From Micromonospora solifontis (GTDB taxonomy: Bacteria; Actinomycetota; Actinomycetes; Mycobacteriales; Micromonosporaceae), in the NCBI RefSeq assembly GCF_003725545.1, contig NZ_RJLN01000002.1, forward strand, positions 62,001-126,000: DNA of 64,000 nucleotides, given 5' to 3'. How positions within the stretch are numbered: position 1 is the first letter of the stretch; every line of letters begins with the position of its first letter. The notes below the pieces were generated by a model. It saw nothing but the letters and a program-made list of their open reading frames with translations. It did not search any database and was not told the origin of the DNA. This document shows, one piece after another, positions 1-64,000 of this stretch. The translations under genes were made by a program, and so were the position numbers.

Positions 1-144
1 CCGGATGACGGACATGACCTCGACCAGGAGGTGACCAGGCGCGGCCCAGTGCGGATCCTTGGTCAACTCGGCCCGCGCCGCATCCCCGACCGGACCGTCG
101 TCGACCAAGGCGTCGGCGAGTACCGACGCGTCAACGACGATCAC
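1..144 (-). CDS. PIN-domain toxin, VapC/FitB type (C-terminal part outside window)
   Basis: Only the first 48 codons lie in the window. The reading begins VIVVDASVLADALVDDG and continues to LLVEVMSVIR. This matches a PIN-domain ribonuclease N-terminus: Asp5 in VVDAS and the Glu in LVEV are the first two metal-binding acidic residues of the family. PIN toxins cleave RNA and are held inactive by a partner antitoxin. The GTG start at 142-144 overlaps the antitoxin stop (GTGA), so the pair is translationally coupled. The later catalytic Asp residues and full length cannot be seen. Confidence 0.85.
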   Translation of the reverse strand, partial: MIVVDASVLADALVDDGPVGDAARAELTKDPHWAAPGHLLVEVMSVIR

Positions 145-395
145 GCCGCGTCTCCCCAGGTACCGCGCCGCTCCCGATCGTCTGCAAGCTCGGCGGCACT
201 CTCTCCGGGGAGGGAGCGCGCGCCGTCGGACCTGCCGGCGAAGCGATCGAGCAGTGCGGTGTTGCGCAAACGTCGGGCCTGCGTCTCGACCAGTTCCAGT
301 AGATATGCCTGCAGCGACTGGCCACGCGCCTTGGCCTGGGCGGCCAGAGCGTCCCGAACCTCTTCCGGTACGTCACGGATTTGCAGGGCAACCAT
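141..395 (-). CDS. FitA/VapB-like ribbon-helix-helix antitoxin
   Basis: 84 residues. The N-terminus MVALQIRDVPEEVRDAL is a typical FitA-type ribbon-helix-helix: a short beta strand followed by a helix that dimerises and binds DNA. The C-terminal tail (RRLRNTALLDRFAGRSDGARS onward) is the likely toxin-neutralising segment. I chose ATG 395 over upstream starts because a -10-like CATAAT (402-407) lies six bases before it and there is no Shine-Dalgarno, as expected for a leaderless message, and because family members start just before this strand. The downstream PIN toxin overlaps its stop by four bases. By analogy with FitAB/VapBC it should repress its own promoter through the palindrome at 394-410. 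Confidence 0.88.
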   Translation of the reverse strand: MVALQIRDVPEEVRDALAAQAKARGQSLQAYLLELVETQARRLRNTALLDRFAGRSDGARSLPGESAAELADDRERRGTWGDAA

Positions 396-410
396 GCATT
401 CATTATGCAT
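394..410. promoter_or_regulatory. Candidate operator and leaderless -10 of the FitAB-like pair
   Basis: Two perfect ATGCAT arms (394-399 and 405-410) separated by five bases overlap both the antitoxin start codon and a -10-like CATAAT on the minus strand (402-407). This placement fits autorepression by the ribbon-helix-helix antitoxin. The palindrome is seen directly; binding is inferred. Confidence 0.5.
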
Positions 411-507
411 GCACCGCAGGTCCTCCGTCGAGGAAAAACGCGTGTCCGCCACACCCGAACGGGACGGGCGGCCCCGCTGGTGCGAGGCCGCCCGTGCCGG
501 ATGAGCG

Positions 508-2454
508 TCAGTTCTTGGCGGCGGCCTCGTCGGCCTGGTGCGGGTCGACCGGCGCGGCGTCCAGGCCGGAGATCCAGCCGGTGACGTCGCGGGCCACGTC
601 CTGCGCGGTGAGCCCCAGGTCGGCGAGGATCTGGGCGCGGGTGCCGTGCGGGTGCCAGTCGGCCGGCACGCCCAGGTCCTTCAGCGGCACCCGGACGTCG
701 GCGTCCCGCATGGCCTGGCCGAGCGCGTCGCCCACGCCGCCGACCCGGACCCCGTCCTCGACGGTGACCACGAGCCGGTGCGCGGCGGCCAGCTCGACCA
801 GCTCGGCCGGGACCGGGCGGACCCAGCGCGGGTCGACCACGGTGACGCCGTAGCCCTGCTCGGCGACCCGGGCGGCGACCTCCATGCCGAGCCCGGCGAA
901 CGAGCCCACCGCGACCAGCAGCACGTCGGTACGCGCCGTCTCGGCCAGCACGTCGACCGCGCCGACCCGGCGGACGGCCGGCAGGTCGGCGGCGACCGTG
1001 CCGGTCGGGAAGCGCAGGATGGTCGGGCCGTCGTCCACGGCCAGCGCCTCGCGCAGCTCCTCGCGGAGGCTGGCGGAGTCGCGGGGCGCGGCGATCCGGA
1101 GCCCGGGCACCACGCCGAAGACCGACATGTCCCAGATGCCGTAGTGGCTCGGCCCGTCCGGGCCGGTGATGCCGGCCCGGTCCAGCACGAAGGTGACCGG
1201 CAGCTTGTGCATCGCCACGTCCAGCAGGACCTGGTCGAAGGCGCGGTTGAGGAAGGTGGCGTAGACGGCGACCACCGGGTGCAGGCCGCCCATCGCGAGG
1301 CCGGCCGCCGAGGTGGCCGCGTGCTGCTCGGCGATGCCCACGTCGTACACCCGCTCCGGGTACTTGCGGGCCAGGGTGGCGATGCCGGTGGGCTCGGCCA
1401 TCGCGGCCGTGATGCCGACCACGTCCGGCCGCTCGTCGGCGATCTTGACCAGCTCGTCGGCGAAGACGTGGGTCCACTTCACCGACGGCGCGGCGACCAG
1501 CTGACCGGTCTCGACGTCGAAGGCGCCGGGGCCGTGCAGGCAGTCCGCCTCGTCCTCCTCGGCCGGGCGGTAGCCGTAGCCCTTGCGGGTGACCGCGTGC
1601 ACTATCACCGGGCCGCCGAAGTTCTTCGCGGCGCGCAGCGCCGACTCCACCGCGGCGACGTCGTGGCCGTCGACCGGGCCGACGTACTTGATGCCGAGGT
1701 CCTCGAACATGGCCTGCGGGGCGACCGCGTCCTTGATGCCCTTCTTGACCGCGTGCAGCACCTCGTACATCGGCTTGCCGACGAACGGGGTGTTGCCGAG
1801 CGCGTCCTTGACGGTGTCGAGCACCTTCTCGTAGCCGGGGTTGAGCCGCAGCGACGACAGGTGGTCGGCGAGGCCGCCGATGGTCGGCGAGTAGGACCGG
1901 CCGTTGTCGTTGACCACGATGACGAGGGGGTTGCCGGCGGTGGCGATGTTGTTCAGCGCCTCCCAGCACATGCCGCCGGTCAGCGCGCCGTCGCCGACCA
2001 CAGCCACCACGGCCCGCTTCTCGCCGCGCAGCGCGTACGCCTTGGCCAGCCCGTCGGCGTAGGACAGGGCGGTGGAGGCGTGCGAATTCTCAATCAGGTC
2101 GTGCTCGCTCTCCGCCTGGTTGGGGTAGCCGGAGAGGCCACCGCGCTGGCGGAGCTTGTCGAAGCCCTCCTGCCGGCCGGTGATGATCTTGTGTACGTAG
2201 GCCTGGTGGCCGGTGTCGAACAGGAGCCGGTCGCGCGGCGAGTCGAAGACCCGGTGCATCGCCAGGGTCAGCTCGACGACGCCCAGGTTGGGGCCGATGT
2301 GCCCGCCGGTGCGGGAGACCTTGGCGATCAGGAAGTCACGGATCTCGGCGGCGAGGATGTCCAGTTGCTCGGCCGTCATCCGCTTCACGTCCTGCGGACC
2401 GCGGACGGTGCCCAGCAGCCGGCCGTGGTTGGCCGTGCCCTCTTCAACACTCAT
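508..2454 (-). CDS. dxs: 1-deoxy-D-xylulose-5-phosphate synthase
   Basis: 648 residues, the usual length. DXS condenses pyruvate with glyceraldehyde 3-phosphate using thiamine diphosphate, the first step of the MEP isoprenoid pathway, in the cytoplasm. Visible motifs: [13 protein letters not shown] with the substrate-proton His, the ThDP-binding GDGALTGG...[10 protein letters not shown] segment, the catalytic Glu in GIAEQHAAT, and [15 protein letters not shown]. The ATG at 2454 is preferred to GTG 2481: it has no Shine-Dalgarno but a TAGACT (2463-2468) eight bases upstream, suggesting a leaderless or near-leaderless message. anmK lies 47 bases upstream on the same strand. Core gene in conserved actinobacterial context. 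Confidence 0.97.
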
Positions 2455-2462
2455 GACGAGAG

Positions 2463-2468
2463 AGTCTA
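2463..2468 (-). promoter_or_regulatory. Candidate -10 (TAGACT) of dxs
   Basis: TAGACT fits the actinobacterial TANNNT -10 and ends eight bases before the chosen dxs ATG. No Shine-Dalgarno is visible, so transcription probably starts at or within two bases of the start codon. No clear -35 was identified. Confidence 0.4.
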
Positions 2469-2501
2469 TCGGCCGTCCCACAGCCCGCAGCCCGACCCGG
2501 A

Positions 2502-3695
2502 TCAGGAGTCGATCACCAGCCGGCGCGGCGGGGCCGGCGGGGCCGCCGCCCGGGCCGGGCCGGCCGGCGTCCAGGAGCCCAGCACGGCCGCCCGGGTGGC
2601 GCCGGTCACCGACGGGATCGCCCCCGGCAGCCCGTGCCAGGAGAGCCAGCCCAGCAGGGCGAACGCGTACGCCTCCTTGGCCTGCGCCGGCACCCCCAGC
2701 TCGTCGGTGGTGCGCAGCCGCCAGCGCCCCTCCCCCAGCGCCGCCAGCCGGCCGCGCAGAGTGGGATTACGCACCCCGCCGCCGGCCGCGACCACCTCGG
2801 TCACGCCATGCCGGTCGCAGGCGTCCGCGACCGTCCGGGCGGTCAGCTCGGTGAGGGTGGCGAGCACATCGTCGGCGTCCACCGGCTCGCCCAGGGCGGC
2901 CAGCCGGTCGTCCAGGTAGCCGGCGTGGAACAGCTCCTTGCCGGTGGACTTGGGCGGCGGCGCGGCGTAGTACGGCTCGGCGAGCAGCGACGCCAGCAGC
3001 CCCGGGTGCACCCGGCCGGCCGCCGCGCGGGCCCCGTCGAGGTCACAGGGGCGGCCGAGGAGGCGCCGGGCGGCGGCGTCCAGCAGGGCGTTGGCCGGCC
3101 CCACGTCGTACCCGAGGACGGGCGCGCCGGGGGCGACCACGGTGAGGTTGGCGACCCCGCCGAGATTGAGTGCGGCACGCGGGGCGGTGCCGCCCGAGCC
3201 TCGCGCGGCGCGCGAGGCGGTGGCCGGGTCGAGCAGCAGCGCGTCGAAGGCCGGCACCAGCGGCGCGCCCTGGCCGCCGGCCGCGACGTCCGCCGAGCGC
3301 AGGTCGTGCAGCACCGGTACGCCGACCCGCGCCGCCACCCGGGCCGGCGCGCCGAGCTGGAGGGTGCCCCGGGCCCGGCCCGCCTCGACCCAGTGGAAGA
3401 CGGTCTGCCCCGGCGACACCACCGCGTCGACCGCGCCGCCGGCCAGCTCGACGCCGGTCGCCGCCGCCTCGGCGAAGACCTCGCCGAGCCGGTTGTCGAG
3501 CCGGCAGACCGCCTCGATGGTGGTGGCCGCCGGGGGCAGCAGCGCCCCGATCGCGGCGCGCAGCGCGTCGTCGTAGTCGAGGCCGCGGTGCCCGAGCGGG
3601 CGCAGCCGCAGCGTCTCCCCGTCCCGGGTGAACTCGGCCGCCACCACGTCCACCCCGTCGTACGAGGTGCCCGACATCAGCCCGACGATTCGCAA
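2502..3695 (-). CDS. anmK: Anhydro-N-acetylmuramic acid kinase
   Basis: 397 residues. AnmK opens and phosphorylates 1,6-anhydroMurNAc to MurNAc-6-phosphate during peptidoglycan recycling. The N-terminal [14 protein letters not shown] is the family's ATP-binding signature; later motifs include [11 protein letters not shown] and [16 protein letters not shown]. The start is a TTG at 3693-3695 giving LRIVGLMSG, which matches the usual family N-terminus (about five residues before the GLMSGTS block). That TTG lies at the very edge of a GGGCCC-type palindromic repeat (3694-3748), so the repeat forms its untranslated leader. It is downstream of the RNA methyltransferase gene on the same strand. Confidence 0.95.
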
Positions 3696-3748
3696 GGAAG
3701 GGCCCCTTCTTAACGCCTGCGGTAGAGGAAGGGCCCCTTCCTAACACC
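3694..3748. repeat. GGGCCC palindromic element, copy A
   Basis: About 55 bp between two co-directional genes. Both arms carry AGGAAGGGCCCCTTC, joined by an asymmetric centre TTAACGCCTGCGGTAGAG. The outer end supplies the TAG stop of the RNA methyltransferase gene (3741-3743), and the other end touches the TTG start of anmK. The centre is shared with copy B (31201-31254, inverted); copies C and D differ there. RNA from this element would form a stable hairpin and could terminate transcription. Confidence 0.85.
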
Positions 3749-4991
3749 CGGCCACGGGCGGGAGGAACAGACCGACCAGCTCGACGTGCTGGGTCATCGG
3801 GAACAGGTCGAAGCCACGCAGCGCGGTCAGCCGCCAGCCCAGCCCGGTGAAGGTGTGCACGTCCCGGGCGAAGGCGGCCGGGTCGCAGGCCACGTACGCC
3901 ACCGCCCGCGGACCGGCGGCGGCGATCTGCCGGACCACCGCCGCGCCCGCGCCGGAGCGGGGCGGGTCGAGCACCACAAGGTCGACCGGGCCGGTGACCC
4001 GGCGGCGGGCCAGGGCGGCCTCCACCCGGGCCGCCACCACCTCCACCCGGGGCAGGTCCGACAGGTTCTCCCGGGCCGCCGCCACGCCCTCGGGCGCCGA
4101 CTCGACCAGGGTGACCCGGGCGTCGCCGACCCGGCCGGCGAGCGCCGCGGCGAACAGTCCCGCGCCGCCGTACAGGTCCCAGGCGGTCTCGCCGGGCCGC
4201 GGGTCGAGCAGGTCGAGGACCGCGCCGACCAGGGTGTCCGCCGCGGCCGGGTGGACCTGCCAGAAGCCGGACGCGGGCAGCGTCCAGTCCCGGCCGGCGG
4301 CCACCTCGCGGACCCGCTGCGGGCCGCTGACCGGGGCGGGCACCCCGTCGGCGTACGCGGTCACGCTGACGTCCCCGCCCGATGAGGCGACCGTCTCGAC
4401 GGCGTCGGCGTCCGGCCAGCGCGCCCCACCGGGGGCGAGCACCGGCAGTTCCTGCAGGGCCGGGTGGGCGATCAGGCAGCGGTCCACCGGCACCACCTCG
4501 TGCGAGCGGTGCTTGAGCAGGCCTGCCCGGCCGGCGCCGTCGACGGCGTACCGGACCCGGGAGCGCCAGCCCAGCGACCCGCCGGGCAGCGCCTCGACCC
4601 GGACGCCCAGCGCGTCCACCTGGGCGTCGGTGAATCCGCCGAGCCGGGTGAGCTGCTCGCGCACCACGGCCGCCTTCCAGCGCAGCTGCGCCTCGGGGGC
4701 GACGTGCTGCAGGTCGCAGCCGCCGCAGCGGCCCGGCCGCGCGTACGGGCAGGGCGGCTCGACCCGGTCCGGGGAGGCGGTGAGGATCTCCACCGCGTCG
4801 GCCCGGGCGAACCCCCGGTGCAGCTCGGTCACCTCGGCGACCACCCGCTCGCTGGGCAGCGCGTGCCGGACGAAGACCACCTGGCCGTCCACCCGGGCCA
4901 CGCAGTGCCCGCCGGGGGCGACCGCGTCCACGGTCAGCTCGACCCGCTCCGCCTCCTCCAGCCCGCGCCGGGCGTCGGCGGGCGCGGTCAC
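3741..4991 (-). CDS. TrmA/RumA-family RNA (uracil-5)-methyltransferase
   Basis: 416 residues. An N-terminal TRAM-like beta domain (ERVELTVDAVAPGGHCVAR) precedes an iron-sulfur cysteine cluster, PPCPYARPGRCGGCDLQH, near residues 77-94. The C-terminal SAM-dependent domain has WDLYGGAGLFAAALA, the LDPPRSGAG loop and the catalytic-Cys motif AYVACDPAAFARD. The family methylates C5 of uridine in 23S rRNA or tRNA; the exact target cannot be read from sequence. GTG start at 4991 overlaps the permease stop by GTGA, so the two are coupled. Its TAG stop lies inside palindromic repeat copy A. The position next to an APC permease and two TrkA genes matches M. tuberculosis Rv2689c. Confidence 0.93.
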   Translation of the reverse strand: MTAPADARRGLEEAERVELTVDAVAPGGHCVARVDGQVVFVRHALPSERVVAEVTELHRGFARADAVEILTASPDRVEPPCPYARPGRCGGCDLQHVAPEAQLRWKAAVVREQLTRLGGFTDAQVDALGVRVEALPGGSLGWRSRVRYAVDGAGRAGLLKHRSHEVVPVDRCLIAHPALQELPVLAPGGARWPDADAVETVASSGGDVSVTAYADGVPAPVSGPQRVREVAAGRDWTLPASGFWQVHPAAADTLVGAVLDLLDPRPGETAWDLYGGAGLFAAALAGRVGDARVTLVESAPEGVAAARENLSDLPRVEVVAARVEAALARRRVTGPVDLVVLDPPRSGAGAAVVRQIAAAGPRAVAYVACDPAAFARDVHTFTGLGWRLTALRGFDLFPMTQHVELVGLFLPPVAGC

Positions 4992-7057
4992 GTCCGGTCC
5001 CCGGTGGTCGGGCCGCTCTCGCCGGGCGGGGCGGAGACCACCGGCGGCACGGCCGGCGGCAGGGTGCTGCGCGGGGCCACCCGGGGCCCGCGCGCCGGTC
5101 CCCGGCTGAGCGTGGCGTCCAGCCGGTCCAGGTTCTTGCTGGCGGTCGAGGCGAGCTGCCACGGGACGCTGGTCACCATCACGCCCGGCTCGAACAGCAG
5201 CCGGCCCTTGAGCCGCAGCGCGCTCTGGTTGTGCAGCAGGTTCTCCCACCAGCGGCCCACCACGTACTCGGGGATGAAGACGGTGACCACGTCGCGGGGC
5301 GACTCCCGGCGGACCGAGGCGACGAAGTTGAGGATCGGCCGGGTGATCTCCCGGTACGGGGAGTCGATCACGGTGAGCGGCACCGGCAGCTCGCGCCGCT
5401 CCCAGTCGGCCTGGAGGTCCCGGGTGTCCTTGTCGTCGACGTTCACGGTGACCGCGGTCAGGGTGTCCGGCCGGGTCGCCCGGGCGTACGCGACGGCCCG
5501 CAGGGTCGGCTGGTGCAGCTTGCTGACCAGCACGATGGCGTGGTTGCGGGCGGGCAGCACGGCCCGCTGCTCGGTCGGCTCCAGCTCGGCGGCGACCCGG
5601 TCGTAGTGCCGGCGGATGGCCAGCATGAGCACGTAGATCAGCGCCATCGCGGCGATCGCGATCCACGCGCCGAGCAGGAACTTGGTGATCAGGACGATGA
5701 CCAGCACCACCCCGGTCATCGCCATGCCGAACGTGTTGATCGCCCGCGAGCGGATCATCCGCCGCCGCGCCTCCGGATCCCGCTCGGTACGCAGGTGCCG
5801 GTTCCAGTGCCGGATCATGCCGGCCTGCGACAGGGTGAACGAGACGAACACCCCGACGATGTAGAGCTGGATCAGCCGGGTGACCTCGGCCTGGAAGCCG
5901 ACGATCAGCACCACGGCGGCGACGGCGAGGAAGACGATGCCGTTGGAGAAGGCCAGCCGGTCGCCCCGGGTGTGCAGCTGGCGGGGCAGGTAACGGTCCT
6001 GGGCCAGGATCGAGCCGAGCACCGGGAAGCCGTTGAAGGCGGTGTTGGCGGCCAGGAAGAGGATCAGCGCCGTCATGGCGGCCACCACGTAGAGCAGCAC
6101 CGAGCCGTTGCCGAAGACGGTCTCGCCGAGCTGCGCGGTGACGGTCTTCTGCACGTACCCCGGCGGCCCGGAGATGATCTGGGACGGACTCTCGACGAAC
6201 TGGAGGCCGGTCCGCCGCGCCAGCAGGATGATGCCGACCAGCATGCTCACCGCGATGGTGCCGAGCAGCAGCAGGGTGGTCGCCGCGTTCTTCGACTTCG
6301 GCGTCTTGAACGCCGGTACGCCGTTGGAGATCGCCTCCACCCCGGTGAGCGCGGCACAGCCGGAGGAGAAGGTCCGCAGCAGCAGGAAGACCAGCGCGAA
6401 ACCGGTGACGCTGTGCTCGGCCCTGATCTCCAACCCGGCGCTCGGGGCGTGCAGGTCGTGGCCGAGCACGAAGATCCGGACCACGCCGGTGAGCAGCATG
6501 CCGCCGATGACGATCACGAAGCCGTAGGTGGGGACGGCGAAGGCGGTGCCCGACTCGCGCAGGCCGCGCAGGTTCATCGCGGTGAGCAGCACCACCGCGC
6601 TGACCGCGATGAGCACCTTGTGGGTGGCCACGAAGGGCACCACCGAGCCGAGGTTCGCCACCCCCGAGGAGACCGAGACGGCGACGGTGAGCACGTAGTC
6701 GACCAGCAGCGCGCTGGCCACGGCGAGGCCGGCGCGGGGCCCGAGGTTGACCGTGGCCACCTCGTAGTCGCCGCCGCCCGAGGGGTAGGCGTGCACGTTC
6801 TGCCGGTAGCTCGCCACCACCGTGAGCATCACCACGACCACCGCGAGGGCGATCCACGGGGACAAGAGGAACGCCGACGCGCCCGCGATGGAGAGCGTCA
6901 GCAGGATCTCGTCCGGGGCGTACGCCACGCTGGAGAGGGCGTCGGAGGCGAAGACCGGCAGCGCGATGCGCTTCGGCAGGAGGGTGTGCTGGAGACGGTC
7001 GGACCGGAACGGTCGACCGAGGAGGAGTCGCTTCAGCAGCGAGGTGGGTCGGGCCAC
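4988..7057 (-). CDS. KimA-like APC-superfamily potassium permease
   Basis: 689 residues, about twelve membrane segments followed by a cytoplasmic C-terminal domain of roughly 200 residues. The segment LPVFASDALSSVAYAPDEIL, just before the first helix, closely resembles the corresponding SSDALSSVAYG block of B. subtilis KimA (YdaO), a high-affinity potassium importer controlled by c-di-AMP. The divergent neighbours encode two TrkA-type RCK proteins, supporting a potassium role. GTG 7057 is chosen because TACTCT sits eight bases upstream and homologues begin ARPTSLLKRLL; GTG 7081 is an alternative. Many databases label such genes simply amino acid permease. Substrate assignment is inference. 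Confidence 0.85.
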   Translation of the reverse strand: MARPTSLLKRLLLGRPFRSDRLQHTLLPKRIALPVFASDALSSVAYAPDEILLTLSIAGASAFLLSPWIALAVVVVMLTVVASYRQNVHAYPSGGGDYEVATVNLGPRAGLAVASALLVDYVLTVAVSVSSGVANLGSVVPFVATHKVLIAVSAVVLLTAMNLRGLRESGTAFAVPTYGFVIVIGGMLLTGVVRIFVLGHDLHAPSAGLEIRAEHSVTGFALVFLLLRTFSSGCAALTGVEAISNGVPAFKTPKSKNAATTLLLLGTIAVSMLVGIILLARRTGLQFVESPSQIISGPPGYVQKTVTAQLGETVFGNGSVLLYVVAAMTALILFLAANTAFNGFPVLGSILAQDRYLPRQLHTRGDRLAFSNGIVFLAVAAVVLIVGFQAEVTRLIQLYIVGVFVSFTLSQAGMIRHWNRHLRTERDPEARRRMIRSRAINTFGMAMTGVVLVIVLITKFLLGAWIAIAAMALIYVLMLAIRRHYDRVAAELEPTEQRAVLPARNHAIVLVSKLHQPTLRAVAYARATRPDTLTAVTVNVDDKDTRDLQADWERRELPVPLTVIDSPYREITRPILNFVASVRRESPRDVVTVFIPEYVVGRWWENLLHNQSALRLKGRLLFEPGVMVTSVPWQLASTASKNLDRLDATLSRGPARGPRVAPRSTLPPAVPPVVSAPPGESGPTTGDRT

Positions 7058-7213
7058 AACCGCCAAGAGTACGACCACCACGGGCCGGACGCCGGGGGTG
7101 CCTGATCACCCTCGGGTCTGCCCGCGCGGTACGGTCGATCCCCCGCCGGCGGTGGGGACGTGGCAGGCTCGCAGACGACGGGCCAGCAGGCGGCACCGTG
7201 GGAGGAGCGGACC

Positions 7214-7879
7214 GTGCATGTCGTGATCATGGGCTGCGGCCGGGTCGGGTCGACCCTGGCGCACAGCCTGGAGTCCCGGGGGCACTCGGTGGCGGTGATC
7301 GACCAGGACGCGGACGCGTTCCGCCGTCTCGGCCCGGACTTCGCCGGCATCACCGTCACCGGCGCCGGCTTCGACGGCGAGGTGCTGCGCCAGGCCGGCA
7401 TCGAGCGTGCCGACGCCTTCGCGGCGGTCTCCAGCGGCGACAACTCCAACATCATCTCGGCCCGGCTGGCGCGGGAGACCTTCGGCGTCTCCCGGGTGGC
7501 CGCCCGGATCTACGACCAGCGCCGCGCGCAGGTCTACGAGCGCCTCGGCATCCCCACCGTGGCCACCGTCCGGTGGACCGCCGACCGGATGCTGCGGCAC
7601 CTGGTCCCCGAGGGCAACGTGGAGATCTTCCGGGACCCGACCAGCACCGTGTCGATCATCGAGGTGCCGGTGCACAAGGACTGGATCGGCCGGTCGCTGC
7701 GGCAACTCGAGGACGCCGCGGGTGCCCGGGTGGCGTACCTCATCCGGTTCGGGATCGGCACCCTGCCCACCGCCTCCAGCGTGGTGCAGGAGGGCGACCA
7801 GGTCTTCATGCTGGTGACCGACGACATCATCGGGTCGGTCACCTCGGTGGCGGCGGCGCCGCCGGAAGGAGGGCACTGA
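7214..7879 (+). CDS. ceoB: TrkA-type potassium uptake regulatory protein (CeoB-like)
   Basis: 221 residues. An N-terminal Rossmann RCK_N domain (HVVIMGCGRVGSTLAHSLESRGH, with Asp in VAVIDQD binding the nucleotide ribose) is followed by an RCK_C domain from about residue 135. Such subunits bind NAD(H) or ATP on the cytoplasmic face of potassium transporters and gate them. GTG 7214 has a good GGAGG nine bases upstream (7201-7205). It is followed three bases later by a second TrkA gene, so the two form an operon, and it diverges from the KimA-like permease. The order equals M. tuberculosis ceoB-ceoC beside Rv2690c. Confidence 0.93.
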   Translation: MHVVIMGCGRVGSTLAHSLESRGHSVAVIDQDADAFRRLGPDFAGITVTGAGFDGEVLRQAGIERADAFAAVSSGDNSNIISARLARETFGVSRVAARIYDQRRAQVYERLGIPTVATVRWTADRMLRHLVPEGNVEIFRDPTSTVSIIEVPVHKDWIGRSLRQLEDAAGARVAYLIRFGIGTLPTASSVVQEGDQVFMLVTDDIIGSVTSVAAAPPEGGH

Positions 7880-7882
7880 GCG

Positions 7883-8572
7883 ATGCGGATCGCCATCGCG
7901 GGCGCCGGCAACGTGGGCCGGTCGATCGCCCAGGAGCTGATCGACAACGGGCACCAGGTGATGCTGATCGAGCGGCAGCCCAAGATGCTGCGGCCCGACC
8001 GGGTGCCGGCCGCCGAGTGGGTGCTCGCCGACGCGTGCGAGCTGGCCAGCCTGGAGGAGGCCAACCTCTCCGGCTGCGACGTGGTGGTGGCCGCCACCGG
8101 CGACGACAAGGTCAACCTGGTGGTGTCCCTGCTGGCCAAGACCGAGTTCGCGGTGCCCCGCGTGGTCGCCCGGGTCAACCGGGCGGAGAACGAGTGGCTC
8201 TTCACCGAGCAGTGGGGCGTCGACGTGGCGGTGAGCAAGCCGCGGGTGATGGCCGCCCTGGTCGAGGAGGCGGTCACGGTCGGCGACCTGGTCCGGCTGA
8301 TGACCTTCCGCCAGGGCGAGGCGAACCTGGTCGAGATCACCCTGCCGCCGACCGCCCCGTACGTGGGCCAGCCGATCCACGCGGTGCCGATCCCCCGGGA
8401 CGCCGCCCTGGTGGCGATCCTGCGCGGCAAGCGGGTGCTGGTGCCCACGCCGGACGATCCGATCGAGGCCGGCGACGAGCTGATCTTCGTGTGCACGGCG
8501 GCGGTGGAGGACGAGGTCCGCGGGGTGATCCTCGGCCCGGACAGCGTCGAACGCACCCGCGACCGGGCCTGA
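7883..8572 (+). CDS. ceoC: TrkA-type potassium uptake regulatory protein (CeoC-like)
   Basis: 229 residues. Same architecture as the preceding gene: RCK_N with the GAGNVGRSIAQEL nucleotide-binding loop and acidic ribose contact in VMLIERQ, then RCK_C. The two paralogues are about equally divergent and probably assemble together on a transporter. A GGAGG lies upstream inside the end of the first gene. The likely partner is the divergently encoded KimA-like permease. A strong hairpin terminator (8596-8622) ends the operon. Confidence 0.93.
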   Translation: MRIAIAGAGNVGRSIAQELIDNGHQVMLIERQPKMLRPDRVPAAEWVLADACELASLEEANLSGCDVVVAATGDDKVNLVVSLLAKTEFAVPRVVARVNRAENEWLFTEQWGVDVAVSKPRVMAALVEEAVTVGDLVRLMTFRQGEANLVEITLPPTAPYVGQPIHAVPIPRDAALVAILRGKRVLVPTPDDPIEAGDELIFVCTAAVEDEVRGVILGPDSVERTRDRA

Positions 8573-8595
8573 GCGCAGGTCCGGTCGCCCGGCCG

Positions 8596-8622
8596 GCCGC
8601 ACCGGCTCTGGGCCGGTGCGGC
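8596..8622. terminator. Bidirectional hairpin terminator
   Basis: An 11-bp perfect stem (GCCGCACCGGC, 8596-8606, pairing with 8612-8622) with a 5-base loop, located between the convergent ceoC-like and DUF3159 genes. No U-tract, as is common in high-GC actinobacteria. Confidence 0.7.
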
Positions 8623-8624
8623 GC

Positions 8625-9305
8625 TCAGGCGCCCGGCAGCGGCGTCGACGGGGCGGTCTCCCGGGTGACCCGGCGCACCGTCCAGACGGTGATCAGCAGC
8701 AGCAGCGCGTACGGCGGGTAGCCCAGGGCGAGCCGGGCCACGCCCAGCGCGGTGTCCTGGTGGGCCAGGTAGAGACCGGCCTGCACGCCCACCTTGGCCA
8801 GCCACACCACGCCCCAGAGCACGGTGAGCTGGGTGAAGGTGCGGACCAGCCGGGGATTGTCCCGCCATTCCGAGCGGCCCTTGGCCACCAGCACCGACCA
8901 GATCCAGCCCACCAGGGGCTGCCGGATCGCCGCCGACAGCAGCAGGGCCAGGCCGTAGCCGATGCCGTAGAGGATGCCGGGGAGGTAGAAGTCCCGCTCG
9001 TCGCCGGTCCGCCAGGCGATGGCCGCGCCGATGGCGATGCCGACCAGGCCGTTGACGGCGTGCCGGACCGGCCGCCGCTGGACCAGCCGCAGGCCTGCGA
9101 TGAGCAGCGCCACGGCCACCGAGGCGATCACCGCGGGGCGCAGCTCGCCCAGCACGTTGGCGATCACGAAGACCACCACGGGGATGCTCGACTCGACCAG
9201 GCCCCGCCAGCCGCCGAGCTGGTCGGCCATCTGCTCGGCCATGCTGGGCAGCCGGTCGTCGTCCGCCGGCCCGGTCTCCGGATCGGTGTGCTGTCCGGTC
9301 GTCAC
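8625..9305 (-). CDS. DUF3159 membrane protein
   Basis: 226 residues with about six hydrophobic segments, for example PVVVFVIANVLGEL and VIASVAVALLIAGL, and a short acidic N-terminal tail. It belongs to the actinobacterial family DUF3159, function unknown. The pattern of conserved GLVGI-x-GAAIAWRTG and LPGILYGIGYG segments suggests a small channel- or carrier-like membrane protein, but nothing more can be inferred. GTG 9305 overlaps the upstream OB-fold gene stop (GTGA). It is the last gene of the dut-DUF3710-OB-DUF3159 series, an order shared with M. tuberculosis Rv2693c-Rv2697c. Confidence 0.9.
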   Translation of the reverse strand: MTTGQHTDPETGPADDDRLPSMAEQMADQLGGWRGLVESSIPVVVFVIANVLGELRPAVIASVAVALLIAGLRLVQRRPVRHAVNGLVGIAIGAAIAWRTGDERDFYLPGILYGIGYGLALLLSAAIRQPLVGWIWSVLVAKGRSEWRDNPRLVRTFTQLTVLWGVVWLAKVGVQAGLYLAHQDTALGVARLALGYPPYALLLLITVWTVRRVTRETAPSTPLPGA

Positions 9306-9682
9306 TTCGGCGACTCCAGCTCGTAGTACGGGTTGTAGATCACCTTGCGGTCGTCCCGGACGGCCACCCGGCCGCGGGCGGTCAGGTGCCGGCCCGGCTC
9401 GATCCCGGCGATGTGCCGCCGGCCCAACCAGACCAGGGTGACCACGTCGTTGCCGTCGTAGAGGTCGGCCTCCAGGGTCGGCAGGTTCGTCCGGGGCGTG
9501 TAGACCACCGTGCGGAGCCGGCCGGCGACCGACACCACCTGGCCGCGGCTGCACTGGTGGGCCGGCATGCCGCCGGACTGGGCGCTCTCCCGGCGCAGCT
9601 CCTGCGCCTCGATCTCGGACTCGCTCGCGGTGAGCCGATGCAGGAGCCGCCGGAGCGACACCCGGCTCTCGTCGGTCGTCAT
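9302..9682 (-). CDS. OB-fold nucleic-acid-binding protein
   Basis: 126 residues. The segment from about residue 45 (RGQVVSVAGRLRTVVYTP ... LEADLYDGNDVVTLVWLG ... HLTARGRVAVRDD) reads as a five-strand OB-fold like the anticodon-binding or RecG wedge type. Conserved in actinobacteria beside DUF3159 and DUF3710, so a partnership is likely, but the nucleic acid ligand is unknown. ATG 9682 begins MTTDESRVSLRRLLHRL, the conserved N-terminus. Its stop overlaps the DUF3159 start by four bases. Confidence 0.88.
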   Translation of the reverse strand: MTTDESRVSLRRLLHRLTASESEIEAQELRRESAQSGGMPAHQCSRGQVVSVAGRLRTVVYTPRTNLPTLEADLYDGNDVVTLVWLGRRHIAGIEPGRHLTARGRVAVRDDRKVIYNPYYELESPK

Positions 9683-9888
9683 GACCTCCGCGTCACCCTT
9701 CTCCACCCGGTCCGCCCGGCGCTGACTCGGCCCGGCGGAGCGCCGGGGCCGTCCCGCCAGCGTACGCCGAGACGCCCCGCCGGCCGAGCCGGCGTCCGTC
9801 CGGGCGTACCCCCGTCCGGGGGCCGACGCGCGGCGGGCCCGGCGCCGCCGGCGGGAGCCGACGGGCACCGGGCCCGGCGCGGTACGTC

Positions 9889-10545
9889 TCAGGCCTCGCG
9901 CTGCTCCGGCGCGGGCTGCTGCCCGGCCGCCTGCTGCTCCGCCACCTCGCGGGGCAGCCGCAGCGGCAGCGGCTCCCGGACCGGCTTGGCCTCCTGGCCC
10001 CGGTCGACGACCAGGCCGTCGAGGCAGGCCGCCAGCGGGCCGGCGGCGACCGGATTCGTGGCCGCCTCGCCCTGGTAGACGCCGCGGACCATCCAGCGCG
10101 GCCCGTCGATGCCGACGAAGCGCAGGTCGGTCAGGCCGTCCGGGGTACGCACCCGGGCGCGCAGCTCGGTGCCGTACTCGCCCTCGACCTCCTGGGCGGC
10201 GGCGCCGTCGTTGAACAGCGACTGCCGGATCTCCTCGCGCACCTCGTCCCAGATGCCCTCGGAGCGGGGCGCGGCGAAGACGCCGAGCTGCAGGGCGTTC
10301 TGCCCGTGCACCAGCACGACCTGCTGGATCACGCCCTGCGGGTCGGCCTGCACCCGCACCTCGACCTCCGGCACCGCCGGGATCTGGAGGCTGCCCAGGT
10401 CCAGTCGCGGCGCGTCCGGCGCCTCGGCGACGTCGTACGGGCCCCGGGCCGGCGGCGTCGGAGTCTCCTCGTCGTCGAGGACCCCGGGGTTCCGCTCGTC
10501 ACGCGCGTGCCGCGCGCCCTCGGCCCGCTTACGAGAGAAGATCAC
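9889..10545 (-). CDS. DUF3710 protein
   Basis: 218 residues, soluble. It begins with a basic stretch (IFSRKRAEGARHARDE), then an acidic linker, then a folded domain from about residue 45 (RLDLGSLQIPAVPEVEVRVQ) to residue 195. The conserved core includes GIWDEVREEIRQSL and RWMVRGVYQG. The family is actinobacterial and of unknown function; some annotations call it an alanine-rich protein (Rv2696c-like). It follows dut after 25 bases and precedes the OB-fold gene after about 200 bases. GTG 10545 gives the usual N-terminus. Confidence 0.88.
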   Translation of the reverse strand: MIFSRKRAEGARHARDERNPGVLDDEETPTPPARGPYDVAEAPDAPRLDLGSLQIPAVPEVEVRVQADPQGVIQQVVLVHGQNALQLGVFAAPRSEGIWDEVREEIRQSLFNDGAAAQEVEGEYGTELRARVRTPDGLTDLRFVGIDGPRWMVRGVYQGEAATNPVAAGPLAACLDGLVVDRGQEAKPVREPLPLRLPREVAEQQAAGQQPAPEQREA

Positions 10546-10570
10546 TGCGCCCACCCTCCGCTGTTCGCAC

Positions 10571-11068
10571 TCACCCTGCCACCTCTTCCGTCTGCCCGCC
10601 CGCCGGAGCCGGAACCAGCCCGGCGTGCCCGCCGGTGGACCCGTGCCCGCCGGCGCCCCGCCGGGAGGCGGGCAGTTCCGCCACCGGCTGGAACTCGGCC
10701 CGCGCGACCCGCTGGACGACGAGCTGCGCGATCCGGTCGCCCCGGCTGATCTTCGCCGGGGTGTCCTGATCATGGTTGATCAGGTTGACCAGGATCTCAC
10801 CCCGGTAGCCGGCGTCGACCGTACCGGGCGCGTTGAGCACCGTCACGCCGAGCCTGGCCGCCAGCCCCGATCGGGGGTGCACCAGCCCGACGTACCCCTC
10901 GGGCAGCGCGATGGCCACGCCGGTGGGCACCAGGGCCCGCCCGCCGGGCGGCAGCTCCACGTCCGCGGCGGCCACCAGGTCCGCGCCGGCGTCGCCGGGA
11001 TGGGCGTACGCCGGCAGCGGCAGCTCGGGGTCGAGCTGCCGTACCGGCACGGGTACGACGTCTGTCAC
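10571..11068 (-). CDS. dut: Deoxyuridine 5'-triphosphate nucleotidohydrolase
   Basis: 165 residues. dUTPase hydrolyses dUTP to dUMP and pyrophosphate, which keeps uracil out of DNA and supplies dUMP for thymidylate synthesis; it works as a homotrimer. The five motifs are visible: [44 protein letters not shown], and a degenerate glycine-rich C-terminal arm ([13 protein letters not shown]). GTG 11068 is preceded by AGAGGAAG. First gene of the dut-DUF3710-OB-DUF3159 cluster and divergent from the DUF3093 gene. Confidence 0.97.
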
Positions 11069-11142
11069 GGTCTTCCTCTTCCGTCCGGTCCTTGCGGGGG
11101 TAACCCTGCCATCCTGCCGGTTGGCGGGCCGGCCGTGCGCCG

Positions 11143-11148
11143 TACCCT
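11143..11148 (+). promoter_or_regulatory. Candidate -10 (TACCCT) of the DUF3093 gene
   Basis: TACCCT ends six bases before the GTG start at 11155, and no ribosome-binding site is present. That spacing places transcription initiation at the start codon, a leaderless arrangement. Confidence 0.45.
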
Positions 11149-11154
11149 CGGACT

Positions 11155-11655
11155 GTGCGCCAGTCGTCGTTCCCGTCCGCCCCGACGTCCCGGGTGACCC
11201 CCGCCGCGGAGTACGCGGAGCGGCTCACCCTGCCCTGGTGGGCCTGGCCGGCCGGGCTGGCCCTGGCCGGGCTGCTCGCCGCCGAGCTGTGGATGGGCGC
11301 GAGCGGCGTCCGTGCCTGGCTGCCCTTCGCGGTGCTGATCCCGGCGGCCGTGGCCGGACTGGCCTGGCTGGGTCGGATCCGGGTCGCGGTCCGCGACGGC
11401 GAGCTGCGGGTGGACGACGCCCGCCTCCCGGTCCGGTACGTCGCCGACGTGGTCCCGCTCGACGCGGCCGGCCGGCGCGAGGCGCTCGGCGTCGGCGCCG
11501 ACCCGCTCGCCTTCGTGGTGCAGCGGCCCTGGGTCGGCGGCGCGGTGCAGGTGGTGCTGGACGACCCCGCCGACCCCACCCCGTTCTGGGTGGTGAGCAC
11601 CCGGCACCCGGTGGAGCTGGCCGCCGCCGTCCTCGCCGCCCGCGACGCCGCCTGA
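11155..11655 (+). CDS. DUF3093 membrane protein
   Basis: 166 residues with two adjacent transmembrane helices ([19 protein letters not shown] and [20 protein letters not shown]) near residues 24-65, then a cytoplasmic beta-rich domain ([20 protein letters not shown] onward) resembling a small PH-like fold. The DUF3093 family is actinobacterial and conserved next to dut (Rv2698). Function unknown. GTG 11155 appears leaderless. Convergent with the gene ending at 11879. Confidence 0.9.
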
Positions 11656-11665
11656 CCGAGCCCGC

Positions 11666-11878
11666 TCGCCGCACCCTCTCACCGCGCCACCGTGCCTCTC
11701 GCCGCGCCACCGTGGCCGGCGGCGCCCCGCCGCCCGCCGCTGCTGTTGCGCGCTGTTTCCGGGAAAGAGTGCCCATCCGCCGGCCGGTGGCCACTGTTTC
11801 CCTGCTTTAGTGGCATCGGGCCGGGACGGCGCGACGCTGCTCTACTGGCGTCGGGCCGGGAGCGGGCGCGAACCGGGC
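11666..11878. other. Intergenic region with imperfect hairpins and short direct repeats
   Basis: No gene seen. It holds a 23-bp imperfect inverted repeat (11750-11772, arms GCGCTGTTTCC and GGAAAGAGTGC, two mismatches), two direct copies of CCGCGCCACCGTG near 11683 and 11702, and a GCCACT/AGTGGC hairpin whose right end starts a duplicated ATCGGGCCGGGA-like motif. It separates convergent genes and may act in termination. Confidence 0.45.
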
Positions 11879-12721
11879 TCAGGGGAGGGCAGGGCGGGAG
11901 CCACCGGGCAGGTCACGAGCCTGCCGGCGCAGGTCCTTGCGGAGCTGGTCGGCCAGGGTACGGGTGGCCCGGCGGTTGAGGTAGCCGGCCACGGCGGCGC
12001 CGGTCAGGAACGGGCCCAGCGTGGTCAGGTTCCGGCCGAACCGGCGCAGCAGGCTGTCCCGCAGCTCGCGGCGGGCGGCGGTGCCGAGTACCGCGCTCAC
12101 CCCGACCCCGGGCATCATCGGGTTGATCCCCCGTTGGCTGGCCCAGGACTGCACCAGGGCGACCGCGCGCGGCGTGCCGCCGGGGGGCAGCGGGACCCGG
12201 TGGATCTCGTGCAGCTCGCCGATCAGCTTCAGCTCGATGGCGACCACCGCGACCGTCTCGGCGGCCAGCAGCACCGGCGCGGAGAGCAGCGTCGGGGTGA
12301 CCGCCCATTCCACCGCGGCGACCCCGCCACCGGCCGCGCCGACCCCGGCGGTGGCCCGGGCGGCGTTGCGGATCAGGCGCTCGGCCAGCTCGTCGTCATC
12401 CAGGCCGGGGAAGTGCCGGCGCAGCGTGGCCAGATCCCGGATCGGCACGTGCGGGGCGACCTCGGCGACGGTGTCCGCCATCCAGCGGACCGCGGCCTTC
12501 GGCTTGAACAGGTCGGTGAGCCCACGGGCCCGCGCCTGACCGACCAGCCGGGTGAGCAGCTGCCGACGCCGGGCGGGCGCGATGTCGTCGGCGGTGAGGG
12601 CGGCGACGGTTGCGCCGAGCTGGTCGGCGTCGCCGGCCGGCGCGTCACCGTTCCCGGTCGAGGGGTCGACGCCGGGCTCGTCGGCGCTCGGCCCCCCGGC
12701 CCGCTCGCTGCGCTCGCTCAC
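11879..12721 (-). CDS. Conserved hypothetical protein, possibly membrane-associated
   Basis: 280 residues; not recognised with confidence. The middle has hydrophobic stretches (TPTLLSAPVLLAAETVAVVAIELKLIGELHEI, around residues 145-175, and TLGPFLTGAAVAGYL near 245), and the overall layout faintly recalls EcsC-type proteins. The Asp/Glu-rich first 40 residues look disordered. The GTG start lies inside a 20-bp repeat (12702-12721) that is duplicated 81 bp upstream, so the first residues, MSERSER, are encoded by a repeat and may not be conserved. True translation could begin further in. It is convergent with the DUF3093 gene. Confidence 0.75.
   Translation of the reverse strand: MSERSERAGGPSADEPGVDPSTGNGDAPAGDADQLGATVAALTADDIAPARRRQLLTRLVGQARARGLTDLFKPKAAVRWMADTVAEVAPHVPIRDLATLRRHFPGLDDDELAERLIRNAARATAGVGAAGGGVAAVEWAVTPTLLSAPVLLAAETVAVVAIELKLIGELHEIHRVPLPPGGTPRAVALVQSWASQRGINPMMPGVGVSAVLGTAARRELRDSLLRRFGRNLTTLGPFLTGAAVAGYLNRRATRTLADQLRKDLRRQARDLPGGSRPALP
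12702..12721 (-). repeat. GAGCGAGCGCAGCGAGCG repeat, copy 1 (encodes MSERSER)
   Basis: Twenty bases identical to 12783-12802. On the minus strand it reads GTGAGCGAGCGCAGCGAGCG and provides the start codon and first six to seven codons of the downstream gene. Confidence 0.8.
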
Positions 12722-12782
12722 GCCGCCGCCTCGCTCCGCTCCACGGCGACGCGAGGCGCCACGCTACTGAGCCAGATGGTTC

Positions 12783-12802
12783 GCTCGCTGCGCTCGCTCA
12801 CT
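12783..12802 (-). repeat. GAGCGAGCGCAGCGAGCG repeat, copy 2
   Basis: Exact 20-bp copy of 12702-12721, 81 bp upstream of it in the leader of the same gene. A related degenerate form, GAGCGAAGCGAGGTGAC, occurs before psuK at about 21705. Confidence 0.8.
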
Positions 12803-12888
12803 CTCCGCCCTCCCGTGCTCCGGGCGGCGTGGCAGCCGCCGGTACGAGTCAAGCAGCTTCCCGCCACCGGCGCACGGCGGCTCGAACA

Positions 12889-12916
12889 GCGGCGGCCCCG
12901 TCGAGGAGGCCGCCGC
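12889..12916 (-). terminator. Hairpin terminator of the DUF4193 gene
   Basis: A 9-bp perfect stem (GCGGCGGCC, 12889-12897, pairing with 12908-12916) with a 10-base loop, starting 19 bases past the DUF4193 stop codon. No U-tract. Confidence 0.55.
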
Positions 12917-12934
12917 CGGTGACACGAGTCGGGG

Positions 12935-13231
12935 TCAGACGCACTCGCGGCAGATCAGTTCGCCGTTCCGCTCGACGGCGAGCTGGCTGCGGTGGTGGAC
13001 CAGGAAGCAGCGGCCGCACCGGAACTCGTCCTGCTGCATCGGTAGCACCTTGACCGTGAGCTCTTCGTCGGCCAGGTCGGCGCCGGGGAGCTCGAAGCTC
13101 TCCGCCACCTCGGCCTCGTCGACGTCCACGGCGCCCGACTGTGAGTCGACCCGCCGTGCCTTGAGCTCTTCCAGGCTGTCCTCGCCGAGGTCGACCTCGT
13201 CGCGACGCGGGGCGTCGTAGTCGGTGGCCAT
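12935..13231 (-). CDS. DUF4193 zinc-ribbon-like protein
   Basis: 98 residues. An acidic N-terminal half (YDAPRRDEVDLGEDSLEEL) leads to a C-terminal treble of cysteines, FRCGRCFLVHHRSQ...LICRECV, i.e. CxxC...CxxC, which should bind one zinc ion. The family is widespread in actinobacteria beside the dut cluster (Rv2699c) and its function is unknown; the acidic arm plus zinc ribbon resembles RNA polymerase-binding small proteins. ATG 13231 gives the conserved MATDYD start. A perfect 14-bp palindrome (13245-13258) lies 13 bases upstream. Confidence 0.92.
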   Translation of the reverse strand: MATDYDAPRRDEVDLGEDSLEELKARRVDSQSGAVDVDEAEVAESFELPGADLADEELTVKVLPMQQDEFRCGRCFLVHHRSQLAVERNGELICRECV

Positions 13232-13244
13232 CGGTTTCACTCTC

Positions 13245-13258
13245 CCATATCGATATGG
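13245..13258. promoter_or_regulatory. 14-bp palindrome CCATATCGATATGG
   Basis: Perfect inverted repeat, rare in 73% GC DNA, 13 bases upstream of the DUF4193 ATG and therefore in its leader or core promoter. Candidate operator; regulator unknown. Confidence 0.5.
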
Positions 13259-13490
13259 TCGCTTCCGGGTGTAACGCCGGACGACGCTGTTTCGGTTCCA
13301 CTGGCCGGCCACCAAATGTGTCGGTCACCCGACGCAACGACCGGTGGGCCGAGTCGCCAGAGGAACTCCCCCGGCGAGCGCGGAACCTTACCCCCCCTTT
13401 GGGCGAGGCATGTATACCGCCCTCGTGGCAGAGATGTACGCCCCTGCGCCCGAAGTTGTTCCCAATGTGACTCAGGCGACACGAAGATAG

Positions 13491-13504
13491 GGGTAGTACT
13501 ACCC
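13491..13504. promoter_or_regulatory. 14-bp palindrome GGGTAGTACTACCC
   Basis: Perfect inverted repeat with AT-rich centre in the middle of the divergent region. Candidate operator serving either gene; regulator unknown. Confidence 0.45.
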
Positions 13505-13638
13505 GTTCCCCCGGTGGCGCGCCGGCATGTCGGACTGTTTCCACGCGACGGCCGGACAACCGTTAACCTCAGCGGCGTACTCGACGGCCCGACCGCCGGC
13601 GGCCGCCGCCACCCAATCACTGTCCGGGGAGCGCCCAG

Positions 13639-14169
13639 ATGAGTTTTGCGCGAGTGCGGGCACTCGTTGTCGTCGGCCTGTTGGCGGTCTTCGCCCTGGT
13701 CTTCGTCGTCATCGCACTGGTGCGGGACACCCAGAGCAACGCGGGCACCGCCGAGGGCTGCCCCAAGAGTTGGCCGCTGGCCGACGTCACGCTGCGCGAG
13801 CCCAAGGACGTCAAGATCAACGTCTACAACGGCACCGACGAGGCGGGCCTGGCGGGCAGCGTCGCGGACGACTTCCGCAACCGCAAGTTCCAGGTCAAGA
13901 AGGAAGGCAACGCCCCCAAGCAGGTGGACGACGTCGCCGTGCTGCGCTTCGGACCGAAGGGCGTCGGCTCCGCGCATCTGCTGCGGGCCTATTTCCTCGA
14001 CAACGCCGATCCGCAGTTCGACATCAAGCGCAAGGACGACACGGTCGACGTGATCCTCGGCAACAGCTTCCAGCAGTTGGCCACCACCACCGAGGTCAAC
14101 CAGTCGCTCGGCGACCTCGGCTCGCCGGTCGCCCCGCCCGGCACCTGCCCGGCCCCGGTGGACAAATGA
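13639..14169 (+). CDS. Membrane-anchored LytR C-terminal domain protein (Cei-like)
   Basis: 176 residues. One N-terminal transmembrane helix (ALVVVGLLAVFALVFVVIALV, residues 8-28), then an extracytoplasmic LytR_C domain (VKINVYNGTDEAGLAGSVADDFRNR ... FGPKGVGSAHLLRAYF ... VDVILGNSFQQL). The NVYNGT and GxxG features are typical. LytR_C domains occur in cell-envelope proteins; the M. tuberculosis gene in this position, Rv2700, is the cell envelope integrity gene cei. ATG 13639 is supported by CCGGGGAGCG upstream. It ends at a strong bidirectional terminator shared with suhB. Confidence 0.9.
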   Translation: MSFARVRALVVVGLLAVFALVFVVIALVRDTQSNAGTAEGCPKSWPLADVTLREPKDVKINVYNGTDEAGLAGSVADDFRNRKFQVKKEGNAPKQVDDVAVLRFGPKGVGSAHLLRAYFLDNADPQFDIKRKDDTVDVILGNSFQQLATTTEVNQSLGDLGSPVAPPGTCPAPVDK

Positions 14170-14212
14170 CCCGTGGTCGGCCGTCCGGCCAGCCGTGATC
14201 CATCCGAATTGC

Positions 14213-14253
14213 CGAAAAGAGTGGCCGCTCCGCCGCGGAGGCCACTCTTTTCG
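14213..14253. terminator. Strong bidirectional intrinsic terminator
   Basis: A 14-bp perfect stem (CGAAAAGAGTGGCC, 14213-14226, with 14240-14253) with a 13-base loop and A/T-rich outer ends, giving a short U-run in both directions. It lies between the convergent LytR_C and suhB genes and is among the best terminators in the window. Confidence 0.85.
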
Positions 14254-14310
14254 CGTATCGGCGGGGCTCTGGACGTGGTGGCCGCCGCGTCGACCGGCGG
14301 TGAGCGGACC

Positions 14311-14439
14311 GCGCGGACCCGCCCCGGACGGCGGGTCAGGGACCGCCGGCGCGCGGACCCGCCCGGACGGCGGGTCAGGGACCGCCGGAGGCGGCGGACC
14401 GCGCGGACCCGCCCTTGACGGCGGGTCAGGGACCGCCGG
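14311..14439 (-). repeat. Triplicated terminator-like hairpin unit at the suhB 3' end
   Basis: Three tandem copies (starting 14311, 14351, 14401) of a 39-50 base unit beginning GCGCGGACCCGCCC and ending GGGTCAGGGACCGCCGG. Each contains a GACCCGCC/GGCGGGTC hairpin. The third copy includes the last codons and stop of suhB (14426-14428), so the suhB 3' end with its hairpin appears to have been duplicated twice downstream. Confidence 0.75.
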
Positions 14440-15247
14440 AGGCGTCCAGAGCGGCGAGCCGGGTGTGCAGCGGCTCGAAGAGGGCCGGCGGCGCGGCGAT
14501 CACCAGGTCCGGGCCGGGCGGCCGGCCGGACAGCCCGGTCACCAGCAGTCCCGCCTCGCGGGCGACCAGCCCGCCCGCGGCGAGGTCCCAGGCGGCCAAC
14601 CCCTTCTCGTAGTAGGCGTCCACCCGACCCTCGGCGGCCAGGCAGAGATCCAGCGCGGCGGCGCCCATCCGGCGGATGTCCCGCACGTGCGGGATCAACT
14701 CGGCGACCACCCGGGCCTGGTGCGCCCGCCGACCGGCGTCGTAGCCGAACCCGGTGGCGACCAGCGCCTGCCCCAGGTCGGTCTCGGTGGAGCAGCGCAG
14801 CCGCTCCCCGTCCCGCCAGGCGCCGCCGCCCGCCGTGGCGGTCCACTCCTCGCCGGTGACCACGTTGCGCACCACGCCGGCGACGACCTCGCCGCCCACC
14901 TCCGCCGCCAGGGAAACCGCGCAATACGGCAGCCCGTAGAGGTAGTTGACGGTGCCGTCGATCGGGTCGACGATCCAGCGCACCCCGTCCTCGGCGGCCG
15001 GGCCGGTCTTCCCCGCGCCGTACTCCTCGCCCAGCACCGCGTCGCCCGGGCGGCGCGCCCGCAACGCCCCCAGCACCTGCCGCTCGACCGCCCGGTCGGC
15101 CGCGGTGACCACGTCCGTGGCGGTGCTCTTGGTCGCGGCGACCGAGACTCCCTCGGCCCGCATCCGGTGTGCGGTGGCCGCGGCGTCCCGCGCCACCTCG
15201 ACGGCGATCGTGAGCAGTTCCTGCGGCGTGGGCGCCGAGGCGATCAT
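14426..15247 (-). CDS. suhB: Inositol monophosphatase family protein
   Basis: 273 residues. Magnesium-dependent lithium-sensitive phosphatase that releases inositol from inositol-1-phosphate, needed for phosphatidylinositol and mycothiol in actinobacteria. Metal and substrate motifs: LGEEYG, WIVDPIDGTVNYLYGLP, and the C-terminal KGLAAWDLAAGGLVAREAG containing the WD signature. ATG 15247 has GGAAGGGGAC upstream. It sits opposite the LytR_C gene and before the principal sigma factor, the same order as Rv2700-Rv2701c-Rv2703, but polyphosphate glucokinase (Rv2702) is absent here. The 3' end is inside the triplicated repeat. Confidence 0.93.
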   Translation of the reverse strand: MIASAPTPQELLTIAVEVARDAAATAHRMRAEGVSVAATKSTATDVVTAADRAVERQVLGALRARRPGDAVLGEEYGAGKTGPAAEDGVRWIVDPIDGTVNYLYGLPYCAVSLAAEVGGEVVAGVVRNVVTGEEWTATAGGGAWRDGERLRCSTETDLGQALVATGFGYDAGRRAHQARVVAELIPHVRDIRRMGAAALDLCLAAEGRVDAYYEKGLAAWDLAAGGLVAREAGLLVTGLSGRPPGPDLVIAAPPALFEPLHTRLAALDASGGP

Positions 15248-15534
15248 GTTCGTCCCCTTCCGGCACGATCCGGACCGGCCGGTTCGTGCGCGGGTATCAT
15301 CCTTACAAAGTCCACAACTGTGCCTAATCAGTGGTCCGTACGGCCCGTCCGCCGTGCGGCGCAGGATGATCGCCGCAGACGGCGTTACAATTCACCCTGC
15401 CCCACGCGCCACGGACCGCCAGCGACCGGTCGGCCCGGGACACGGGGGTCCCTCAACGACATCGCCCGGCACGGCGTCCCGTGCTGCGCCGGACGACCCG
15501 GCCGTGCTCGCTCTTCGCCTCCGGAAGGTCATTC

Positions 15535-17145
<1,611 letters not shown>

Positions 17146-17390
17146 GCCGTACCCGTCAACCAGACGTGTCGGTTTGATCACCAGCCGTAGAACACTCACC
17201 GGTGACCTGACGGTTGCCCGTTTGTGATCGTTGACGTGGCACCCTTGGTGCACGGCACACTGTCCTCCACGCCAGGTGTGACCTCCGTCCCCGACGGGCA
17301 CACAGGGAAGGCAGTGCCCGAGAAGGGTGTTGCACGATAGGTGAGCAACCGAAGAGAGTGTTCATCGGTGACGACCAGAGGAGGAAGGCG

Positions 17391-17624
17391 ATGACCCCGA
17401 CCCTCACGCCGCCGCCCGAGACGGTGAGCCCCCCGGCCGCCGATGAACGGTGCGACCGCTGCAATGCTGCCGGCAAGCTCCGGATCACTCTGGCGGGTGG
17501 GAGCGAGCTGGTGTTCTGTGGGCACCACGCGAACAAGTACGCGGAGGATCTCGTGAAGATCACCGTGCGCTACGCGTCGGACCCGGAGTTCAGCTGGCGT
17601 GGCGCCGATCTGATGGCGAATTGA
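17391..17624 (+). CDS. DUF7455 small cysteine protein
   Basis: 77 residues. A proline-rich start (TPTLTPPPETVSPPA) is followed by a compact domain with CDRCNAAGKLRITL and ELVFCGHHANKYAEDL, a CxxC...CxxH pattern consistent with zinc binding. Members lie directly downstream of the principal sigma factor gene in many actinobacteria; function unknown. ATG 17391 has a strong GAGGAAGG (17380-17388). It has its own 245-base upstream region, with a TTGACG near 17230 that could be a -35, so it need not be cotranscribed with the sigma gene. Confidence 0.9.
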   Translation: MTPTLTPPPETVSPPAADERCDRCNAAGKLRITLAGGSELVFCGHHANKYAEDLVKITVRYASDPEFSWRGADLMAN

Positions 17625-17647
17625 GCCGGTAACCAGATAACTGCGAC

Positions 17648-17689
17648 AAAGCCGGCCGGAGGCCCCCACGGGGACCTCCGGCCGGCTTT
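17648..17689 (+). terminator. Strong intrinsic terminator after DUF7455
   Basis: A 15-bp perfect stem (AAAGCCGGCCGGAGG, 17648-17662, with 17675-17689) with a 12-base loop; the 3' arm ends CTTTC. Located 23 bases after the stop codon. Confidence 0.85.
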
Positions 17690-17717
17690 CGCATTCCCCC
17701 ACCCGCCTATCTCTGTC

Positions 17718-17772
17718 GATCATGAAGTTAGCGGCACTTTTCGAGATCGACATCGCCGCCAACTTCATGATC
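17718..17772. repeat. 55-bp ATCATGAAGTT inverted-repeat element, copy 1
   Basis: 18-bp arms GATCATGAAGTTAGCGGC (17718-17735) and 17755-17772, one mismatch, around a 19-base centre. The element at 29048-29102 has the same arm and centre lengths and, when inverted, matches 15 of the 19 centre bases. Both copies sit between convergent genes. Confidence 0.85.
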
Positions 17773-17784
17773 ACCGGCGACGGC

Positions 17785-17819
17785 GGGGTGGGTGGGTGGG
17801 TGGGTGGGGGGGTGGGTGG
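17785..17819 (+). other. G-quadruplex-forming tract at the helicase 3' end
   Basis: Seven runs of three or more G separated by single T bases (GGGTGGGTGGGTGGG and on), plus a final GG. It stops one base before the helicase stop codon. Single-base loops make a very stable quadruplex in the plus DNA strand; the helicase transcript would carry the C-rich version. Confidence 0.8.
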
Positions 17820-19553
17820 TCAGAGGGTTTGGACGGTGGCGATGCGTTCTTCGAGTTGCTCGATGGTGGCCTGGGCGCTGGGGGGGCCGCCGCAGAGGCG
17901 GCGCAGCTCGGCGTGGATCTTGCCGTGCGGCTGGCCGGTCCGGTGGTGTCGGGCGGCCACCAGGGCGTTCAGCTGCCGCCGCAGGGCCACCCGGCGCTGG
18001 GCGGCACTCATCGGTGGGGGCGCCGCCGCCGAGGGCTCAGCGGCCGGCTCAGCGGCCCGCTGGGCGGCCCGGCGCTTCTGCGCGGCGAGTTGCTCGGCCT
18101 GCCGCTTGGTGAGCAGCAGCGAGACCTGGTCGGCGGTGAGCAGCCCGGGCAGCCCCAGGTATTCCTCCTCCTCCGGGGTGCCGGCCTGGGCGGCGGTGCC
18201 GAAGGACGCGCCGTCGAAGATCACCTGATCCAGCTCGGCGGTCGCGGAGAGCGCGGCGAAGCGCTTCTCCAGCTCCCCGCTGGCCTGGTCGCCCCGCTGG
18301 GCGCGCTCCAACAGGTCGTCGTCGAAGCCGTCGGAGTCCTTCGGCTTGCCGAGCACGTGGTCCCGCTCGGCCTCCATCTCGCTGGCCAGCCCGAGCAGGT
18401 GCGGCACGCTGGGTAGGAAGACCGAGGCGGTCTCCCCGGGGCGCCGGGCCCGGACGAACCGCCCGATGGCCTGGGCGAAGTAGAGCGGGGTGCTGGCGCT
18501 GGTCGCGTACACCCCGACGGCCAGGCGGGGGATGTCGACGCCCTCGGACACCATCCGCACCGCGACCAGCCAGCGCTGCTCGGACGCCGCGAACGTCGCG
18601 ATCCGCGCGGAGGCGCCCTGGTCGTCGGAGAGCACCACGGCGGCCTTCTCGCCGGTCACCTGCTCGAGCAGCTTCGCGTACGCGCGGGCGACCTGCTGGT
18701 CGCTGGCGATCACCAGGCCGCCGGCGTCGGGCATGCCGTTGCCGCGCAGCACGGTCAGCCGGGCGTCGGCGGCCCGCAGCACCTGCGGCATCCAGTCGCC
18801 GGCCGGGTCCAGCGCGGTACGCCAGGCCTGCGCGATCAGGTCCTGGGTCATCGGCTCGCCGAGCCGCGCCGCCAGCTCCTCCCCCGCGTTGGTGCGCCAC
18901 CGGGTCTCCCCCGAGTACGCCAGGAAGAGCACCGGCCGGACTACGCCCTCGCGCAGCGCGTCGGAGTAGCCGTAGACGGAGTCGGCGCGGGAGCGGAGCA
19001 GCCCGTCCCCGCCCCGCTCGTAGCTGACGAACGGGATCGGGTTGTCGTCGGAGCGGAACGGCGTGCCGGTGAGCATCAGCCGGCGCACCGCCGGCTCGAA
19101 GGCCGCCTTCACGCCGTCGCCCCAGGTACGCGAGTCGCCGGCGTGGTGGATCTCGTCGAGGATGACCAGGGTCCGCCGGGTCATGGTGCGCCGCCGGTGC
19201 ACCTGCGGAGCCATGCCGACCTGCGCGTACGTGACGACGGCGCCGTGGAAGTCGGCGGCCGAGTGCAGGTCGGCGTTGCGGAACGCGGCGTCGAGCTGGA
19301 TGCCGACCCGGGCCGCGGACTCCGCCCACTGGGTCTTCAGGTGCTCGGTCGGGGCGACCACGGTGACCGCCTCGACGGTGCCGTCGTTCAACAGCTCGGC
19401 GGCGATCCGCAGGGCGAAGGTGGTCTTACCGGCGCCGGGCGTGGCGACCGCCGTGAAGTCCTCGGTACGGCGACGCAGGTACTCCACCATCGCCTTGCGT
19501 TGCCAGGCCCGCAGGGGCGGGAACGTGTCGAGCGCCGGCAACCGCGGTGCCAC
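17820..19553 (-). CDS. SF2 DEAD/DEAH-box helicase
   Basis: 577 residues. Walker A ATPGAGKTTFALRIA, DEIHH (motif II, DEAH-like), LTGTPFRSD (motif III-like), and motif VI AIGRFVRARRPGE are all present, in the order of an XPB/UvrB-like or type III restriction-like SF2 helicase. The last 150 residues are Ala/Arg-rich and coiled (KRQAEQLAAQKRRAAQRA). Substrate unknown; widely conserved in actinobacteria. GTG 19553 (VAPRLPALDTFPPLRAWQ) is chosen because GGAGAGGAG precedes it by six bases; GTG 19577 is possible. A G-quadruplex tract abuts its 3' end. Confidence 0.9.
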   Translation of the reverse strand: MAPRLPALDTFPPLRAWQRKAMVEYLRRRTEDFTAVATPGAGKTTFALRIAAELLNDGTVEAVTVVAPTEHLKTQWAESAARVGIQLDAAFRNADLHSAADFHGAVVTYAQVGMAPQVHRRRTMTRRTLVILDEIHHAGDSRTWGDGVKAAFEPAVRRLMLTGTPFRSDDNPIPFVSYERGGDGLLRSRADSVYGYSDALREGVVRPVLFLAYSGETRWRTNAGEELAARLGEPMTQDLIAQAWRTALDPAGDWMPQVLRAADARLTVLRGNGMPDAGGLVIASDQQVARAYAKLLEQVTGEKAAVVLSDDQGASARIATFAASEQRWLVAVRMVSEGVDIPRLAVGVYATSASTPLYFAQAIGRFVRARRPGETASVFLPSVPHLLGLASEMEAERDHVLGKPKDSDGFDDDLLERAQRGDQASGELEKRFAALSATAELDQVIFDGASFGTAAQAGTPEEEEYLGLPGLLTADQVSLLLTKRQAEQLAAQKRRAAQRAAEPAAEPSAAAPPPMSAAQRRVALRRQLNALVAARHHRTGQPHGKIHAELRRLCGGPPSAQATIEQLEERIATVQTL

Positions 19554-19731
19554 GGGTAGCTCCTCTCCGCTCCACACGGCGAGCCCCGCGCAGCCGGGGG
19601 CCACGGGTGTCGCCGCCCATGAAAACGCCCTCGCGCATCCGGTGCCGCGAAGGCCGACTCAGCATAACCAGCGGGGGCACTTCTCCCCACTCGACGCCAC
19701 GCTGGTCACATCCGCGCGGCCCGGCGCGGGG

Positions 19732-20382
19732 TCAGCCCTGCGGGCCCCGGGTGCCGGTGCGCGGTGGGCGCAGCGCGGCGACCGGGGCCGACCACCGGCG
19801 GCGCAGCGACACCAGGCGCAGCGCGAAGACGAAGACCGCGGCGCAGGTCAACGGCGCCGCCTTCGCCTGCCCGTACGCCGAGAGCAGGGCCACCACGACC
19901 GACCCGGCGAGCGCGGCCAGGGCGTAGATCTCCCGGCGCAGCACCACCGGGATCTCGCCGGTGAGCAGGTCCCGCCCCAGGCCGCCGCCGATCGCGGTGA
20001 GCATGCCGATCATGCAGGCCCCGACGGCCGGCACGTGCGCGTCGAGCGCCTTGAGCGTGCCGGTGACGGTGAACAGGGCGAGGCCGGCCGCGTCGAGCAC
20101 CAGCACGGTGGTGCGCAACCGGGCGAGCTGGGGGTGCAGCCAGAAGACGGCGGCGGCGGTGACCGCCGCGGTCACCGCGTACCGCCAGTCGGCGAAGGCC
20201 AGTGGGGGGACCTCGTCGATGACCAGGTCCCGGAAGATGCCGCCGCCGAGGGCGGCGACGACGCCGACGAAGATCACCCCGAACAGGTCGAGCCGTTTCG
20301 CCACCGCCGCGGAGGCACCGGAGGCGGCGAAGACCGCGACGCCGGTGAGGTCGGCGAAGAGCAGGGCGGTGGAGGTGGTCAC
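19732..20382 (-). CDS. TRIC-type cation channel family protein (UPF0126)
   Basis: 216 residues with seven hydrophobic helices. Two inverted halves each carry the family signature: LGGGIFRDLVIDEVP and IGGGLGRDLLTGEIP. The GGGxxRD kinks line the pore in bacterial TRIC trimers, which conduct potassium or sodium. GTG 20382 gives the standard N-terminus. The basic C-terminal tail (RLVSLRRRWSAPV) is cytoplasmic. Adjacent to the DUF3039 gene on the same strand. Confidence 0.9.
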   Translation of the reverse strand: MTTSTALLFADLTGVAVFAASGASAAVAKRLDLFGVIFVGVVAALGGGIFRDLVIDEVPPLAFADWRYAVTAAVTAAAVFWLHPQLARLRTTVLVLDAAGLALFTVTGTLKALDAHVPAVGACMIGMLTAIGGGLGRDLLTGEIPVVLRREIYALAALAGSVVVALLSAYGQAKAAPLTCAAVFVFALRLVSLRRRWSAPVAALRPPRTGTRGPQG

Positions 20383-20422
20383 CGCCGCAGGCTACGTGGG
20401 CGCCCGGCGCGGCCGCCCAGGA

Positions 20423-20641
20423 TCACTCGGCGTACGAGTCGTAGATCTCCTTGCACTTCGGGCAGACCGGCGAACCCGGCTTGGCCGCCTTGGTCACCGG
20501 GAACGTCTCGCCGCAGAGCGCCACCACGAAGGTGCCCATGACGGCACTCTCGGCGATCTTCTCCTTGCGGACGTAGTGGAACATCTCGGGGCCGGTGTCG
20601 GCGTCCTTCAGCTCCGGACGCTCGAGAACCTCTGTGCTCAC
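20423..20641 (-). CDS. DUF3039 protein
   Basis: 72 residues. It contains [16 protein letters not shown], then [14 protein letters not shown] and [15 protein letters not shown]; the single Cys followed by CPKC suggests a small zinc site. The actinobacterial family DUF3039 has no known function. GTG 20641 is supported by GGAGGTGTAGAC just upstream. Divergent from psuG with about 90 bases between start codons. Confidence 0.9.
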
Positions 20642-20716
20642 GTCTACACCTCCAACTGAACAGTTTGGCAGGTCGATCCGGGGTGGTCCACCGCAGGTCG
20701 GCCGGTGGGCGGCCCG

Positions 20717-20722
20717 TACCGT
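20717..20722 (+). promoter_or_regulatory. Candidate -10 (TACCGT) of psuG
   Basis: TACCGT ends seven bases before the GTG start of psuG and no Shine-Dalgarno is present, suggesting a leaderless transcript. Confidence 0.45.
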
Positions 20723-20729
20723 AACGGAA

Positions 20730-21659
20730 GTGACCAACTTTCACATCAGTTACGGCACCGAGGTGGCCGACGCCCTGCGTGACGGGCGTCCCGTCGTGGC
20801 CCTGGAGAGCACCATCGTCTCGCACGGCCTTCCGCGACCGGACAATCTGCTGGTCGCGCGGCAGATCGAGCAGGCGGTCCGGGACGCGGGCGCGGTCCCG
20901 GCCACCATCGGCATGGTCGCCGGCGAGCTGATCGTGGGGCTGGACGACGCCCAGCTGACCCGGCTGGCCACCGTCGACGGGGTGAGCAAGCTCTCCGTAC
21001 GCGATCTCGCGGTGGCGGCGGCGACCGGCGCGGACGGCGCCACCACGGTGGCGGCGACCAGCGCGGTGGCCGCGGCGGCCGGGATCGGCGTCTTCGCCAC
21101 CGGCGGGCTGGGCGGGGTGCACCGGGAGGCGGCGCAGACCTTCGACGAGTCGGCCGACCTGGTCACCCTGGCCCGGACCCCGATCGCGGTGGTCTGCGCC
21201 GGGGTCAAGTCGATCCTCGACGTGGGCGCCACCCTGGAACGGCTGGAGACCCTCGGGGTGAGCGTGGTCGGCTACCGCACCCGCCGCTTCCCCGGCTTCT
21301 ACCTGACCGACGCCGGGTTCGACCTGGACTGGTCGGTGGAGTCGCCGGAGCAGGTCGCCGACGTTCTGCTGGCCCGCGAGGCGCAGGGCGTGCACCACGG
21401 CGGCCTGATCGTGGCCAACCCGCTGCCGGCCGACGAACAGCTCGACCCGGCGCTGCACGACCGCACCCTGGCCGACGGGCTGGCCCTGCTGGCCCGGGAC
21501 GGGGTCACCGGCAAGGCGGTCACCCCGTTCCTGCTGGCCCACTTCCACTCGGCCACCGAGGGTGCCAGCCTGGCGGTGAACGTCCGGATCATCCTGCGCA
21601 ACGCCGACCTGGCCGCGCGGATCGCGGTCGCCGCGGCGACCCGGCGTACCGCGGCATGA
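20730..21659 (+). CDS. psuG: Pseudouridine-5'-phosphate glycosidase
   Basis: 309 residues. PsuG reversibly cleaves pseudouridine 5'-phosphate to uracil and ribose 5-phosphate. Signature segments: [33 protein letters not shown], the KLSVRDLA lysine region, [13 protein letters not shown] and the C-terminal [13 protein letters not shown] 20730 appears leaderless. The kinase that makes its substrate is encoded 64 bases downstream, so the pair makes up the full pathway from pseudouridine, probably from RNA turnover. Confidence 0.95.
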
Positions 21660-21723
21660 GCGAGCGTCAGCGGTGCGACGTCGGGGTGCCCCGGGCCCGC
21701 GCCGAGCGAAGCGAGGTGACGGC

Positions 21724-22617
21724 ATGAGTTCCGGGATCGTGGTGGTCGGCGACGTGATCACCGACGTGGTCGCGATGCTGTCCGGGCCGCTGGCCACCGG
21801 CTCGGACACCGCCGCCGGGATCCGGTTCAGCGGCGGCGGCCAGGCGGCCAACACGGCGGCCTGGCTCGCCGCCCAGGGCGCGGAGGTCACCCTGGTCGCC
21901 GCAATCGGCGACGACGAGACGGGTCGCGAGCGGGTCGCCGAGCTGGAGCGGGTCGGGGTGACCTGCGCGGTGGAGCGGCACGAGGGCTACCCGACCGGCA
22001 CCGTGATCGTGCTCGCTCACGGCGGCGAGCGGACGATGATCAGCCAGCGCGGGGCGAACCTGCGGCTGACCGCCGCTCAGGTCGACCGGGCCCTGGCGGC
22101 GGCGCCCGACGCCGGGCACCTGCACCTGTCCGCGTACACCCTGCTGGACGCCGGGTCGCGCGGCGCGGGCCAGCGCGCGCTGGCCGTGGCGCGCGAGCGC
22201 GGGCTGACCACCAGCGTCGACGCGGCCTCCGCGGCCCCGCTGCGGCGGGTCGGCGCGGCGGCCTTCCTGTCCTGGGTACGCGACGTCGACCTGCTGCTGG
22301 TCAACACGGACGAGGCGACGGTGCTGGCCGGCGGCCTGGACCCGGCGGCGCAGGCGCGGGCGTTGACCGCGGCGGCCCGCCGGGTGGTGGTCAAGCGGGG
22401 CGCGGCCGGCGCGGTCTGGGTGGACCGGAACGGGACGGTCGAGACGGCCCCGGCGCGCGGGGTGCCGGTGGTCGACGTCACCGGGGCGGGCGACGCCTTC
22501 GCGGCCGGCCTGCTCACCGCCTGGCTCGCCGGCGCGGACTCGCGGGCGGCGCTGTCCCGGGCCGGCGACCTCGGCGCGCTCGCGGTCTCGTCGGTGGGCG
22601 CCCGGCCGGCCTCCTGA
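21724..22617 (+). CDS. psuK: PfkB-family kinase, probable pseudouridine kinase
   Basis: 297 residues. PfkB/ribokinase fold: FSGGGQAANTAAWLA near residue 40 and the anion-hole/catalytic VVDVTGAGDAFAAGLL near residue 255 with the catalytic Asp. Placement after psuG supports pseudouridine as substrate, though other nucleosides or sugars are possible. ATG 21724 uses a GAGGTGA ribosome-binding site that comes from a GAGCGAAGCGAGGTGAC stretch related to the SERSER repeat. The intergenic 64 bases also contain GAGCGAGCG. Confidence 0.88.
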   Translation: MSSGIVVVGDVITDVVAMLSGPLATGSDTAAGIRFSGGGQAANTAAWLAAQGAEVTLVAAIGDDETGRERVAELERVGVTCAVERHEGYPTGTVIVLAHGGERTMISQRGANLRLTAAQVDRALAAAPDAGHLHLSAYTLLDAGSRGAGQRALAVARERGLTTSVDAASAAPLRRVGAAAFLSWVRDVDLLLVNTDEATVLAGGLDPAAQARALTAAARRVVVKRGAAGAVWVDRNGTVETAPARGVPVVDVTGAGDAFAAGLLTAWLAGADSRAALSRAGDLGALAVSSVGARPAS

Positions 22618-22623
22618 GCCGGC

Positions 22624-22659
22624 CCGGTCCGGGCCCGGCGTCGGGCCGGCCCGGACCGG
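22624..22659. terminator. Bidirectional hairpin terminator
   Basis: A 12-bp perfect stem (CCGGTCCGGGCC, 22624-22635, with 22648-22659) between convergent psuK and DUF3099. The 3' arm abuts the DUF3099 stop codon. Confidence 0.7.
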
Positions 22660-23019
22660 TCAGGGCTCCGCGTCGATGACCTTGTGCGGGGGCTCCTCGG
22701 CGGCGAGCGCCATCGGCGGGGTGTCGTCGCGGTGGCGCGGGTGCAGCTTGTTGGCCAGCCGATGCTCCTCCTTGGGCGGCCGGTCGTTGGCCAGCAGCAC
22801 CGCCAGCCACGGGATGAGCACCATCCCGAGGCCGAGGAGCGGCAGCCAGAGCCACAGCAGCGGGGCCTTCACGCCGACCAGGATCGCTCCGACCACCAGG
22901 CACGCGACCCGGATGCCCATCATCAGCACGTACCGCTTCTGCCGGCTGTTGAGCTGGTCGTCCTGGCTGCGTGAGGCGTCGGTGATCAGGATCGGCTGGT
23001 ACGCCTGACGCTTCACCAT
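22660..23019 (-). CDS. DUF3099 membrane protein
   Basis: 119 residues. Begins KRQAYQPILITDASRSQDDQLNSRQKRY, the conserved cytoplasmic signature, then two transmembrane helices (MMGIRVACLVVGAILVGV and LLWLWLPLLGLGMVLIPWLAVLLAN) and a charged tail. Actinobacterial family of unknown function. ATG 23019 has GAGGAGG directly upstream. Confidence 0.92.
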   Translation of the reverse strand: MVKRQAYQPILITDASRSQDDQLNSRQKRYVLMMGIRVACLVVGAILVGVKAPLLWLWLPLLGLGMVLIPWLAVLLANDRPPKEEHRLANKLHPRHRDDTPPMALAAEEPPHKVIDAEP

Positions 23020-23110
23020 GGACCTCCTCGAGGGGATTACGCCCCATCCTGTCACCCGGGACGGTTGATCGGCGAAAATCGTGACAAGGCGGAGCGTGTT
23101 ACGTGCGTGG

Positions 23111-23116
23111 TACGCT
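23111..23116 (+). promoter_or_regulatory. Candidate -10 (TACGCT) of the toxin-antitoxin-like pair
   Basis: TACGCT ends six bases before the GTG start at 23123; no Shine-Dalgarno. It overlaps an imperfect inverted repeat (GCGTGTTACGTGCGTGGTACGC, roughly 23093-23115), which would suit autoregulation. Confidence 0.45.
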
Positions 23117-23122
23117 CTGCCC

Positions 23123-23434
23123 GTGGGCAACCGGTTCAGCTTCACGGACGAGGCGCTGGCGAACCTACGGGTCTACGACGTCACGCCCGGGGAAGTCTGG
23201 GAGGCCCTGCACAGCACCCGACGGGTCATCCGGCACCTCGGGGACGACGTCATGGTGGTCTACGCGACCGACCACCGGGGGCGGCGCCTCGCCGTGCTGC
23301 TGGCCGAGGCCGACGGCACCGACAACGACTGGGACATCCTCTCCGCCCGCGAACTGAGCGACGTCGAGGCGAAGCGCTACGACGAGGCCGTGCGGAGATC
23401 GCGCCGACGAGGAGGCGGTCACGATGCACCGTAA
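23123..23434 (+). CDS. Small BrnT-like putative toxin
   Basis: 103 residues, not a confident match to a named family. The N-terminus FSFTDEALANLRVYDVTPGEVWEAL and the middle RHLGDDVMVVYATDHRGRRLAVLLAE are followed by DWDILSARELSDVEAKRYDEAV. That ending resembles the IISARKxxxxERxxYE close of BrnT-type RNase toxins, and the size fits. The gene following it, overlapping by 11 bases, encodes a ribbon-helix-helix protein, the expected BrnA-like antitoxin order (toxin first). Leaderless GTG start at 23123. The toxin call rests on size, order and a short motif. Confidence 0.6.
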   Translation: MGNRFSFTDEALANLRVYDVTPGEVWEALHSTRRVIRHLGDDVMVVYATDHRGRRLAVLLAEADGTDNDWDILSARELSDVEAKRYDEAVRRSRRRGGGHDAP

Positions 23435-23735
23435 CGAGGCGACCAAGCGGTTCCACGACGGCGGCGACGCGCTCGCCGACCTGATCGACGAGACGCCGGC
23501 GACGGAACTGCCGACGCCCGACACCGACGTGCCGATGGTCAGCCGCTCGGTACGCCTGCCGCTGGAGACCTACGAACGGGTCCGGGCGGCCGCCGAGGCG
23601 CGCGGCATCGGGGTGACCACGCTGATGCGCCAGTGGATCGAGGCCGGCCTGGCCGACCTGGACGAGTCCGCCACGGTCTCCCTCGCCGACGTGCGCCGGG
23701 CCCTCGCCGCGCTGTCCCGCCCCACCGCCGCCTGA
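23424..23735 (+). CDS. Ribbon-helix-helix protein, putative antitoxin
   Basis: 103 residues. The first 40 residues are acidic and likely bind the partner. From about residue 38, PMVSRSVRLPLETYERVRAAAEARGIGVTTLMRQWIEAGL is read as a CopG-type ribbon-helix-helix (described here in two overlapping parts: strand VSRSVRLPLE, then helices). ATG 23424 has AGGAGGCGG upstream and overlaps the preceding gene by 11 bases. It is the likely antitoxin and autorepressor of the operon. It ends four bases before the convergent LtrA gene stop. Confidence 0.75.
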   Translation: MHRNEATKRFHDGGDALADLIDETPATELPTPDTDVPMVSRSVRLPLETYERVRAAAEARGIGVTTLMRQWIEAGLADLDESATVSLADVRRALAALSRPTAA

Positions 23736-23739
23736 GCGG

Positions 23740-24969
23740 TCACTCCACGTCCCCCGGGCGGCGTTCCCGCCCCAACGGCGAGGCCGGCTGCTCGGCCGGT
23801 CGGCCCCGGCTGCGCAGCGCGTCCAGCAGCGCCACCAGCGCCAGCACCCCGGCCACCCCGGACAGGGCGAGCACCGGTGCGCCCCGGGCCAGCAACGGAG
23901 CGAGCAGGACCAGCAGCAGCACGCCGAGCACGCGGGAGACCGAGACCCGGGCGAAGATCTCGTACTCGAAGCGGGCCCGGGCCGCCAGGAAGAGCGCCGG
24001 CCCGCCGACCACGAACAGCAGCCAGCCCAGCTCCCCCCGGCCGTACGGGTGCGCGATGACGAGTTCGTAGCCGACCGCCGCGGTGAGCACCCCGAGCACG
24101 ATGAACAGGTGCGTCACCGCCGCCGACGCGCCGAGCCGCCCCGGGGACCGGGCCACGCGTAACGCCACGGCGAGCAGGTCGCCGGCGCGGTGGAAGTAGA
24201 TCCGCCAGAGCAGCGCGATGGTGACGAAGGAGACGGTGAACGCCCCCGCACCCCGGCCCGAGAAGTCCTCGCCGCTGTACGTGATCCCGATCACCAGGAT
24301 CGACTCGCCAAGCGCGATGAGGAAGATCTGCTGGTAGCGCTCCGCCAGGTGCTCCCCGGTGATCAACCACCCCCGTGCCGGGGCGGCTCCGAACCGCGGC
24401 ACCGGCCAGCCGGTGAAGAGGCCGACGTAGTCGACGGTCAGCGCGAGCACCCAGAGTGGCACCCGCAGCGGATCCGGGCCCAGCGCGCCGGCCAGCCAGG
24501 GCACCGCGCTCACCGCCGCCCAGGCCGCCAGCCGCAGCGGGACCAGCCGCCGGGGATGACCGCCCAGCGCCGCCGCCACGATCAGCGGCCGGCCCAGCAT
24601 CACCGCCACGTAGGCGACCGCGAACGGAACCGCCCGCTCCTCCAGGGCCTTCGGCAGCGCCACCCCCAACATCAGGCTGCCGAACATCGAGCCGATCACG
24701 ACCAGCTGGATCACCCCGCGCTGTGGCTCGTACCGGCTGGTCACCCAGGTGGTGATCATCCAGATCAGCCAGAGCGCCAGGAAGAGCAGCAGGGTACGGC
24801 CGGTCGCGCCGACCAGCGCCCAACCGGTGGCCGGCAGGTCGTCGAGCAGCCGCTGCGAGACGCGGGTCAGCGCGAACACGAAGACCAGGTCGAAGAAGAG
24901 CTCCAGGAAGGTGGTCCGCGCGGAGCTGCTCCGCCTCCGCAGCAGGGCCGCACCGCGTTCCGCCGCCAT
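23740..24969 (-). CDS. Low temperature requirement protein A (LtrA) family membrane protein
   Basis: 409 residues with about eleven to twelve transmembrane helices. The defining N-terminal motif FLELFFDLVFVFALTRVS is present near residue 20, as are YQQIFLIALGESILVIG and WRIYFHRAG. LtrA was named from a Listeria cold-growth mutant; the biochemical role is unknown. ATG 24969 gives MAAERGAALLRRR, a positive-inside start. C-terminal tail is Arg/Pro-rich and cytoplasmic. Confidence 0.92.
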   Translation of the reverse strand: MAAERGAALLRRRSSSARTTFLELFFDLVFVFALTRVSQRLLDDLPATGWALVGATGRTLLLFLALWLIWMITTWVTSRYEPQRGVIQLVVIGSMFGSLMLGVALPKALEERAVPFAVAYVAVMLGRPLIVAAALGGHPRRLVPLRLAAWAAVSAVPWLAGALGPDPLRVPLWVLALTVDYVGLFTGWPVPRFGAAPARGWLITGEHLAERYQQIFLIALGESILVIGITYSGEDFSGRGAGAFTVSFVTIALLWRIYFHRAGDLLAVALRVARSPGRLGASAAVTHLFIVLGVLTAAVGYELVIAHPYGRGELGWLLFVVGGPALFLAARARFEYEIFARVSVSRVLGVLLLVLLAPLLARGAPVLALSGVAGVLALVALLDALRSRGRPAEQPASPLGRERRPGDVE

Positions 24970-25035
24970 CGCCGTCCCCGTCCGCCGCCGTCCTGCCACC
25001 CAACGAGACGGCGCCCGCACGAGTTGCGTCCCGGG

Positions 25036-25611
25036 TCAGCCCTTCGCGGCCTTCGCCTCGGCCTTCATCCGCTGCTTGTACTCGCGGACCCGGCGCAGCG
25101 ACTCGGGGTCGGTCACGTCGGCCACCGAGCGGTACGCGTCCGGGTCGCCGTAGCCGCCGGCCGCCTCCCGCCAGCCTTCCGGGGTGACCCCGAACCGCTT
25201 GCCGAGCAGGGCGACGAAGATCTGCGCCTTCTGCCGGCCGAAGCCGGGCAGCTCACCGACCCGGCGCAGCAGGTCGGGCCCGTCGGTCGCCTCGGACCAG
25301 AGCCGGGCCGGGTCGCCGTCGTACCGGTCGACCAGCACCTGGCACACCTCCTGCGCCCGGGCCGCCATCGCCTTGGGGAACCGGTGCAGGGCGGGCGGCT
25401 GGGCGAAGAGGGCGACGAGGGCCTCCGGGGCGTACCCGGCCAACTCCCGGGCGTCCGGCTCGTGGCCGAGCCGCTGGGCCAGTACGTACGGGGAGGAGAA
25501 GGCCTTCTCCATCGGCACCTGCTGGTCGAGCACCATGCCGAGCAGCAGCGCCAGCGGGCTGCGCCCGAGCAGCGCGTTGGCCTCCGGGTCGATGGGCAGG
25601 GAGAGCGTCAT
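25036..25611 (-). CDS. HhH-GPD-type base-excision repair family protein
   Basis: 191 residues. The helix-hairpin-helix core LPGFGRQKAQIFVALL near residue 130 resembles the HhH-GPD of DNA glycosylases, but the usual catalytic Asp region downstream is reduced, and the Lys of bifunctional enzymes is not obvious. N-terminal helices LLLGMVLDQQVPMEKAF are the conserved substrate-pocket segment (DQQ). The activity is probably DNA glycosylase-like. ATG 25611 follows an AGGATGGGGAC leader. Confidence 0.85.
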   Translation of the reverse strand: MTLSLPIDPEANALLGRSPLALLLGMVLDQQVPMEKAFSSPYVLAQRLGHEPDARELAGYAPEALVALFAQPPALHRFPKAMAARAQEVCQVLVDRYDGDPARLWSEATDGPDLLRRVGELPGFGRQKAQIFVALLGKRFGVTPEGWREAAGGYGDPDAYRSVADVTDPESLRRVREYKQRMKAEAKAAKG

Positions 25612-25670
25612 GTCCCCATCCTGCCGGTCGGCCACCGTCGACGGTGCCCGACTCCCCGTAGGACACGACC

Positions 25671-25705
25671 CGGCCCGGCGGACAGGGGTGGTGTCCACCG
25701 GGCCG
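25671..25705 (-). terminator. Hairpin terminator of the subtilase gene
   Basis: A 14-bp stem with one mismatch (CGGCCCGGCGGACA, 25671-25684, with 25692-25705) and a 7-base loop, starting 16 bases past the protease stop codon. Confidence 0.65.
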
Positions 25706-25720
25706 GGGCGGCGGGGTCGG

Positions 25721-26941
<1,221 letters not shown>

Positions 26942-27125
26942 CGTCTGGCTCCCTACCGGGCAGGCCGGCGCTCGTGGCCGCCGGCACACCCATCGACGAA
27001 CATTGGTGCGAATGCTAGCCAGACATCGATTGATATGAAAGAGATAGTTGCCTGTTGATACGGCCCGCGGTATGGATCTCGCGGGTGGCGGCCGGGCGGC
27101 GGGCCCGGCGAGGCAGGATGGCGAC

Positions 27126-28610
27126 GTGGACCGTCATGACATGCTGCTCTCCCCCACCGGCGTGGCCGCGCTACGGACCGCGCTGACCCGGGCGCGCTTC
27201 ACCTCGAACGGCATCGCCGACCGGCTCGGCCCGCAGGCCACCGGCGGGGTCGCCCGCAACGACTTCCGCGCCGCGCTGCGCGCGACCGCGGACGGCGACC
27301 CCCTCGCGACGCTGATCCGGGTCTTCATCTGCGACCAGACCGAACCGGAGCCGGCGGTCGCCGCCGCGCTCGCCCCGCTGACCGTCGAGGAGGCACTGGC
27401 CGGCGGGATCGTCGAGCGGCACGGCGACGGCCTGCGCGCCGGCGTCGACCTCGAACCGTACGGGGACGACTGGTGGGTCGTCGCCGACGTGCCGGCCAGC
27501 GCCCGACCGGGCCGGCCGCTGCACGCCGAGCACGTGCTGGGCATCGGCGGGGCCACCCAGACGCTGATCGGCGCGACCGTGCGCCGCCCCGTGCGGACCG
27601 CCCTGGACCTGGGCACCGGCTCCGGCGTCCAGGCCCTGCACCTGTCCACCCACGCCGACCGGGTGACCGCCACCGACGTATCGGAACGGGCGCTGCGCTT
27701 CGCCGCCACCACCGCCGCCCTCAACGGCCAGGACTGGGAACTGCTGCGCGGGGACATGGTCGCCCCGGTGGCCGGCCGCCGGTTCGACCTGGTGGTCAGC
27801 AACCCGCCCTTCGTGGTCGGCCCCGGCACCACCACGCACGTCTACCGGGACTCGGGACGGGTCGGCGACGCGATCGGAGCCGAACTGGCCGCCGCCGCCC
27901 CGCACCTGCTCACCGAGGGCGGCATGATGCAGTACCTGGCCAACTGGGTGCACGTCACCGGCGAGGACTGGGCCGAGCGGGTGACCGGCTGGTTCGCCGG
28001 CACCGGGCTGGACGCCTGGGTCATCCAGCGCGAGGTGGCCGATCCGATGGCGTACGTCAATCTCTGGCTCACCGACGTCGGGGAGACGGCCGACCCGCAG
28101 CGGATGGCGGCCTGGCTGGACTGGTTCGACGCGCACAAGGTGGAGGCGATCGGTTTCGGCATCGTCTCGCTGCGCCGCGCCGGACACGACGAGCCGGTCG
28201 TCCGGGTCGAGGACCTGCGGCAGCGGGTGGAGCCGCCGATGGGCGACCGGATCGCCGAGTGGTTCGGGCGGCAGGACTGGCTGCGCGACCGGGACACGGA
28301 CGGGCTGCTGGCCGCGCGCTACCGGGCCGCCGAGGGGCTCCAACTGCGCCAGGAGGCCACCATGGGCGACGAGGGCTGGGCGGTGGACCGGCAGGTGCTC
28401 GCCGTGCCGCGCGGGCTGCGCTGGTCGGAGGAGATCGATCCGCTCGTCCTCGCCCTGGTCGGCGGGGCGGACGGCCGGTTGCCGCTGCGCGACCAGCTCG
28501 CCCTGCTCGCCGCGGCGCACGACGTCACGCCGGACGAGCTGGCCGAGGCGGCCGGGCCGATCGTGGCGCACCTGGTCGAGCGGGGCATCATCGAGCCGGT
28601 GGCGGGCTGA
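27126..28610 (+). CDS. Class I SAM-dependent methyltransferase (HemK/RlmG-like)
   Basis: 494 residues. N-terminal about 130 residues form a helical domain ([20 protein letters not shown]), followed by a Rossmann methyltransferase with SAM motif [16 protein letters not shown] (near residue 160) and the amino-group methylating motif [12 protein letters not shown] (near 220). NPPF is typical for N-methylation of glutamine, adenine or guanine. The final 120 residues are a winged-helix-like domain. The target (release factor, rRNA, DNA) is unknown. GTG 27126 has CAGGAT six bases upstream, a possible leaderless -10. Its stop overlaps the dtd start (TGATG). Confidence 0.85.
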
Positions 28611-29032
28611 TGCGGGCGGTGGTGCAGACGGTCGGCCGGGCGAGCGTGACCGTCGACGGCGAGGTGGTCGGCGAGATCGCCGACGGCCTGCTGGTGCTGC
28701 TCGGCGTGACGCACGCGGACACGGGCCAGGTGGCGGCGACCATGGCCCGCAAGATCCACGAGCTGCGGATCCTGGACGACGAGCGCAGCGCCGCCGACAC
28801 GGGCGCGCCGATCCTGGTGGTCAGCCAGTTCACCCTCTACGGCGACGCCCGCAAGGGCCGCCGCCCGAGCTGGACCCAGGCGGCCCCCGCCGAGCTGGCC
28901 GAGCCCCTGGTCACCGCGGTCGTCGAGGAGCTGCGCGCCCGCGGCGCGAAGGTCGAGACCGGCCGCTTCCGCGCCCACATGCTCGTCGAGTCGATCAACG
29001 TCGGCCCCCGCACCATCCTCCTCGACCTCTGA
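28610..29032 (+). CDS. dtd: D-aminoacyl-tRNA deacylase
   Basis: 140 residues, standard length. Dtd removes D-amino acids (and Gly) mischarged on tRNA. The two diagnostic motifs are present: [17 protein letters not shown] with the active-site SQFTL, and the Gly-cisPro motif [11 protein letters not shown] near the C-terminus. ATG 28610 overlaps the preceding methyltransferase stop by one base, so the two are cotranslated. The 55-bp inverted-repeat element lies 15 bases after the stop. Confidence 0.97.
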
Positions 29033-29047
29033 CCGGCCCGCCCCCGC

Positions 29048-29102
29048 GATCATGAGGTTGGCGGCGATGTGGATCTCCACGAGTGCCGCCAACCTCATGA
29101 TC
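29048..29102. repeat. 55-bp ATCATGAAGTT inverted-repeat element, copy 2 (inverted)
   Basis: Perfect 18-bp arms (GATCATGAGGTTGGCGGC, 29048-29065, with 29085-29102) around a 19-base centre that itself holds GTGGATCTCCAC. Reverse-complementing it aligns the centre with copy 1 at 15 of 19 positions. It sits between the convergent dtd and Spo0M genes, where it can act as a bidirectional terminator. Confidence 0.85.
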
Positions 29103-29121
29103 GACCTGATGTTCGCGACCG

Positions 29122-29913
29122 TCAGAAGAAGAGGCCGCGGCGGGAGAGGGACTGGCGGAGCCAGCCGTCGAGCTGGGCGGCCCAGTCGGTGCGGTCGGCC
29201 GTGGCGTGGTCGACCGTGAACCGGCCGAAGGCATCGTGACCCTCGGTGAAGAGGCCGCCGCGCTTGTCCAGCTCCAGCACCACCTGCATGCGGTGCGGGT
29301 CGGTCACGAAGGTGAGCTCCAGCTGGTTCATCGCGCGGGCGTACTGCGGCGCCGGGTGGAACTCGATCTCCTGGTAGAACGGCAGCGTCTGGTGCACGCC
29401 ATAGATGTGGCCCCGCTCGACATCCGCCCGGGCGAACCGGAAGCCCAGCCGCAGCAGCGCCTCCAGCAGCCGCTCCTGGGCGGGCAGCGGGTGCACCGCC
29501 ACCGGGTCCAGGTCACCCTTGTCGACCGCCCGGGCCACCTCCAGTTCGGTCCGCAGCCCCATCGTCATCCCGTGCAGGTGCTGGCCGTACAGGTCGGTCA
29601 GCGGGGTCTCCCAGGGCACGTCGAAGCGGAACGGCACGTCGTACCGCTGCCCCGGCTCCAGCCGGAACGCGCCGGTCACCTGCCGGCGGCCGAACTCCTG
29701 GGTGGTGTCGTACTCGGAGTCGCCGCTCTCCACCTCGACCCGGGTGACCAGGCCCAGCGCCACGTACGAGACGTCCACCGGGTGGTCCCCGCCGAGCACC
29801 TGGATCCGGCCCTCCAGGTGACCGCCCGGGCGGCAGTTCGGGTTGGCCAGCACCGTCTCCACCGACGGACCACCCACCCCCATCGCCTGCATGAGCCGCT
29901 TGAAGACCACCAC
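29122..29913 (-). CDS. spo0M: Sporulation control protein Spo0M (arrestin-like)
   Basis: 263 residues. Spo0M family proteins have an N-terminal arrestin-like beta-sandwich ([25 protein letters not shown]) and a second beta domain with [18 protein letters not shown] and [22 protein letters not shown]. They act in sporulation or cell division in Bacillus, mechanism unclear. Two consecutive GTG codons at 29913 and 29910 are possible starts; GGAGG at 29916-29920 sits better for the second. Divergent from the group 2 sigma factor gene, which has a 227-base shared upstream region. Confidence 0.92.
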
Positions 29914-30140
29914 GTCCTCCGATCGCCTGTGCTGCCGCGCCCCGGTGGCCGGCCGCTGGCACGGTAACCGGGTCGGGCAAGCGAGACCCGACTTTCCGCC
30001 GGGATTGCTGTCGGTTCCCCGATCGCCTCACTCCCGTTTCACGCCCCGCACGCCAAGCTGTTGTTCATCACCGGCACCACCGCGCCGGCACGCGGCACGG
30101 AAACCGGTACGCGGCACGAAGGACACGGGGAGAGACAGAG

Positions 30141-31157
30141 ATGGCCCTGCAGATGATCGAGCACCAGACCCGCCCGGCTGCCACCATCGACGCCGAGGCC
30201 GGTATCGACACCCTGACCGACCTGGACGCCACCGACGAGCGGGGCGTCTCCACCGACCTGGTCCGGGCATACCTGAACGGCATCGGCCGTACCAAGCTTC
30301 TCACCGCCGCGCAGGAGGTGGAGCTCAGCAAGCGGATCGAGGCCGGTCTCTTCGCCGAGGAGAAGCTCTCCGCCTGCACCCCGGTCTCGCCGGAGCTCCG
30401 GGCCGACCTGGAGCTGATCGTGGTCGAGGGCCGCGCCGCCAAGGACCACCTGCTGGAGGCGAACCTGCGCCTGGTGGTCAGCATCGCGAAGCGCTACACC
30501 GGCCGCGGGATGGCCTTCCTCGACCTGATCCAGGAGGGCAACCTCGGCCTGATCCGCGCGGTCGAGAAGTTCGACTACACCAAGGGCTACAAGTTCTCCA
30601 CCTACGCCACCTGGTGGATCCGCCAGGCCATCACCCGCGCCATGGCCGACCAGGCCCGCACGATCCGCATCCCGGTGCACATGGTCGAGCAGGTCAACCG
30701 GATGGTCCGGGTCCGCCGGGAGCTGTCGGTCACGCTGGGCCGCGAGCCGACCGTCGCCGAGGTGGCCCGGGCGCTGGAGATCCCGGAGTTCCAGGTGATC
30801 GAGCTGATCTCCTACGACCGGGAGCCGGTCAGCCTGGACCAGGCGGTCGGCGAGGACGGCGAGAGCGCGCTCGGCGACTTCGTCGCCGCGGTCGACCCGC
30901 GCGAGGAGCCGGGCGACGCCGCCGCCAACGGCGAGCTGCGCAACGAGGTCCGGATCGTGCTGGCCACCCTCTCCCAGCGCGAGCAGGCGGTGATCCGGCT
31001 GCGGTTCGGCCTGGACGACGGCCGCCAGCGCACCCTGGACGAGGTGGGCCGGGAGTTCGGCCTGTCCCGGGAGCGGATCCGGCAGATCGAGAAGGTCACC
31101 CTGCTGAAGCTGCGCGACCCGGAGCGGGCGAACCGCCTGGAGGCGTACGCCTGCTAA
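30141..31157 (+). CDS. sigB: Group 2 (non-essential primary-like) sigma factor, SigB/HrdD type
   Basis: 338 residues. It lacks region 1.1 but has region 1.2 ([24 protein letters not shown], about 39-70), region 2 from about 107 ([16 protein letters not shown]...[18 protein letters not shown]), region 3, and region 4 ([20 protein letters not shown]) ending LEAYAC. The gene order sigA...sigB-ideR matches M. tuberculosis, where SigB serves stress and stationary phase. ATG 30141 has GGGGAGAGAC upstream. Region 2 DNA (30561-30661) is identical for 101 bp to the principal sigma gene. Confidence 0.94.
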
Positions 31158-31170
31158 GCCCGCACACCGA

Positions 31171-31195
31171 AGGCCCCGGCGGTTCGCCGGGGCCT
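31171..31195 (+). terminator. Intrinsic terminator of the group 2 sigma gene
   Basis: A 10-bp perfect stem (AGGCCCCGGC, 31171-31180, with 31186-31195) and a 5-base loop (GGTTC), 14 bases past the stop. Palindromic element copy B follows six bases later. Confidence 0.75.
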
Positions 31196-31200
31196 GAGGC

Positions 31201-31254
31201 GTTAGAAGGGGGCCCTTTCTCTACCGCAGGCGTTAACAGGGGGCCCTTCCTTAC
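31201..31254. repeat. GGGCCC palindromic element, copy B (inverted)
   Basis: 54 bp between convergent sigma and acetyltransferase genes. In reverse complement it aligns with copy A, including the asymmetric centre TTAACGCCTGCGGTAGAG. The TAA stop of the acetyltransferase gene (31251-31253) lies inside the element. Confidence 0.85.
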
Positions 31255-33809
31255 AGCCGGCGGGGGCCGGTGTCGGGGCGGGGCGCCTCCGTGCCGGTGC
31301 GGACCGTGGCGTGCAGCACCGAGATGCCGTCCGGGCGGGCCAGCACCGGGTTGAGGGTGAGCGAGCGGACCCGGGGCTGCTCGTCGGCCAGCCGCCCGAC
31401 CCGCAGCAGCAGGTCGACCAGGGCCGCCAGGTCCACCGGCGCGGCGCCCCGGTGGCCGCGCAGCAGCGGCGCCGCGCGTGGCTCGTCGACCAGCTCGGCG
31501 GCGTCCCGGTCGGTCAGCGGCACCGCCCGCCAGGCCCGGTCGCCGAGCAGCTCGGTGGCGACGCCGCCCAGCCCGAAGCCGACCACCGGGCCGAACGCCG
31601 GGTCCTCCACCAGCTCCACCACGCAGGCCACGCCGGGCGCGACCATCGGCTGGACCAGGACGTCCGCACCGAAGACCGGGGCCATCTCGGCGTACGCGCG
31701 GCGCAGCGCCGCGGGGTCGGCCACGTCGAGCCGGACCGCGCCGAGGTCGAGCCGGTGCCGCAGGCCCGGCGCGGCCGCCTTGAGGGCGACCGGCCAGCCG
31801 AGCCGCTCGGCCGCCGCGATCGCCGCGTCCGCCGAGGACGCGTGCGCCGATCCGACCACCTCGATCCCGTACGCCCCGAGCAGCGCCGCCGGGTCCGCGC
31901 CGTCGGCGCGCAGCGCCGCGTGCCCGGCCAGCCGGTCCACCCCGTCCAGCTCGGGCAGCACCCCGGGCGGGCGGCGCAGCCAGTCCGCGTACCTGGCGAC
32001 CCGCGCGAGGGCCCGGACCGCCTCCTCCACGCTCGGGTACGCCGGCACCCCGGCGGGCACCCGGCCGGCGAGGAAGGTCGCCACCACCGGCTTGCCGGTG
32101 GCCCGCGCGTCGGGCAGCGCGGCGGTGAAGTCCGCCTCCGGGTCGGTGAGCTGGCCGGGCAGCGGCGGGGCGAAGACGGCCACCACGGCGTCCACCCGCT
32201 CGTCGGCGGTGGCGGCGGCGAGCGCGGCGGCGTACTCGGCGGCGCCGGCCCGGGGTCCGACGTCGTGCGGGTAGCCGTCGGCCACGGTGAGCCCCTGGGC
32301 GGCGCAGGCGGTGGCGGCCAGCCCGGTCAGCGCCGAGGAGTTGCCGACCACGGCGACCCGGCGGCCCGCCGGCAACGGCTGGTGCGCCAGCAGCACGCCG
32401 ACGTCGAGCAGTTCGGCGACGGTGTCCACCCGGATCACCCCGGACTGGGCGAAGAGCGCGCTGACCGCGGAGGTGTCCAGGGCCGGGCTCCCGTCGCCGA
32501 CGCCCGGCGGGCGGGCCAGCGAGGCGAGCGCCACGATGGGCTTGCTCCGGCCGATCCGCCTCGCCAGCCGGGCGAACTTGCGCGGGTTGCCGAAGGTCTC
32601 CAGGTAGAGCGTGATGACGTCGGTGCCCGGGTCGTCCTGCCAGTACTGGAGCAGGTCGTTGCCGGAGACGTCGGCCCGGTTGCCGGCGGAGACGAAGCTG
32701 GACAGGCCCAGGCCGCGCCGCGACGCCTCGGCGAGCAGGGCCACCCCGAACGCCCCGGACTGGCTGAACACGCCGACCCGGCCGGCGGCGGGCAGCGCCG
32801 GGGCGAGGGTGGCGTTGAGGCGTACCTTCTCATCGGTGTTGGCGACGCCGAGGCAGTTCGGCCCGACCACCCGCATGCCGGCCCGGTGGGCGGCCCGGAC
32901 CAGGGCGCGCTGGGCGGCCGCCCCGGCCGGGCCAGACTCGGCGAACCCGGCGGAGATGACCACCAGGCCGTGCGCGCCCGCCTTCGCGGCGTCGGCGACC
33001 ACGTCCGTGGCCGCCTCCGGGGCGACCGCCACCACGGCGAGGTCGATCTCGGCCCCGGCGTCGGCCGCCGACGGGTACGCGGGCAGTCCCGCCACGGTCG
33101 CCGCGGTCGGGTGCACCGGGACGAGCGTGCCGGTGAAGCCGCCGTCGCGCAGGTGCCCGAGCAGGGCCGCGCCGACGCCCTGGCCGGTGGTGCTGGCCCC
33201 GTACACGGCGATGCCGCGTGGGGCGAGCAGCCGGGCGATCGACCGGGCCTCGGTGCGGTGCTCCCGGCCGCGCTGCACCTCCAGGGTCGCCTCGGTGGGG
33301 GCGATCGGGAAGCTCAGGTGCACCACGCCGTCGGCGTACTGGCGCGCGATCTGGTAACCGAAGTCGGAGAAGACCCGCAGCATCGCCCCGTTGGCCGGGA
33401 GCACCTCGGCGACGAAGTGCACGATGCCGTACCGGCGGGCCGTGTCGGCCAGGTGCTCCAGCAGCACCGAGCCGATCCCCCGGCCCTGGTAGGCGTCCTC
33501 CACCACGAAGGCCACCTCGGCCTCCGGCGAGGCGGGGCCGAGCCGCTCGTACCGGCCCACGGCGACGATCCGGTCGCCGGCCAGCACCACGAACGCCTCC
33601 CGGTCGCGGTGGTCGACGTTGACGAACCGGTGCAGGTCCCGCTCCGGGATGCGCGGGTACGGCGAGAAGTAGCGCAGATAGCGGGTGCGCTCGGAGAAAC
33701 GCGAGTGCATCGCCACGATGGCCGTAGCGTCGTCCGGACGGATCTGTCGCAGCTGGACGGTCGTGCCGTCGCTGAGCAGCACGTCCACCGGTTGCTCGAC
33801 GGTTGTCAC
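31251..33809 (-). CDS. Protein lysine acetyltransferase: GNAT domain fused to acyl-CoA synthetase-like domains (Pat-type)
   Basis: 852 residues. Residues about 15-165 are a GNAT acetyltransferase (VEDAYQGRGIGSVLLEHLAD is its acetyl-CoA loop). Residues about 195-640 match the CoA-binding and ligase-CoA domains of ADP-forming acetyl-CoA synthetases (VFSQSGAFGVALLAEA), and 640-850 the ATP-grasp beta domain. The phosphohistidine loop that normally reads SHTG is SPALDTSAV here, so the synthetase part is probably a sensor rather than an enzyme, as in bacterial Pat proteins. The adjacent AcuC deacetylase suggests reversible acetylation of acetyl-CoA synthetase. GNAT is N-terminal here, unlike the enterobacterial order. 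The stop codon is donated by repeat copy B. Confidence 0.9.
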   Translation of the reverse strand: MTTVEQPVDVLLSDGTTVQLRQIRPDDATAIVAMHSRFSERTRYLRYFSPYPRIPERDLHRFVNVDHRDREAFVVLAGDRIVAVGRYERLGPASPEAEVAFVVEDAYQGRGIGSVLLEHLADTARRYGIVHFVAEVLPANGAMLRVFSDFGYQIARQYADGVVHLSFPIAPTEATLEVQRGREHRTEARSIARLLAPRGIAVYGASTTGQGVGAALLGHLRDGGFTGTLVPVHPTAATVAGLPAYPSAADAGAEIDLAVVAVAPEAATDVVADAAKAGAHGLVVISAGFAESGPAGAAAQRALVRAAHRAGMRVVGPNCLGVANTDEKVRLNATLAPALPAAGRVGVFSQSGAFGVALLAEASRRGLGLSSFVSAGNRADVSGNDLLQYWQDDPGTDVITLYLETFGNPRKFARLARRIGRSKPIVALASLARPPGVGDGSPALDTSAVSALFAQSGVIRVDTVAELLDVGVLLAHQPLPAGRRVAVVGNSSALTGLAATACAAQGLTVADGYPHDVGPRAGAAEYAAALAAATADERVDAVVAVFAPPLPGQLTDPEADFTAALPDARATGKPVVATFLAGRVPAGVPAYPSVEEAVRALARVARYADWLRRPPGVLPELDGVDRLAGHAALRADGADPAALLGAYGIEVVGSAHASSADAAIAAAERLGWPVALKAAAPGLRHRLDLGAVRLDVADPAALRRAYAEMAPVFGADVLVQPMVAPGVACVVELVEDPAFGPVVGFGLGGVATELLGDRAWRAVPLTDRDAAELVDEPRAAPLLRGHRGAAPVDLAALVDLLLRVGRLADEQPRVRSLTLNPVLARPDGISVLHATVRTGTEAPRPDTGPRRL

Positions 33810-33834
33810 CGGTCGGTCCTCCCCTACCGCCGGC

Positions 33835-35016
33835 TCAGTCGCGCGGGTCGTGCGGATCGAGCCCGAGCAACGGGAACACCGCCTTGCGGGTGGCCGCGAT
33901 GGCCCGGTCCACCGCGGTCGGCTCGCCGGTCGGCTGCCACGGCTGGTACGTCGGGTCCACGTCGTCGGTCATCCGCAGCGGCACGTCGTGGCCCGGCCGA
34001 CGGGTGGCGGCCAGCTCGCGCCAGCCGGGCGGGGTGAGCGTCGCCGGCTCGACCGGCTCCCCGGTGGCCACCGCCAGCAGGTGCGTCCACGCCCTCGGCA
34101 CCACCTCGACCAGCGCGTACCCGCCGCCGCCGGTGGCCACCCAGCGGCCGTCGCACAGCTCGTCGGCGAGCGCCCGCAGCGCGACGTAGGTGGCCCGCTG
34201 CCCGTCCACCGAGAGGTGCAGGTCGGCGAGCGGATCGCTCTTGTGGCCGTCCGCCCCGCACTGGGTCACCAGGAGCTGCGGCCGGAACGCGCGCAGCACC
34301 GACGGCACGATCGCGTGGAAGGCGCGCTGCCAGCCGGCGTCACCGACGCCCGGGGGCAGCGGAATGTTGACCGCGCTCCCCTCGGCGCCCGGCCCGCCGG
34401 TCTCGTCCGGGAACCCGGTGCCGGGAAAGAGCGCCAGCGGGGTCTCGTGCAGGCTGACCGTGAGCACCCGCGGGTCGCGGTAGAAGATCTCCTGCACGCC
34501 GTCGCCGTGGTGCACGTCCACGTCCACGTACGCGATCCGCTCCGCGCCGAGGTCGAGCAGGCGGGCGATGGCCACCGCCGGGTCGTTGTAGACGCAGAAG
34601 CCGGAGGCCCGGGCCGGCATGGCGTGGTGCAGGCCGCCGGCCACGTTGACCGCCCGCCGGGCCTCGCCGCGCCACACCGCCTCGGCGGCGGCCACGCTCG
34701 CCCCGGCGATCAGCGCGCTCGACTCGTGCATGCCGTCGAAGACCGGGTTGTCCGAGGTGCCCAGCCCGAAGCCGGCGAAGAGCGGATCCCGGGGCGCGGC
34801 CCGCACCGCGTCCAGGTAGCGCGGGTCGTGCACCCGGGTCAGCAGCGCGTCGTCGGCCGGCTCCGGCTTGACCAGCCGCACCCCGGGCCGGTCCAGCACC
34901 CCCAGTTCGCGGGCGAGCGCCATGGTCAGCTCCACCCGGACCGGGTCGAGGGGATGGTCACCCATGTCGTAGGCGAGCAGGGCCTCGTCCCACACCACCA
35001 CCGTGTCGTCGGCCAT
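33835..35016 (-). CDS. acuC: Acetoin utilization protein AcuC, class I HDAC-like lysine deacetylase
   Basis: 393 residues, the usual length. Zinc-dependent deacetylase motifs: GGLHHAMPARASGFCVYNDPAVA (described by its HH pair and following Asp), VDVDVHHGDGVQEIF with the metal-binding Asp/His, CGADGHKSDPLADLHLS with the third metal Asp, and GGGGYALV with the transition-state Tyr. In Bacillus, AcuC reverses AcuA acetylation of acetyl-CoA synthetase. Here the downstream gene, 25 bases away and in the same direction, is a Pat-type acetyltransferase, so the opposing activities are in one operon. ATG 35016 begins MADDTVVVWDEALL. Confidence 0.95.
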   Translation of the reverse strand: MADDTVVVWDEALLAYDMGDHPLDPVRVELTMALARELGVLDRPGVRLVKPEPADDALLTRVHDPRYLDAVRAAPRDPLFAGFGLGTSDNPVFDGMHESSALIAGASVAAAEAVWRGEARRAVNVAGGLHHAMPARASGFCVYNDPAVAIARLLDLGAERIAYVDVDVHHGDGVQEIFYRDPRVLTVSLHETPLALFPGTGFPDETGGPGAEGSAVNIPLPPGVGDAGWQRAFHAIVPSVLRAFRPQLLVTQCGADGHKSDPLADLHLSVDGQRATYVALRALADELCDGRWVATGGGGYALVEVVPRAWTHLLAVATGEPVEPATLTPPGWRELAATRRPGHDVPLRMTDDVDPTYQPWQPTGEPTAVDRAIAATRKAVFPLLGLDPHDPRD

Positions 35017-35064
35017 GGGGCCATCGTCGCACGTACGCCGGCCCGGACCCACCGCACGCCCTGT

Positions 35065-35922
35065 TCAGCGCCCGGGTGTCCCGCCGGTGGCCACCGGCCG
35101 GTCCGGGTCGGCGACCCAGTTGCTCCACGAGCCGACGTAGAGGGCGGCGTCCGGCCGGCCGGCGAGGTGCAGGGCCAGCACCGCCTGCGCGGCGGTCACC
35201 CCGGAGCCGCAGTACGCCCCGACCGGCGCGCCCTCGGCCACGCCGGCGGCGGCGAACCGCTCGCGCAGCGCCTCGGCGGCCGGGAAGCGGCCGTCGGCGA
35301 CGTACTCGGGGGCGGGCAGGTTGACCGCGCCCGGCAGGTGCCCGGCGACCGGGTCGATCGGCTCGGTCTCACCCCGGTAGCGGGGCGCGGCCCGCACGTC
35401 GAGCAGCACCCCGGCGTCGGCGGCGGCCAGCCGCGCGGCGTCGGCGGCGTCGAGCACCGGCAGCGCGCCCGGTGCGACCGTGACGTCCCCCGGTACGGGG
35501 TCGGGGGCCTCGGTGGAGACGGGCAGGCCGGCGGCGCACCAGGCCGGGTAGCCGCCGTGCAGCACCCGGACCGGCCGGTGGCCGGCCCAGCGCAGCGTCC
35601 ACCAGGCCCGGGCGGCGGACATGCCGTCCCCGCCGTCGTACACCACGACGGGGTGACCCGCGCGGACCCCGGCGGCGCGCAGCGCGGCCTGGAGCGCGCC
35701 CGGGTCCGGCAGCGGGTGCCGGCCGGCGGCGCCGGGGCGGCCGCACAGTTCCGTGTCCAGGTCGACGAAGACGGCGCCCGGCAGGTGGCCGGCGGCGTAG
35801 TCGTCCCGGCCGGGTGGCCCGACCAGCCGCCAGCGGACGTCGAGCAGGGTGGGCGGGTCGGCGCGGTCGAGCTCGGCGGCGAGCCGTTCGGGCTCGACGA
35901 GCAGGTCATCGGTTCCGGACAT
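35065..35922 (-). CDS. Two-domain sulfurtransferase (rhodanese / 3-mercaptopyruvate type)
   Basis: 285 residues. Two rhodanese domains: the N-terminal one (about 1-135) has Asp in place of the active Cys (VVVYDGGDGMSAARAWW), as is normal, and the C-terminal one has the active loop AYCGSGVTA near residue 240. The CGSGVTA loop resembles mercaptopyruvate sulfurtransferases more than thiosulfate ones (CRKGVTA). It transfers sulfane sulfur to cyanide or thiols. ATG 35922; divergent from the DtxR-family regulator. Confidence 0.93.
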   Translation of the reverse strand: MSGTDDLLVEPERLAAELDRADPPTLLDVRWRLVGPPGRDDYAAGHLPGAVFVDLDTELCGRPGAAGRHPLPDPGALQAALRAAGVRAGHPVVVYDGGDGMSAARAWWTLRWAGHRPVRVLHGGYPAWCAAGLPVSTEAPDPVPGDVTVAPGALPVLDAADAARLAAADAGVLLDVRAAPRYRGETEPIDPVAGHLPGAVNLPAPEYVADGRFPAAEALRERFAAAGVAEGAPVGAYCGSGVTAAQAVLALHLAGRPDAALYVGSWSNWVADPDRPVATGGTPGR

Positions 35923-35992
35923 GCGGTCCAGTCAACACCATCCTGGCAGCGACCCCGCGGTTCGCCGTCCGTCGATCGTCGGGGGTCCGGGG

Positions 35993-35998
35993 TAGCAT
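35993..35998 (+). promoter_or_regulatory. Candidate -10 (TAGCAT) of the ideR-like gene
   Basis: TAGCAT lies 22 bases before the GTG start and upstream of a GGGAGG ribosome-binding site, giving a short normal leader. Confidence 0.4.
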
Positions 35999-36020
35999 CG
36001 ACCACCGGGAGGCCGCTGAC

Positions 36021-36707
36021 GTGAAGCATGACCTGGTCGATACGACCGAGATGTACCTGCGCACCATCCTCGAGCTGGAGGAGGAGGGGGTGCCGCCGCT
36101 GCGCGCCCGGATCGCGGAGCGGCTCAAGCAGAGCGGTCCCACCGTCAGCCAGACCGTCGCCCGGATGGAGCGGGACGGCCTGCTCACCGTCGAGGGCGAC
36201 CGCCACCTGTCGCTCACCCAGCTGGGCCGCAACACCGCCGTTTCGGTCATGCGCAAGCACCGGCTCGCCGAGCTGCTGCTGGTCAACGTGATCGGGATGC
36301 CCTACGAGGAGGCCCACGAGGAGGCCTGCCGGTGGGAGCACGTGATGAGCGACGCGGTGGAGAAGCGGGTCTACGACCTGCTCAACCGCCCGACCCGCTC
36401 GCCGTACGGCAACCCGATCCCGGGGCTGGAGGAGCTGGGCGAGCCCGGCGCGGGCGAGACCGCCCCGGAGGAGGGTGAACGCAACCTGGCCTTCCCCGGA
36501 CTCTCCGGTCAGGTCGTGGTGCGCCGGATCTGCGAGAGCGTGCAGACCGACGCGGACGTGCTGCGGCAGCTGCACGCGGCGGGCGTCGACCCGGGTGCGA
36601 CCGTGACCGTGGCGCAGGAGCGCGACGGCGTGTCGATCGACCGCTCCGGCGACCGGATCCGGCTGCCCCGCGAGGTCGCCTCCCGGGTGTTCGTCGCGGC
36701 CCACTGA
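36021..36707 (+). CDS. ideR: Iron-dependent repressor, DtxR/IdeR family
   Basis: 228 residues, matching DtxR/IdeR (226-230). N-terminal winged helix (ARIAERLKQSGPTVSQTVARM), dimerisation domain and a C-terminal SH3-like domain. Metal ligands are recognisable: Met in VDTTEMYLRTI, the ancillary His/Glu in RKHRLAELLL, and Cys-x2-Glu-His in EACRWEHVMSD. With Fe(II) bound, IdeR represses siderophore and iron-uptake genes. GTG 36021 has GGGAGG at 36008-36012. Position after the group 2 sigma factor follows sigB-ideR of mycobacteria, separated here by the Pat-AcuC and sulfurtransferase genes. Confidence 0.94.
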   Translation: MKHDLVDTTEMYLRTILELEEEGVPPLRARIAERLKQSGPTVSQTVARMERDGLLTVEGDRHLSLTQLGRNTAVSVMRKHRLAELLLVNVIGMPYEEAHEEACRWEHVMSDAVEKRVYDLLNRPTRSPYGNPIPGLEELGEPGAGETAPEEGERNLAFPGLSGQVVVRRICESVQTDADVLRQLHAAGVDPGATVTVAQERDGVSIDRSGDRIRLPREVASRVFVAAH

Positions 36708-36755
36708 CCCGCCGGTCGTCGCGGCCCGCGGGTCCCGCTCCGCTGGTCCCGCCGG

Positions 36756-37304
36756 TCAGAGCTTGCGGGTGTCCACGGTCTTCGCCAGGTCGACCAGTTT
36801 CGTGGCCAGCTTGTCCGCCGCCGCCGTCGCGGTGCCCGGCGGGCAGGTCCAGCGGAGGGTGGCCAGCCGGCCCTCGCTGGCCAGCCAGCCCACCTCGGCC
36901 CCCGGGCCGGCCTTGCCGCTCTTCGGCACCGTACGCCGGTAGGCGATCTTCCCCAGCTTGCTGATCTTCTTGGCTCCCCGGGGCTGGACGTCCAGCCTGA
37001 AGTCGGACGTGTCGATCGACGTGTCCGTGACGGTGAGGGTCAGCTCCGGCAGCAGCGCCTGCTCGGCCCGGACCACGCAGGTGTGCGTGTCGCCCTTGTC
37101 CACCGCGGCGGCCACGTCGAACTTCCCACCGGTGTGTTTGGCGATCACCGCGAAGTCGAGCAGCCGGCACGCCCCGCCCGAGGAGGCCGCGGCCGGCGGC
37201 ACCGGCACCGGTTCCGCCGCCGGCACCGCCACCGGCGGCCGCTCCGCCGCGCAGCCGGCGGTCAGCAGTACGGCCGATGCGAGCAGCCAGATCCGGGCGC
37301 GCAC
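36756..37304 (-). CDS. Secreted lipoprotein of unknown function (DUF3558-like)
   Basis: 182 residues. Signal sequence ending in the lipobox LLTAGC with lipidated Cys18, a Pro/Ala linker to about residue 42, then a domain starting GACRLLDFAVIAKHTGG with a partner Cys in THTCVVRAEQ, which could be a disulfide. The architecture, lipoprotein with a C-x-LL start, resembles actinobacterial DUF3558 lipoproteins, but the match is weak. GTG 37304. No obvious operon partner. Confidence 0.75.
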   Translation of the reverse strand: MRARIWLLASAVLLTAGCAAERPPVAVPAAEPVPVPPAAASSGGACRLLDFAVIAKHTGGKFDVAAAVDKGDTHTCVVRAEQALLPELTLTVTDTSIDTSDFRLDVQPRGAKKISKLGKIAYRRTVPKSGKAGPGAEVGWLASEGRLATLRWTCPPGTATAAADKLATKLVDLAKTVDTRKL

Positions 37305-37479
37305 GTGGAAACCTCCGCGGTCGTCGGCGGGGTGCCCGCCGGATGTCCGTCGGACACCGTACGGGCAACCCCGCCCCCGCGAAAGCCCCGGGCCGCCCCC
37401 GCCACCGGGCCCGCCTGGATCGACCCGGATTGCGGCAGGTCGCGGCCTCCTCGCCCCCGGACACGGCGAGTTGCGGCGC

Positions 37480-37716
37480 TCAGTCGGTCACGTACGGGCA
37501 GTGACGGCAGCCGCGGCCGCAGCAGGTGCCGCGGCGGGCCAGGAAGCCGGCGCTGAGCACGAAGAGACCGGTCGCCGGATCCAGGTACCCGGCCTCCCCG
37601 GCGGCCAGCGCGGCGGCGTGGGCGGCCAGGACCCGCGCCCGGTCGGGGTGGTCGGGCGACAGCCGCGACGGGTGCGGCTCGGTCAACGGCCGGTCCGCCA
37701 GGGGTCGCTCGGTCAC
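37480..37716 (-). CDS. DUF5522 cysteine-rich small protein
   Basis: 78 residues. The C-terminal CCGRGCRHCPY cluster is the family hallmark and probably binds a metal; the middle AGEAGYLDPATGLFVLSAGFLA is also conserved. Function unknown. GTG 37716; palindromic element copy C starts nine bases upstream, in its leader. Confidence 0.9.
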   Translation of the reverse strand: MTERPLADRPLTEPHPSRLSPDHPDRARVLAAHAAALAAGEAGYLDPATGLFVLSAGFLARRGTCCGRGCRHCPYVTD

Positions 37717-37725
37717 CCGGCGAGT

Positions 37726-37782
37726 GTAAGGAAGGGCCCCTTATTAACGTCTCCTGCATAGCAGGGGCCCCCTCCTAACACC
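37726..37782. repeat. GGGCCC palindromic element, copy C
   Basis: 57 bp with arms GTAAGGAAGGGCCCC and GGGGCCCCCTCCTAAC. The centre (TTAACGTCTCCTGCATAG) is related to but distinct from copies A and B. It lies between co-directional asparaginase (stop 14 bases away) and DUF5522 (start nine bases away). Confidence 0.8.
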
Positions 37783-37796
37783 CCGGCAGGCCCGGC

Positions 37797-38771
37797 TCAG
37801 CCGTGCCGGGCGAACGCCTCGGCGACCTCGGTCGGGCCCGCGCCGGCGGCCAGCAGGAGCCGCAGCAGCACCTTCGCCTTGTACGGGTCGAGCAGCCCGC
37901 CCCAGATCACCCCGCGCCGCCGCAGGTCGGTCTCCGAGCCGACCGCCCCGTACGTGTGCCGCAGCACCGAGCCGGACCCGGTCCGCGAGGTCAGCACCAC
38001 CGGCATCCGCGCGGCGAGGGCCTCCAGCACCGGGGCGAACGCCGGCGGCACGTGCCCGACCCCGAAGCCGGCCACGACAAGTCCGTCACGGTCACCGGCG
38101 AGCCGGGACAGCAGCTCCGGATCGTCGTCGAGGGTGACGGTGTGCAGGGCCACCCGGGTGGCGGCCAGCCGGCCGGCGTCCACCGGCGGCAGCGCGGCGT
38201 GTCGGGGCGGCCGGGTGAGCAGGCGTACCTCTCCCTCGATCACGTGGCCGAGCGGGCCCGCGTTGGGCGAGGCGAAGGTGGCCGTACTGGTGCTGTGGGT
38301 CTTGCGGACGAACCGGGCGGCGTGGATCTCGTCGTTGAACGCGACCAGGACACCCAGGTCACGCGCGGCCGGCGCGGCGGCGACCCGGGCGGCGGCGAGC
38401 AGGTTCGCCGGGCCGTCCGGCCCGGCCAGGGTGGGGTTGCGCATGGCGCCGGTGAGCACCAGCGGCGCCGGGTGCGGCCAGACCAGGTCGGCCAGGTAGG
38501 CGGTCTCCTCCAGGGTGTCGGTGCCCTGGGTGACCACCACGCCGGTCGCCCCGCCGGCCACCGCCGCGCCTGCCGCGTCGACCAGGTCCAGGATCTGTCC
38601 GTACGTCAGGGCGGCGCTGGGCACCGCCTCGACGTCCCGGACGTCGAGCGGGATCTCGGCGAGCCCGGGTACGGCGGCGGTGAGGTCGGCGCCGGTGAGC
38701 CGGCTGACCACTCCCCCGCTGGCGCCGGCCATGGCGATGGTGCCGCCGAGGGTGAACAGGGCGACGCTCAC
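37797..38771 (-). CDS. Type I/II-like asparaginase
   Basis: 324 residues. Both catalytic threonine motifs are clear: LFTLGGTIAMAG (first Thr) and VVTQGTDTLEETAYLADL (second Thr, Asp). The ALTGAMRNPTLAGPDGPANLLAA region (read as LTGAMRNPT then GPDGPANL) and the conserved Lys in FVRKTHSTSTATF are also typical. No signal peptide, so cytoplasmic L-asparagine hydrolysis. GTG 38771 overlaps the methyltransferase stop (GTGA), so it is coupled to the upstream gene. Confidence 0.93.
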   Translation of the reverse strand: MSVALFTLGGTIAMAGASGGVVSRLTGADLTAAVPGLAEIPLDVRDVEAVPSAALTYGQILDLVDAAGAAVAGGATGVVVTQGTDTLEETAYLADLVWPHPAPLVLTGAMRNPTLAGPDGPANLLAAARVAAAPAARDLGVLVAFNDEIHAARFVRKTHSTSTATFASPNAGPLGHVIEGEVRLLTRPPRHAALPPVDAGRLAATRVALHTVTLDDDPELLSRLAGDRDGLVVAGFGVGHVPPAFAPVLEALAARMPVVLTSRTGSGSVLRHTYGAVGSETDLRRRGVIWGGLLDPYKAKVLLRLLLAAGAGPTEVAEAFARHG

Positions 38772-39424
38772 CGCTGCTCCCCCGCGTCGGCCGGCCGGGT
38801 GGCCAGCAGGAACGCCTGCGGCCCCCGGTCGAGGACCTCCGCTTGCCGGACCAGCGTGGCGTGCACGGTGAACCCGGCGGCGGTGAGCTGCACGGCGAGC
38901 TGCTCCGGCGGCAGCCAGTACACGTCGTACTCGACCCGGTGGCCGTACGCCTCCCGCAGCCGGATCCGCTGGTCGCCGGCCTTCACGGCGACCAGCAGGT
39001 GGCCGCCGGGCGCGAGCACCCGGTGGAACCCGGCGAACACCCCGGGCAGCAGCGCGGGCGGCAGGTGGATGATCGAATACCAGGCGACCAGCCCGGCGAG
39101 GGCGCCGTCCGGCGCCGCCAGGTCGGTCATCGACCCGATCTCGAAGCGCAGCTCCGGGTACGACCGGCGGGCCACCTCGATCATCCCCGGCGACAGGTCC
39201 ACGCCGGCGATGTCCAGCCCGAGCCCGTGCAGGTGCGCGGTGATCCGGCCGGTGCCGCAGCCCACCTCCAGCACCGGCCGGCCGGGCCCGACCAGCTCGG
39301 CGAAGGCGGCCAGCATGCCCCGGTCGAGGGGGCCCTCCAGCACCTCGGGGATCAGTCGGGCGTAGTCCACCGCCACGGTGTCGTAGGCGGCGCGGGTCTC
39401 GGTCAGCCAGGCCGGTTCGATCAT
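38768..39424 (-). CDS. Class I SAM-dependent methyltransferase (small-molecule type)
   Basis: 218 residues. SAM motif VLEVGCGTGRITAHL near residue 50, acidic ribose contact in IAGVDLSPGMIEVAR, then the post-motif WYSIIHLPPALLPGVF typical of UbiE/small-molecule methyltransferases. Substrate unknown. ATG 39424; the stop overlaps the asparaginase start. It is 11 bases after the alpha/beta hydrolase gene on the same strand, so three genes probably form an operon. Confidence 0.88.
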   Translation of the reverse strand: MIEPAWLTETRAAYDTVAVDYARLIPEVLEGPLDRGMLAAFAELVGPGRPVLEVGCGTGRITAHLHGLGLDIAGVDLSPGMIEVARRSYPELRFEIGSMTDLAAPDGALAGLVAWYSIIHLPPALLPGVFAGFHRVLAPGGHLLVAVKAGDQRIRLREAYGHRVEYDVYWLPPEQLAVQLTAAGFTVHATLVRQAEVLDRGPQAFLLATRPADAGEQR

Positions 39425-39435
39425 GAACGTCGACC

Positions 39436-40872
39436 CTAGTCGCCGGTCGCCCCCGCCGCGCCCCGCACCCGGTCCAGGTACGCGACGAACGGCTCCGGCC
39501 GCTCGAACAGCGACCGGTGCCCGGCGCGCGGGATGACCAGGTGGTCCTTGCTCGGGGCCTGGAGCTGCGCGTACCACTCGTCGAAGAGGCGCAGCCGGCC
39601 CGGCACCTCCTGCGCACCGTCCACGAACCACGCCGGCACCCGCAGCTCCCGCACGTCCCGCCGGAAGTCGAGGTCCTGAAGCCGGGGATACAGCACGTCC
39701 CAGCCGTCGAGGAAGCCGAACAGGTGCGCCTTCTCCAGCAGGCTGTATTCCGGCACCCCCAGGTTGCCCACCACGCCGGTCTCGTCCTCGGCCGCGCCGG
39801 TGCGGTCGAACGCGAACGCGCCCGGCTCGTTGGCCAGCAGCGGCTCGTACGCCCAGATGTCCCGGTACGGCGGCGGCCCCTGGACGGCCAGCCGTTCGGC
39901 GAGGTCGGTCCGGCCGGTCCGCCGGGCCCAGGCGAGCATGTCCGCGTACTCGCTGCGGTCGGCCTCGCGCGGGCTCACCACCTGCCCGACCCCCACGTAC
40001 GCGGCGAACAGCTCCGGGTGGCGCTGGACGGCGAGCAGGCCGGGGATGGTGCCGCCGGAGTGGGCGAGCAGGTGGATCCGCTCGCGGCCGAACCGCTGCC
40101 GCAGGTGCCGGGCCACCGCCAGCAGGTCGGCCACCTCGTCCGCGAGGGTCCAGTGCGCCGGGGACCGGAATCCCGACCAGGACCGGGGCCCCGCGGCACG
40201 GTCCCAGGTGACCACCACGAAGCGCCGTTCCAGGCCGGCCAGGTGCCGGCGGACCGAGCCGGTCTCCGAGCCGCCGGGCGGACCCGGCACCACCAGCAGC
40301 AGCGGCGCACCCCGGTCGGTGCCCCGGATCAGCAGCCCGAGGTCCCGGCCGGCCGAGGCGACCGTGTCGAACTCGGCGATCCCGCCCGGGATCGCGGCCG
40401 TCCGGGCCGGCACCGCCGCGCCGACGGTGACCAGGGCCAGCAGGGCGGCGAGCAGCCCGACGACGCCCCGGCCGAGCCAGCGCGGCACCGGCCGGCGCGG
40501 CGCGACGCCGGCGGCCCGGCGGGCCAGCCCCGCCCCGTACGCCGCGCCCACCAGCAGCGGCAGCAGCGAGAACAGCCCGTGCACCCCGCGCCCGGCGAGC
40601 AGGGCCACCATGCCGAAGGGCGTCAGGTGCGGCCGGTCGACGGTCGGCCCGCGCAGCCGCAGCCGGACCAGCTCCACCGCGACGGCGAAGAGCACCGGCG
40701 CGGCGAGCATCGCCCACCGGGAGCGGCTCAGCCGGCCGGCCGCGAGCCCGACGGCGAGGCTGATCCCGATCGAGGCGAGCGCCGTGCCGACGGTGCCCGG
40801 GCCACGCGGGGTGCACCACCCGGCGACCAGCCCCCAGGCCGGCGGGAGCAGCAGAGCGAGGGCGCTGGGCAC
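39436..40872 (-). CDS. Membrane-anchored alpha/beta-fold hydrolase
   Basis: 478 residues. The first 155 residues contain about four transmembrane helices (for example LALLLPPAWGLVAGW and LGRGVVGLLAALLALVTVG). The rest is an alpha/beta hydrolase: oxyanion VVPGPPGGSETG, nucleophile elbow LLAHSGGTIPGLLA (Ser), acid in WFVDGAQEVPG region and His in IPRAGHRSLFE, the layout of prolyl-iminopeptidase-like enzymes. Catalytic domain probably outside the cell. GTG 40872. Substrate unknown. Confidence 0.88.
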   Translation of the reverse strand: MPSALALLLPPAWGLVAGWCTPRGPGTVGTALASIGISLAVGLAAGRLSRSRWAMLAAPVLFAVAVELVRLRLRGPTVDRPHLTPFGMVALLAGRGVHGLFSLLPLLVGAAYGAGLARRAAGVAPRRPVPRWLGRGVVGLLAALLALVTVGAAVPARTAAIPGGIAEFDTVASAGRDLGLLIRGTDRGAPLLLVVPGPPGGSETGSVRRHLAGLERRFVVVTWDRAAGPRSWSGFRSPAHWTLADEVADLLAVARHLRQRFGRERIHLLAHSGGTIPGLLAVQRHPELFAAYVGVGQVVSPREADRSEYADMLAWARRTGRTDLAERLAVQGPPPYRDIWAYEPLLANEPGAFAFDRTGAAEDETGVVGNLGVPEYSLLEKAHLFGFLDGWDVLYPRLQDLDFRRDVRELRVPAWFVDGAQEVPGRLRLFDEWYAQLQAPSKDHLVIPRAGHRSLFERPEPFVAYLDRVRGAAGATGD

Positions 40873-40997
40873 GGTCGGGCGAGGAACCGGATAAGCGATC
40901 TCCCGTCGTCTCGGAGAATGTCCACATTAGGCCGCACGTCACCTCTGCGTGGTCCCGTCATCACGGGTGGTGCGGAGAAGCTGGCCCATCGGTCGGG

Positions 40998-41993
40998 TCA
41001 GTCGGCGGACGTGCCGTCGCCCGAGGCGGCCTTCGTGGCCCCGCCACCGAGCAACACCAGGAGGATGATCCCGCCGACGATCCACGGCACGTAGTCCGTC
41101 TTCTCGACGTCCCGCTTCTCCACCCAGGTACGGACCTGCACCTGGAGGCTGACCCGGTCCCCGTCGCGGAGCTTCCGTCGCACGGTGAGCAGGCTGCGCC
41201 GCCCGTCGTCCGTCAGCACGCAGTACCGGTCCCCGACAGCAAGGGCCTGGTACGCCAGGGTCTCGCTGATGTAGTCGGTGTTCGCCGCGCACATCGCGAA
41301 CGTGGCGGGAGCGTCCTTCTGCACCGCGGCGATCTGGACCCCGGCCGTGGGGTTGCGGACCAGACCCTCCCCGTCGTTGCCGATGTCCCCGCCGGTCGAG
41401 CCGAGCAACTCGGCCACGTCCCAGTCCGGGCAGAGCGAGTCGAGGTCAGCGTAGTAGCCCCGGGACAGGATCAGGAGGCCGTCGTGGCGGACCATCTCGG
41501 TGGTGGCGCTGACGGTCGGCGACGCGCCCGCGACAGCCGGCGACGCACAGCGCTCGAGCAGTGCGGACGCCGTGCCGGTGGACTCGGGAACGGCCCCGGG
41601 GGTGGGGCTGTCCGGGGCACTGGCGGTGGGGCCGGGGGTGGGGCCACCGGCCTCGGGTTCGCCGCCTCCGGCCAGCCCGACCAGGATCACGACGAGCAGC
41701 CCGACACCCACCGTCGCGGCGGCGGCCAGCACGCTGGGTCGCTTGAGCAGCGCCGGCTGCGGGTGTGCCGGCTCCGCCGCGTCCCCCGGCGATCTGCGTC
41801 GGGCCATCTCCATGAGGGTCACCACCAGGGCCCCCAGCCCGACCAGCATGCCGACCACGCTGGCCGCCTTGTCGGCCCGGTCGAGCGACGCGCCGCTCAT
41901 CAGGACGGCGAGCAGGATCCAGCCGACCAGCACGCCGACCACCAACGCCGCCAAGGGGTTCGTTCTCCACGGCAGCTTCGGTGGCCACGCCAT
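40998..41993 (-). CDS. Uncharacterised four-helix membrane protein
   Basis: 331 residues; not recognised. Transmembrane helices near residues 11-33 (PLAALVVGVLVGWILLAVLM), 42-65, 90-113 and 297-318 (VPWIVGGIILLVLLGG). Between helices 3 and 4 is a Pro/Ser/Thr linker and an extracytoplasmic domain with four cysteines (LLERCASPA, SLCPDWD, FAMCAAN, RYCVLTDD). ATG 41993 is chosen because the upstream 17 codons lack hydrophobic or conserved character. Divergent from the YCII-ECF42 operon, with an inverted repeat between. Function unknown. Confidence 0.75.
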   Translation of the reverse strand: MAWPPKLPWRTNPLAALVVGVLVGWILLAVLMSGASLDRADKAASVVGMLVGLGALVVTLMEMARRRSPGDAAEPAHPQPALLKRPSVLAAAATVGVGLLVVILVGLAGGGEPEAGGPTPGPTASAPDSPTPGAVPESTGTASALLERCASPAVAGASPTVSATTEMVRHDGLLILSRGYYADLDSLCPDWDVAELLGSTGGDIGNDGEGLVRNPTAGVQIAAVQKDAPATFAMCAANTDYISETLAYQALAVGDRYCVLTDDGRRSLLTVRRKLRDGDRVSLQVQVRTWVEKRDVEKTDYVPWIVGGIILLVLLGGGATKAASGDGTSAD

Positions 41994-42045
41994 GCCGGCA
42001 TGATGACAGGTCGACACCACCGGCCGCCGTCCCGAGATCTTCATC

Positions 42046-42073
42046 CGGTCTCGGGAAGAATTTTCCGGGACCG
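42046..42073. promoter_or_regulatory. Imperfect inverted repeat upstream of the ECF42 promoter
   Basis: Arms CGGTCTCGGGAA (from 42046) and TTCCGGGACCG (to 42073) form an inverted repeat with one offset base around AT-rich GAATT. It ends one base before the ECF42 -35 element, so a regulator bound here could control the operon or the divergent membrane gene. Confidence 0.4.
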
Positions 42074-42074
42074 T

Positions 42075-42101
42075 TGTCGAATCCGGCCGGCCCCGCCCGT
42101 C
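42075..42101 (+). promoter_or_regulatory. Candidate ECF42-dependent autoregulated promoter
   Basis: TGTCGA (42075-42080) and CGTC (42098-42101) are separated by 17 bases and precede the YCII-ECF42 operon by about 40 bases. This matches the TGTCGA/CG(A/T)C promoter reported for ECF42 sigma factors, which control their own DGPF/YCII genes. Confidence 0.6.
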
Positions 42102-42142
42102 GGGATGGCAAGACGGTGAAACACCGAACAGAGGAGATTCCG

Positions 42143-42484
42143 ATGGCCCAGTACGCAGTCCTGATCTACTCCCCCGCGCCGGCCGACCCGATGGAGATCA
42201 CGCCCGACTACCTGGCGCTGCTCGACCGGTACCCGGCCCAGGTCGAGGAGCTGGGCGGGAAGATCGTCACCGGGTTCGCGCTGCAGCCCAGCACGACGGC
42301 CACGGCGATCCGGGGCGACCTGGTGACCGACGGCCCGTTCATCGAGGCGAAGGAGGTCGTGGCCGGCTTCTTCATCCTGGAGGCCCCCGACCTGGACGTC
42401 GCCCTGAAGATCGCCAAGCTGAACCCGGCCACCATCGACGGCGGGGTCGAGGTCCGGCCGCTCTTCACGCCCCCGGCCGAGTGA
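42143..42484 (+). CDS. YCII-related (DGPF) domain protein
   Basis: 113 residues. YCII-like ferredoxin fold with DGPFIEAKEVVAGFFILEAPD, the DGPF hallmark, and PATIDGGVEVRPLF at the end. DGPF proteins are typical partners and targets of ECF42 sigma factors, role unknown. ATG 42143 has GAGGAG at 42131-42136. Its stop overlaps the sigma gene start (GTGA), so the two are coupled. Confidence 0.92.
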   Translation: MAQYAVLIYSPAPADPMEITPDYLALLDRYPAQVEELGGKIVTGFALQPSTTATAIRGDLVTDGPFIEAKEVVAGFFILEAPDLDVALKIAKLNPATIDGGVEVRPLFTPPAE

Positions 42485-43785
42485 GCGACGCCGGTACGGC
42501 CGCGGCGGAACGCGCCGTGGCGGACGCGCACCGTCGCGAGTGGGCCTTCGTGCTCGCCGCGACGGCGCGCGTCGCCGGTGACCTCGACGTGGCCGAGGAA
42601 TGCGTGCAGGACGCCTACCTGGCCGCGCTGGCGGCGTGGGCGCGGGACGGCGTACCCGACAAGCCCGGCGCGTGGCTGACCGCCACCGCGAAGCGGAAGG
42701 CCCTCGACGTGCTGCGCCGGGACAAGGTGTTCCGGTCGAAGATGCCGCTGCTGGTGGAGCCGGCGGAGGCCGAGGAGCCGGTGGAACCCGGGGAGGACGC
42801 GGTGCCCGACGACCGACTACGACTGGTGTTCACCTGCTGCCACCCGGCGCTGGCCCGGGAGGCCCAGGTGGCGCTCACCCTGCGCCTGGTCTGCGGGGTG
42901 AGCACCGGCGACATCGCCCGGGCCTTCCTGGTGTCCGAGACCACGATGGCCGCCCGGGTCACCCGGGCCAAGAAGAAGATCGCCGCGGCGCGGATCCCGT
43001 ACCGGGTGCCGGAGGCCGCCGAACTGCCGGAGCGACTGGACGCGGTGCTGACCGTGATCCACCTGCTCTTCACCACCGGGCACACCGCGCCGACCGGCGC
43101 CGACCTGGTCCGCGCCGACCTGGTGGCCCGGGCCGTGCACCTGACCCGGATGCTGCTGGCGCTGATGCCCGACGAACCGGAGGTACGCGGCCTGCTCGCG
43201 CTGCTGCTGCTCACCGACGCCCGCCGGGCCACCCGCACCGACGGCTCGGGCCGGCTGCTCACCCTGGAGCAGCAGGACCGCTCGGCGTGGGACCGGACGG
43301 CCATCGCCGAGGGCAACGACCTGGTGCTGGGCGCGTTCCGCACCGGCCGGGTCGGCCGGTACGCGCTCCAGGCCGCCATCGCCTCGCTGCACGCCGTCGC
43401 GCCCAGCTACGCCGCGACCGACTGGCCGCAGATCGTCCGCCTCTACGACGAACTGCTGAAGCGCTGGCCGTCCCCGGTGGTCGCGCTGAACCGCGCCGTG
43501 GCGATGTCCATGGTCGACGGCCCGGCCGCGGCGCTCGCGGAGCTGGACGCCCTGGCCGGCGATCCGCGGCTGGCCGGGTACCACTACCTACCGGCGATCC
43601 GCGCCGACCTGCTCCGCCGGCTCGACCGGCGGGCGGAGGCGGCGCAGGCGTACCGGGAGGCGCTCGCCCTGGTGGACAACGACGCCGAACGGGCCTTCCT
43701 CACCGGCCGCCTCGCGGACGTCGGCCCCGCCCACCGGAACGACGACGTCACGGTCGACCGGGCGGGGTCGGACCGAACCAGGTGA
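42481..43785 (+). CDS. ECF42-group RNA polymerase sigma factor with C-terminal extension
   Basis: 434 residues, much longer than ordinary ECF sigma factors. Residues about 15-75 are region 2 (AEECVQDAYLAALAAW), about 110-165 region 4 (VCGVSTGDIARAFLVSETTMAARVTRAKKKI). From about 185 to the end is the ECF42 extension, a tetratricopeptide-like DUF6596 domain (LLRRLDRRAEAAQAYREALA) needed for activity in studied members. No anti-sigma factor is adjacent; the extension and the YCII partner replace it. GTG 42481. The 3' end overlaps the convergent DUF2332 gene by 38 bases. Confidence 0.93.
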   Translation: MSDAGTAAAERAVADAHRREWAFVLAATARVAGDLDVAEECVQDAYLAALAAWARDGVPDKPGAWLTATAKRKALDVLRRDKVFRSKMPLLVEPAEAEEPVEPGEDAVPDDRLRLVFTCCHPALAREAQVALTLRLVCGVSTGDIARAFLVSETTMAARVTRAKKKIAAARIPYRVPEAAELPERLDAVLTVIHLLFTTGHTAPTGADLVRADLVARAVHLTRMLLALMPDEPEVRGLLALLLLTDARRATRTDGSGRLLTLEQQDRSAWDRTAIAEGNDLVLGAFRTGRVGRYALQAAIASLHAVAPSYAATDWPQIVRLYDELLKRWPSPVVALNRAVAMSMVDGPAAALAELDALAGDPRLAGYHYLPAIRADLLRRLDRRAEAAQAYREALALVDNDAERAFLTGRLADVGPAHRNDDVTVDRAGSDRTR

Positions 43786-44704
43786 TCGCCTGACCGTGGC
43801 CCCTGGTCCAGGCCAGCGGCGTCCCGTCCAGCGCGAGCACGTTGTGATGGGCGTCGCTCGGCGGGCTCGACAGGTCGTCGTAGCCCAGCACGTCCGGTGC
43901 CTCGTTCGCGATCCAGTACCCGGGCAGTGCGCGGACGACCTCGGCGAACGCGTGCCGCCGGGGCTCCGGCACCAGGTAGAGCACCGAGGTGTGGAAGACC
44001 ACCAGGGTCGCGCCGGCCGGTGCCCGGGCGGCCAGCGCCGGCAGGTCGTCCACCAGGTCGCCCCGGACCAGCAGCGGCGGGTCGGCGGCGGCGACCCGCA
44101 CCGCCGCCCGCAGCCGGTCCCGGCGGTGCGCGTGCTCCGGCCAGATGAGGGCGTCCAGCCACGCGACGTCGGCCGGGTCGGTCACGTCGAGCGGGTTCAG
44201 GTCGAGGCCGGCCCGCCACACCACCTCGGGCCGGCGATCCGGGGGTGCGGTACCGGTGATCTCGCAGTCGAGGACCGGCGTGCCCGTGCCGAGCCGGCGG
44301 TCCCCGTAGCGGTAGGCGTACCGGTCGGGGTAGAGGCAGAGGCCGGCGGAGGCGCCCACCTCCAGCAGCGCGAGCGGCTGGGGCAGCGACGCCAGCACCG
44401 GCAGGAGTACGGCGCACCGTCCCGCCTCGTTCGTCTGGGTCGCCCGGGTGAGGATCTCCATCCGGATCGCCGGCCAGTTCGCCATCGTGTACTCGTGGAA
44501 GGCGGCCGGGTCCTCGACCGGACCGCCGAGCAGGCGGACCACGGCGAAGAGCAGGTTCGGCTGCCGCCTGGCCGGCGGCAGCGCGTCGAGCAGGGCGAGC
44601 AGCTCGTCGTCGCGGGACACCGCCAGCGCCAGGCGCTCGTACGCGGGCGACACGCCGCGCGCCTCACGGGTGGCGAACCGGGCGTACCTGTCCGCGGTGG
44701 TCAT
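43748..44704 (-). CDS. DUF2332 protein
   Basis: 318 residues. The family DUF2332 has segments seen here: GVSPAYERLALAVSRDDELL, LFAVVRLLGG, a SAM-like LLEVGASAGLCLYPDRY near residue 115, and TWFGPTPPGRP at the end. The GASAGL loop suggests a nucleotide-binding Rossmann-like fold, perhaps a methyltransferase-like core, but no activity is established. ATG 44704 overlaps the upstream nucleotidyltransferase gene stop (ATGA). Confidence 0.88.
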   Translation of the reverse strand: MTTADRYARFATREARGVSPAYERLALAVSRDDELLALLDALPPARRQPNLLFAVVRLLGGPVEDPAAFHEYTMANWPAIRMEILTRATQTNEAGRCAVLLPVLASLPQPLALLEVGASAGLCLYPDRYAYRYGDRRLGTGTPVLDCEITGTAPPDRRPEVVWRAGLDLNPLDVTDPADVAWLDALIWPEHAHRRDRLRAAVRVAAADPPLLVRGDLVDDLPALAARAPAGATLVVFHTSVLYLVPEPRRHAFAEVVRALPGYWIANEAPDVLGYDDLSSPPSDAHHNVLALDGTPLAWTRGHGQAITWFGPTPPGRP

Positions 44705-45444
44705 CGTTCAGCCGCTCCGTTTCCTGGGTTGAGCTGTCGCGCGCGGGCCACGGTCCGGCGGGCGTCCCGCCATGCGATCAGGGCGGTCCGTAGCCGGGGC
44801 GAGGCGACCCGTTCCCCCCGCCGCCGCGCGCTCAACTGGTCGATCAGCCAGGCGGGGGCGGCGGCCTCCCGGACGGCTGCGGTCTTGGTGAGCAGCGCGC
44901 CGGTGCCGAGCGCGTGGCGGCCCCGGGCCATCGAGGTGAGCCCCAGATCGGCCAGCGCCGGGTCCAGCCACAGCCACGGACGCCGAGCCGCCCACGCCCA
45001 GTAGCCGGTGAGTTCGGCACGGGCCGCCGCCCGGATGTCGTCGTCGTCCATCGGTGGCAGGACGTCGCGCGGCGCCCGGCCGAAGATCGCGTACCCGTGC
45101 CGGACCAGCTCGGCCCGGGTGACCCCGGAGAGGATGCGCCGGACGAGCTGCCCGTGGGTCCAGGTCGGATGCCGCACCTGGACGTCGGGAACGGTCGCGG
45201 CGTCCACGTAGACGCAGCCAAGGCTGGCGCCGGAGCCGACCCCGTCGTCGAGGCGACGGTGCAGGGTGGCGAGGGTGGCCTGCCGGGCGGCGTCGACCGG
45301 GCCGTCGGTCAGCGCGACCAGGTCGAGGTCGCTGACGCCGGGGATGTGGTCGCCGGTGGCCAACGACCCCGCGACCAGCAGATCGGTGACCCAGCCGAGT
45401 GCACCGACGTCCCTGGCGAACTCGTCGACGACCGGCAGTGACAC
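44701..45444 (-). CDS. Nucleotidyltransferase-domain protein (aminoglycoside adenylyltransferase-like)
   Basis: 247 residues. LLVAGSLATGDHIPGVSDLDLVALT is the GSxxxGxxxxxSDxD pattern of the polymerase-beta nucleotidyltransferase fold (described by its GS, then DLDLV metal Asp pair). The C-terminal half is helical (AAARAELTGYWAWAARRPWL), like AadA-type DUF4111 enzymes. It could modify an antibiotic or another small hydroxyl compound; resistance is not demonstrated. GTG 45444 seems leaderless: TAGACT lies at 45451-45456 on the minus strand, six bases upstream. It is coupled to DUF2332 by ATGA. Confidence 0.82.
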   Translation of the reverse strand: MSLPVVDEFARDVGALGWVTDLLVAGSLATGDHIPGVSDLDLVALTDGPVDAARQATLATLHRRLDDGVGSGASLGCVYVDAATVPDVQVRHPTWTHGQLVRRILSGVTRAELVRHGYAIFGRAPRDVLPPMDDDDIRAAARAELTGYWAWAARRPWLWLDPALADLGLTSMARGRHALGTGALLTKTAAVREAAAPAWLIDQLSARRRGERVASPRLRTALIAWRDARRTVARARQLNPGNGAAER

Positions 45445-45529
45445 GTCAGCAGTCTATGAACTCCGCCGCGGCTTCCGGCAACGGGAGATCGCCTCCAGGT
45501 GCTGGCGCTGGCGCTGGTGCTGCCGGCGC

Positions 45530-45748
45530 TCACCGGACCCACCCCAGGAACCGGTGGTGCAGCAGCCCGGCGGGCACCCAGGTCAGGTCCTCGGCCGCCC
45601 ACACGAGGTAGGACCCCATGTAGAGGGCCAGCGAGACCGGCGCGCCCTCGAACTCCGCCCGCAACTCCGCCCGCCGGGTCGCGCACGGCCACGGGCCGCC
45701 ACATCCGCCGCAACTCCACAGCGGCAGGACCGGGCCGTGCGTCGTCAC
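45530..45748 (-). CDS. Small cysteine protein C of a three-gene cassette
   Basis: 72 residues, unrecognised family. It begins VTTHGPVLPLWSCGGCGGPWPCATRRAEL and then a helical part SLALYMGSYLVWAAEDL ending HHRFLGWVR. The cysteine pattern CxxCxxxWPC suggests zinc binding. I recall similar WPCATR ... LGW small proteins in Micromonosporaceae, some mislabelled flavin reductase. GTG 45748 overlaps the preceding 59-residue gene by GTGA. Third and last gene of a coupled trio. Confidence 0.75.
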   Translation of the reverse strand: MTTHGPVLPLWSCGGCGGPWPCATRRAELRAEFEGAPVSLALYMGSYLVWAAEDLTWVPAGLLHHRFLGWVR

Positions 45749-45924
45749 GGCAGGCCGTCCAGGAAGCGCCGGGTGGCGACGCGAGCATGCCAGCGGGAGG
45801 CCCATTCCGCCTGAGAGCAGGGGTACGGAGCCAGCCGCGCCCACCACCACCGGCAGCCGGCGCAGAGGCCGTCGACGCCGGGCAGGTGCACGGACAGGAT
45901 CTGCTGGACCTGGTGCTCGGTCAC
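45745..45924 (-). CDS. Small cysteine protein B of a three-gene cassette
   Basis: 59 residues. Translated from 45924: VTEHQVQQILSVHLPGVDG, then LCAGCRWWWARLAPYPCSQ, AEWASRWHARVATRRFLDGLP. CxxC followed by PYPC gives three cysteines in an arrangement parallel to protein C. The Trp/Arg-rich helix is amphipathic. It overlaps both neighbours by GTGA, so it is certainly in an operon. Unrecognised; too short for most gene callers. Confidence 0.75.
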   Translation of the reverse strand: MTEHQVQQILSVHLPGVDGLCAGCRWWWARLAPYPCSQAEWASRWHARVATRRFLDGLP

Positions 45925-46112
45925 GGCTGCTGCTCCTCCCCCGGCCAGTGGCCACGTCGGATCGGGATGCGGTGCCGGGCGCGGCAGGGCAGCTCAGCGC
46001 CACACCGGCAGGTCCGCCGCCAGCGCCGCCACGACCACACCGGACGGTGCCGGCGGGCCAGTGTCAGCGCGACCGCCAGCAGGTAGTCGTCGTACGACAC
46101 GCGCCGGCCCAC
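45921..46112 (-). CDS. Small cysteine protein A of a three-gene cassette
   Basis: 63 residues: VGRRVSYDDYLLAVALTLARRHRPVW, then SWRRWRRTCRCGAELPCRARHRI and a basic end GHWPGEEQQP. CxCxxxxPC resembles the cysteine motifs in proteins B and C, but with a strongly basic helix before it, which suggests nucleic acid binding. GTG 46112 has GGGGAGGCGG just upstream; GTG 46100 is an alternative. First gene of the trio, diverging from the HTH regulator. Confidence 0.72.
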   Translation of the reverse strand: MGRRVSYDDYLLAVALTLARRHRPVWSWRRWRRTCRCGAELPCRARHRIPIRRGHWPGEEQQP

Positions 46113-46127
46113 GCCGCCTCCCCAAAT

Positions 46128-46184
46128 TTGGACTCCTATTTTGGAAGCCCAATCAGAGTAAAAGTTGGACTCCTGTTTTGGGAA
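46128..46184. promoter_or_regulatory. Direct repeats in the divergent AT-rich region
   Basis: TTGGACTCCTATTTTGG (from 46128) and TTGGACTCCTGTTTTGG (from 46165), 37 bases apart start to start, i.e. 3.5 helical turns, in an AT-rich island within 73% GC DNA. They lie between the small-protein cassette and the HTH regulator, so they probably bind that regulator. Confidence 0.6.
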
Positions 46185-46224
46185 CCTCACTGCGGCGTGT
46201 CGCGGCATTACCGGACGACCGGGC

Positions 46225-46230
46225 CATAAT
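46225..46230 (+). promoter_or_regulatory. Candidate -10 (CATAAT) of the HTH regulator gene
   Basis: CATAAT ends six bases before the ATG at 46237 and there is no Shine-Dalgarno, which suggests a leaderless message. Confidence 0.5.
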
Positions 46231-46236
46231 CAGCCG

Positions 46237-47088
46237 ATGGTCAACCCGACGATCCAGCGACGGCGACTCGGGCTCGCTCTCAAGCGCGCCCGCGAGAGCG
46301 CCGGCAAGACCCAGGACGAAGCCGCCGCCGTCATCGATGCCGCAGCTAGCAAGATCAGCCGTCTTGAGCTGGGACAGTCGGGGATCAAGCTGACCGACCT
46401 GAATCTGCTACTCGATCTGTACGGCGTCAGGGGCGAAGAGGCGGAACCGCTGCGCGAACTCGCCCGCGCCGGACGGCAACGCGGCCGATGGAGCACGTAC
46501 CGCAATGCGGTGCCCGACTGGTTCCGCCAGTACCTCGACCTGGAGGGCGATGCGTCCGAGATCCGTTGGTACCAGCCGGAGGTGATCCCCGGCATCCTCC
46601 AGATCGAGCCATACATCCGCGCGATGAACACCACTGCGCATCCCCGGCCCACCGCCGAGGACGTGGACCGACAGGTTGCCGTCCGCCTGGAACGGCAAGC
46701 GATCCTGCAACAGGACGGCGGGCCGGACTTGAGCTTCATCCTCAGCGAATCGGCGCTGCGACGAAACATCGGCGACGCAGCGACCATGCGCGGCCAACTG
46801 GTGCACCTTGCTGAGATCGGCAGGCAGCCGAACGTCACCATCCAGGTCTTCCCATTCGACGCCCAGACCTACGAGACGGCGTCCTTCAACTTCATCATCC
46901 TGCGGTTCGGCGACGACGCAGCCTCCGACGTCATCTACGTCGAGACGTTCACCGACGCCGATTATCTTGACCGGCCGGACGCGGTGCGGGCCTACACTCG
47001 GCTGTGGGACCGACTTCGGGCAGCCGCTCTGGGGCCGGTAGAGTCGCGCAAGCTCATCCAGCGGATGGCGGACGACATGAAGCGGTGA
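46237..47088 (+). CDS. XRE-family regulator with DUF5753 domain
   Basis: 283 residues. HTH_3 domain at about 9-65 (LGLALKRARESAGKTQDEAAAVIDAAASKISRLE in two helix parts: TQDEAAAVI and ASKISRLELGQSG). From about residue 90 the DUF5753 domain: WYQPEVIPGILQIEPYIRAM, then FILSESALRRNIG, VTIQVFPFDAQTYETASFNF and YVETFTDADYLDRPDAV. These proteins pair with DUF397 proteins across Streptomyces and relatives, including developmental and toxin-antitoxin-like pairs. ATG 46237 appears leaderless. Divergent from the three-gene cassette. Confidence 0.93.
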   Translation: MVNPTIQRRRLGLALKRARESAGKTQDEAAAVIDAAASKISRLELGQSGIKLTDLNLLLDLYGVRGEEAEPLRELARAGRQRGRWSTYRNAVPDWFRQYLDLEGDASEIRWYQPEVIPGILQIEPYIRAMNTTAHPRPTAEDVDRQVAVRLERQAILQQDGGPDLSFILSESALRRNIGDAATMRGQLVHLAEIGRQPNVTIQVFPFDAQTYETASFNFIILRFGDDAASDVIYVETFTDADYLDRPDAVRAYTRLWDRLRAAALGPVESRKLIQRMADDMKR

Positions 47089-47300
47089 CAGACCTGGGGG
47101 TGGTCATGGAGACCTCGGATCGCCTGGTCTGGCGTAAGTCCAGCCGCAGCGACAATAACGGCGGCGCGTGCGTCGAGATGGCCACTGTGAACGAGGGCGT
47201 CCTGATCCGCGACAGCAAAGATCCGGAAGGACCGGTTCTCCGCTTCGGACGCCAGCACTGGCAGGCATTTCTCACGAGGTTTGCTGAACAGTCCAGGTAA
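47085..47300 (+). CDS. DUF397 protein
   Basis: 71 residues from GTG 47085, or 64 from ATG 47106. The DUF397 signature is complete: LVWRKSSRSDNNGGACVEMA, then GVLIRDSKDPEGPVLRF and HWQAFLTRF. The GTGA overlap with the regulator stop favours GTG 47085. DUF397 proteins are usually the regulated partner or ligand of the upstream HTH-DUF5753 protein; some are growth-inhibitory when expressed alone. Here both face the small cysteine-protein trio. Confidence 0.9.
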   Translation: MTDLGVVMETSDRLVWRKSSRSDNNGGACVEMATVNEGVLIRDSKDPEGPVLRFGRQHWQAFLTRFAEQSR

Positions 47301-47507
47301 GCGTGTTCACCCGCCCGCAAGGTCGAGGGCAACGCTGACCGGCACGGGCGGCTGAGTCGTTCACGACATCAAGTTCGTAGCCTCTGCGTACCGCGTCGGC
47401 TGATCCCGTACCGGGGACGCCTGAGTCGTTTCTGACGTCAGCTCGACAGGCGGCGAAACACCCCACCCTCCCGCCAGCGTGCCGGCGTGCGGCGGGCCGG
47501 GCCGTCG

Positions 47508-47566
47508 CCGGTTCGCCGAAATGGCGGTGTCGAGGGCACGGGGATACCGCCACCTCGGCGAACCGG
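47508..47566. repeat. Long imperfect hairpin, possible RNA structure or second terminator
   Basis: Outer stem CCGGTTCGCCGA (47508-47519) pairs perfectly with 47555-47566; after a two-base bulge pair on each side TGGCGGT (47522-47528) pairs with 47546-47552; loop of 17 bases. Nineteen base pairs in total. Confidence 0.6.
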
Positions 47567-47581
47567 AGGCATGAACGCCGC

Positions 47582-47611
47582 GAGCGCGGCAGGGGATCCC
47601 CTGCCGCGCTC
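47582..47611 (-). terminator. Perfect 30-bp palindrome, probable nrdJ terminator
   Basis: GAGCGCGGCAGGG (47582 on) mirrored through a central GATC to CCCTGCCGCGCTC (47611). Located 16 bases beyond the nrdJ stop codon. Confidence 0.75.
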
Positions 47612-47627
47612 ACGGAACGGACCAGCG

Positions 47628-50486
47628 TCAGCTGCAGCCGCTGGTGGAGCCGCAGCCCTCGCAGACGTAGCAGCTGCCGGCGGGCCGCATCTTCGTACCG
47701 CAGGTGAAGCAGAGCGGCGCGTCGGCGGCCTTGCCGATCACGGCCTCCAGCAGCTCGGTGCTGGAGCCGACCGACGGCGCCGGCTTCACGGCGGCCACGT
47801 CGGCCATCTCCTGCGCCGGCTGGGCGACCGCGGCCTTCGGCTCCGCCGGCGTCTCGACCGGGGCGGAGGCGGCCATCGCGGTGAGGTCCGCACCGTTCGC
47901 CTCCGCCTCCGCCTCGGCCTGGAGCTGGGCGGCCCGCTCCTTGGCGGTGAAGATGCCCAGCTCCGCGCGGCGCTCGTACGGCAGGAAGTCCAGGGCCAGG
48001 CGACGGAAGATGTAGTCCATCACCGAGGCCGCCATCCGCACGTCCGGGTCGTCGGTCATGCCGGCCGGCTCGAAGCGCATGTTGGTGAACTTGCTGACGT
48101 ACGTCTCCAGCGGGACGCCGTACTGGAGACCGATGGAGATGGCCACCGAGAAGGCGTCCATCACGCCGGCCAGGGTCGAGCCCTGCTTCGACATCTTGAG
48201 GAAGACCTCGCCCAGGCCGTCGTCCGGGTACGACGAGGCGGTGAGGTAGCCCTCGGCGCCGCCGACCGAGAAGGAGATGGTCTGCGACGGCCGCTTCTTC
48301 GGCAGCCGCTTGCGCACCGGCCGGTACTCGACGACCTTCTCCACGACCTTCTCGACCTCGGCGGCCGGCGCCGGCTCCGCGGCCTTGTTCTTCTTGGCGG
48401 CCGACAGGGGCTGGCCCACCTTGCAGTTGTCCCGGTAGATCGCCAGCGCCTTCAGGCCGAGCTTCCAGCCCTCGAAGTAGATCTTCTCGACGTCCTCGAC
48501 GGTCGCCTGCTCCGGCATGTTCACCGTCTTGGAGATGGCGCCGGAGATGAACGGCTGGACGGCCGCCATCATCCGCACGTGACCCATCGGCGCGATCGAC
48601 CGCTCGCCCATGGCGCAGTCGAAGACCGGATAGTGCTCCGGCTTCAGGCCGGGGGCGTCCACCACGTGGCCGTGGTCGGCGATGTGCTCGACGATCGCCT
48701 CGACCTGCTCCTCGGGGTAACCGAGGCTGCGCAGGGCGCGCGGCACGGTCTGGTTGACGATCTGCATCGAGCCGCCGCCGACCAGCTTCTTGAACTTGAC
48801 CAGGGCCAGGTCCGGCTCGACACCGGTGGTGTCGCAGTCCATCATCAGGCCGATGGTGCCGGTCGGGGCCAGCACGCTGGCCTGCGAGTTCCGCCAGCCG
48901 TTCTTGTCACCGACCTTGTTGCCCAGGGTCCACTGCTTCGTCGCCTCGCGCTGGACGGCGGTGGCCACGGTGCCGGTCGGCTTGATGGCGTCGTTGGCGG
49001 CGGCGTGCTTCCGCATGACCCGCTTGTGCGCCTCGGCGTTGCGGGCGTAGCCGTCGTACGCGCCGACGATGCCGGCCAGCTCGGCCGAGCGGCGGTACGC
49101 CGTGCCGGTCATCAGCGAGGTGATCGCCGCGGCGACCTCCCGCCCCTGCTCCGAGTCGTACGGCAGGCCGGAGGCCATCAGCAGCGCGCCGAGGTTGGCG
49201 TACCCGATGCCGAGCTGCCGGTAGGCGCGGGTGGTCGCACCGATCTTCTCGGTCGGGAAGTCGGCGAAGCAGATCGAGATGTCCATCGCGGTGATGACGA
49301 ACTCGACCGACTTGACGAACTTCTCCACCTCGAAGGTGCCGTCGGCGCGCATGAACTTCATCAGGTTCAGCGAGGCCAGGTTGCACGAGGAGTTGTCCAG
49401 GTGCAGGTACTCCGAGCACGGGTTCGACGCGGTGATCCGCCCGGTCTCCGGGCAGGTGTGCCAGTCGTTGATGGTGTCGTCGTACTGCAGGCCGGGGTCG
49501 GCGCACTCCCAGGCCGCCTGAGCGATGGTGCGGAACAGCTTCTTCGCGTCGATCGTCTCGATGGTCTGCCCGTCGAGCCGGCCGCGCAGGTCGAAACCGC
49601 CGCCGTTCTCCACCGCGGTCATGAACTCGTCGGAGACCCGGACCGAGTTGTTGGCGTTCTGGTACTGCACGCTGACGATGTCGGCGCCGCCCAGGTCCAT
49701 GTCGAAGCCGGCGTCCCGCAGCGCGCGGATCTTGTCCTCCTCGCGCGCCTTCGTCGCCACGAACTCCTCGATGTCCGGGTGGTCGACGTCGAGGATGACC
49801 ATCTTGGCCGCCCGCCGGGTGGCGCCACCGGACTTGATGGTGCCGGCCGAGGCGTCCGCGCCGCGCATGAAGCTCACCGGGCCGGAGGCGGTGCCGCCGG
49901 AGGAGAGCAGCTCCTTCGAGGAGCGGATGCGGGAGAGGTTGACGCCGGCGCCCGAGCCGCCCTGGAAGATCCGCCCCTCCTCCTTGTACCAGTCGAGGAT
50001 GGAGTCCATCGAGTCGTCGACGGACAGGATGAAGCAGGCGCTGACCTGCTGCGGCGACGGCGTGCCGACGTTGAACCAGACCGGCGAGTTGAAGCTGAAC
50101 ACCTGGTGCAGCAGCATCCAGGTCAGCTCGTGCGCGAACACCTCGGCGTCGGCCGGGGACGCGAAGTAGCCGTACTCCTCACCGGCGGTGCGGTAGGTGT
50201 CGACCACCCGGTCGATGAGCTGCTTGAGCGACCACTCCCGCTGCGGGGTCCCCACCGCGCCCCGGAAGTACTTGGTGGTCACGATGTTGGCCGCGTTGAC
50301 GGACCAGGACTCGGGGAACTCCACCCCGCGCTGCTCGAAGTTGATCGAGCCGTCCCGCCAGTTCGTCATCACGACGTCGCGGCGCTCCCAGGTGACCTCG
50401 TCGTAGGGATGCACCCCCTCGGTCGTCCAGACGCGCTCGATCTTCAGCCCCGCCCCGGCCTTGTTCCGTGACTTGCTGGTCGTCAC
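47628..50486 (-). CDS. nrdJ: Vitamin B12-dependent ribonucleotide reductase, class II
   Basis: 952 residues. Reduces ribonucleotides to deoxyribonucleotides using adenosylcobalamin, oxygen-independent. Visible: FSFNSPVWFNVG, first redox Cys in VSACFILSVDD, specificity-site EEGRIFQGGSGAGVN region, catalytic NPCSEYLHLDNSSCNLASLN with the thiyl-radical Cys, and the C-terminal reducing or zinc cysteines CFTCGTKMRPAGSC and CEGCGSTSGCS. The length near 950 matches Streptomyces NrdJ. GTG 50486 follows GGGGGGCGAGG. Transcribed after nrdR (66-base gap), so NrdR controls it; no cobalamin riboswitch seen. Confidence 0.97.
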   Translation of the reverse strand: MTTSKSRNKAGAGLKIERVWTTEGVHPYDEVTWERRDVVMTNWRDGSINFEQRGVEFPESWSVNAANIVTTKYFRGAVGTPQREWSLKQLIDRVVDTYRTAGEEYGYFASPADAEVFAHELTWMLLHQVFSFNSPVWFNVGTPSPQQVSACFILSVDDSMDSILDWYKEEGRIFQGGSGAGVNLSRIRSSKELLSSGGTASGPVSFMRGADASAGTIKSGGATRRAAKMVILDVDHPDIEEFVATKAREEDKIRALRDAGFDMDLGGADIVSVQYQNANNSVRVSDEFMTAVENGGGFDLRGRLDGQTIETIDAKKLFRTIAQAAWECADPGLQYDDTINDWHTCPETGRITASNPCSEYLHLDNSSCNLASLNLMKFMRADGTFEVEKFVKSVEFVITAMDISICFADFPTEKIGATTRAYRQLGIGYANLGALLMASGLPYDSEQGREVAAAITSLMTGTAYRRSAELAGIVGAYDGYARNAEAHKRVMRKHAAANDAIKPTGTVATAVQREATKQWTLGNKVGDKNGWRNSQASVLAPTGTIGLMMDCDTTGVEPDLALVKFKKLVGGGSMQIVNQTVPRALRSLGYPEEQVEAIVEHIADHGHVVDAPGLKPEHYPVFDCAMGERSIAPMGHVRMMAAVQPFISGAISKTVNMPEQATVEDVEKIYFEGWKLGLKALAIYRDNCKVGQPLSAAKKNKAAEPAPAAEVEKVVEKVVEYRPVRKRLPKKRPSQTISFSVGGAEGYLTASSYPDDGLGEVFLKMSKQGSTLAGVMDAFSVAISIGLQYGVPLETYVSKFTNMRFEPAGMTDDPDVRMAASVMDYIFRRLALDFLPYERRAELGIFTAKERAAQLQAEAEAEANGADLTAMAASAPVETPAEPKAAVAQPAQEMADVAAVKPAPSVGSSTELLEAVIGKAADAPLCFTCGTKMRPAGSCYVCEGCGSTSGCS

Positions 50487-50552
50487 GCCCTCGCCCCCCT
50501 CGTCGGCGCGGTCACCCACCGCGCCTCGTCAACTGTCAGAAATCTGAAAAAC

Positions 50553-51053
50553 TCAACTGGTCGCGCCGGCGACCTCGGCCGCCTCGGCGCCGGCGCCCTC
50601 CCGGGCGCGTGCGGCGGCCCGCAGCGTCTCGATCTCGCGCTCGAAGTCGGCGAGCGAGTCGAAGGACCGGTAGACGCTGGCGAAGCGCAGGTAGGCCACC
50701 TCGTCCAGGTCGCGCAGCGGCCCGAGGATGGCCAGCCCGACCTCGTGGCTGGGGATCTCGGCGGCCCCCTTGGCGCGTACGGTCTCCTCGACCTTCTGCG
50801 CCAGCAGCGCGATCGAGTCGTCGTCGACCGGCCGGCCCTGGCACGCCTTGCGCACCCCGCCGATGATCTTCGTACGGCTGAACGGCTCGGTGACCCCGCT
50901 GCGCTTGACCACCGCGAGCACCGCCTCCTCGACGGTGGTGAACCGCTTGCCGCACTCCGGGCAGGACCGCCGCCGCCGGATGAGCTGGCCGTCGTCGGCC
51001 TCCCGCGAGTCGACCACCCGGGAGTCGGCGTGCCGGCAGTACGGACACCGCAT
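50553..51053 (-). CDS. nrdR: Ribonucleotide reductase repressor NrdR
   Basis: 166 residues. N-terminal zinc ribbon [16 protein letters not shown]...[10 protein letters not shown] (two CxxC pairs) and an ATP-cone (about 46-136: [17 protein letters not shown] ... [28 protein letters not shown] in two parts). It senses ATP/dATP and represses RNR genes through NrdR boxes. ATG 51053 has AAGGAGGAAAGG upstream. First gene of nrdR-nrdJ; candidate NrdR boxes overlap the promoter at 51210-51257. Confidence 0.96.
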
Positions 51054-51209
51054 CGCCTTTCCTCCTTCATCGACCGCGGGCACACCGACCGGCTCCCGGG
51101 CACACGTCACCGCGACGGAGCCATCCCTCGATGACTGACGCCGGCTGGACGGGTACGGGAGTGCGTTCGGTAGTTGAACCCAACCTGTGGGCGACTTACG
51201 CCCGTGTGA

Positions 51210-51257
51210 CTACTACATCTAGGGGTTGACCGTATGCCGTCCCACTAGCGCGGTCAA
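51210..51257 (-). promoter_or_regulatory. nrdR-nrdJ promoter with tandem NrdR-box candidates
   Basis: On the minus strand TTGACC (51252-51257) and TACGGT (51229-51234) are 17 bases apart, a good -35/-10 pair. Two NrdR-box-like sequences start at 51210 (ACTACATCTAGGGG, about 10 of 16 consensus positions) and 51242 (CCACTAG half), 32 bases apart, three helical turns, overlapping the start site and -35 respectively. Confidence 0.6.
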
Positions 51258-51368
51258 GTTCAACGGCGTGTCCGGCGAGTCGTCAGCATCACTCACCCAA
51301 CGGGCGGTCCGTCCGGCGGTCACGCGACACGCCGATAGAACATCCGTACGAGGGCGACGTACCATTTA

Positions 51369-51385
51369 TCAGAACAGGCGTTCGG
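51369..51385 (+). promoter_or_regulatory. LexA box (SOS operator) of lexA
   Basis: GAAC-AGGC-GTTC (51372-51383), flanked as AGAACAGGCGTTCG, matches the actinobacterial SOS box CGAACRNRYGTTYG at nearly all positions. It sits about 185 bases before the lexA GTG, just downstream of TACCAT, a possible -10 (51359-51364). Confidence 0.75.
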
Positions 51386-51568
51386 AAATCCAGGATTTTG
51401 CCGCGACACGCCGACAACACGTCGTACAGATGTTTGAAAATGGCCGATCTCACCTATACGGTCAACAACGACCGGATGCGGCGTGTCGCGTCGGAGCGGT
51501 CGACAGCACCACCTGAGCACGCACCACGAGCCGACGAGGCACCCCAGCGCCGACCAGGGAGGACGGAC

Positions 51569-52351
51569 GTGACCGAGGACCGGGCCAGCCGGCAGAAGAA
51601 CCCGCAGCCGATCGACGGGGCGGGTCCGCCGGCGACCCGTCGACCCCGCACCGCGCGCAGCCGGGCGGCCCAGCCCGCCGTACGCCCGGTCACGCCGGTG
51701 GTCAGCAGCTTCCCGGATCCCACCACGGTCGACCTGACGGCCCGGCAGCGCCGGATCCTGGAGTTCATCCGCACCTGGGTGGAGCGCCACGGCTACCCGC
51801 CGAGCGTGCGCGAGATCGGCGAGGCGGTCGGCCTGGTCTCCCCGTCCAGCGTCGCCTACCAGCTCAAGGAGCTGGAGAAGAAGGGCTTCCTGCGGCGCGA
51901 CCCGAACCGGCCGCGCGCCGTGGACGTCCGCGCCCCGGGCGACGCCGACGACGAGGCGGCCCGCGCCCAGCGGCCCGCCCCCGCGTACGTGCCGATGCTC
52001 GGCCGGATCGCCGCCGGTGGCCCGATCCTCGCCGAGCAGGCGGTGGAGGACATCTTCCCACTCCCCCGCGAGCTGGTCGGCGAGGGCGAGGTCTTCATGC
52101 TCCAGGTCAAGGGCGACTCGATGCTGGACGCGGCGATCTGCGACGGCGACTGGGTGGTCGTCCGGCAGCAGCCCAACGCCGAGGTCGGTGACATCGTGGC
52201 CGCCATGCTCGACGGCGAGGCGACCGTGAAGACCTACCGCCGGCGCGACGGGCACGTCTGGCTGATGCCGCAGAACCCGGCCTTCGACCCGATTCCGGGC
52301 GACGACGCCACCATCATGGGTCGTGTGGTGGCCGTGCTGCGCCGGATCTGA
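51569..52351 (+). CDS. lexA: SOS regulator LexA
   Basis: 260 residues. N-terminal winged helix ([28 protein letters not shown], about residues 57-84, in two parts), autocleavage site Ala149-Gly150 (IAAGGP), catalytic Ser184 ([10 protein letters not shown]) and Lys221 (ATVKTY). RecA-stimulated self-cleavage induces DNA repair genes. The first 50 residues are a Pro/Arg-rich extension typical of actinobacterial LexA. GTG 51569 has GGGAGGAC. Autorepressed through the box at 51369-51385. The usual adjacent LysM-type cell-division inhibitor is not found in the 515-base gap to nrdR. Confidence 0.97.
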
Positions 52352-52363
52352 CCAGCGACGCGC

Positions 52364-52399
52364 GCGACGGGTGACAGCCCCCACCGGGTCACCCGTCGC
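52364..52399. terminator. Hairpin terminator of lexA
   Basis: A 12-bp perfect stem (GCGACGGGTGAC, 52364-52375, with 52388-52399) and a 12-base loop, between convergent lexA and the next gene. Confidence 0.7.
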
Positions 52400-52403
52400 C
52401 TCG

Positions 52404-54020
52404 TCAGTAGCGGTCGCCCCGGTACTCCCGGCCACCGGACACCGGCCCGTACTGGCCCCGGTCGTCGTAGCCGCCCCGGTCGTCGTAGCCGTCGCCCCGC
52501 CGGCCGCGCGGGTCGCCGTGGCCCGGCTCCCGGCGCGGCGGCTCGGCCCGACCACCGCCGCCGTAGCCACCACCCGGACGGGCGCCGCCGTAGCCGCCAC
52601 CACCCGGCTGGCCGCCGCGATAGCCGCCACCCTGGGAGGCTCCGCCGTAGACGCCGCCCGCCGGGCGGCCACCGCCGCCCGGCTGGCCGCCGTAGACACC
52701 GCTGCCGCGTCCGCCGTCCTGCGGACGGCCACCGCCGTACACGCCGCCCGCCGCCGGGCGGCCGGGCGCGCCGTTCGCCGACGCGCCGCCGTAGACCCCG
52801 CCACCGCCGTAGACGCCGCCGCGCGGGCCGCCGACGTCGGGCCGGTCGCCGCTCGGGAAGCCGCCGTGCGCCGGGAACTCGTCGTCGGGGCCGGCCGGTT
52901 CGGCCGGGGTCGGCTTGCGGCGGGACCGCATGATCCCGAAGATGCCGGCGCCGACCATCAGCGCGCCGATCACACCCACCGCGGCGATCAGGTACGTGAT
53001 CTGGTCGAGCGAGAGCCGGTCGAACCACGACTTCTCGGCGGCCGGTTTCGCCGCCGACGCCCCGCCGTTCGGCAGCGCCTCCACGCCCTTGGTCGACGGG
53101 ACGTAGCTGAGGATCTCCACCGGTTCGGTGTCGTCCAGCAGGCCGACGTCGGAGACCGTGACGAAGCTCTTGCCGTCCGGGGTGTACGAGATCGCCTCGC
53201 CGAACGTGTCGGCGAGCGGGGTCACCCGCGGCGTGCCCTTGAGCGCCCCGACGATGTCGCCGTTCGTCACGTCGTACTCGAAGGCGTCGGCGTAGGTGCG
53301 CAGGACGACCTTGCTGCCGTCCGGCGAGCGGGCCGCGCCGGTGATCGTCATCCGGCCCGGCGCGCCCAGCTTGTTGTCGGTGTTCGTCTTCGGGACGGTG
53401 ACCTCGCCGACCTTCTCCATCGGCACCGGCGGGGTGTCACCCGACTTCAGCGGGCCCGAGGGCTTGAAGATCTCCGCCTTGCCGGACGGGTCCTTGGTGA
53501 TGATCAGCGGCAGGTCGTCGTCCCCGACCAGCAGCGCCTCGGCGTCGTGCGGCTTCTTCTCCGGGTACGACAGCCGGTGCAGCACCGGCTTCTTCTTGCC
53601 GGTCACCGGCATGGTCCAGACGGCGATCCGCTCGCGGCGGGTCTTGCTGGTGGCGTTGTCCCCGATGTCGGCGATCCAGAGCGTCTGCTTGTCCGGCCCG
53701 AGCGCCAGGTCCTCGGTGTCGTACGGGCCGGCCCCCGAGTAGGAGACCGGCTCCTTCGCGATGCCGCACTTGGTGTCGAGGAAGAAGACCTTCTTGTGGT
53801 CGGGGTCGTCGCTGCTGTCGTTGATCACGACGTACCCGGTGCTGGTGGCGACCAGCCCGGACAGCTCGCGCAGCCGCTTGTCTTCGACGGTGCACTTCTT
53901 CTTGGGAGCCGCGACCAGCACGGGGGCCGCGGCGGGAGCCGCCACGGCGAGCCCGGCGGGGGCCACGACCGCGCCGATCAGGCCGAGCGCGATCGTGACC
54001 GAGGAGACAGCGTGCCGCAT
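52404..54020 (-). CDS. Membrane beta-propeller-like protein with Gly/Tyr-rich cytoplasmic tail
   Basis: 538 residues. Signal peptide (MRHAVSSVTIALGLIGAVVAPAGLAVA), then an extracellular domain of about 300 residues with repeated beta blades (TLWIADIGDNATSKTRRERI, SFVTVSDVGLLDD), a transmembrane helix at about 338-360 (TYLIAAVGVIGALMVGAGIFGI) followed by RSRRK, then a 178-residue tail of GGVYGG and GGYGGA repeats with Arg and Asp. The signal plus stop-transfer predicts the tail is cytoplasmic. Low-complexity Gly/Tyr/Arg tails often self-associate, but function is unknown. ATG 54020 begins the signal peptide. Convergent with lexA. Confidence 0.85.
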   Translation of the reverse strand: MRHAVSSVTIALGLIGAVVAPAGLAVAAPAAAPVLVAAPKKKCTVEDKRLRELSGLVATSTGYVVINDSSDDPDHKKVFFLDTKCGIAKEPVSYSGAGPYDTEDLALGPDKQTLWIADIGDNATSKTRRERIAVWTMPVTGKKKPVLHRLSYPEKKPHDAEALLVGDDDLPLIITKDPSGKAEIFKPSGPLKSGDTPPVPMEKVGEVTVPKTNTDNKLGAPGRMTITGAARSPDGSKVVLRTYADAFEYDVTNGDIVGALKGTPRVTPLADTFGEAISYTPDGKSFVTVSDVGLLDDTEPVEILSYVPSTKGVEALPNGGASAAKPAAEKSWFDRLSLDQITYLIAAVGVIGALMVGAGIFGIMRSRRKPTPAEPAGPDDEFPAHGGFPSGDRPDVGGPRGGVYGGGGVYGGASANGAPGRPAAGGVYGGGRPQDGGRGSGVYGGQPGGGGRPAGGVYGGASQGGGYRGGQPGGGGYGGARPGGGYGGGGRAEPPRREPGHGDPRGRRGDGYDDRGGYDDRGQYGPVSGGREYRGDRY

Positions 54021-54070
54021 GGCGCCAAGTGTCGCACGGCTCGGGTTTCGGGCGGGTGACGCCGGACGGC

Positions 54071-55534
54071 TCAACCGCCGACGGCCACCCGCTCGTCCGT
54101 GGTGAGCCGGTCCCCCGCCCGGTACGGCACCAGCTCGGCGGCGAGCGCCTCGTTGACCCGTACGTGCAGAAGCGTCCCCTCCGGCAGGTGCGCGGTGCTC
54201 AGCACCTCCCCCTGCCGGTGCACCCGGGCGACCAGGTCACCCCGGTCGTACGGGAGCACGGCCCGGACCTCGACGGCCGGGCGGGGCAGACGCTGCTCGA
54301 TCGCCTCGCGCAGCCCGTCGATCCCGCGCCCGCTGTGCGCGGAGACGAGGACCGCCTCCGGCCAGAGCCGCTTGAGCCGCAGCAGGGTCTCCTCGTCGGC
54401 CGCGTCGGTCTTGTTGACCACCAGCAGCTCGGGGAGCCGGTCGGCGCCCACCTCGGCGAGCACCTCGCGGACCGCCCGGACCTGCTCCTCCGGGTCGGGG
54501 TGGGTGCCGTCGACCACGTGCACCACCAGGTCGGCGTCGGCGACCTCCTCCAGCGTCGAGCGGAACGCCTCGACGATCTGGTGCGGCAGGTGCCGGACGA
54601 ACCCGACGGTGTCGGAGAGTGTGTAGAGCCGCCCGTCGGGCGTGGTGGCCCGGCGGATGGTCGGGTCCAGGGTGGCGAACAGGGCGTTCTCCACCAGCAC
54701 GCCCGCCCCGGTCAGGCGGTTGAGCAGGCTGGACTTGCCGGCGTTGGTGTAGCCGGCGATGGCCACCGCGGGCACCGCGTTGCGGGAGCGCCGGGCGCGC
54801 TTGGTCTGGCGTACCGTCGTCATGCTCTTGATCTCGCGGCGCAGCCGCGCGATCCGGTGCCGGATCCGGCGCCGGTCGGTCTCGAGCTTGGTCTCACCGG
54901 GGCCGCGCAGGCCGACGCCGCCGCCGGCGCCGCCACCCCGGCCGCTGCCGCCGGTCTGCCGGGAGAGGGTGTCACCCCAACCGCGCAGCCGGGGCAGCAG
55001 GTATTCGAGCTGGGCCAGCTCGACCTGGGCCTTACCTTCCCGGCTCTTGGCGTGCTGGGCGAAGATGTCGAGGATCAGGGCGGTCCGGTCGACCACCTTG
55101 ACCTTGGTGCGCTGCTCCAGGTTGCGCAGCTGCGACGGGGAGAGTTCACCGTCGCAGATGACCGTGTCGGCGCCGGTGGAGAGCACCACCGAGCCGAGGT
55201 CGTCGACCTTGCCCCGACCGATGTAGGTGGCCGGGTCGGGCCGGTTGCGCCGCTGGATCAGCCCCTCGAGCACCTGCGAGCCGGCCGTCTCGGCCAGCGC
55301 CGCCAGCTCGGTGAGGCTGTTCTCGGCGTCCTCCTGCGTCCCCTCGGTCCAGACCCCCACCAGGACGACCCGCTCCAGCCGGAGCTGGCGGTATTCCACC
55401 TCGGTGATGTCGGTGAGCTCGGTGGAGAGGCCGGGGACCCGCCGCAACGCCTGCCGCTCCGACAGCTCGAACTCGCCGGTGGTGGCGTCGAGCTCGTCGT
55501 CCTCGTAGGGAAGGTAGGTCTCCTGCTCGCGCAA
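54071..55534 (-). CDS. hflX: Ribosome-associated GTPase HflX
   Basis: 487 residues. N-terminal HflX domain (ELAALAETAGSQVLEGLIQ, ATYIGRGKVDDL), Gly-rich linker (GGSGRGGGAGGGVGLRGPGE, about residue 205), then the GTPase: G1 GYTNAGKSSLLNRL, G3 DTVGFVRHLPH, G4 VVNKTD, G5 VSAHSG. HflX splits stalled or hibernating 70S ribosomes. The start is chosen as TTG 55534 because ACAGGAG lies six to eight bases upstream and there is no good ATG/GTG with a ribosome-binding site; the upstream codons read MRRALAHVRML and could be an alternative from 55618. Conserved between lexA and dapF in actinobacteria. Confidence 0.94.
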   Translation of the reverse strand: MREQETYLPYEDDELDATTGEFELSERQALRRVPGLSTELTDITEVEYRQLRLERVVLVGVWTEGTQEDAENSLTELAALAETAGSQVLEGLIQRRNRPDPATYIGRGKVDDLGSVVLSTGADTVICDGELSPSQLRNLEQRTKVKVVDRTALILDIFAQHAKSREGKAQVELAQLEYLLPRLRGWGDTLSRQTGGSGRGGGAGGGVGLRGPGETKLETDRRRIRHRIARLRREIKSMTTVRQTKRARRSRNAVPAVAIAGYTNAGKSSLLNRLTGAGVLVENALFATLDPTIRRATTPDGRLYTLSDTVGFVRHLPHQIVEAFRSTLEEVADADLVVHVVDGTHPDPEEQVRAVREVLAEVGADRLPELLVVNKTDAADEETLLRLKRLWPEAVLVSAHSGRGIDGLREAIEQRLPRPAVEVRAVLPYDRGDLVARVHRQGEVLSTAHLPEGTLLHVRVNEALAAELVPYRAGDRLTTDERVAVGG

Positions 55535-55730
55535 ACCGCGTCTCCTGTCCGTTATGTCTATCGCCGGGGTATTTCCCGCGCGTATGAGCATCCTGACATG
55601 TGCCAACGCGCGGCGCACCTGCTATATGCCCGTGGCGCTACTAACTGGTAGCGGGGTCGGATGCCGGCCGAGCAGGGCGGGCGAGTAGAAATGCGAGTCG
55701 AGCCGTTCAGCGCCGACGGAGGAGTTCCAC

Positions 55731-57203
55731 GTGGCCAACACCCGACTGCCGAGTGCCGGATTCTCGATCACGATCCGGATCGCGGTGCCCGCGGACGCCT
55801 CCTCCATCGGGCGGCTGACCACCGCGGCGGGCGAGGCCGGCGCCATCGTCACCGCGCTGGACGTGGTCGACTCCGACCCGGCTTCCGTGATTGTCGACCT
55901 CACCTGCGACACCGCCGACGCGAACCACGCCGACCAGGTGGTCGACGCGCTGACCGCGCTCGACGGGGTGGACGTCCGCAAGGTCTCCGACCGGACCTTC
56001 CTGCTGCACCTCGGCGGCAAGATCGAGGTCAGCTCGAAGGTCGCGCTGCGCACCCGCGACGAGCTGTCCCGGGCGTACACCCCGGGCGTGGCCCGGGTCT
56101 GCCAGGCGATCGCGGAGAACCCGGCCGACGCCCGCCGGCTCACCATCAAGCGGAACACGGTCGCCGTGGTCAGCGACGGCTCCGCCGTGCTCGGCCTGGG
56201 CAACCTGGGCCCGGCCGCCTCGCTGCCGGTGATGGAGGGCAAGGCGGCGCTGTTCAAGCGCTTCGGCGGGGTGGACGCCTGGCCGGTGGTGCTGGACACC
56301 CAGGACACCGACGAGATCGTCTCGATCGTGAAGGCGATCGCGCCCGCGTACGGCGGGATCAACCTGGAGGACATCGCCGCGCCGCGCTGCTTCGAGATCG
56401 AGGCCCGGCTGCGCGAGGCGCTGGACATCCCGGTCTTCCACGACGACCAGCACGGCACCGCGATCTGCGTGCTGGCCGCGCTGACCAACGCGCTGCGCGT
56501 CGTGGGCAAGCAGCTCGCGGACGTCCGGGTGGTGGTCTCCGGCGCCGGCGCGGCCGGCACCGCGATCATGAAGCTGCTGCTGCGCCAGGGCGTGGGCGAC
56601 ATCATCGCGTACGACCGGCAGGGTGCCCTGCACCGCGGGCTGCCCGACCTGAACCCGGCCTGGCAGTGGCTGGCGGAGCACACCAACAAGGAGAACTACT
56701 CCGGCGACCTGGCGGGGGCGGTGCGGGGCGCGGACGTCTTCATCGGGGTGAGCGCGCCGAACCTGCTCACCGGCGAGGACATCGCCACCATGGCCAAGGA
56801 CGCCATCGTCTTCGCGCTGGCCAACCCGGACCCGGAGGTCGACCCGCGGGAGGCGCGCAAGCACGCCGCGGTGGTCGCCACCGGCCGCTCGGACCAGCCG
56901 AACCAGATCAACAACGTGCTGGCGTTCCCCGGCGTCTTCCGCGGCATGCTCGACGCGCACGCCGAGGAGTTCACCGAGGAGATGGCGATCGCGGCGGCCC
57001 GGGCCATCGCGGACGTGGTCGGCGAGGACAAGATCAACCCGACGGTGATCGTGCCGAGCGTCTTCGACTCCCGGGTCGCCCCGGCGGTCGCGGCGGCGGT
57101 CCGCGCCGCCGCCCAGAACCCCGCCGTCACTCCCCCGCCGGCCGCCGACCCCGGCCCCGCCGACCTCCCCGAGATCGCCGCCAACGCCAGCGCCACTCCC
57201 TGA
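55731..57203 (+). CDS. NAD-dependent malic enzyme with N-terminal ACT domain
   Basis: 490 residues. Residues about 10-85 form an ACT domain (FSITIRIAVPADASSIGRLTT), usually an amino acid or metabolite sensor. The malic enzyme part follows: RDELSRAYTPGVARVCQAI, VSDGSAVLGLGNLGP with the metal and substrate region, VFHDDQHGTAICVLAAL, and NAD-binding VVSGAGAAGTAIMKLLL. It decarboxylates malate to pyruvate, feeding acetyl-CoA or gluconeogenesis. C-terminal 35 residues are a Pro/Ala tail. GTG 55731 has GGAGGAG at 55718-55724. Confidence 0.93.
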   Translation: MANTRLPSAGFSITIRIAVPADASSIGRLTTAAGEAGAIVTALDVVDSDPASVIVDLTCDTADANHADQVVDALTALDGVDVRKVSDRTFLLHLGGKIEVSSKVALRTRDELSRAYTPGVARVCQAIAENPADARRLTIKRNTVAVVSDGSAVLGLGNLGPAASLPVMEGKAALFKRFGGVDAWPVVLDTQDTDEIVSIVKAIAPAYGGINLEDIAAPRCFEIEARLREALDIPVFHDDQHGTAICVLAALTNALRVVGKQLADVRVVVSGAGAAGTAIMKLLLRQGVGDIIAYDRQGALHRGLPDLNPAWQWLAEHTNKENYSGDLAGAVRGADVFIGVSAPNLLTGEDIATMAKDAIVFALANPDPEVDPREARKHAAVVATGRSDQPNQINNVLAFPGVFRGMLDAHAEEFTEEMAIAAARAIADVVGEDKINPTVIVPSVFDSRVAPAVAAAVRAAAQNPAVTPPPAADPGPADLPEIAANASATP

Positions 57204-57465
57204 CCCGGCACCGCCCGCCACCCCGCGCCCGCGCCCGCGTGGCTGGCTGCGCCTTCGCAGCGGCCGGGGCGCGGCGATCCCGCGCCGAGCGCTCTGCGTC
57301 GCGCGGCCTTCGATGCCGCAGGGACTCCGGCGTGTCGCGGGGCCCTGGCCGAAGCCTTGATGGCGGTATCCGGCCGGCCAGCGGCGCGAACCGCGCGGGC
57401 GTCAGCGGCCGGCGGCACCTGACCGGGGGCAGCGCGGTGGGACGAAGGTGCGGCCGGGCGCCGGT
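57204..57465. other. Intergenic region without recognisable genes
   Basis: 262 bases between convergent malic enzyme and dapF. It contains short hairpins (for example GCTGCG-CCTT-CGCAGC near 57248) but no strong terminator, palindromic element or open frame with coding character. It may be decayed sequence. Confidence 0.4.
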
Positions 57466-58311
57466 TCAGGGCAGGAGGGCGGGAAGGGTGATCTCGCCGG
57501 TGGCGACCAGGACCGCGGGGCCGGAGAGCCAGCAGGAGTCGTCGGTGACCGTCACCGTGAGGCGGCCGCCCGGGACGTCCACGACGATCGTGCCGGTGTC
57601 CCGACCGGCGTCGCGCAGCGCGACCGCGGCGACCGCGCAGGTGCCCGTGCCGCAGGAGAGCGTCTCGGCCGAGCCCCGCTCGTAGACCCGCATCAGCACG
57701 TGCCCGTCGGCGCCGTCGACGGGCTCGCCGGGCGTGGTGAACTCGACGTTCACCCCGGCCGGGAAGGCCGCCGGGTCGACCTCGGGAGCCCGGGTGAGAT
57801 CCAGGGCGGGCAGCTCCAGCGCGCCGGGCAGCGCGCAGACCAGGTGCGGATTGCCCACGTCCACCGCCGCGCCGGTCAGGGTCAGGCCGCCCAGGGTGGC
57901 GGTGGCCGTGTCGTACAGCCGAGGGCGCCGCATCTCCACCGCCACGTCCGCGCCCTCGACCCGGGCCCGCACCAGACCGGCGCGGGTGGCCACCGGCAGC
58001 GTCCCGCCCGACGGGGTGACCAGCCCGGCCTCCAGCAGGTAGCGCACGAAGACCCGGGCGCCGTTGCCGCACATCTCGGCGAACGAGCCGTCGGAGTTCC
58101 AGTAGTCCATGAACCACTCGGCCTCGCCGGCCAGGGCGGCGCCGTCCGGGTGCTTGGCGGCCCGCACCACGCGCAGCACGCCGTCCCCACCGATCCCGCG
58201 CCGCCGGTCGCAGAGCGCGGCGACCAGCTCGGTCGTCAGGTCGAGCGCGCCGTCCGGGTCGGGCAGGATGACGAAATCGTTGCCGGTGCCGTGGCCCTTG
58301 GTGAACTCCAC
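57466..58311 (-). CDS. dapF: Diaminopimelate epimerase
   Basis: 281 residues. Converts LL- to meso-diaminopimelate for peptidoglycan and lysine, cofactor-independent with two cysteines: AEMCGNGARVF (first Cys) and LSCGTGTCAVAA (second Cys), both clear. ATG 58311 begins MEFTKGHGTGNDFV. It follows miaA after seven bases on the same strand, so it is in the dioxygenase-miaA-dapF operon. Confidence 0.97.
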   Translation of the reverse strand: MEFTKGHGTGNDFVILPDPDGALDLTTELVAALCDRRRGIGGDGVLRVVRAAKHPDGAALAGEAEWFMDYWNSDGSFAEMCGNGARVFVRYLLEAGLVTPSGGTLPVATRAGLVRARVEGADVAVEMRRPRLYDTATATLGGLTLTGAAVDVGNPHLVCALPGALELPALDLTRAPEVDPAAFPAGVNVEFTTPGEPVDGADGHVLMRVYERGSAETLSCGTGTCAVAAVALRDAGRDTGTIVVDVPGGRLTVTVTDDSCWLSGPAVLVATGEITLPALLP

Positions 58312-58318
58312 GCCCCCA

Positions 58319-59230
58319 TCATTCCCGATGCTCGGCGACCATCCGCAGCGCGGTGTCGAGAACCGCGGGCGCGGCCGAGTCCAGCCAGTGGATCCGGGGG
58401 TCGCGCCGGAACCAGGAGCGCTGCCGGCGGACGAACCGGCGGGTGGCCCGGATCGTCTCGTCGTACGCCTCGGCCTCGGTCAGCTCGCCCGCCAGGAAGC
58501 GCAGCACCTGCTGGTAGCCGAGCGCCCGGCTGGCGGTACGCCCCTCGGGCAGGCCGCGACCGACCAGGGCCCGCGTCTCAGCGACCAGGCCGTCGGCCCA
58601 CATCCGGTCCACCCGCAGCGCGATCCGCTCGTCCAGCAGGGCGGTGTCCAGGTCCACGCCGAGCTGCACGGACGGATAGAACGGGGTCGGCTCGGGCAGG
58701 GACGCGGTGAACGGCGCCCCGGTCAGCTCGATCACCTCCAGGGCCCGGACGATCCGCCGGCCGTTGGTCGGCAGGATGCCGGCCGCGGCCACCGGGTCGG
58801 CCTCGGCCAGCCGGGCGTGCAGCGGGGCCGGGCCGACCGCGGCCAGCTCCGCCTCCAGCCGCTCCCGCACGGCCGGGTCGGTGCCGGGGAACTCGAACTG
58901 CTCCAGCACCGCCCGCACGTAGAGACCGGAGCCGCCGACCAGCAGCGGGACCTTGCCCCGGGCCAGGATGTCGTCGACCGCCGCGCGGGCCAGCTTCTGG
59001 TATTCGGCGACGCTGGCCGGCTCGGTCACCTCCCAGATGTCGAGCAGGTGATGCGGCACCCCCTCGCGCTCGGCCGGGGTCAGCTTCGCGGTGCCGATGT
59101 CCATGCCCCGGTAAAGCTGCATCGAGTCGGCGTTGACCACCTCCCCGTCGAGGGCGTGCGCCAGGGCGATGCTCAGCGCCGACTTGCCGGCCGCGGTCGG
59201 CCCGACCACGGCCACCACCGCGCCGGTCAT
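58319..59230 (-). CDS. miaA: tRNA dimethylallyltransferase
   Basis: 303 residues. Transfers dimethylallyl from DMAPP to adenosine 37 of UNN-reading tRNAs; the MiaB enzyme at the window end then adds methylthio. P-loop VVGPTAAGKSALSI, DSMQLYRGMDIGTAK and VGGSGLYVRAVL are diagnostic, with LPTNGRRIVRALEVIELTG (given in part). ATG 59230 overlaps the upstream dioxygenase-like gene stop (ATGA), and dapF begins seven bases downstream. Confidence 0.97.
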   Translation of the reverse strand: MTGAVVAVVGPTAAGKSALSIALAHALDGEVVNADSMQLYRGMDIGTAKLTPAEREGVPHHLLDIWEVTEPASVAEYQKLARAAVDDILARGKVPLLVGGSGLYVRAVLEQFEFPGTDPAVRERLEAELAAVGPAPLHARLAEADPVAAAGILPTNGRRIVRALEVIELTGAPFTASLPEPTPFYPSVQLGVDLDTALLDERIALRVDRMWADGLVAETRALVGRGLPEGRTASRALGYQQVLRFLAGELTEAEAYDETIRATRRFVRRQRSWFRRDPRIHWLDSAAPAVLDTALRMVAEHRE

Positions 59231-59946
59231 GCCCGGTCCCAGTTCGCCACGAAGTAGGCAACGCCGTAGGGGGCCTCGTGGTGGCTGAGCCGGCCCCGCC
59301 AGTCGCCGCCCGCCGCCCGGACCGCGCCGGCCAGCACCTGCCAGGACGCCCGCCCGGCCACCTTCAGCTCCGCCGACAGCCCCGGGTCCAGGTCGAGCAG
59401 GGCGGCGGCGTCCGCGCCGGCAAGGGCGCGGGCCACCCCCTCGTCGTACGCTTCGGCGCGCGGGTCGTCGTAGCCGGGCGCCTGGACGCCCCGGCAGGCC
59501 GACCCGTCCCCCAGCACCAGCAACGCGGTACGCCCCGCCGGCTCGGCGGCGAGCGCCGCGCCGAAGTCGGCGCACTCGTCGGGGGTCGCGTCGGCGGCGA
59601 TCGCGGCCGCCCGGCGGGGCAGTTCGGTGCCGGAGCGGCCGATCAGCCAGGCGCCGATCGTCAGGCTCAGCGGCAGCCGCTCCCCGCCGGCGCAGTTGAC
59701 CTTCCACAGCCGCACGTACCGGTCGACGCCGAAGCTGCGCAGCGAGCCGTAGTCGGCGGCGTCGAACCGCTCGGTGCGGGGGCCGGCCCCGACCATCAGG
59801 ATCACCTCGGGATCCGCGGCGAGCAGGCCGGCGACCGCGGCGGCGCAGGCGGCGCGGAGGTGGTCCAGCTCACCGGCCGCGGCACCGGCGACCTCGGGCA
59901 CGAGCAGGGGCGGGTGGGGGCAGACGGCGGCGGCGACCAGTGGCAC
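59227..59946 (-). CDS. Class III extradiol dioxygenase (LigB)-like protein
   Basis: 239 residues. LigB-type fold with the metal-binding HPP in AAVCPHPPLLVPEVAG; other conserved segments are GERLPLSLTIGAWLI and LLVLGDGSACRG. The second metal His/Glu are not obvious, so catalysis is uncertain. A homologue sits beside miaA in most actinobacteria (Rv2728c position), so a tRNA-linked role is possible but untested. ATG 59946. Coupled to miaA through ATGA. Confidence 0.85.
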   Translation of the reverse strand: MPLVAAAVCPHPPLLVPEVAGAAAGELDHLRAACAAAVAGLLAADPEVILMVGAGPRTERFDAADYGSLRSFGVDRYVRLWKVNCAGGERLPLSLTIGAWLIGRSGTELPRRAAAIAADATPDECADFGAALAAEPAGRTALLVLGDGSACRGVQAPGYDDPRAEAYDEGVARALAGADAAALLDLDPGLSAELKVAGRASWQVLAGAVRAAGGDWRGRLSHHEAPYGVAYFVANWDRA

Positions 59947-60149
59947 GGGTCCAACCTATCCGGACGCACCGGTGCGTCCCCGCGCCGATCCGGTCATCGA
60001 GGCGCTACGACACCGTATGGTCACGGTCGACGACAGGCGCTCGACACGGACGGGGGCGGACCTGTGACAATGCCGGGAGTAACTTTGCTGCGCCGTGGCG
60101 GCGATCGAGGGGGCGGCCCCGTCGACGCCGGGAGAACGAGGATGGGCAC

Positions 60150-61358
60150 ATGAGCGACTGGACTGCCTTCGGACGGGTGGACGAGGACGGCACCGTCTAC
60201 GTCAAGACCGCCGAAGGTGAGCGGGTGGTCGGATCCTGGCAGGCGGGGGCCCCGGAGGAGGGGCTGGCCCACTTCGCCCGACGCTTCGCCGACCTGGTGA
60301 CGGAGGTGGATCTGACCGAGGCCCGGCTCAACTCGGGCGCGGCGGACGCCGGCCACTCGCTGACCACGATCCGGCGGATCCGCGCCTCGCTTCCCGAGGC
60401 CCACGTGGTCGGCGACATCGACGCCCTGGCCACGCGCCTGGACAAGCTGGCCGCGGTGGCCGAGGAGAAGGCCGGCGAGGCCAAGGCGGCCCGGGACGCC
60501 GCCCGGGGCGAGGCCCTGGCCCGCAAGACCGCTCTGGTGGAGGAGGCGGAGAAGCTCGCCGCCGAGTCGACCGGCTGGAAGACCGCCGGTGACCGGCTCA
60601 AGGAGATCCTCGACGAGTGGAAGACCATCCGCGGGGTCGACAAGAAGACCGACGGTGAGCTGTGGAAGCGGTTCGCCGCCGCCCGCGACGCGTTCACCCG
60701 CCGCCGGGGCGCCCACTTCGCCTCCCTGGACCAGCAGCGCAAGCAGGCGCAGACGGTCAAGGAGGAGCTGGTCGCCGAGGCCGAGAAGCTGAAGGAGTCC
60801 ACGGACTGGGCGATCACCGCCAACCAGCTCAAGGAGCTGATGGCCCAGTGGAAGGCCGCCCCGCGGGCGTCCAAGGAGGCCGAGCAGAAGCTCTGGGAAC
60901 GGTTCCGGGCCGCCCAGGACCACTTCTTCACCCGGCGCAGCGAGGTCTTCTCCGCCCGGGACAACGAGCAGCGGGCCAACCTGGAGCGCAAGCAGGCCCT
61001 GCTCGCCGAGGCCGAGGCGCTCGACGTCGACGGCGACCCGAAGGGCGCCCAGGCGAAGCTGCGGGAGATCCAGGCCCAGTGGCACGAGGCCGGCCGGGTG
61101 CCCCGCGAGGCGGCCGCCGGGCTGGAGCGCCGGCTGCGCGCCGTGGACGACAAGGTCCGCGAGGTCATGGACTCGGCGTGGCGGCGCACCACCAAGGAGG
61201 ACAGCCCGCTGCTCGCCCAGATGCGGGCGCAGGTCGCCGAGGCCGAGGAGCGGCTGGCCCGCGCCCAGGCCGCCGGTGACGCCCGCCGGATCAAGGAGGC
61301 CGAGCAGGCGCTCGCCTCGAAGCGGCAGTTCCTCCAGTTGGCCGAGCAGACCAGCTGA
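60150..61358 (+). CDS. DUF349 coiled-coil protein
   Basis: 402 residues. N-terminal beta segment (FGRVDEDGTVYVKTAEGERVVG) then three to four DUF349 repeats of about 75 residues, each with a W-LKEL/W-K core (ADRLKEILDEWKTIR, ANQLKELMAQWKAA, AKLREIQAQWHEAGRV), all helical coiled coil and highly charged. DUF349 proteins have an unknown role, sometimes linked to DNA-repair loci. ATG 60150 has GAGGAT nearby. It ends at a strong terminator. Divergent from the dioxygenase-miaA-dapF operon. Confidence 0.92.
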   Translation: MSDWTAFGRVDEDGTVYVKTAEGERVVGSWQAGAPEEGLAHFARRFADLVTEVDLTEARLNSGAADAGHSLTTIRRIRASLPEAHVVGDIDALATRLDKLAAVAEEKAGEAKAARDAARGEALARKTALVEEAEKLAAESTGWKTAGDRLKEILDEWKTIRGVDKKTDGELWKRFAAARDAFTRRRGAHFASLDQQRKQAQTVKEELVAEAEKLKESTDWAITANQLKELMAQWKAAPRASKEAEQKLWERFRAAQDHFFTRRSEVFSARDNEQRANLERKQALLAEAEALDVDGDPKGAQAKLREIQAQWHEAGRVPREAAAGLERRLRAVDDKVREVMDSAWRRTTKEDSPLLAQMRAQVAEAEERLARAQAAGDARRIKEAEQALASKRQFLQLAEQTS

Positions 61359-61371
61359 CCTGACCGACCCC

Positions 61372-61408
61372 GGCAGCCCCCGGTCCCCTGACGGGACCGG
61401 GGGCTGCC
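61372..61408 (+). terminator. Strong intrinsic terminator after DUF349
   Basis: A 16-bp perfect stem (GGCAGCCCCCGGTCCC, 61372-61387, with 61393-61408) and a 5-base loop, 13 bases after the stop codon. Confidence 0.8.
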
Positions 61409-61413
61409 GCGTG

Positions 61414-63283
<1,870 letters not shown>

Positions 63284-63284
63284 G

Positions 63285-63338
63285 TAAGGAGGGGCCCCTT
63301 TTTAACAGACGTCTGTTAAAAAGGGGCCCCTCCTTACA
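63285..63338. repeat. GGGCCC palindromic element, copy D (perfect 54-bp palindrome)
   Basis: Each 27-bp half begins GTAAGGAGGGGCCCCTTT and ends at the central GACGTC; the two halves are exact reverse complements with no spacer. It lies between the convergent cellulase and miaB genes; the miaB TAA stop (63334-63336) is inside it. Confidence 0.9.
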
Positions 63339-64000
63339 CCCCGGCGCAGCCGCCGGTGGGCGCGGGCGCCGCGGCCGGCGCGCCGATCGTCGGCAGCCCC
63401 AGCAGCACCCCGGGGGTACGCGGGGCGCGCCCCGCCTCGGCGGCGTCGCCGGCCCGGGTCCGCCGGTGCGACAGCGGCTCCCCGTCGGCGTTGAGGTGGT
63501 GCGGGGCGGCGTACGTGACGGTGGTGTGCACGATGTCGCCGGGGCGGATCTGCCCGGCCAGCGAGCCGGCGTCGCCGAGCTGGCCGTTCGCTCCGGCTGC
63601 GCCGGTCGCGAAGTGCACCAGGCGGCCGTCGCGGGCCCGGCCGGACATCCGGCCGGTGCGCTCGTCCTTGCGCCCCTCGCCGACGGCGACCAGCACCTCG
63701 ACCGTTTCGCCCACGAGCTTCTTGTTCTCCGCCCAGGTGATCTCCTCGACCGTGGCGATCAGCCGCTCGTAGCGCTCCTGCACGACCTGCTTGGGCAGCT
63801 GACCGTCCATGGTCGCCGCCGGGGTGCCGGGGCGCTTGGAGTACTGGAAGGTGAACGCCGAGGAGAAGCGCGCCTCGCGGACCACGTCGAGGGTGCGCTC
63901 GAAGTCCGCGTCGGTCTCGCCGGGGAAGCCGACGATGATGTCGGTGGTGATCGCCGCGTCCGGCATCGCCGCCCGGACCTTCTCGATGATGCCCAGGTAC
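63334..64000 (-). CDS. miaB: tRNA-2-methylthio-N6-dimethylallyladenosine synthase, C-terminal part
   Basis: The last 222 codons lie in the window. MiaB is a radical-SAM methylthiotransferase acting on the MiaA product. Visible: [33 protein letters not shown] (given here in two parts, ending [13 protein letters not shown]), the [16 protein letters not shown] motif that follows the radical SAM core, and the C-terminal TRAM domain ([20 protein letters not shown] onward). The iron-sulfur cysteines lie outside the window. The TAA stop is inside palindromic element D. Confidence 0.96.

Follow-up and report, generated by a model that had tools for sequence, protein, structure and literature searches.

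The perfect palindrome between a cellulase gene and miaB in Micromonospora solifontis belongs to a family of dispersed palindromic elements of Micromonospora, approximately 54-60 bp long, which probably serve, as far as their letters and their placement indicate, as two-way transcription stop signals at gene ends. A bidirectional terminator or 3'-end protector is the likeliest role suggested by the position of the copies and by their substitutions. The combined reading, to which we assign a probability of about 0.6, is that of a bidirectional 3'-end hairpin whose arms change as a unit, through template switching, copy replacement or both. The coordinates of the features found in the window, i.e. 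the whole stretch of 64,000 nucleotides that was analysed, are collected in the table.

Table. Palindrome, neighbouring genes and further element copies in the window.
Feature	Positions	Strand	Basis
Left arm of the perfect palindrome (B form)	63284..63310	+	inverted-repeat check, RNA fold 63280-63341
Right arm, with miaB stop codon (63334-63336, minus strand)	63311..63337	+	
Symmetric centre TTAACAGACGTCTGTTAA of the palindrome	63302..63319	.	
GH5 cellulase with CBM2; stop codon adjoins palindrome	61652..63283	+	
miaB, 3' part, running off the window; stop codon inside palindrome	63334..63999	-	
A-form element, asymmetric centre, 3' of minus-strand gene	3690..3746	+	
A-form element between convergent genes	31200..31256	-	
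Variant A-form element, 3' of minus-strand gene	37726..37780	+	48.9 bits, E 2.5e-12

The palindrome comprises 54 bases in two arms (27 + 27 nt) that are 100% complementary, with a spacer of 0 nt. An earlier sequence-only reading had correctly described an exact, loop-free 54-bp palindrome with two 27-nt arms at this place, but its coordinates (63285-63338) were one base off, 63284-63337 being correct. With the cellulase ORF finishing at 63283 and that of miaB at 63334, the palindrome fills the entire space between the two genes and takes in the miaB stop codon; miaB ends with GCAGV-TAA in this genome, and the TAA lies within the element. The name miaB is the assignment of the sequence-only reading, and Pfam gave only a sub-threshold Radical_SAM match on the fragment. 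When the 64 kb were searched for inverted repeats, loops of 0-10 being allowed, the palindrome scored 27 and the next best 17; at the GC content of the window (73.5%), we estimate that a perfect palindrome of this size would arise by chance in 64 kb with a probability of approximately 1e-9 (0.3055^27 x 64,000). No Rfam match at gathering scores was obtained within the 64-kb window. Strong hairpins with other sequences are located near gene 3' ends at window positions 14213-14253, 17648-17689, 47578-47615 and 61371-61409; two of these, at 14213 and 17648, lie between convergent genes and show A-run/T-run ends.

The element exists in two main forms, the fullest version being GGTGTAAGG...CCTTACACC. 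The B form is symmetric about TTAACAGACGTCTGTTAA and is present in 7 copies in the genome of origin (pattern with 3 mismatches allowed), 6 of them in a convergent and 1 in a tandem gene setting; of 157 pattern copies, 84 (76 + 8) are centred on its inner CAGACGTCTG. The A form has a conserved centre of its own, the asymmetric TTAACGCCTGCGGTAGA or near variants of it, and is present in 26 copies in the same genome (pattern with 2 mismatches allowed). With sequence models at E <= 0.001, at least 51 B-model and at least 85 A-model matches were obtained in this genome among the best 150 candidates scored, counts that include both strands and cross-matches; at an equal threshold there were at least 52 A-model against at least 21 B-model matches, the B-model figure including both strands. 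Of the remaining three copies in the window, two have the exact TTAACGCCTGCGGTAGA centre and the third matches the A-form model; these copies are therefore the A form or a variant thereof, and not decayed versions of the cellulase-miaB palindrome. The suggestion of the sequence-only reading that they were degenerate relatives of a possible founder is not supported, given this separate conserved centre, the occurrence of the A form in more genomes (29/61 against 20/61 in the genus) and its greater number of matches in the genome of origin. The cellulase-miaB palindrome is, in fact, an ordinary copy for its family.

Further variation was observed. A subtype with a GCATAGC-type centre in place of GGTAGA occurs at the mraY site of genome G006 (L357) and at window 37726-37780. 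In composite elements a third inverted unit is joined to an A element, and almost every composite has a centre of its own (L374 in genome G021, L097, L123, L139, L240 and others). The A element at 3690..3746 is present at the same place in G021 and absent in G048, G049 and G060. A simple GAAGGGCCCCT hairpin pattern was also tried as a definition of the family and rejected: it is sparse (14/61 genomes), so that this motif by itself is not the family. Several contigs of the genome of origin (C35, C61, C72 and C124; loci L183, L176, L002 and L171) have elements at, or within approximately 150 bases of, their ends; the repeat may therefore break the draft assembly, and the copies counted may fall short of the true number.

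In the samples searched, the palindromic repeat is nearly confined to one genus. Matches to the B model (E <= 1e-8) were found in 20 of 61 Micromonospora genomes, including the genome of origin and some single-contig genomes, and matches to the A model in 29 of 61, copy counts per genome being lower bounds with the best 93-94 candidates scored at most. The symmetric pattern was found in 15 of 200 genomes of the family, namely 14 of 38 in the same genus and 1 of 162 outside it; a reversed control pattern gave zero matches in the same 200 genomes. A scan of named genomes yielded at least 115 stretches, and among the 80 listed 79 came from Micromonospora and 1 from a Micromonosporaceae bacterium. 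A phage or plasmid origin found no blastn support, one form having been compared with each collection: a 60-nt B sequence had no match among phages, and a 57-nt A-like sequence had none among plasmids. No published description of this palindrome family was found in titles and abstract openings, with motif letters included among the queries and few subscription journals covered. The family belongs to a known kind, that of dispersed extragenic palindromes placed like gene-end hairpins, and is itself undescribed in the literature searched.

The position of the copies relative to genes was determined with a codon-usage gene caller trained on the fetched DNA rather than from curated annotation. The 136 distinct symmetric copies comprise 76 in convergent, 53 in tandem and 2 in divergent gene settings, together with 5 at a locus edge, against 73 convergent, 249 tandem and 144 divergent background gaps of at least 40 bp in the named loci; the convergent excess (binomial p 2e-28) and the divergent deficit (p 2e-18) are only a guide, as the copies are related. 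Of 162 pattern copies, 88 are in convergent, 64 in tandem and 5 in divergent settings, with 4 more at an edge and 1 within a gene; for this set no symmetry was demanded beyond the fixed letters, some of these letters being paired by construction. When a stop codon faces the pattern copy, the centre is at most 40 bp from it in 134 of 156 cases (median 30 bp), and in 42 of the 162 copies a stop codon is at most 27 bp from the element centre. The A copies are more loosely placed (n=30: 15 convergent, 10 tandem, 3 in a called gene, 1 divergent and 1 at an edge).

The same gene ends were then compared among relatives. For miaB, 30 loci were fetched from the 61 genomes searched (one of them, L304, is uninformative yet counted among the 30), and the palindrome is present only at the locus of origin. 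A hairpin scoring at least 9 is found within 90 bases of the miaB stop in 24 of the 30 loci, the locus of origin included, against 4 of 351 coding control windows; most of the relatives examined thus have another hairpin at this place. These miaB-end hairpins are of several kinds, and since one kind has GGAAGGGCCCC arms resembling the units of the element, not all of them are unrelated to it in sequence. A short miaB-end hairpin, GGAAGGGCCCCT-loop-AGGGGCCCTTCC, whose arms resemble the A/B units, was seen in G002, G024, G045, G046, G068 and others. The cellulase-miaB gene pair itself is followed through two further genomes: in G049 the gap contains a different hairpin, and in G021 it contains an A element and then a third unit that mirrors the second. 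At the 28 other informative loci, TGA is the stop codon of MiaB, and GCAAH or GCATH commonly precedes it. Micromonospora sp. PLK6-60 has a B element after miaB with a different neighbour gene; the description of the palindrome as recent fits the cellulase-miaB site, where among the 30 miaB loci only the genome of origin has it.

Between two genes that we take, by eye from the protein sequences, to be mraY and ftsW, a B palindrome occupies the gap in 8 of 30 loci, inside a cell-wall gene cluster and upstream of a conserved block. Only 12 of the 22 loci without the palindrome have a hairpin scoring at least 9 at the mraY end, a count that weighs against the favoured role. As other hairpins are common at the same gene ends, the element occupies a place that is often given to them elsewhere.

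The RNA of the region 63280-63341 is predicted to fold at -49.2 kcal/mol on each strand, with 25 pairs in the stem (z -10 to -11.5; none of 200 shuffled sequences folded as well). Two observations count against a terminator: the asymmetric A copies, which occupy similar places, form much weaker folds (six folds of four copies, z between -0.55 and -3.67), and no U-tract follows the palindrome hairpin, a T-tail terminator scan having given no site there; actinobacterial terminators without a U-tract are known. Because transcripts from either side can form a hairpin of approximately 25 pairs, the likeliest role is that of a bidirectional 3'-end hairpin. The elements are mostly placed directly behind stop codons and take up gene ends that carry other hairpins in relatives; at the present site the element could act as transcription terminator, as protection of transcript ends, or as both, for miaB and the cellulase gene at once. 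With respect to pairing quality, raw mismatched cells number 23/1848 in convergent, 41/1344 in tandem and 13/105 in divergent settings, which suggests better pairing between convergent than between tandem genes; this was not retained, since perfect arms per copy (73/88 convergent, 46/64 tandem, 2/5 divergent) gave no significant difference between convergent and tandem settings (Fisher 0.11). Among the mismatches of tandem settings, G.U is no commoner than A.C (5 vs 10), although selection on the RNA would be expected to favour G.U; this, too, counts against the favoured role.

The two arms change together. At position 10 from the centre, 116 pattern copies have G (37), A (35), C (27) or T (5) with the complementary base at the mirror position, and 12 are mismatched; this position is therefore paired in 104 of 116 copies, against a mean of 34.8 and a maximum of 51 in 2000 shufflings of the halves. 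Halves were also shuffled within genomes only, with 56 of the 80 plain copies and 14 of the 34 composites entering the test (unlabelled copies or copies alone in their genome were dropped). Symmetry at six variable positions is found in 45 of the 56 plain copies; the shuffles average 19.5, and 0 of 3000 reach the observed value. The test is weaker for composites (10/14 symmetric, mean 6.1, reached by 73/3000 shuffles), which have 32 different 8-nt centres in 34 copies and arms that are fully paired at positions 4-22 in 21 of the 34. Where both neighbouring genes are homologous (21 sites, 72 copies), paired variation is seen in 49 of 441 columns and a mismatch in 12, in a set that was filtered for symmetry; the symmetric, orthologous-site and copy-similarity sets were all chosen partly by pairing. 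One gene-end site has 10 different palindromic copies, apparently from different genomes, which runs against the premise of the sequence-only reading that such palindromes normally decay. Its alternative of an actively maintained palindrome agrees with arms that remain paired while their sequence varies.

Template switching and copy replacement are both candidates for the coupling of the arms: these would be altered as a unit by hairpin-primed template switching, by replacement with another copy from the genome, or by both. At one site (L137 in genome G042), with neighbours that we take by eye from their protein sequences to be an epimerase and a reductase, the left flank of that same genome has been added to the right arm as an inverted copy, an addition that 7 orthologues lack. 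Such an inverted flank copy is clear at L137 and ambiguous at L136, so that the signature of template switching is clean at one site only. Copies are also alike within a genome, more so than at orthologous sites. Two copies share an identical outer-arm block in 312 of 454 pairs (69%) when they come from one genome, in 46 of 106 pairs (43%) when they come from the same site and in 1294 of 4095 pairs (32%) otherwise, a comparison based on 97 of 136 copies (unlabelled copies and those with a mismatch at any of the five positions used were dropped), of which one genome supplies 26.

Several other explanations of these observations have to be considered. The element could be selfish, a mobile repeat of MITE or REPIN-like type on which a transposase acts in trans, its location after stop codons reflecting mere tolerance where least harm is done. 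Many copies, paired inverted units, similarity within genomes, presence or absence at a site depending on the species and the less strict placement of the A form (3 of 30 in called genes, 1 divergent) are all consistent with such a repeat, which we nevertheless consider unlikely: the Y1 transposase domain PF01797 is absent from the genome of origin (93% complete) and from 14 of the 20 B-bearing genomes, and is about equally frequent without B (11/41) and with B (6/20); no clean target duplication is seen at the four window sites, where relatives differ by replaced stretches; and tolerance alone leaves unexplained the different hairpins that numerous relatives carry at this gene end. Mobilisation by a RAYT in particular finds no support, the Y1 (TnpA-REP) gene being absent from the genome of origin. 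In contig C39 of that genome (L169, 2001-3170), two A-type elements approximately 1.1 kb apart flank one gene, which by eye resembles one for an AbiEi-type protein. A broader proposal, rather unlikely as a whole, would combine mobility with the favoured role, in the form of a self-spreading bidirectional terminator that is confined almost to one genus, displaces native terminators, sometimes supplies the stop codon, is homogenised within the genome and has its arms kept identical by hairpin-primed template switching.

The coupled arms could alternatively result from ordinary selection for pairing, with stepwise compensatory mutations as in the terminators of Bacillus cereus. The 3'-end position and the raw mismatch rate, lowest in convergent settings, would fit this, but we regard it as improbable, since there is no preference for G.U, since position 10 takes all four bases and still pairs in most copies, and since 76-87% of the changed stem pairs in B. 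cereus had changed on one side only (PMC5381666), against the 49 paired and 12 mismatched columns found here, a comparison that is only rough given the symmetry-filtered copies and another time scale. Even less probable is a site acting at the DNA level where genes converge, for protein binding or chromosome structure (cruciform, gyrase, nucleoid protein). The shared symmetric centre, the convergent bias and a single-strand DNA fold of -30.4 kcal/mol could be cited in its favour; however, the shared centre may reflect only a recent common origin, the composites having many different centres, 64 of the 162 pattern copies are in tandem settings, and relatives often use a different hairpin at the same gene end. 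An assembly artefact or a chance palindrome has a negligible probability, even though some contigs of the genome of origin end in or beside elements: an artefact is excluded for the family by the single-contig genomes of other species that also carry the element (G006, G018, G019, G021, G022 and G076), and the pattern counts stand against zero matches of the reversed pattern in 200 genomes. The bidirectional 3'-end hairpin with arms that change as a unit is retained as the preferred reading.

How perfect stems are kept is an open question, and PMC8794818 describes as circumstantial the evidence that template switching takes part in maintaining short stems. The family is a natural test case, its halves changing together: it provides well over a hundred distinct natural copies, many of them at orthologous sites, and a position at which any base occurs and is yet mostly paired offers material for studying how perfect DNA hairpins persist. 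The element is also a compact candidate for a two-way terminator in actinomycetes.

Among known systems, bidirectional intrinsic (Rho-independent) terminators resemble the element in their stable hairpin on both strands, their location directly after stop codons and their frequent occurrence between convergent genes, whereas a near-identical sequence dispersed through genomes, a zero spacer, a stem of approximately 25 pairs and the lack of a U-tract set the element apart from them. In DNA-uptake sequences that form terminators (the subject of PMC1852404), a dispersed repeat doubles as a gene-end hairpin, as the element probably does. A GTAG or CGTC tag marks the foot of a REP palindrome. The B form, the cellulase-miaB copy included, has neither foot, and the A form has GGTAG beside its right unit. 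The element further shares with REP, BIME and REPIN elements and their RAYT transposases (the subject of PMC3116915, PMC2817692, PMC3733652 and PMC12306157, the GTAG and CGTC tags being named in PMC3733652) short palindromic units, inverted pairs, many extragenic copies and multi-unit composites; it differs from them by the absence of a Y1 transposase from the genome of origin, by its perfect symmetry and by the occupation of the same gene 3' ends in several species. Lastly, the RNA hairpins made by template switching (Monttinen and Loytynoja 2022, PMC8794818) are similar in their perfect stems, their paired changes and the inverted flank copy, here seen at one site, and, unlike them, the element of Micromonospora forms a dispersed repeat family whose copies are alike within a genome.
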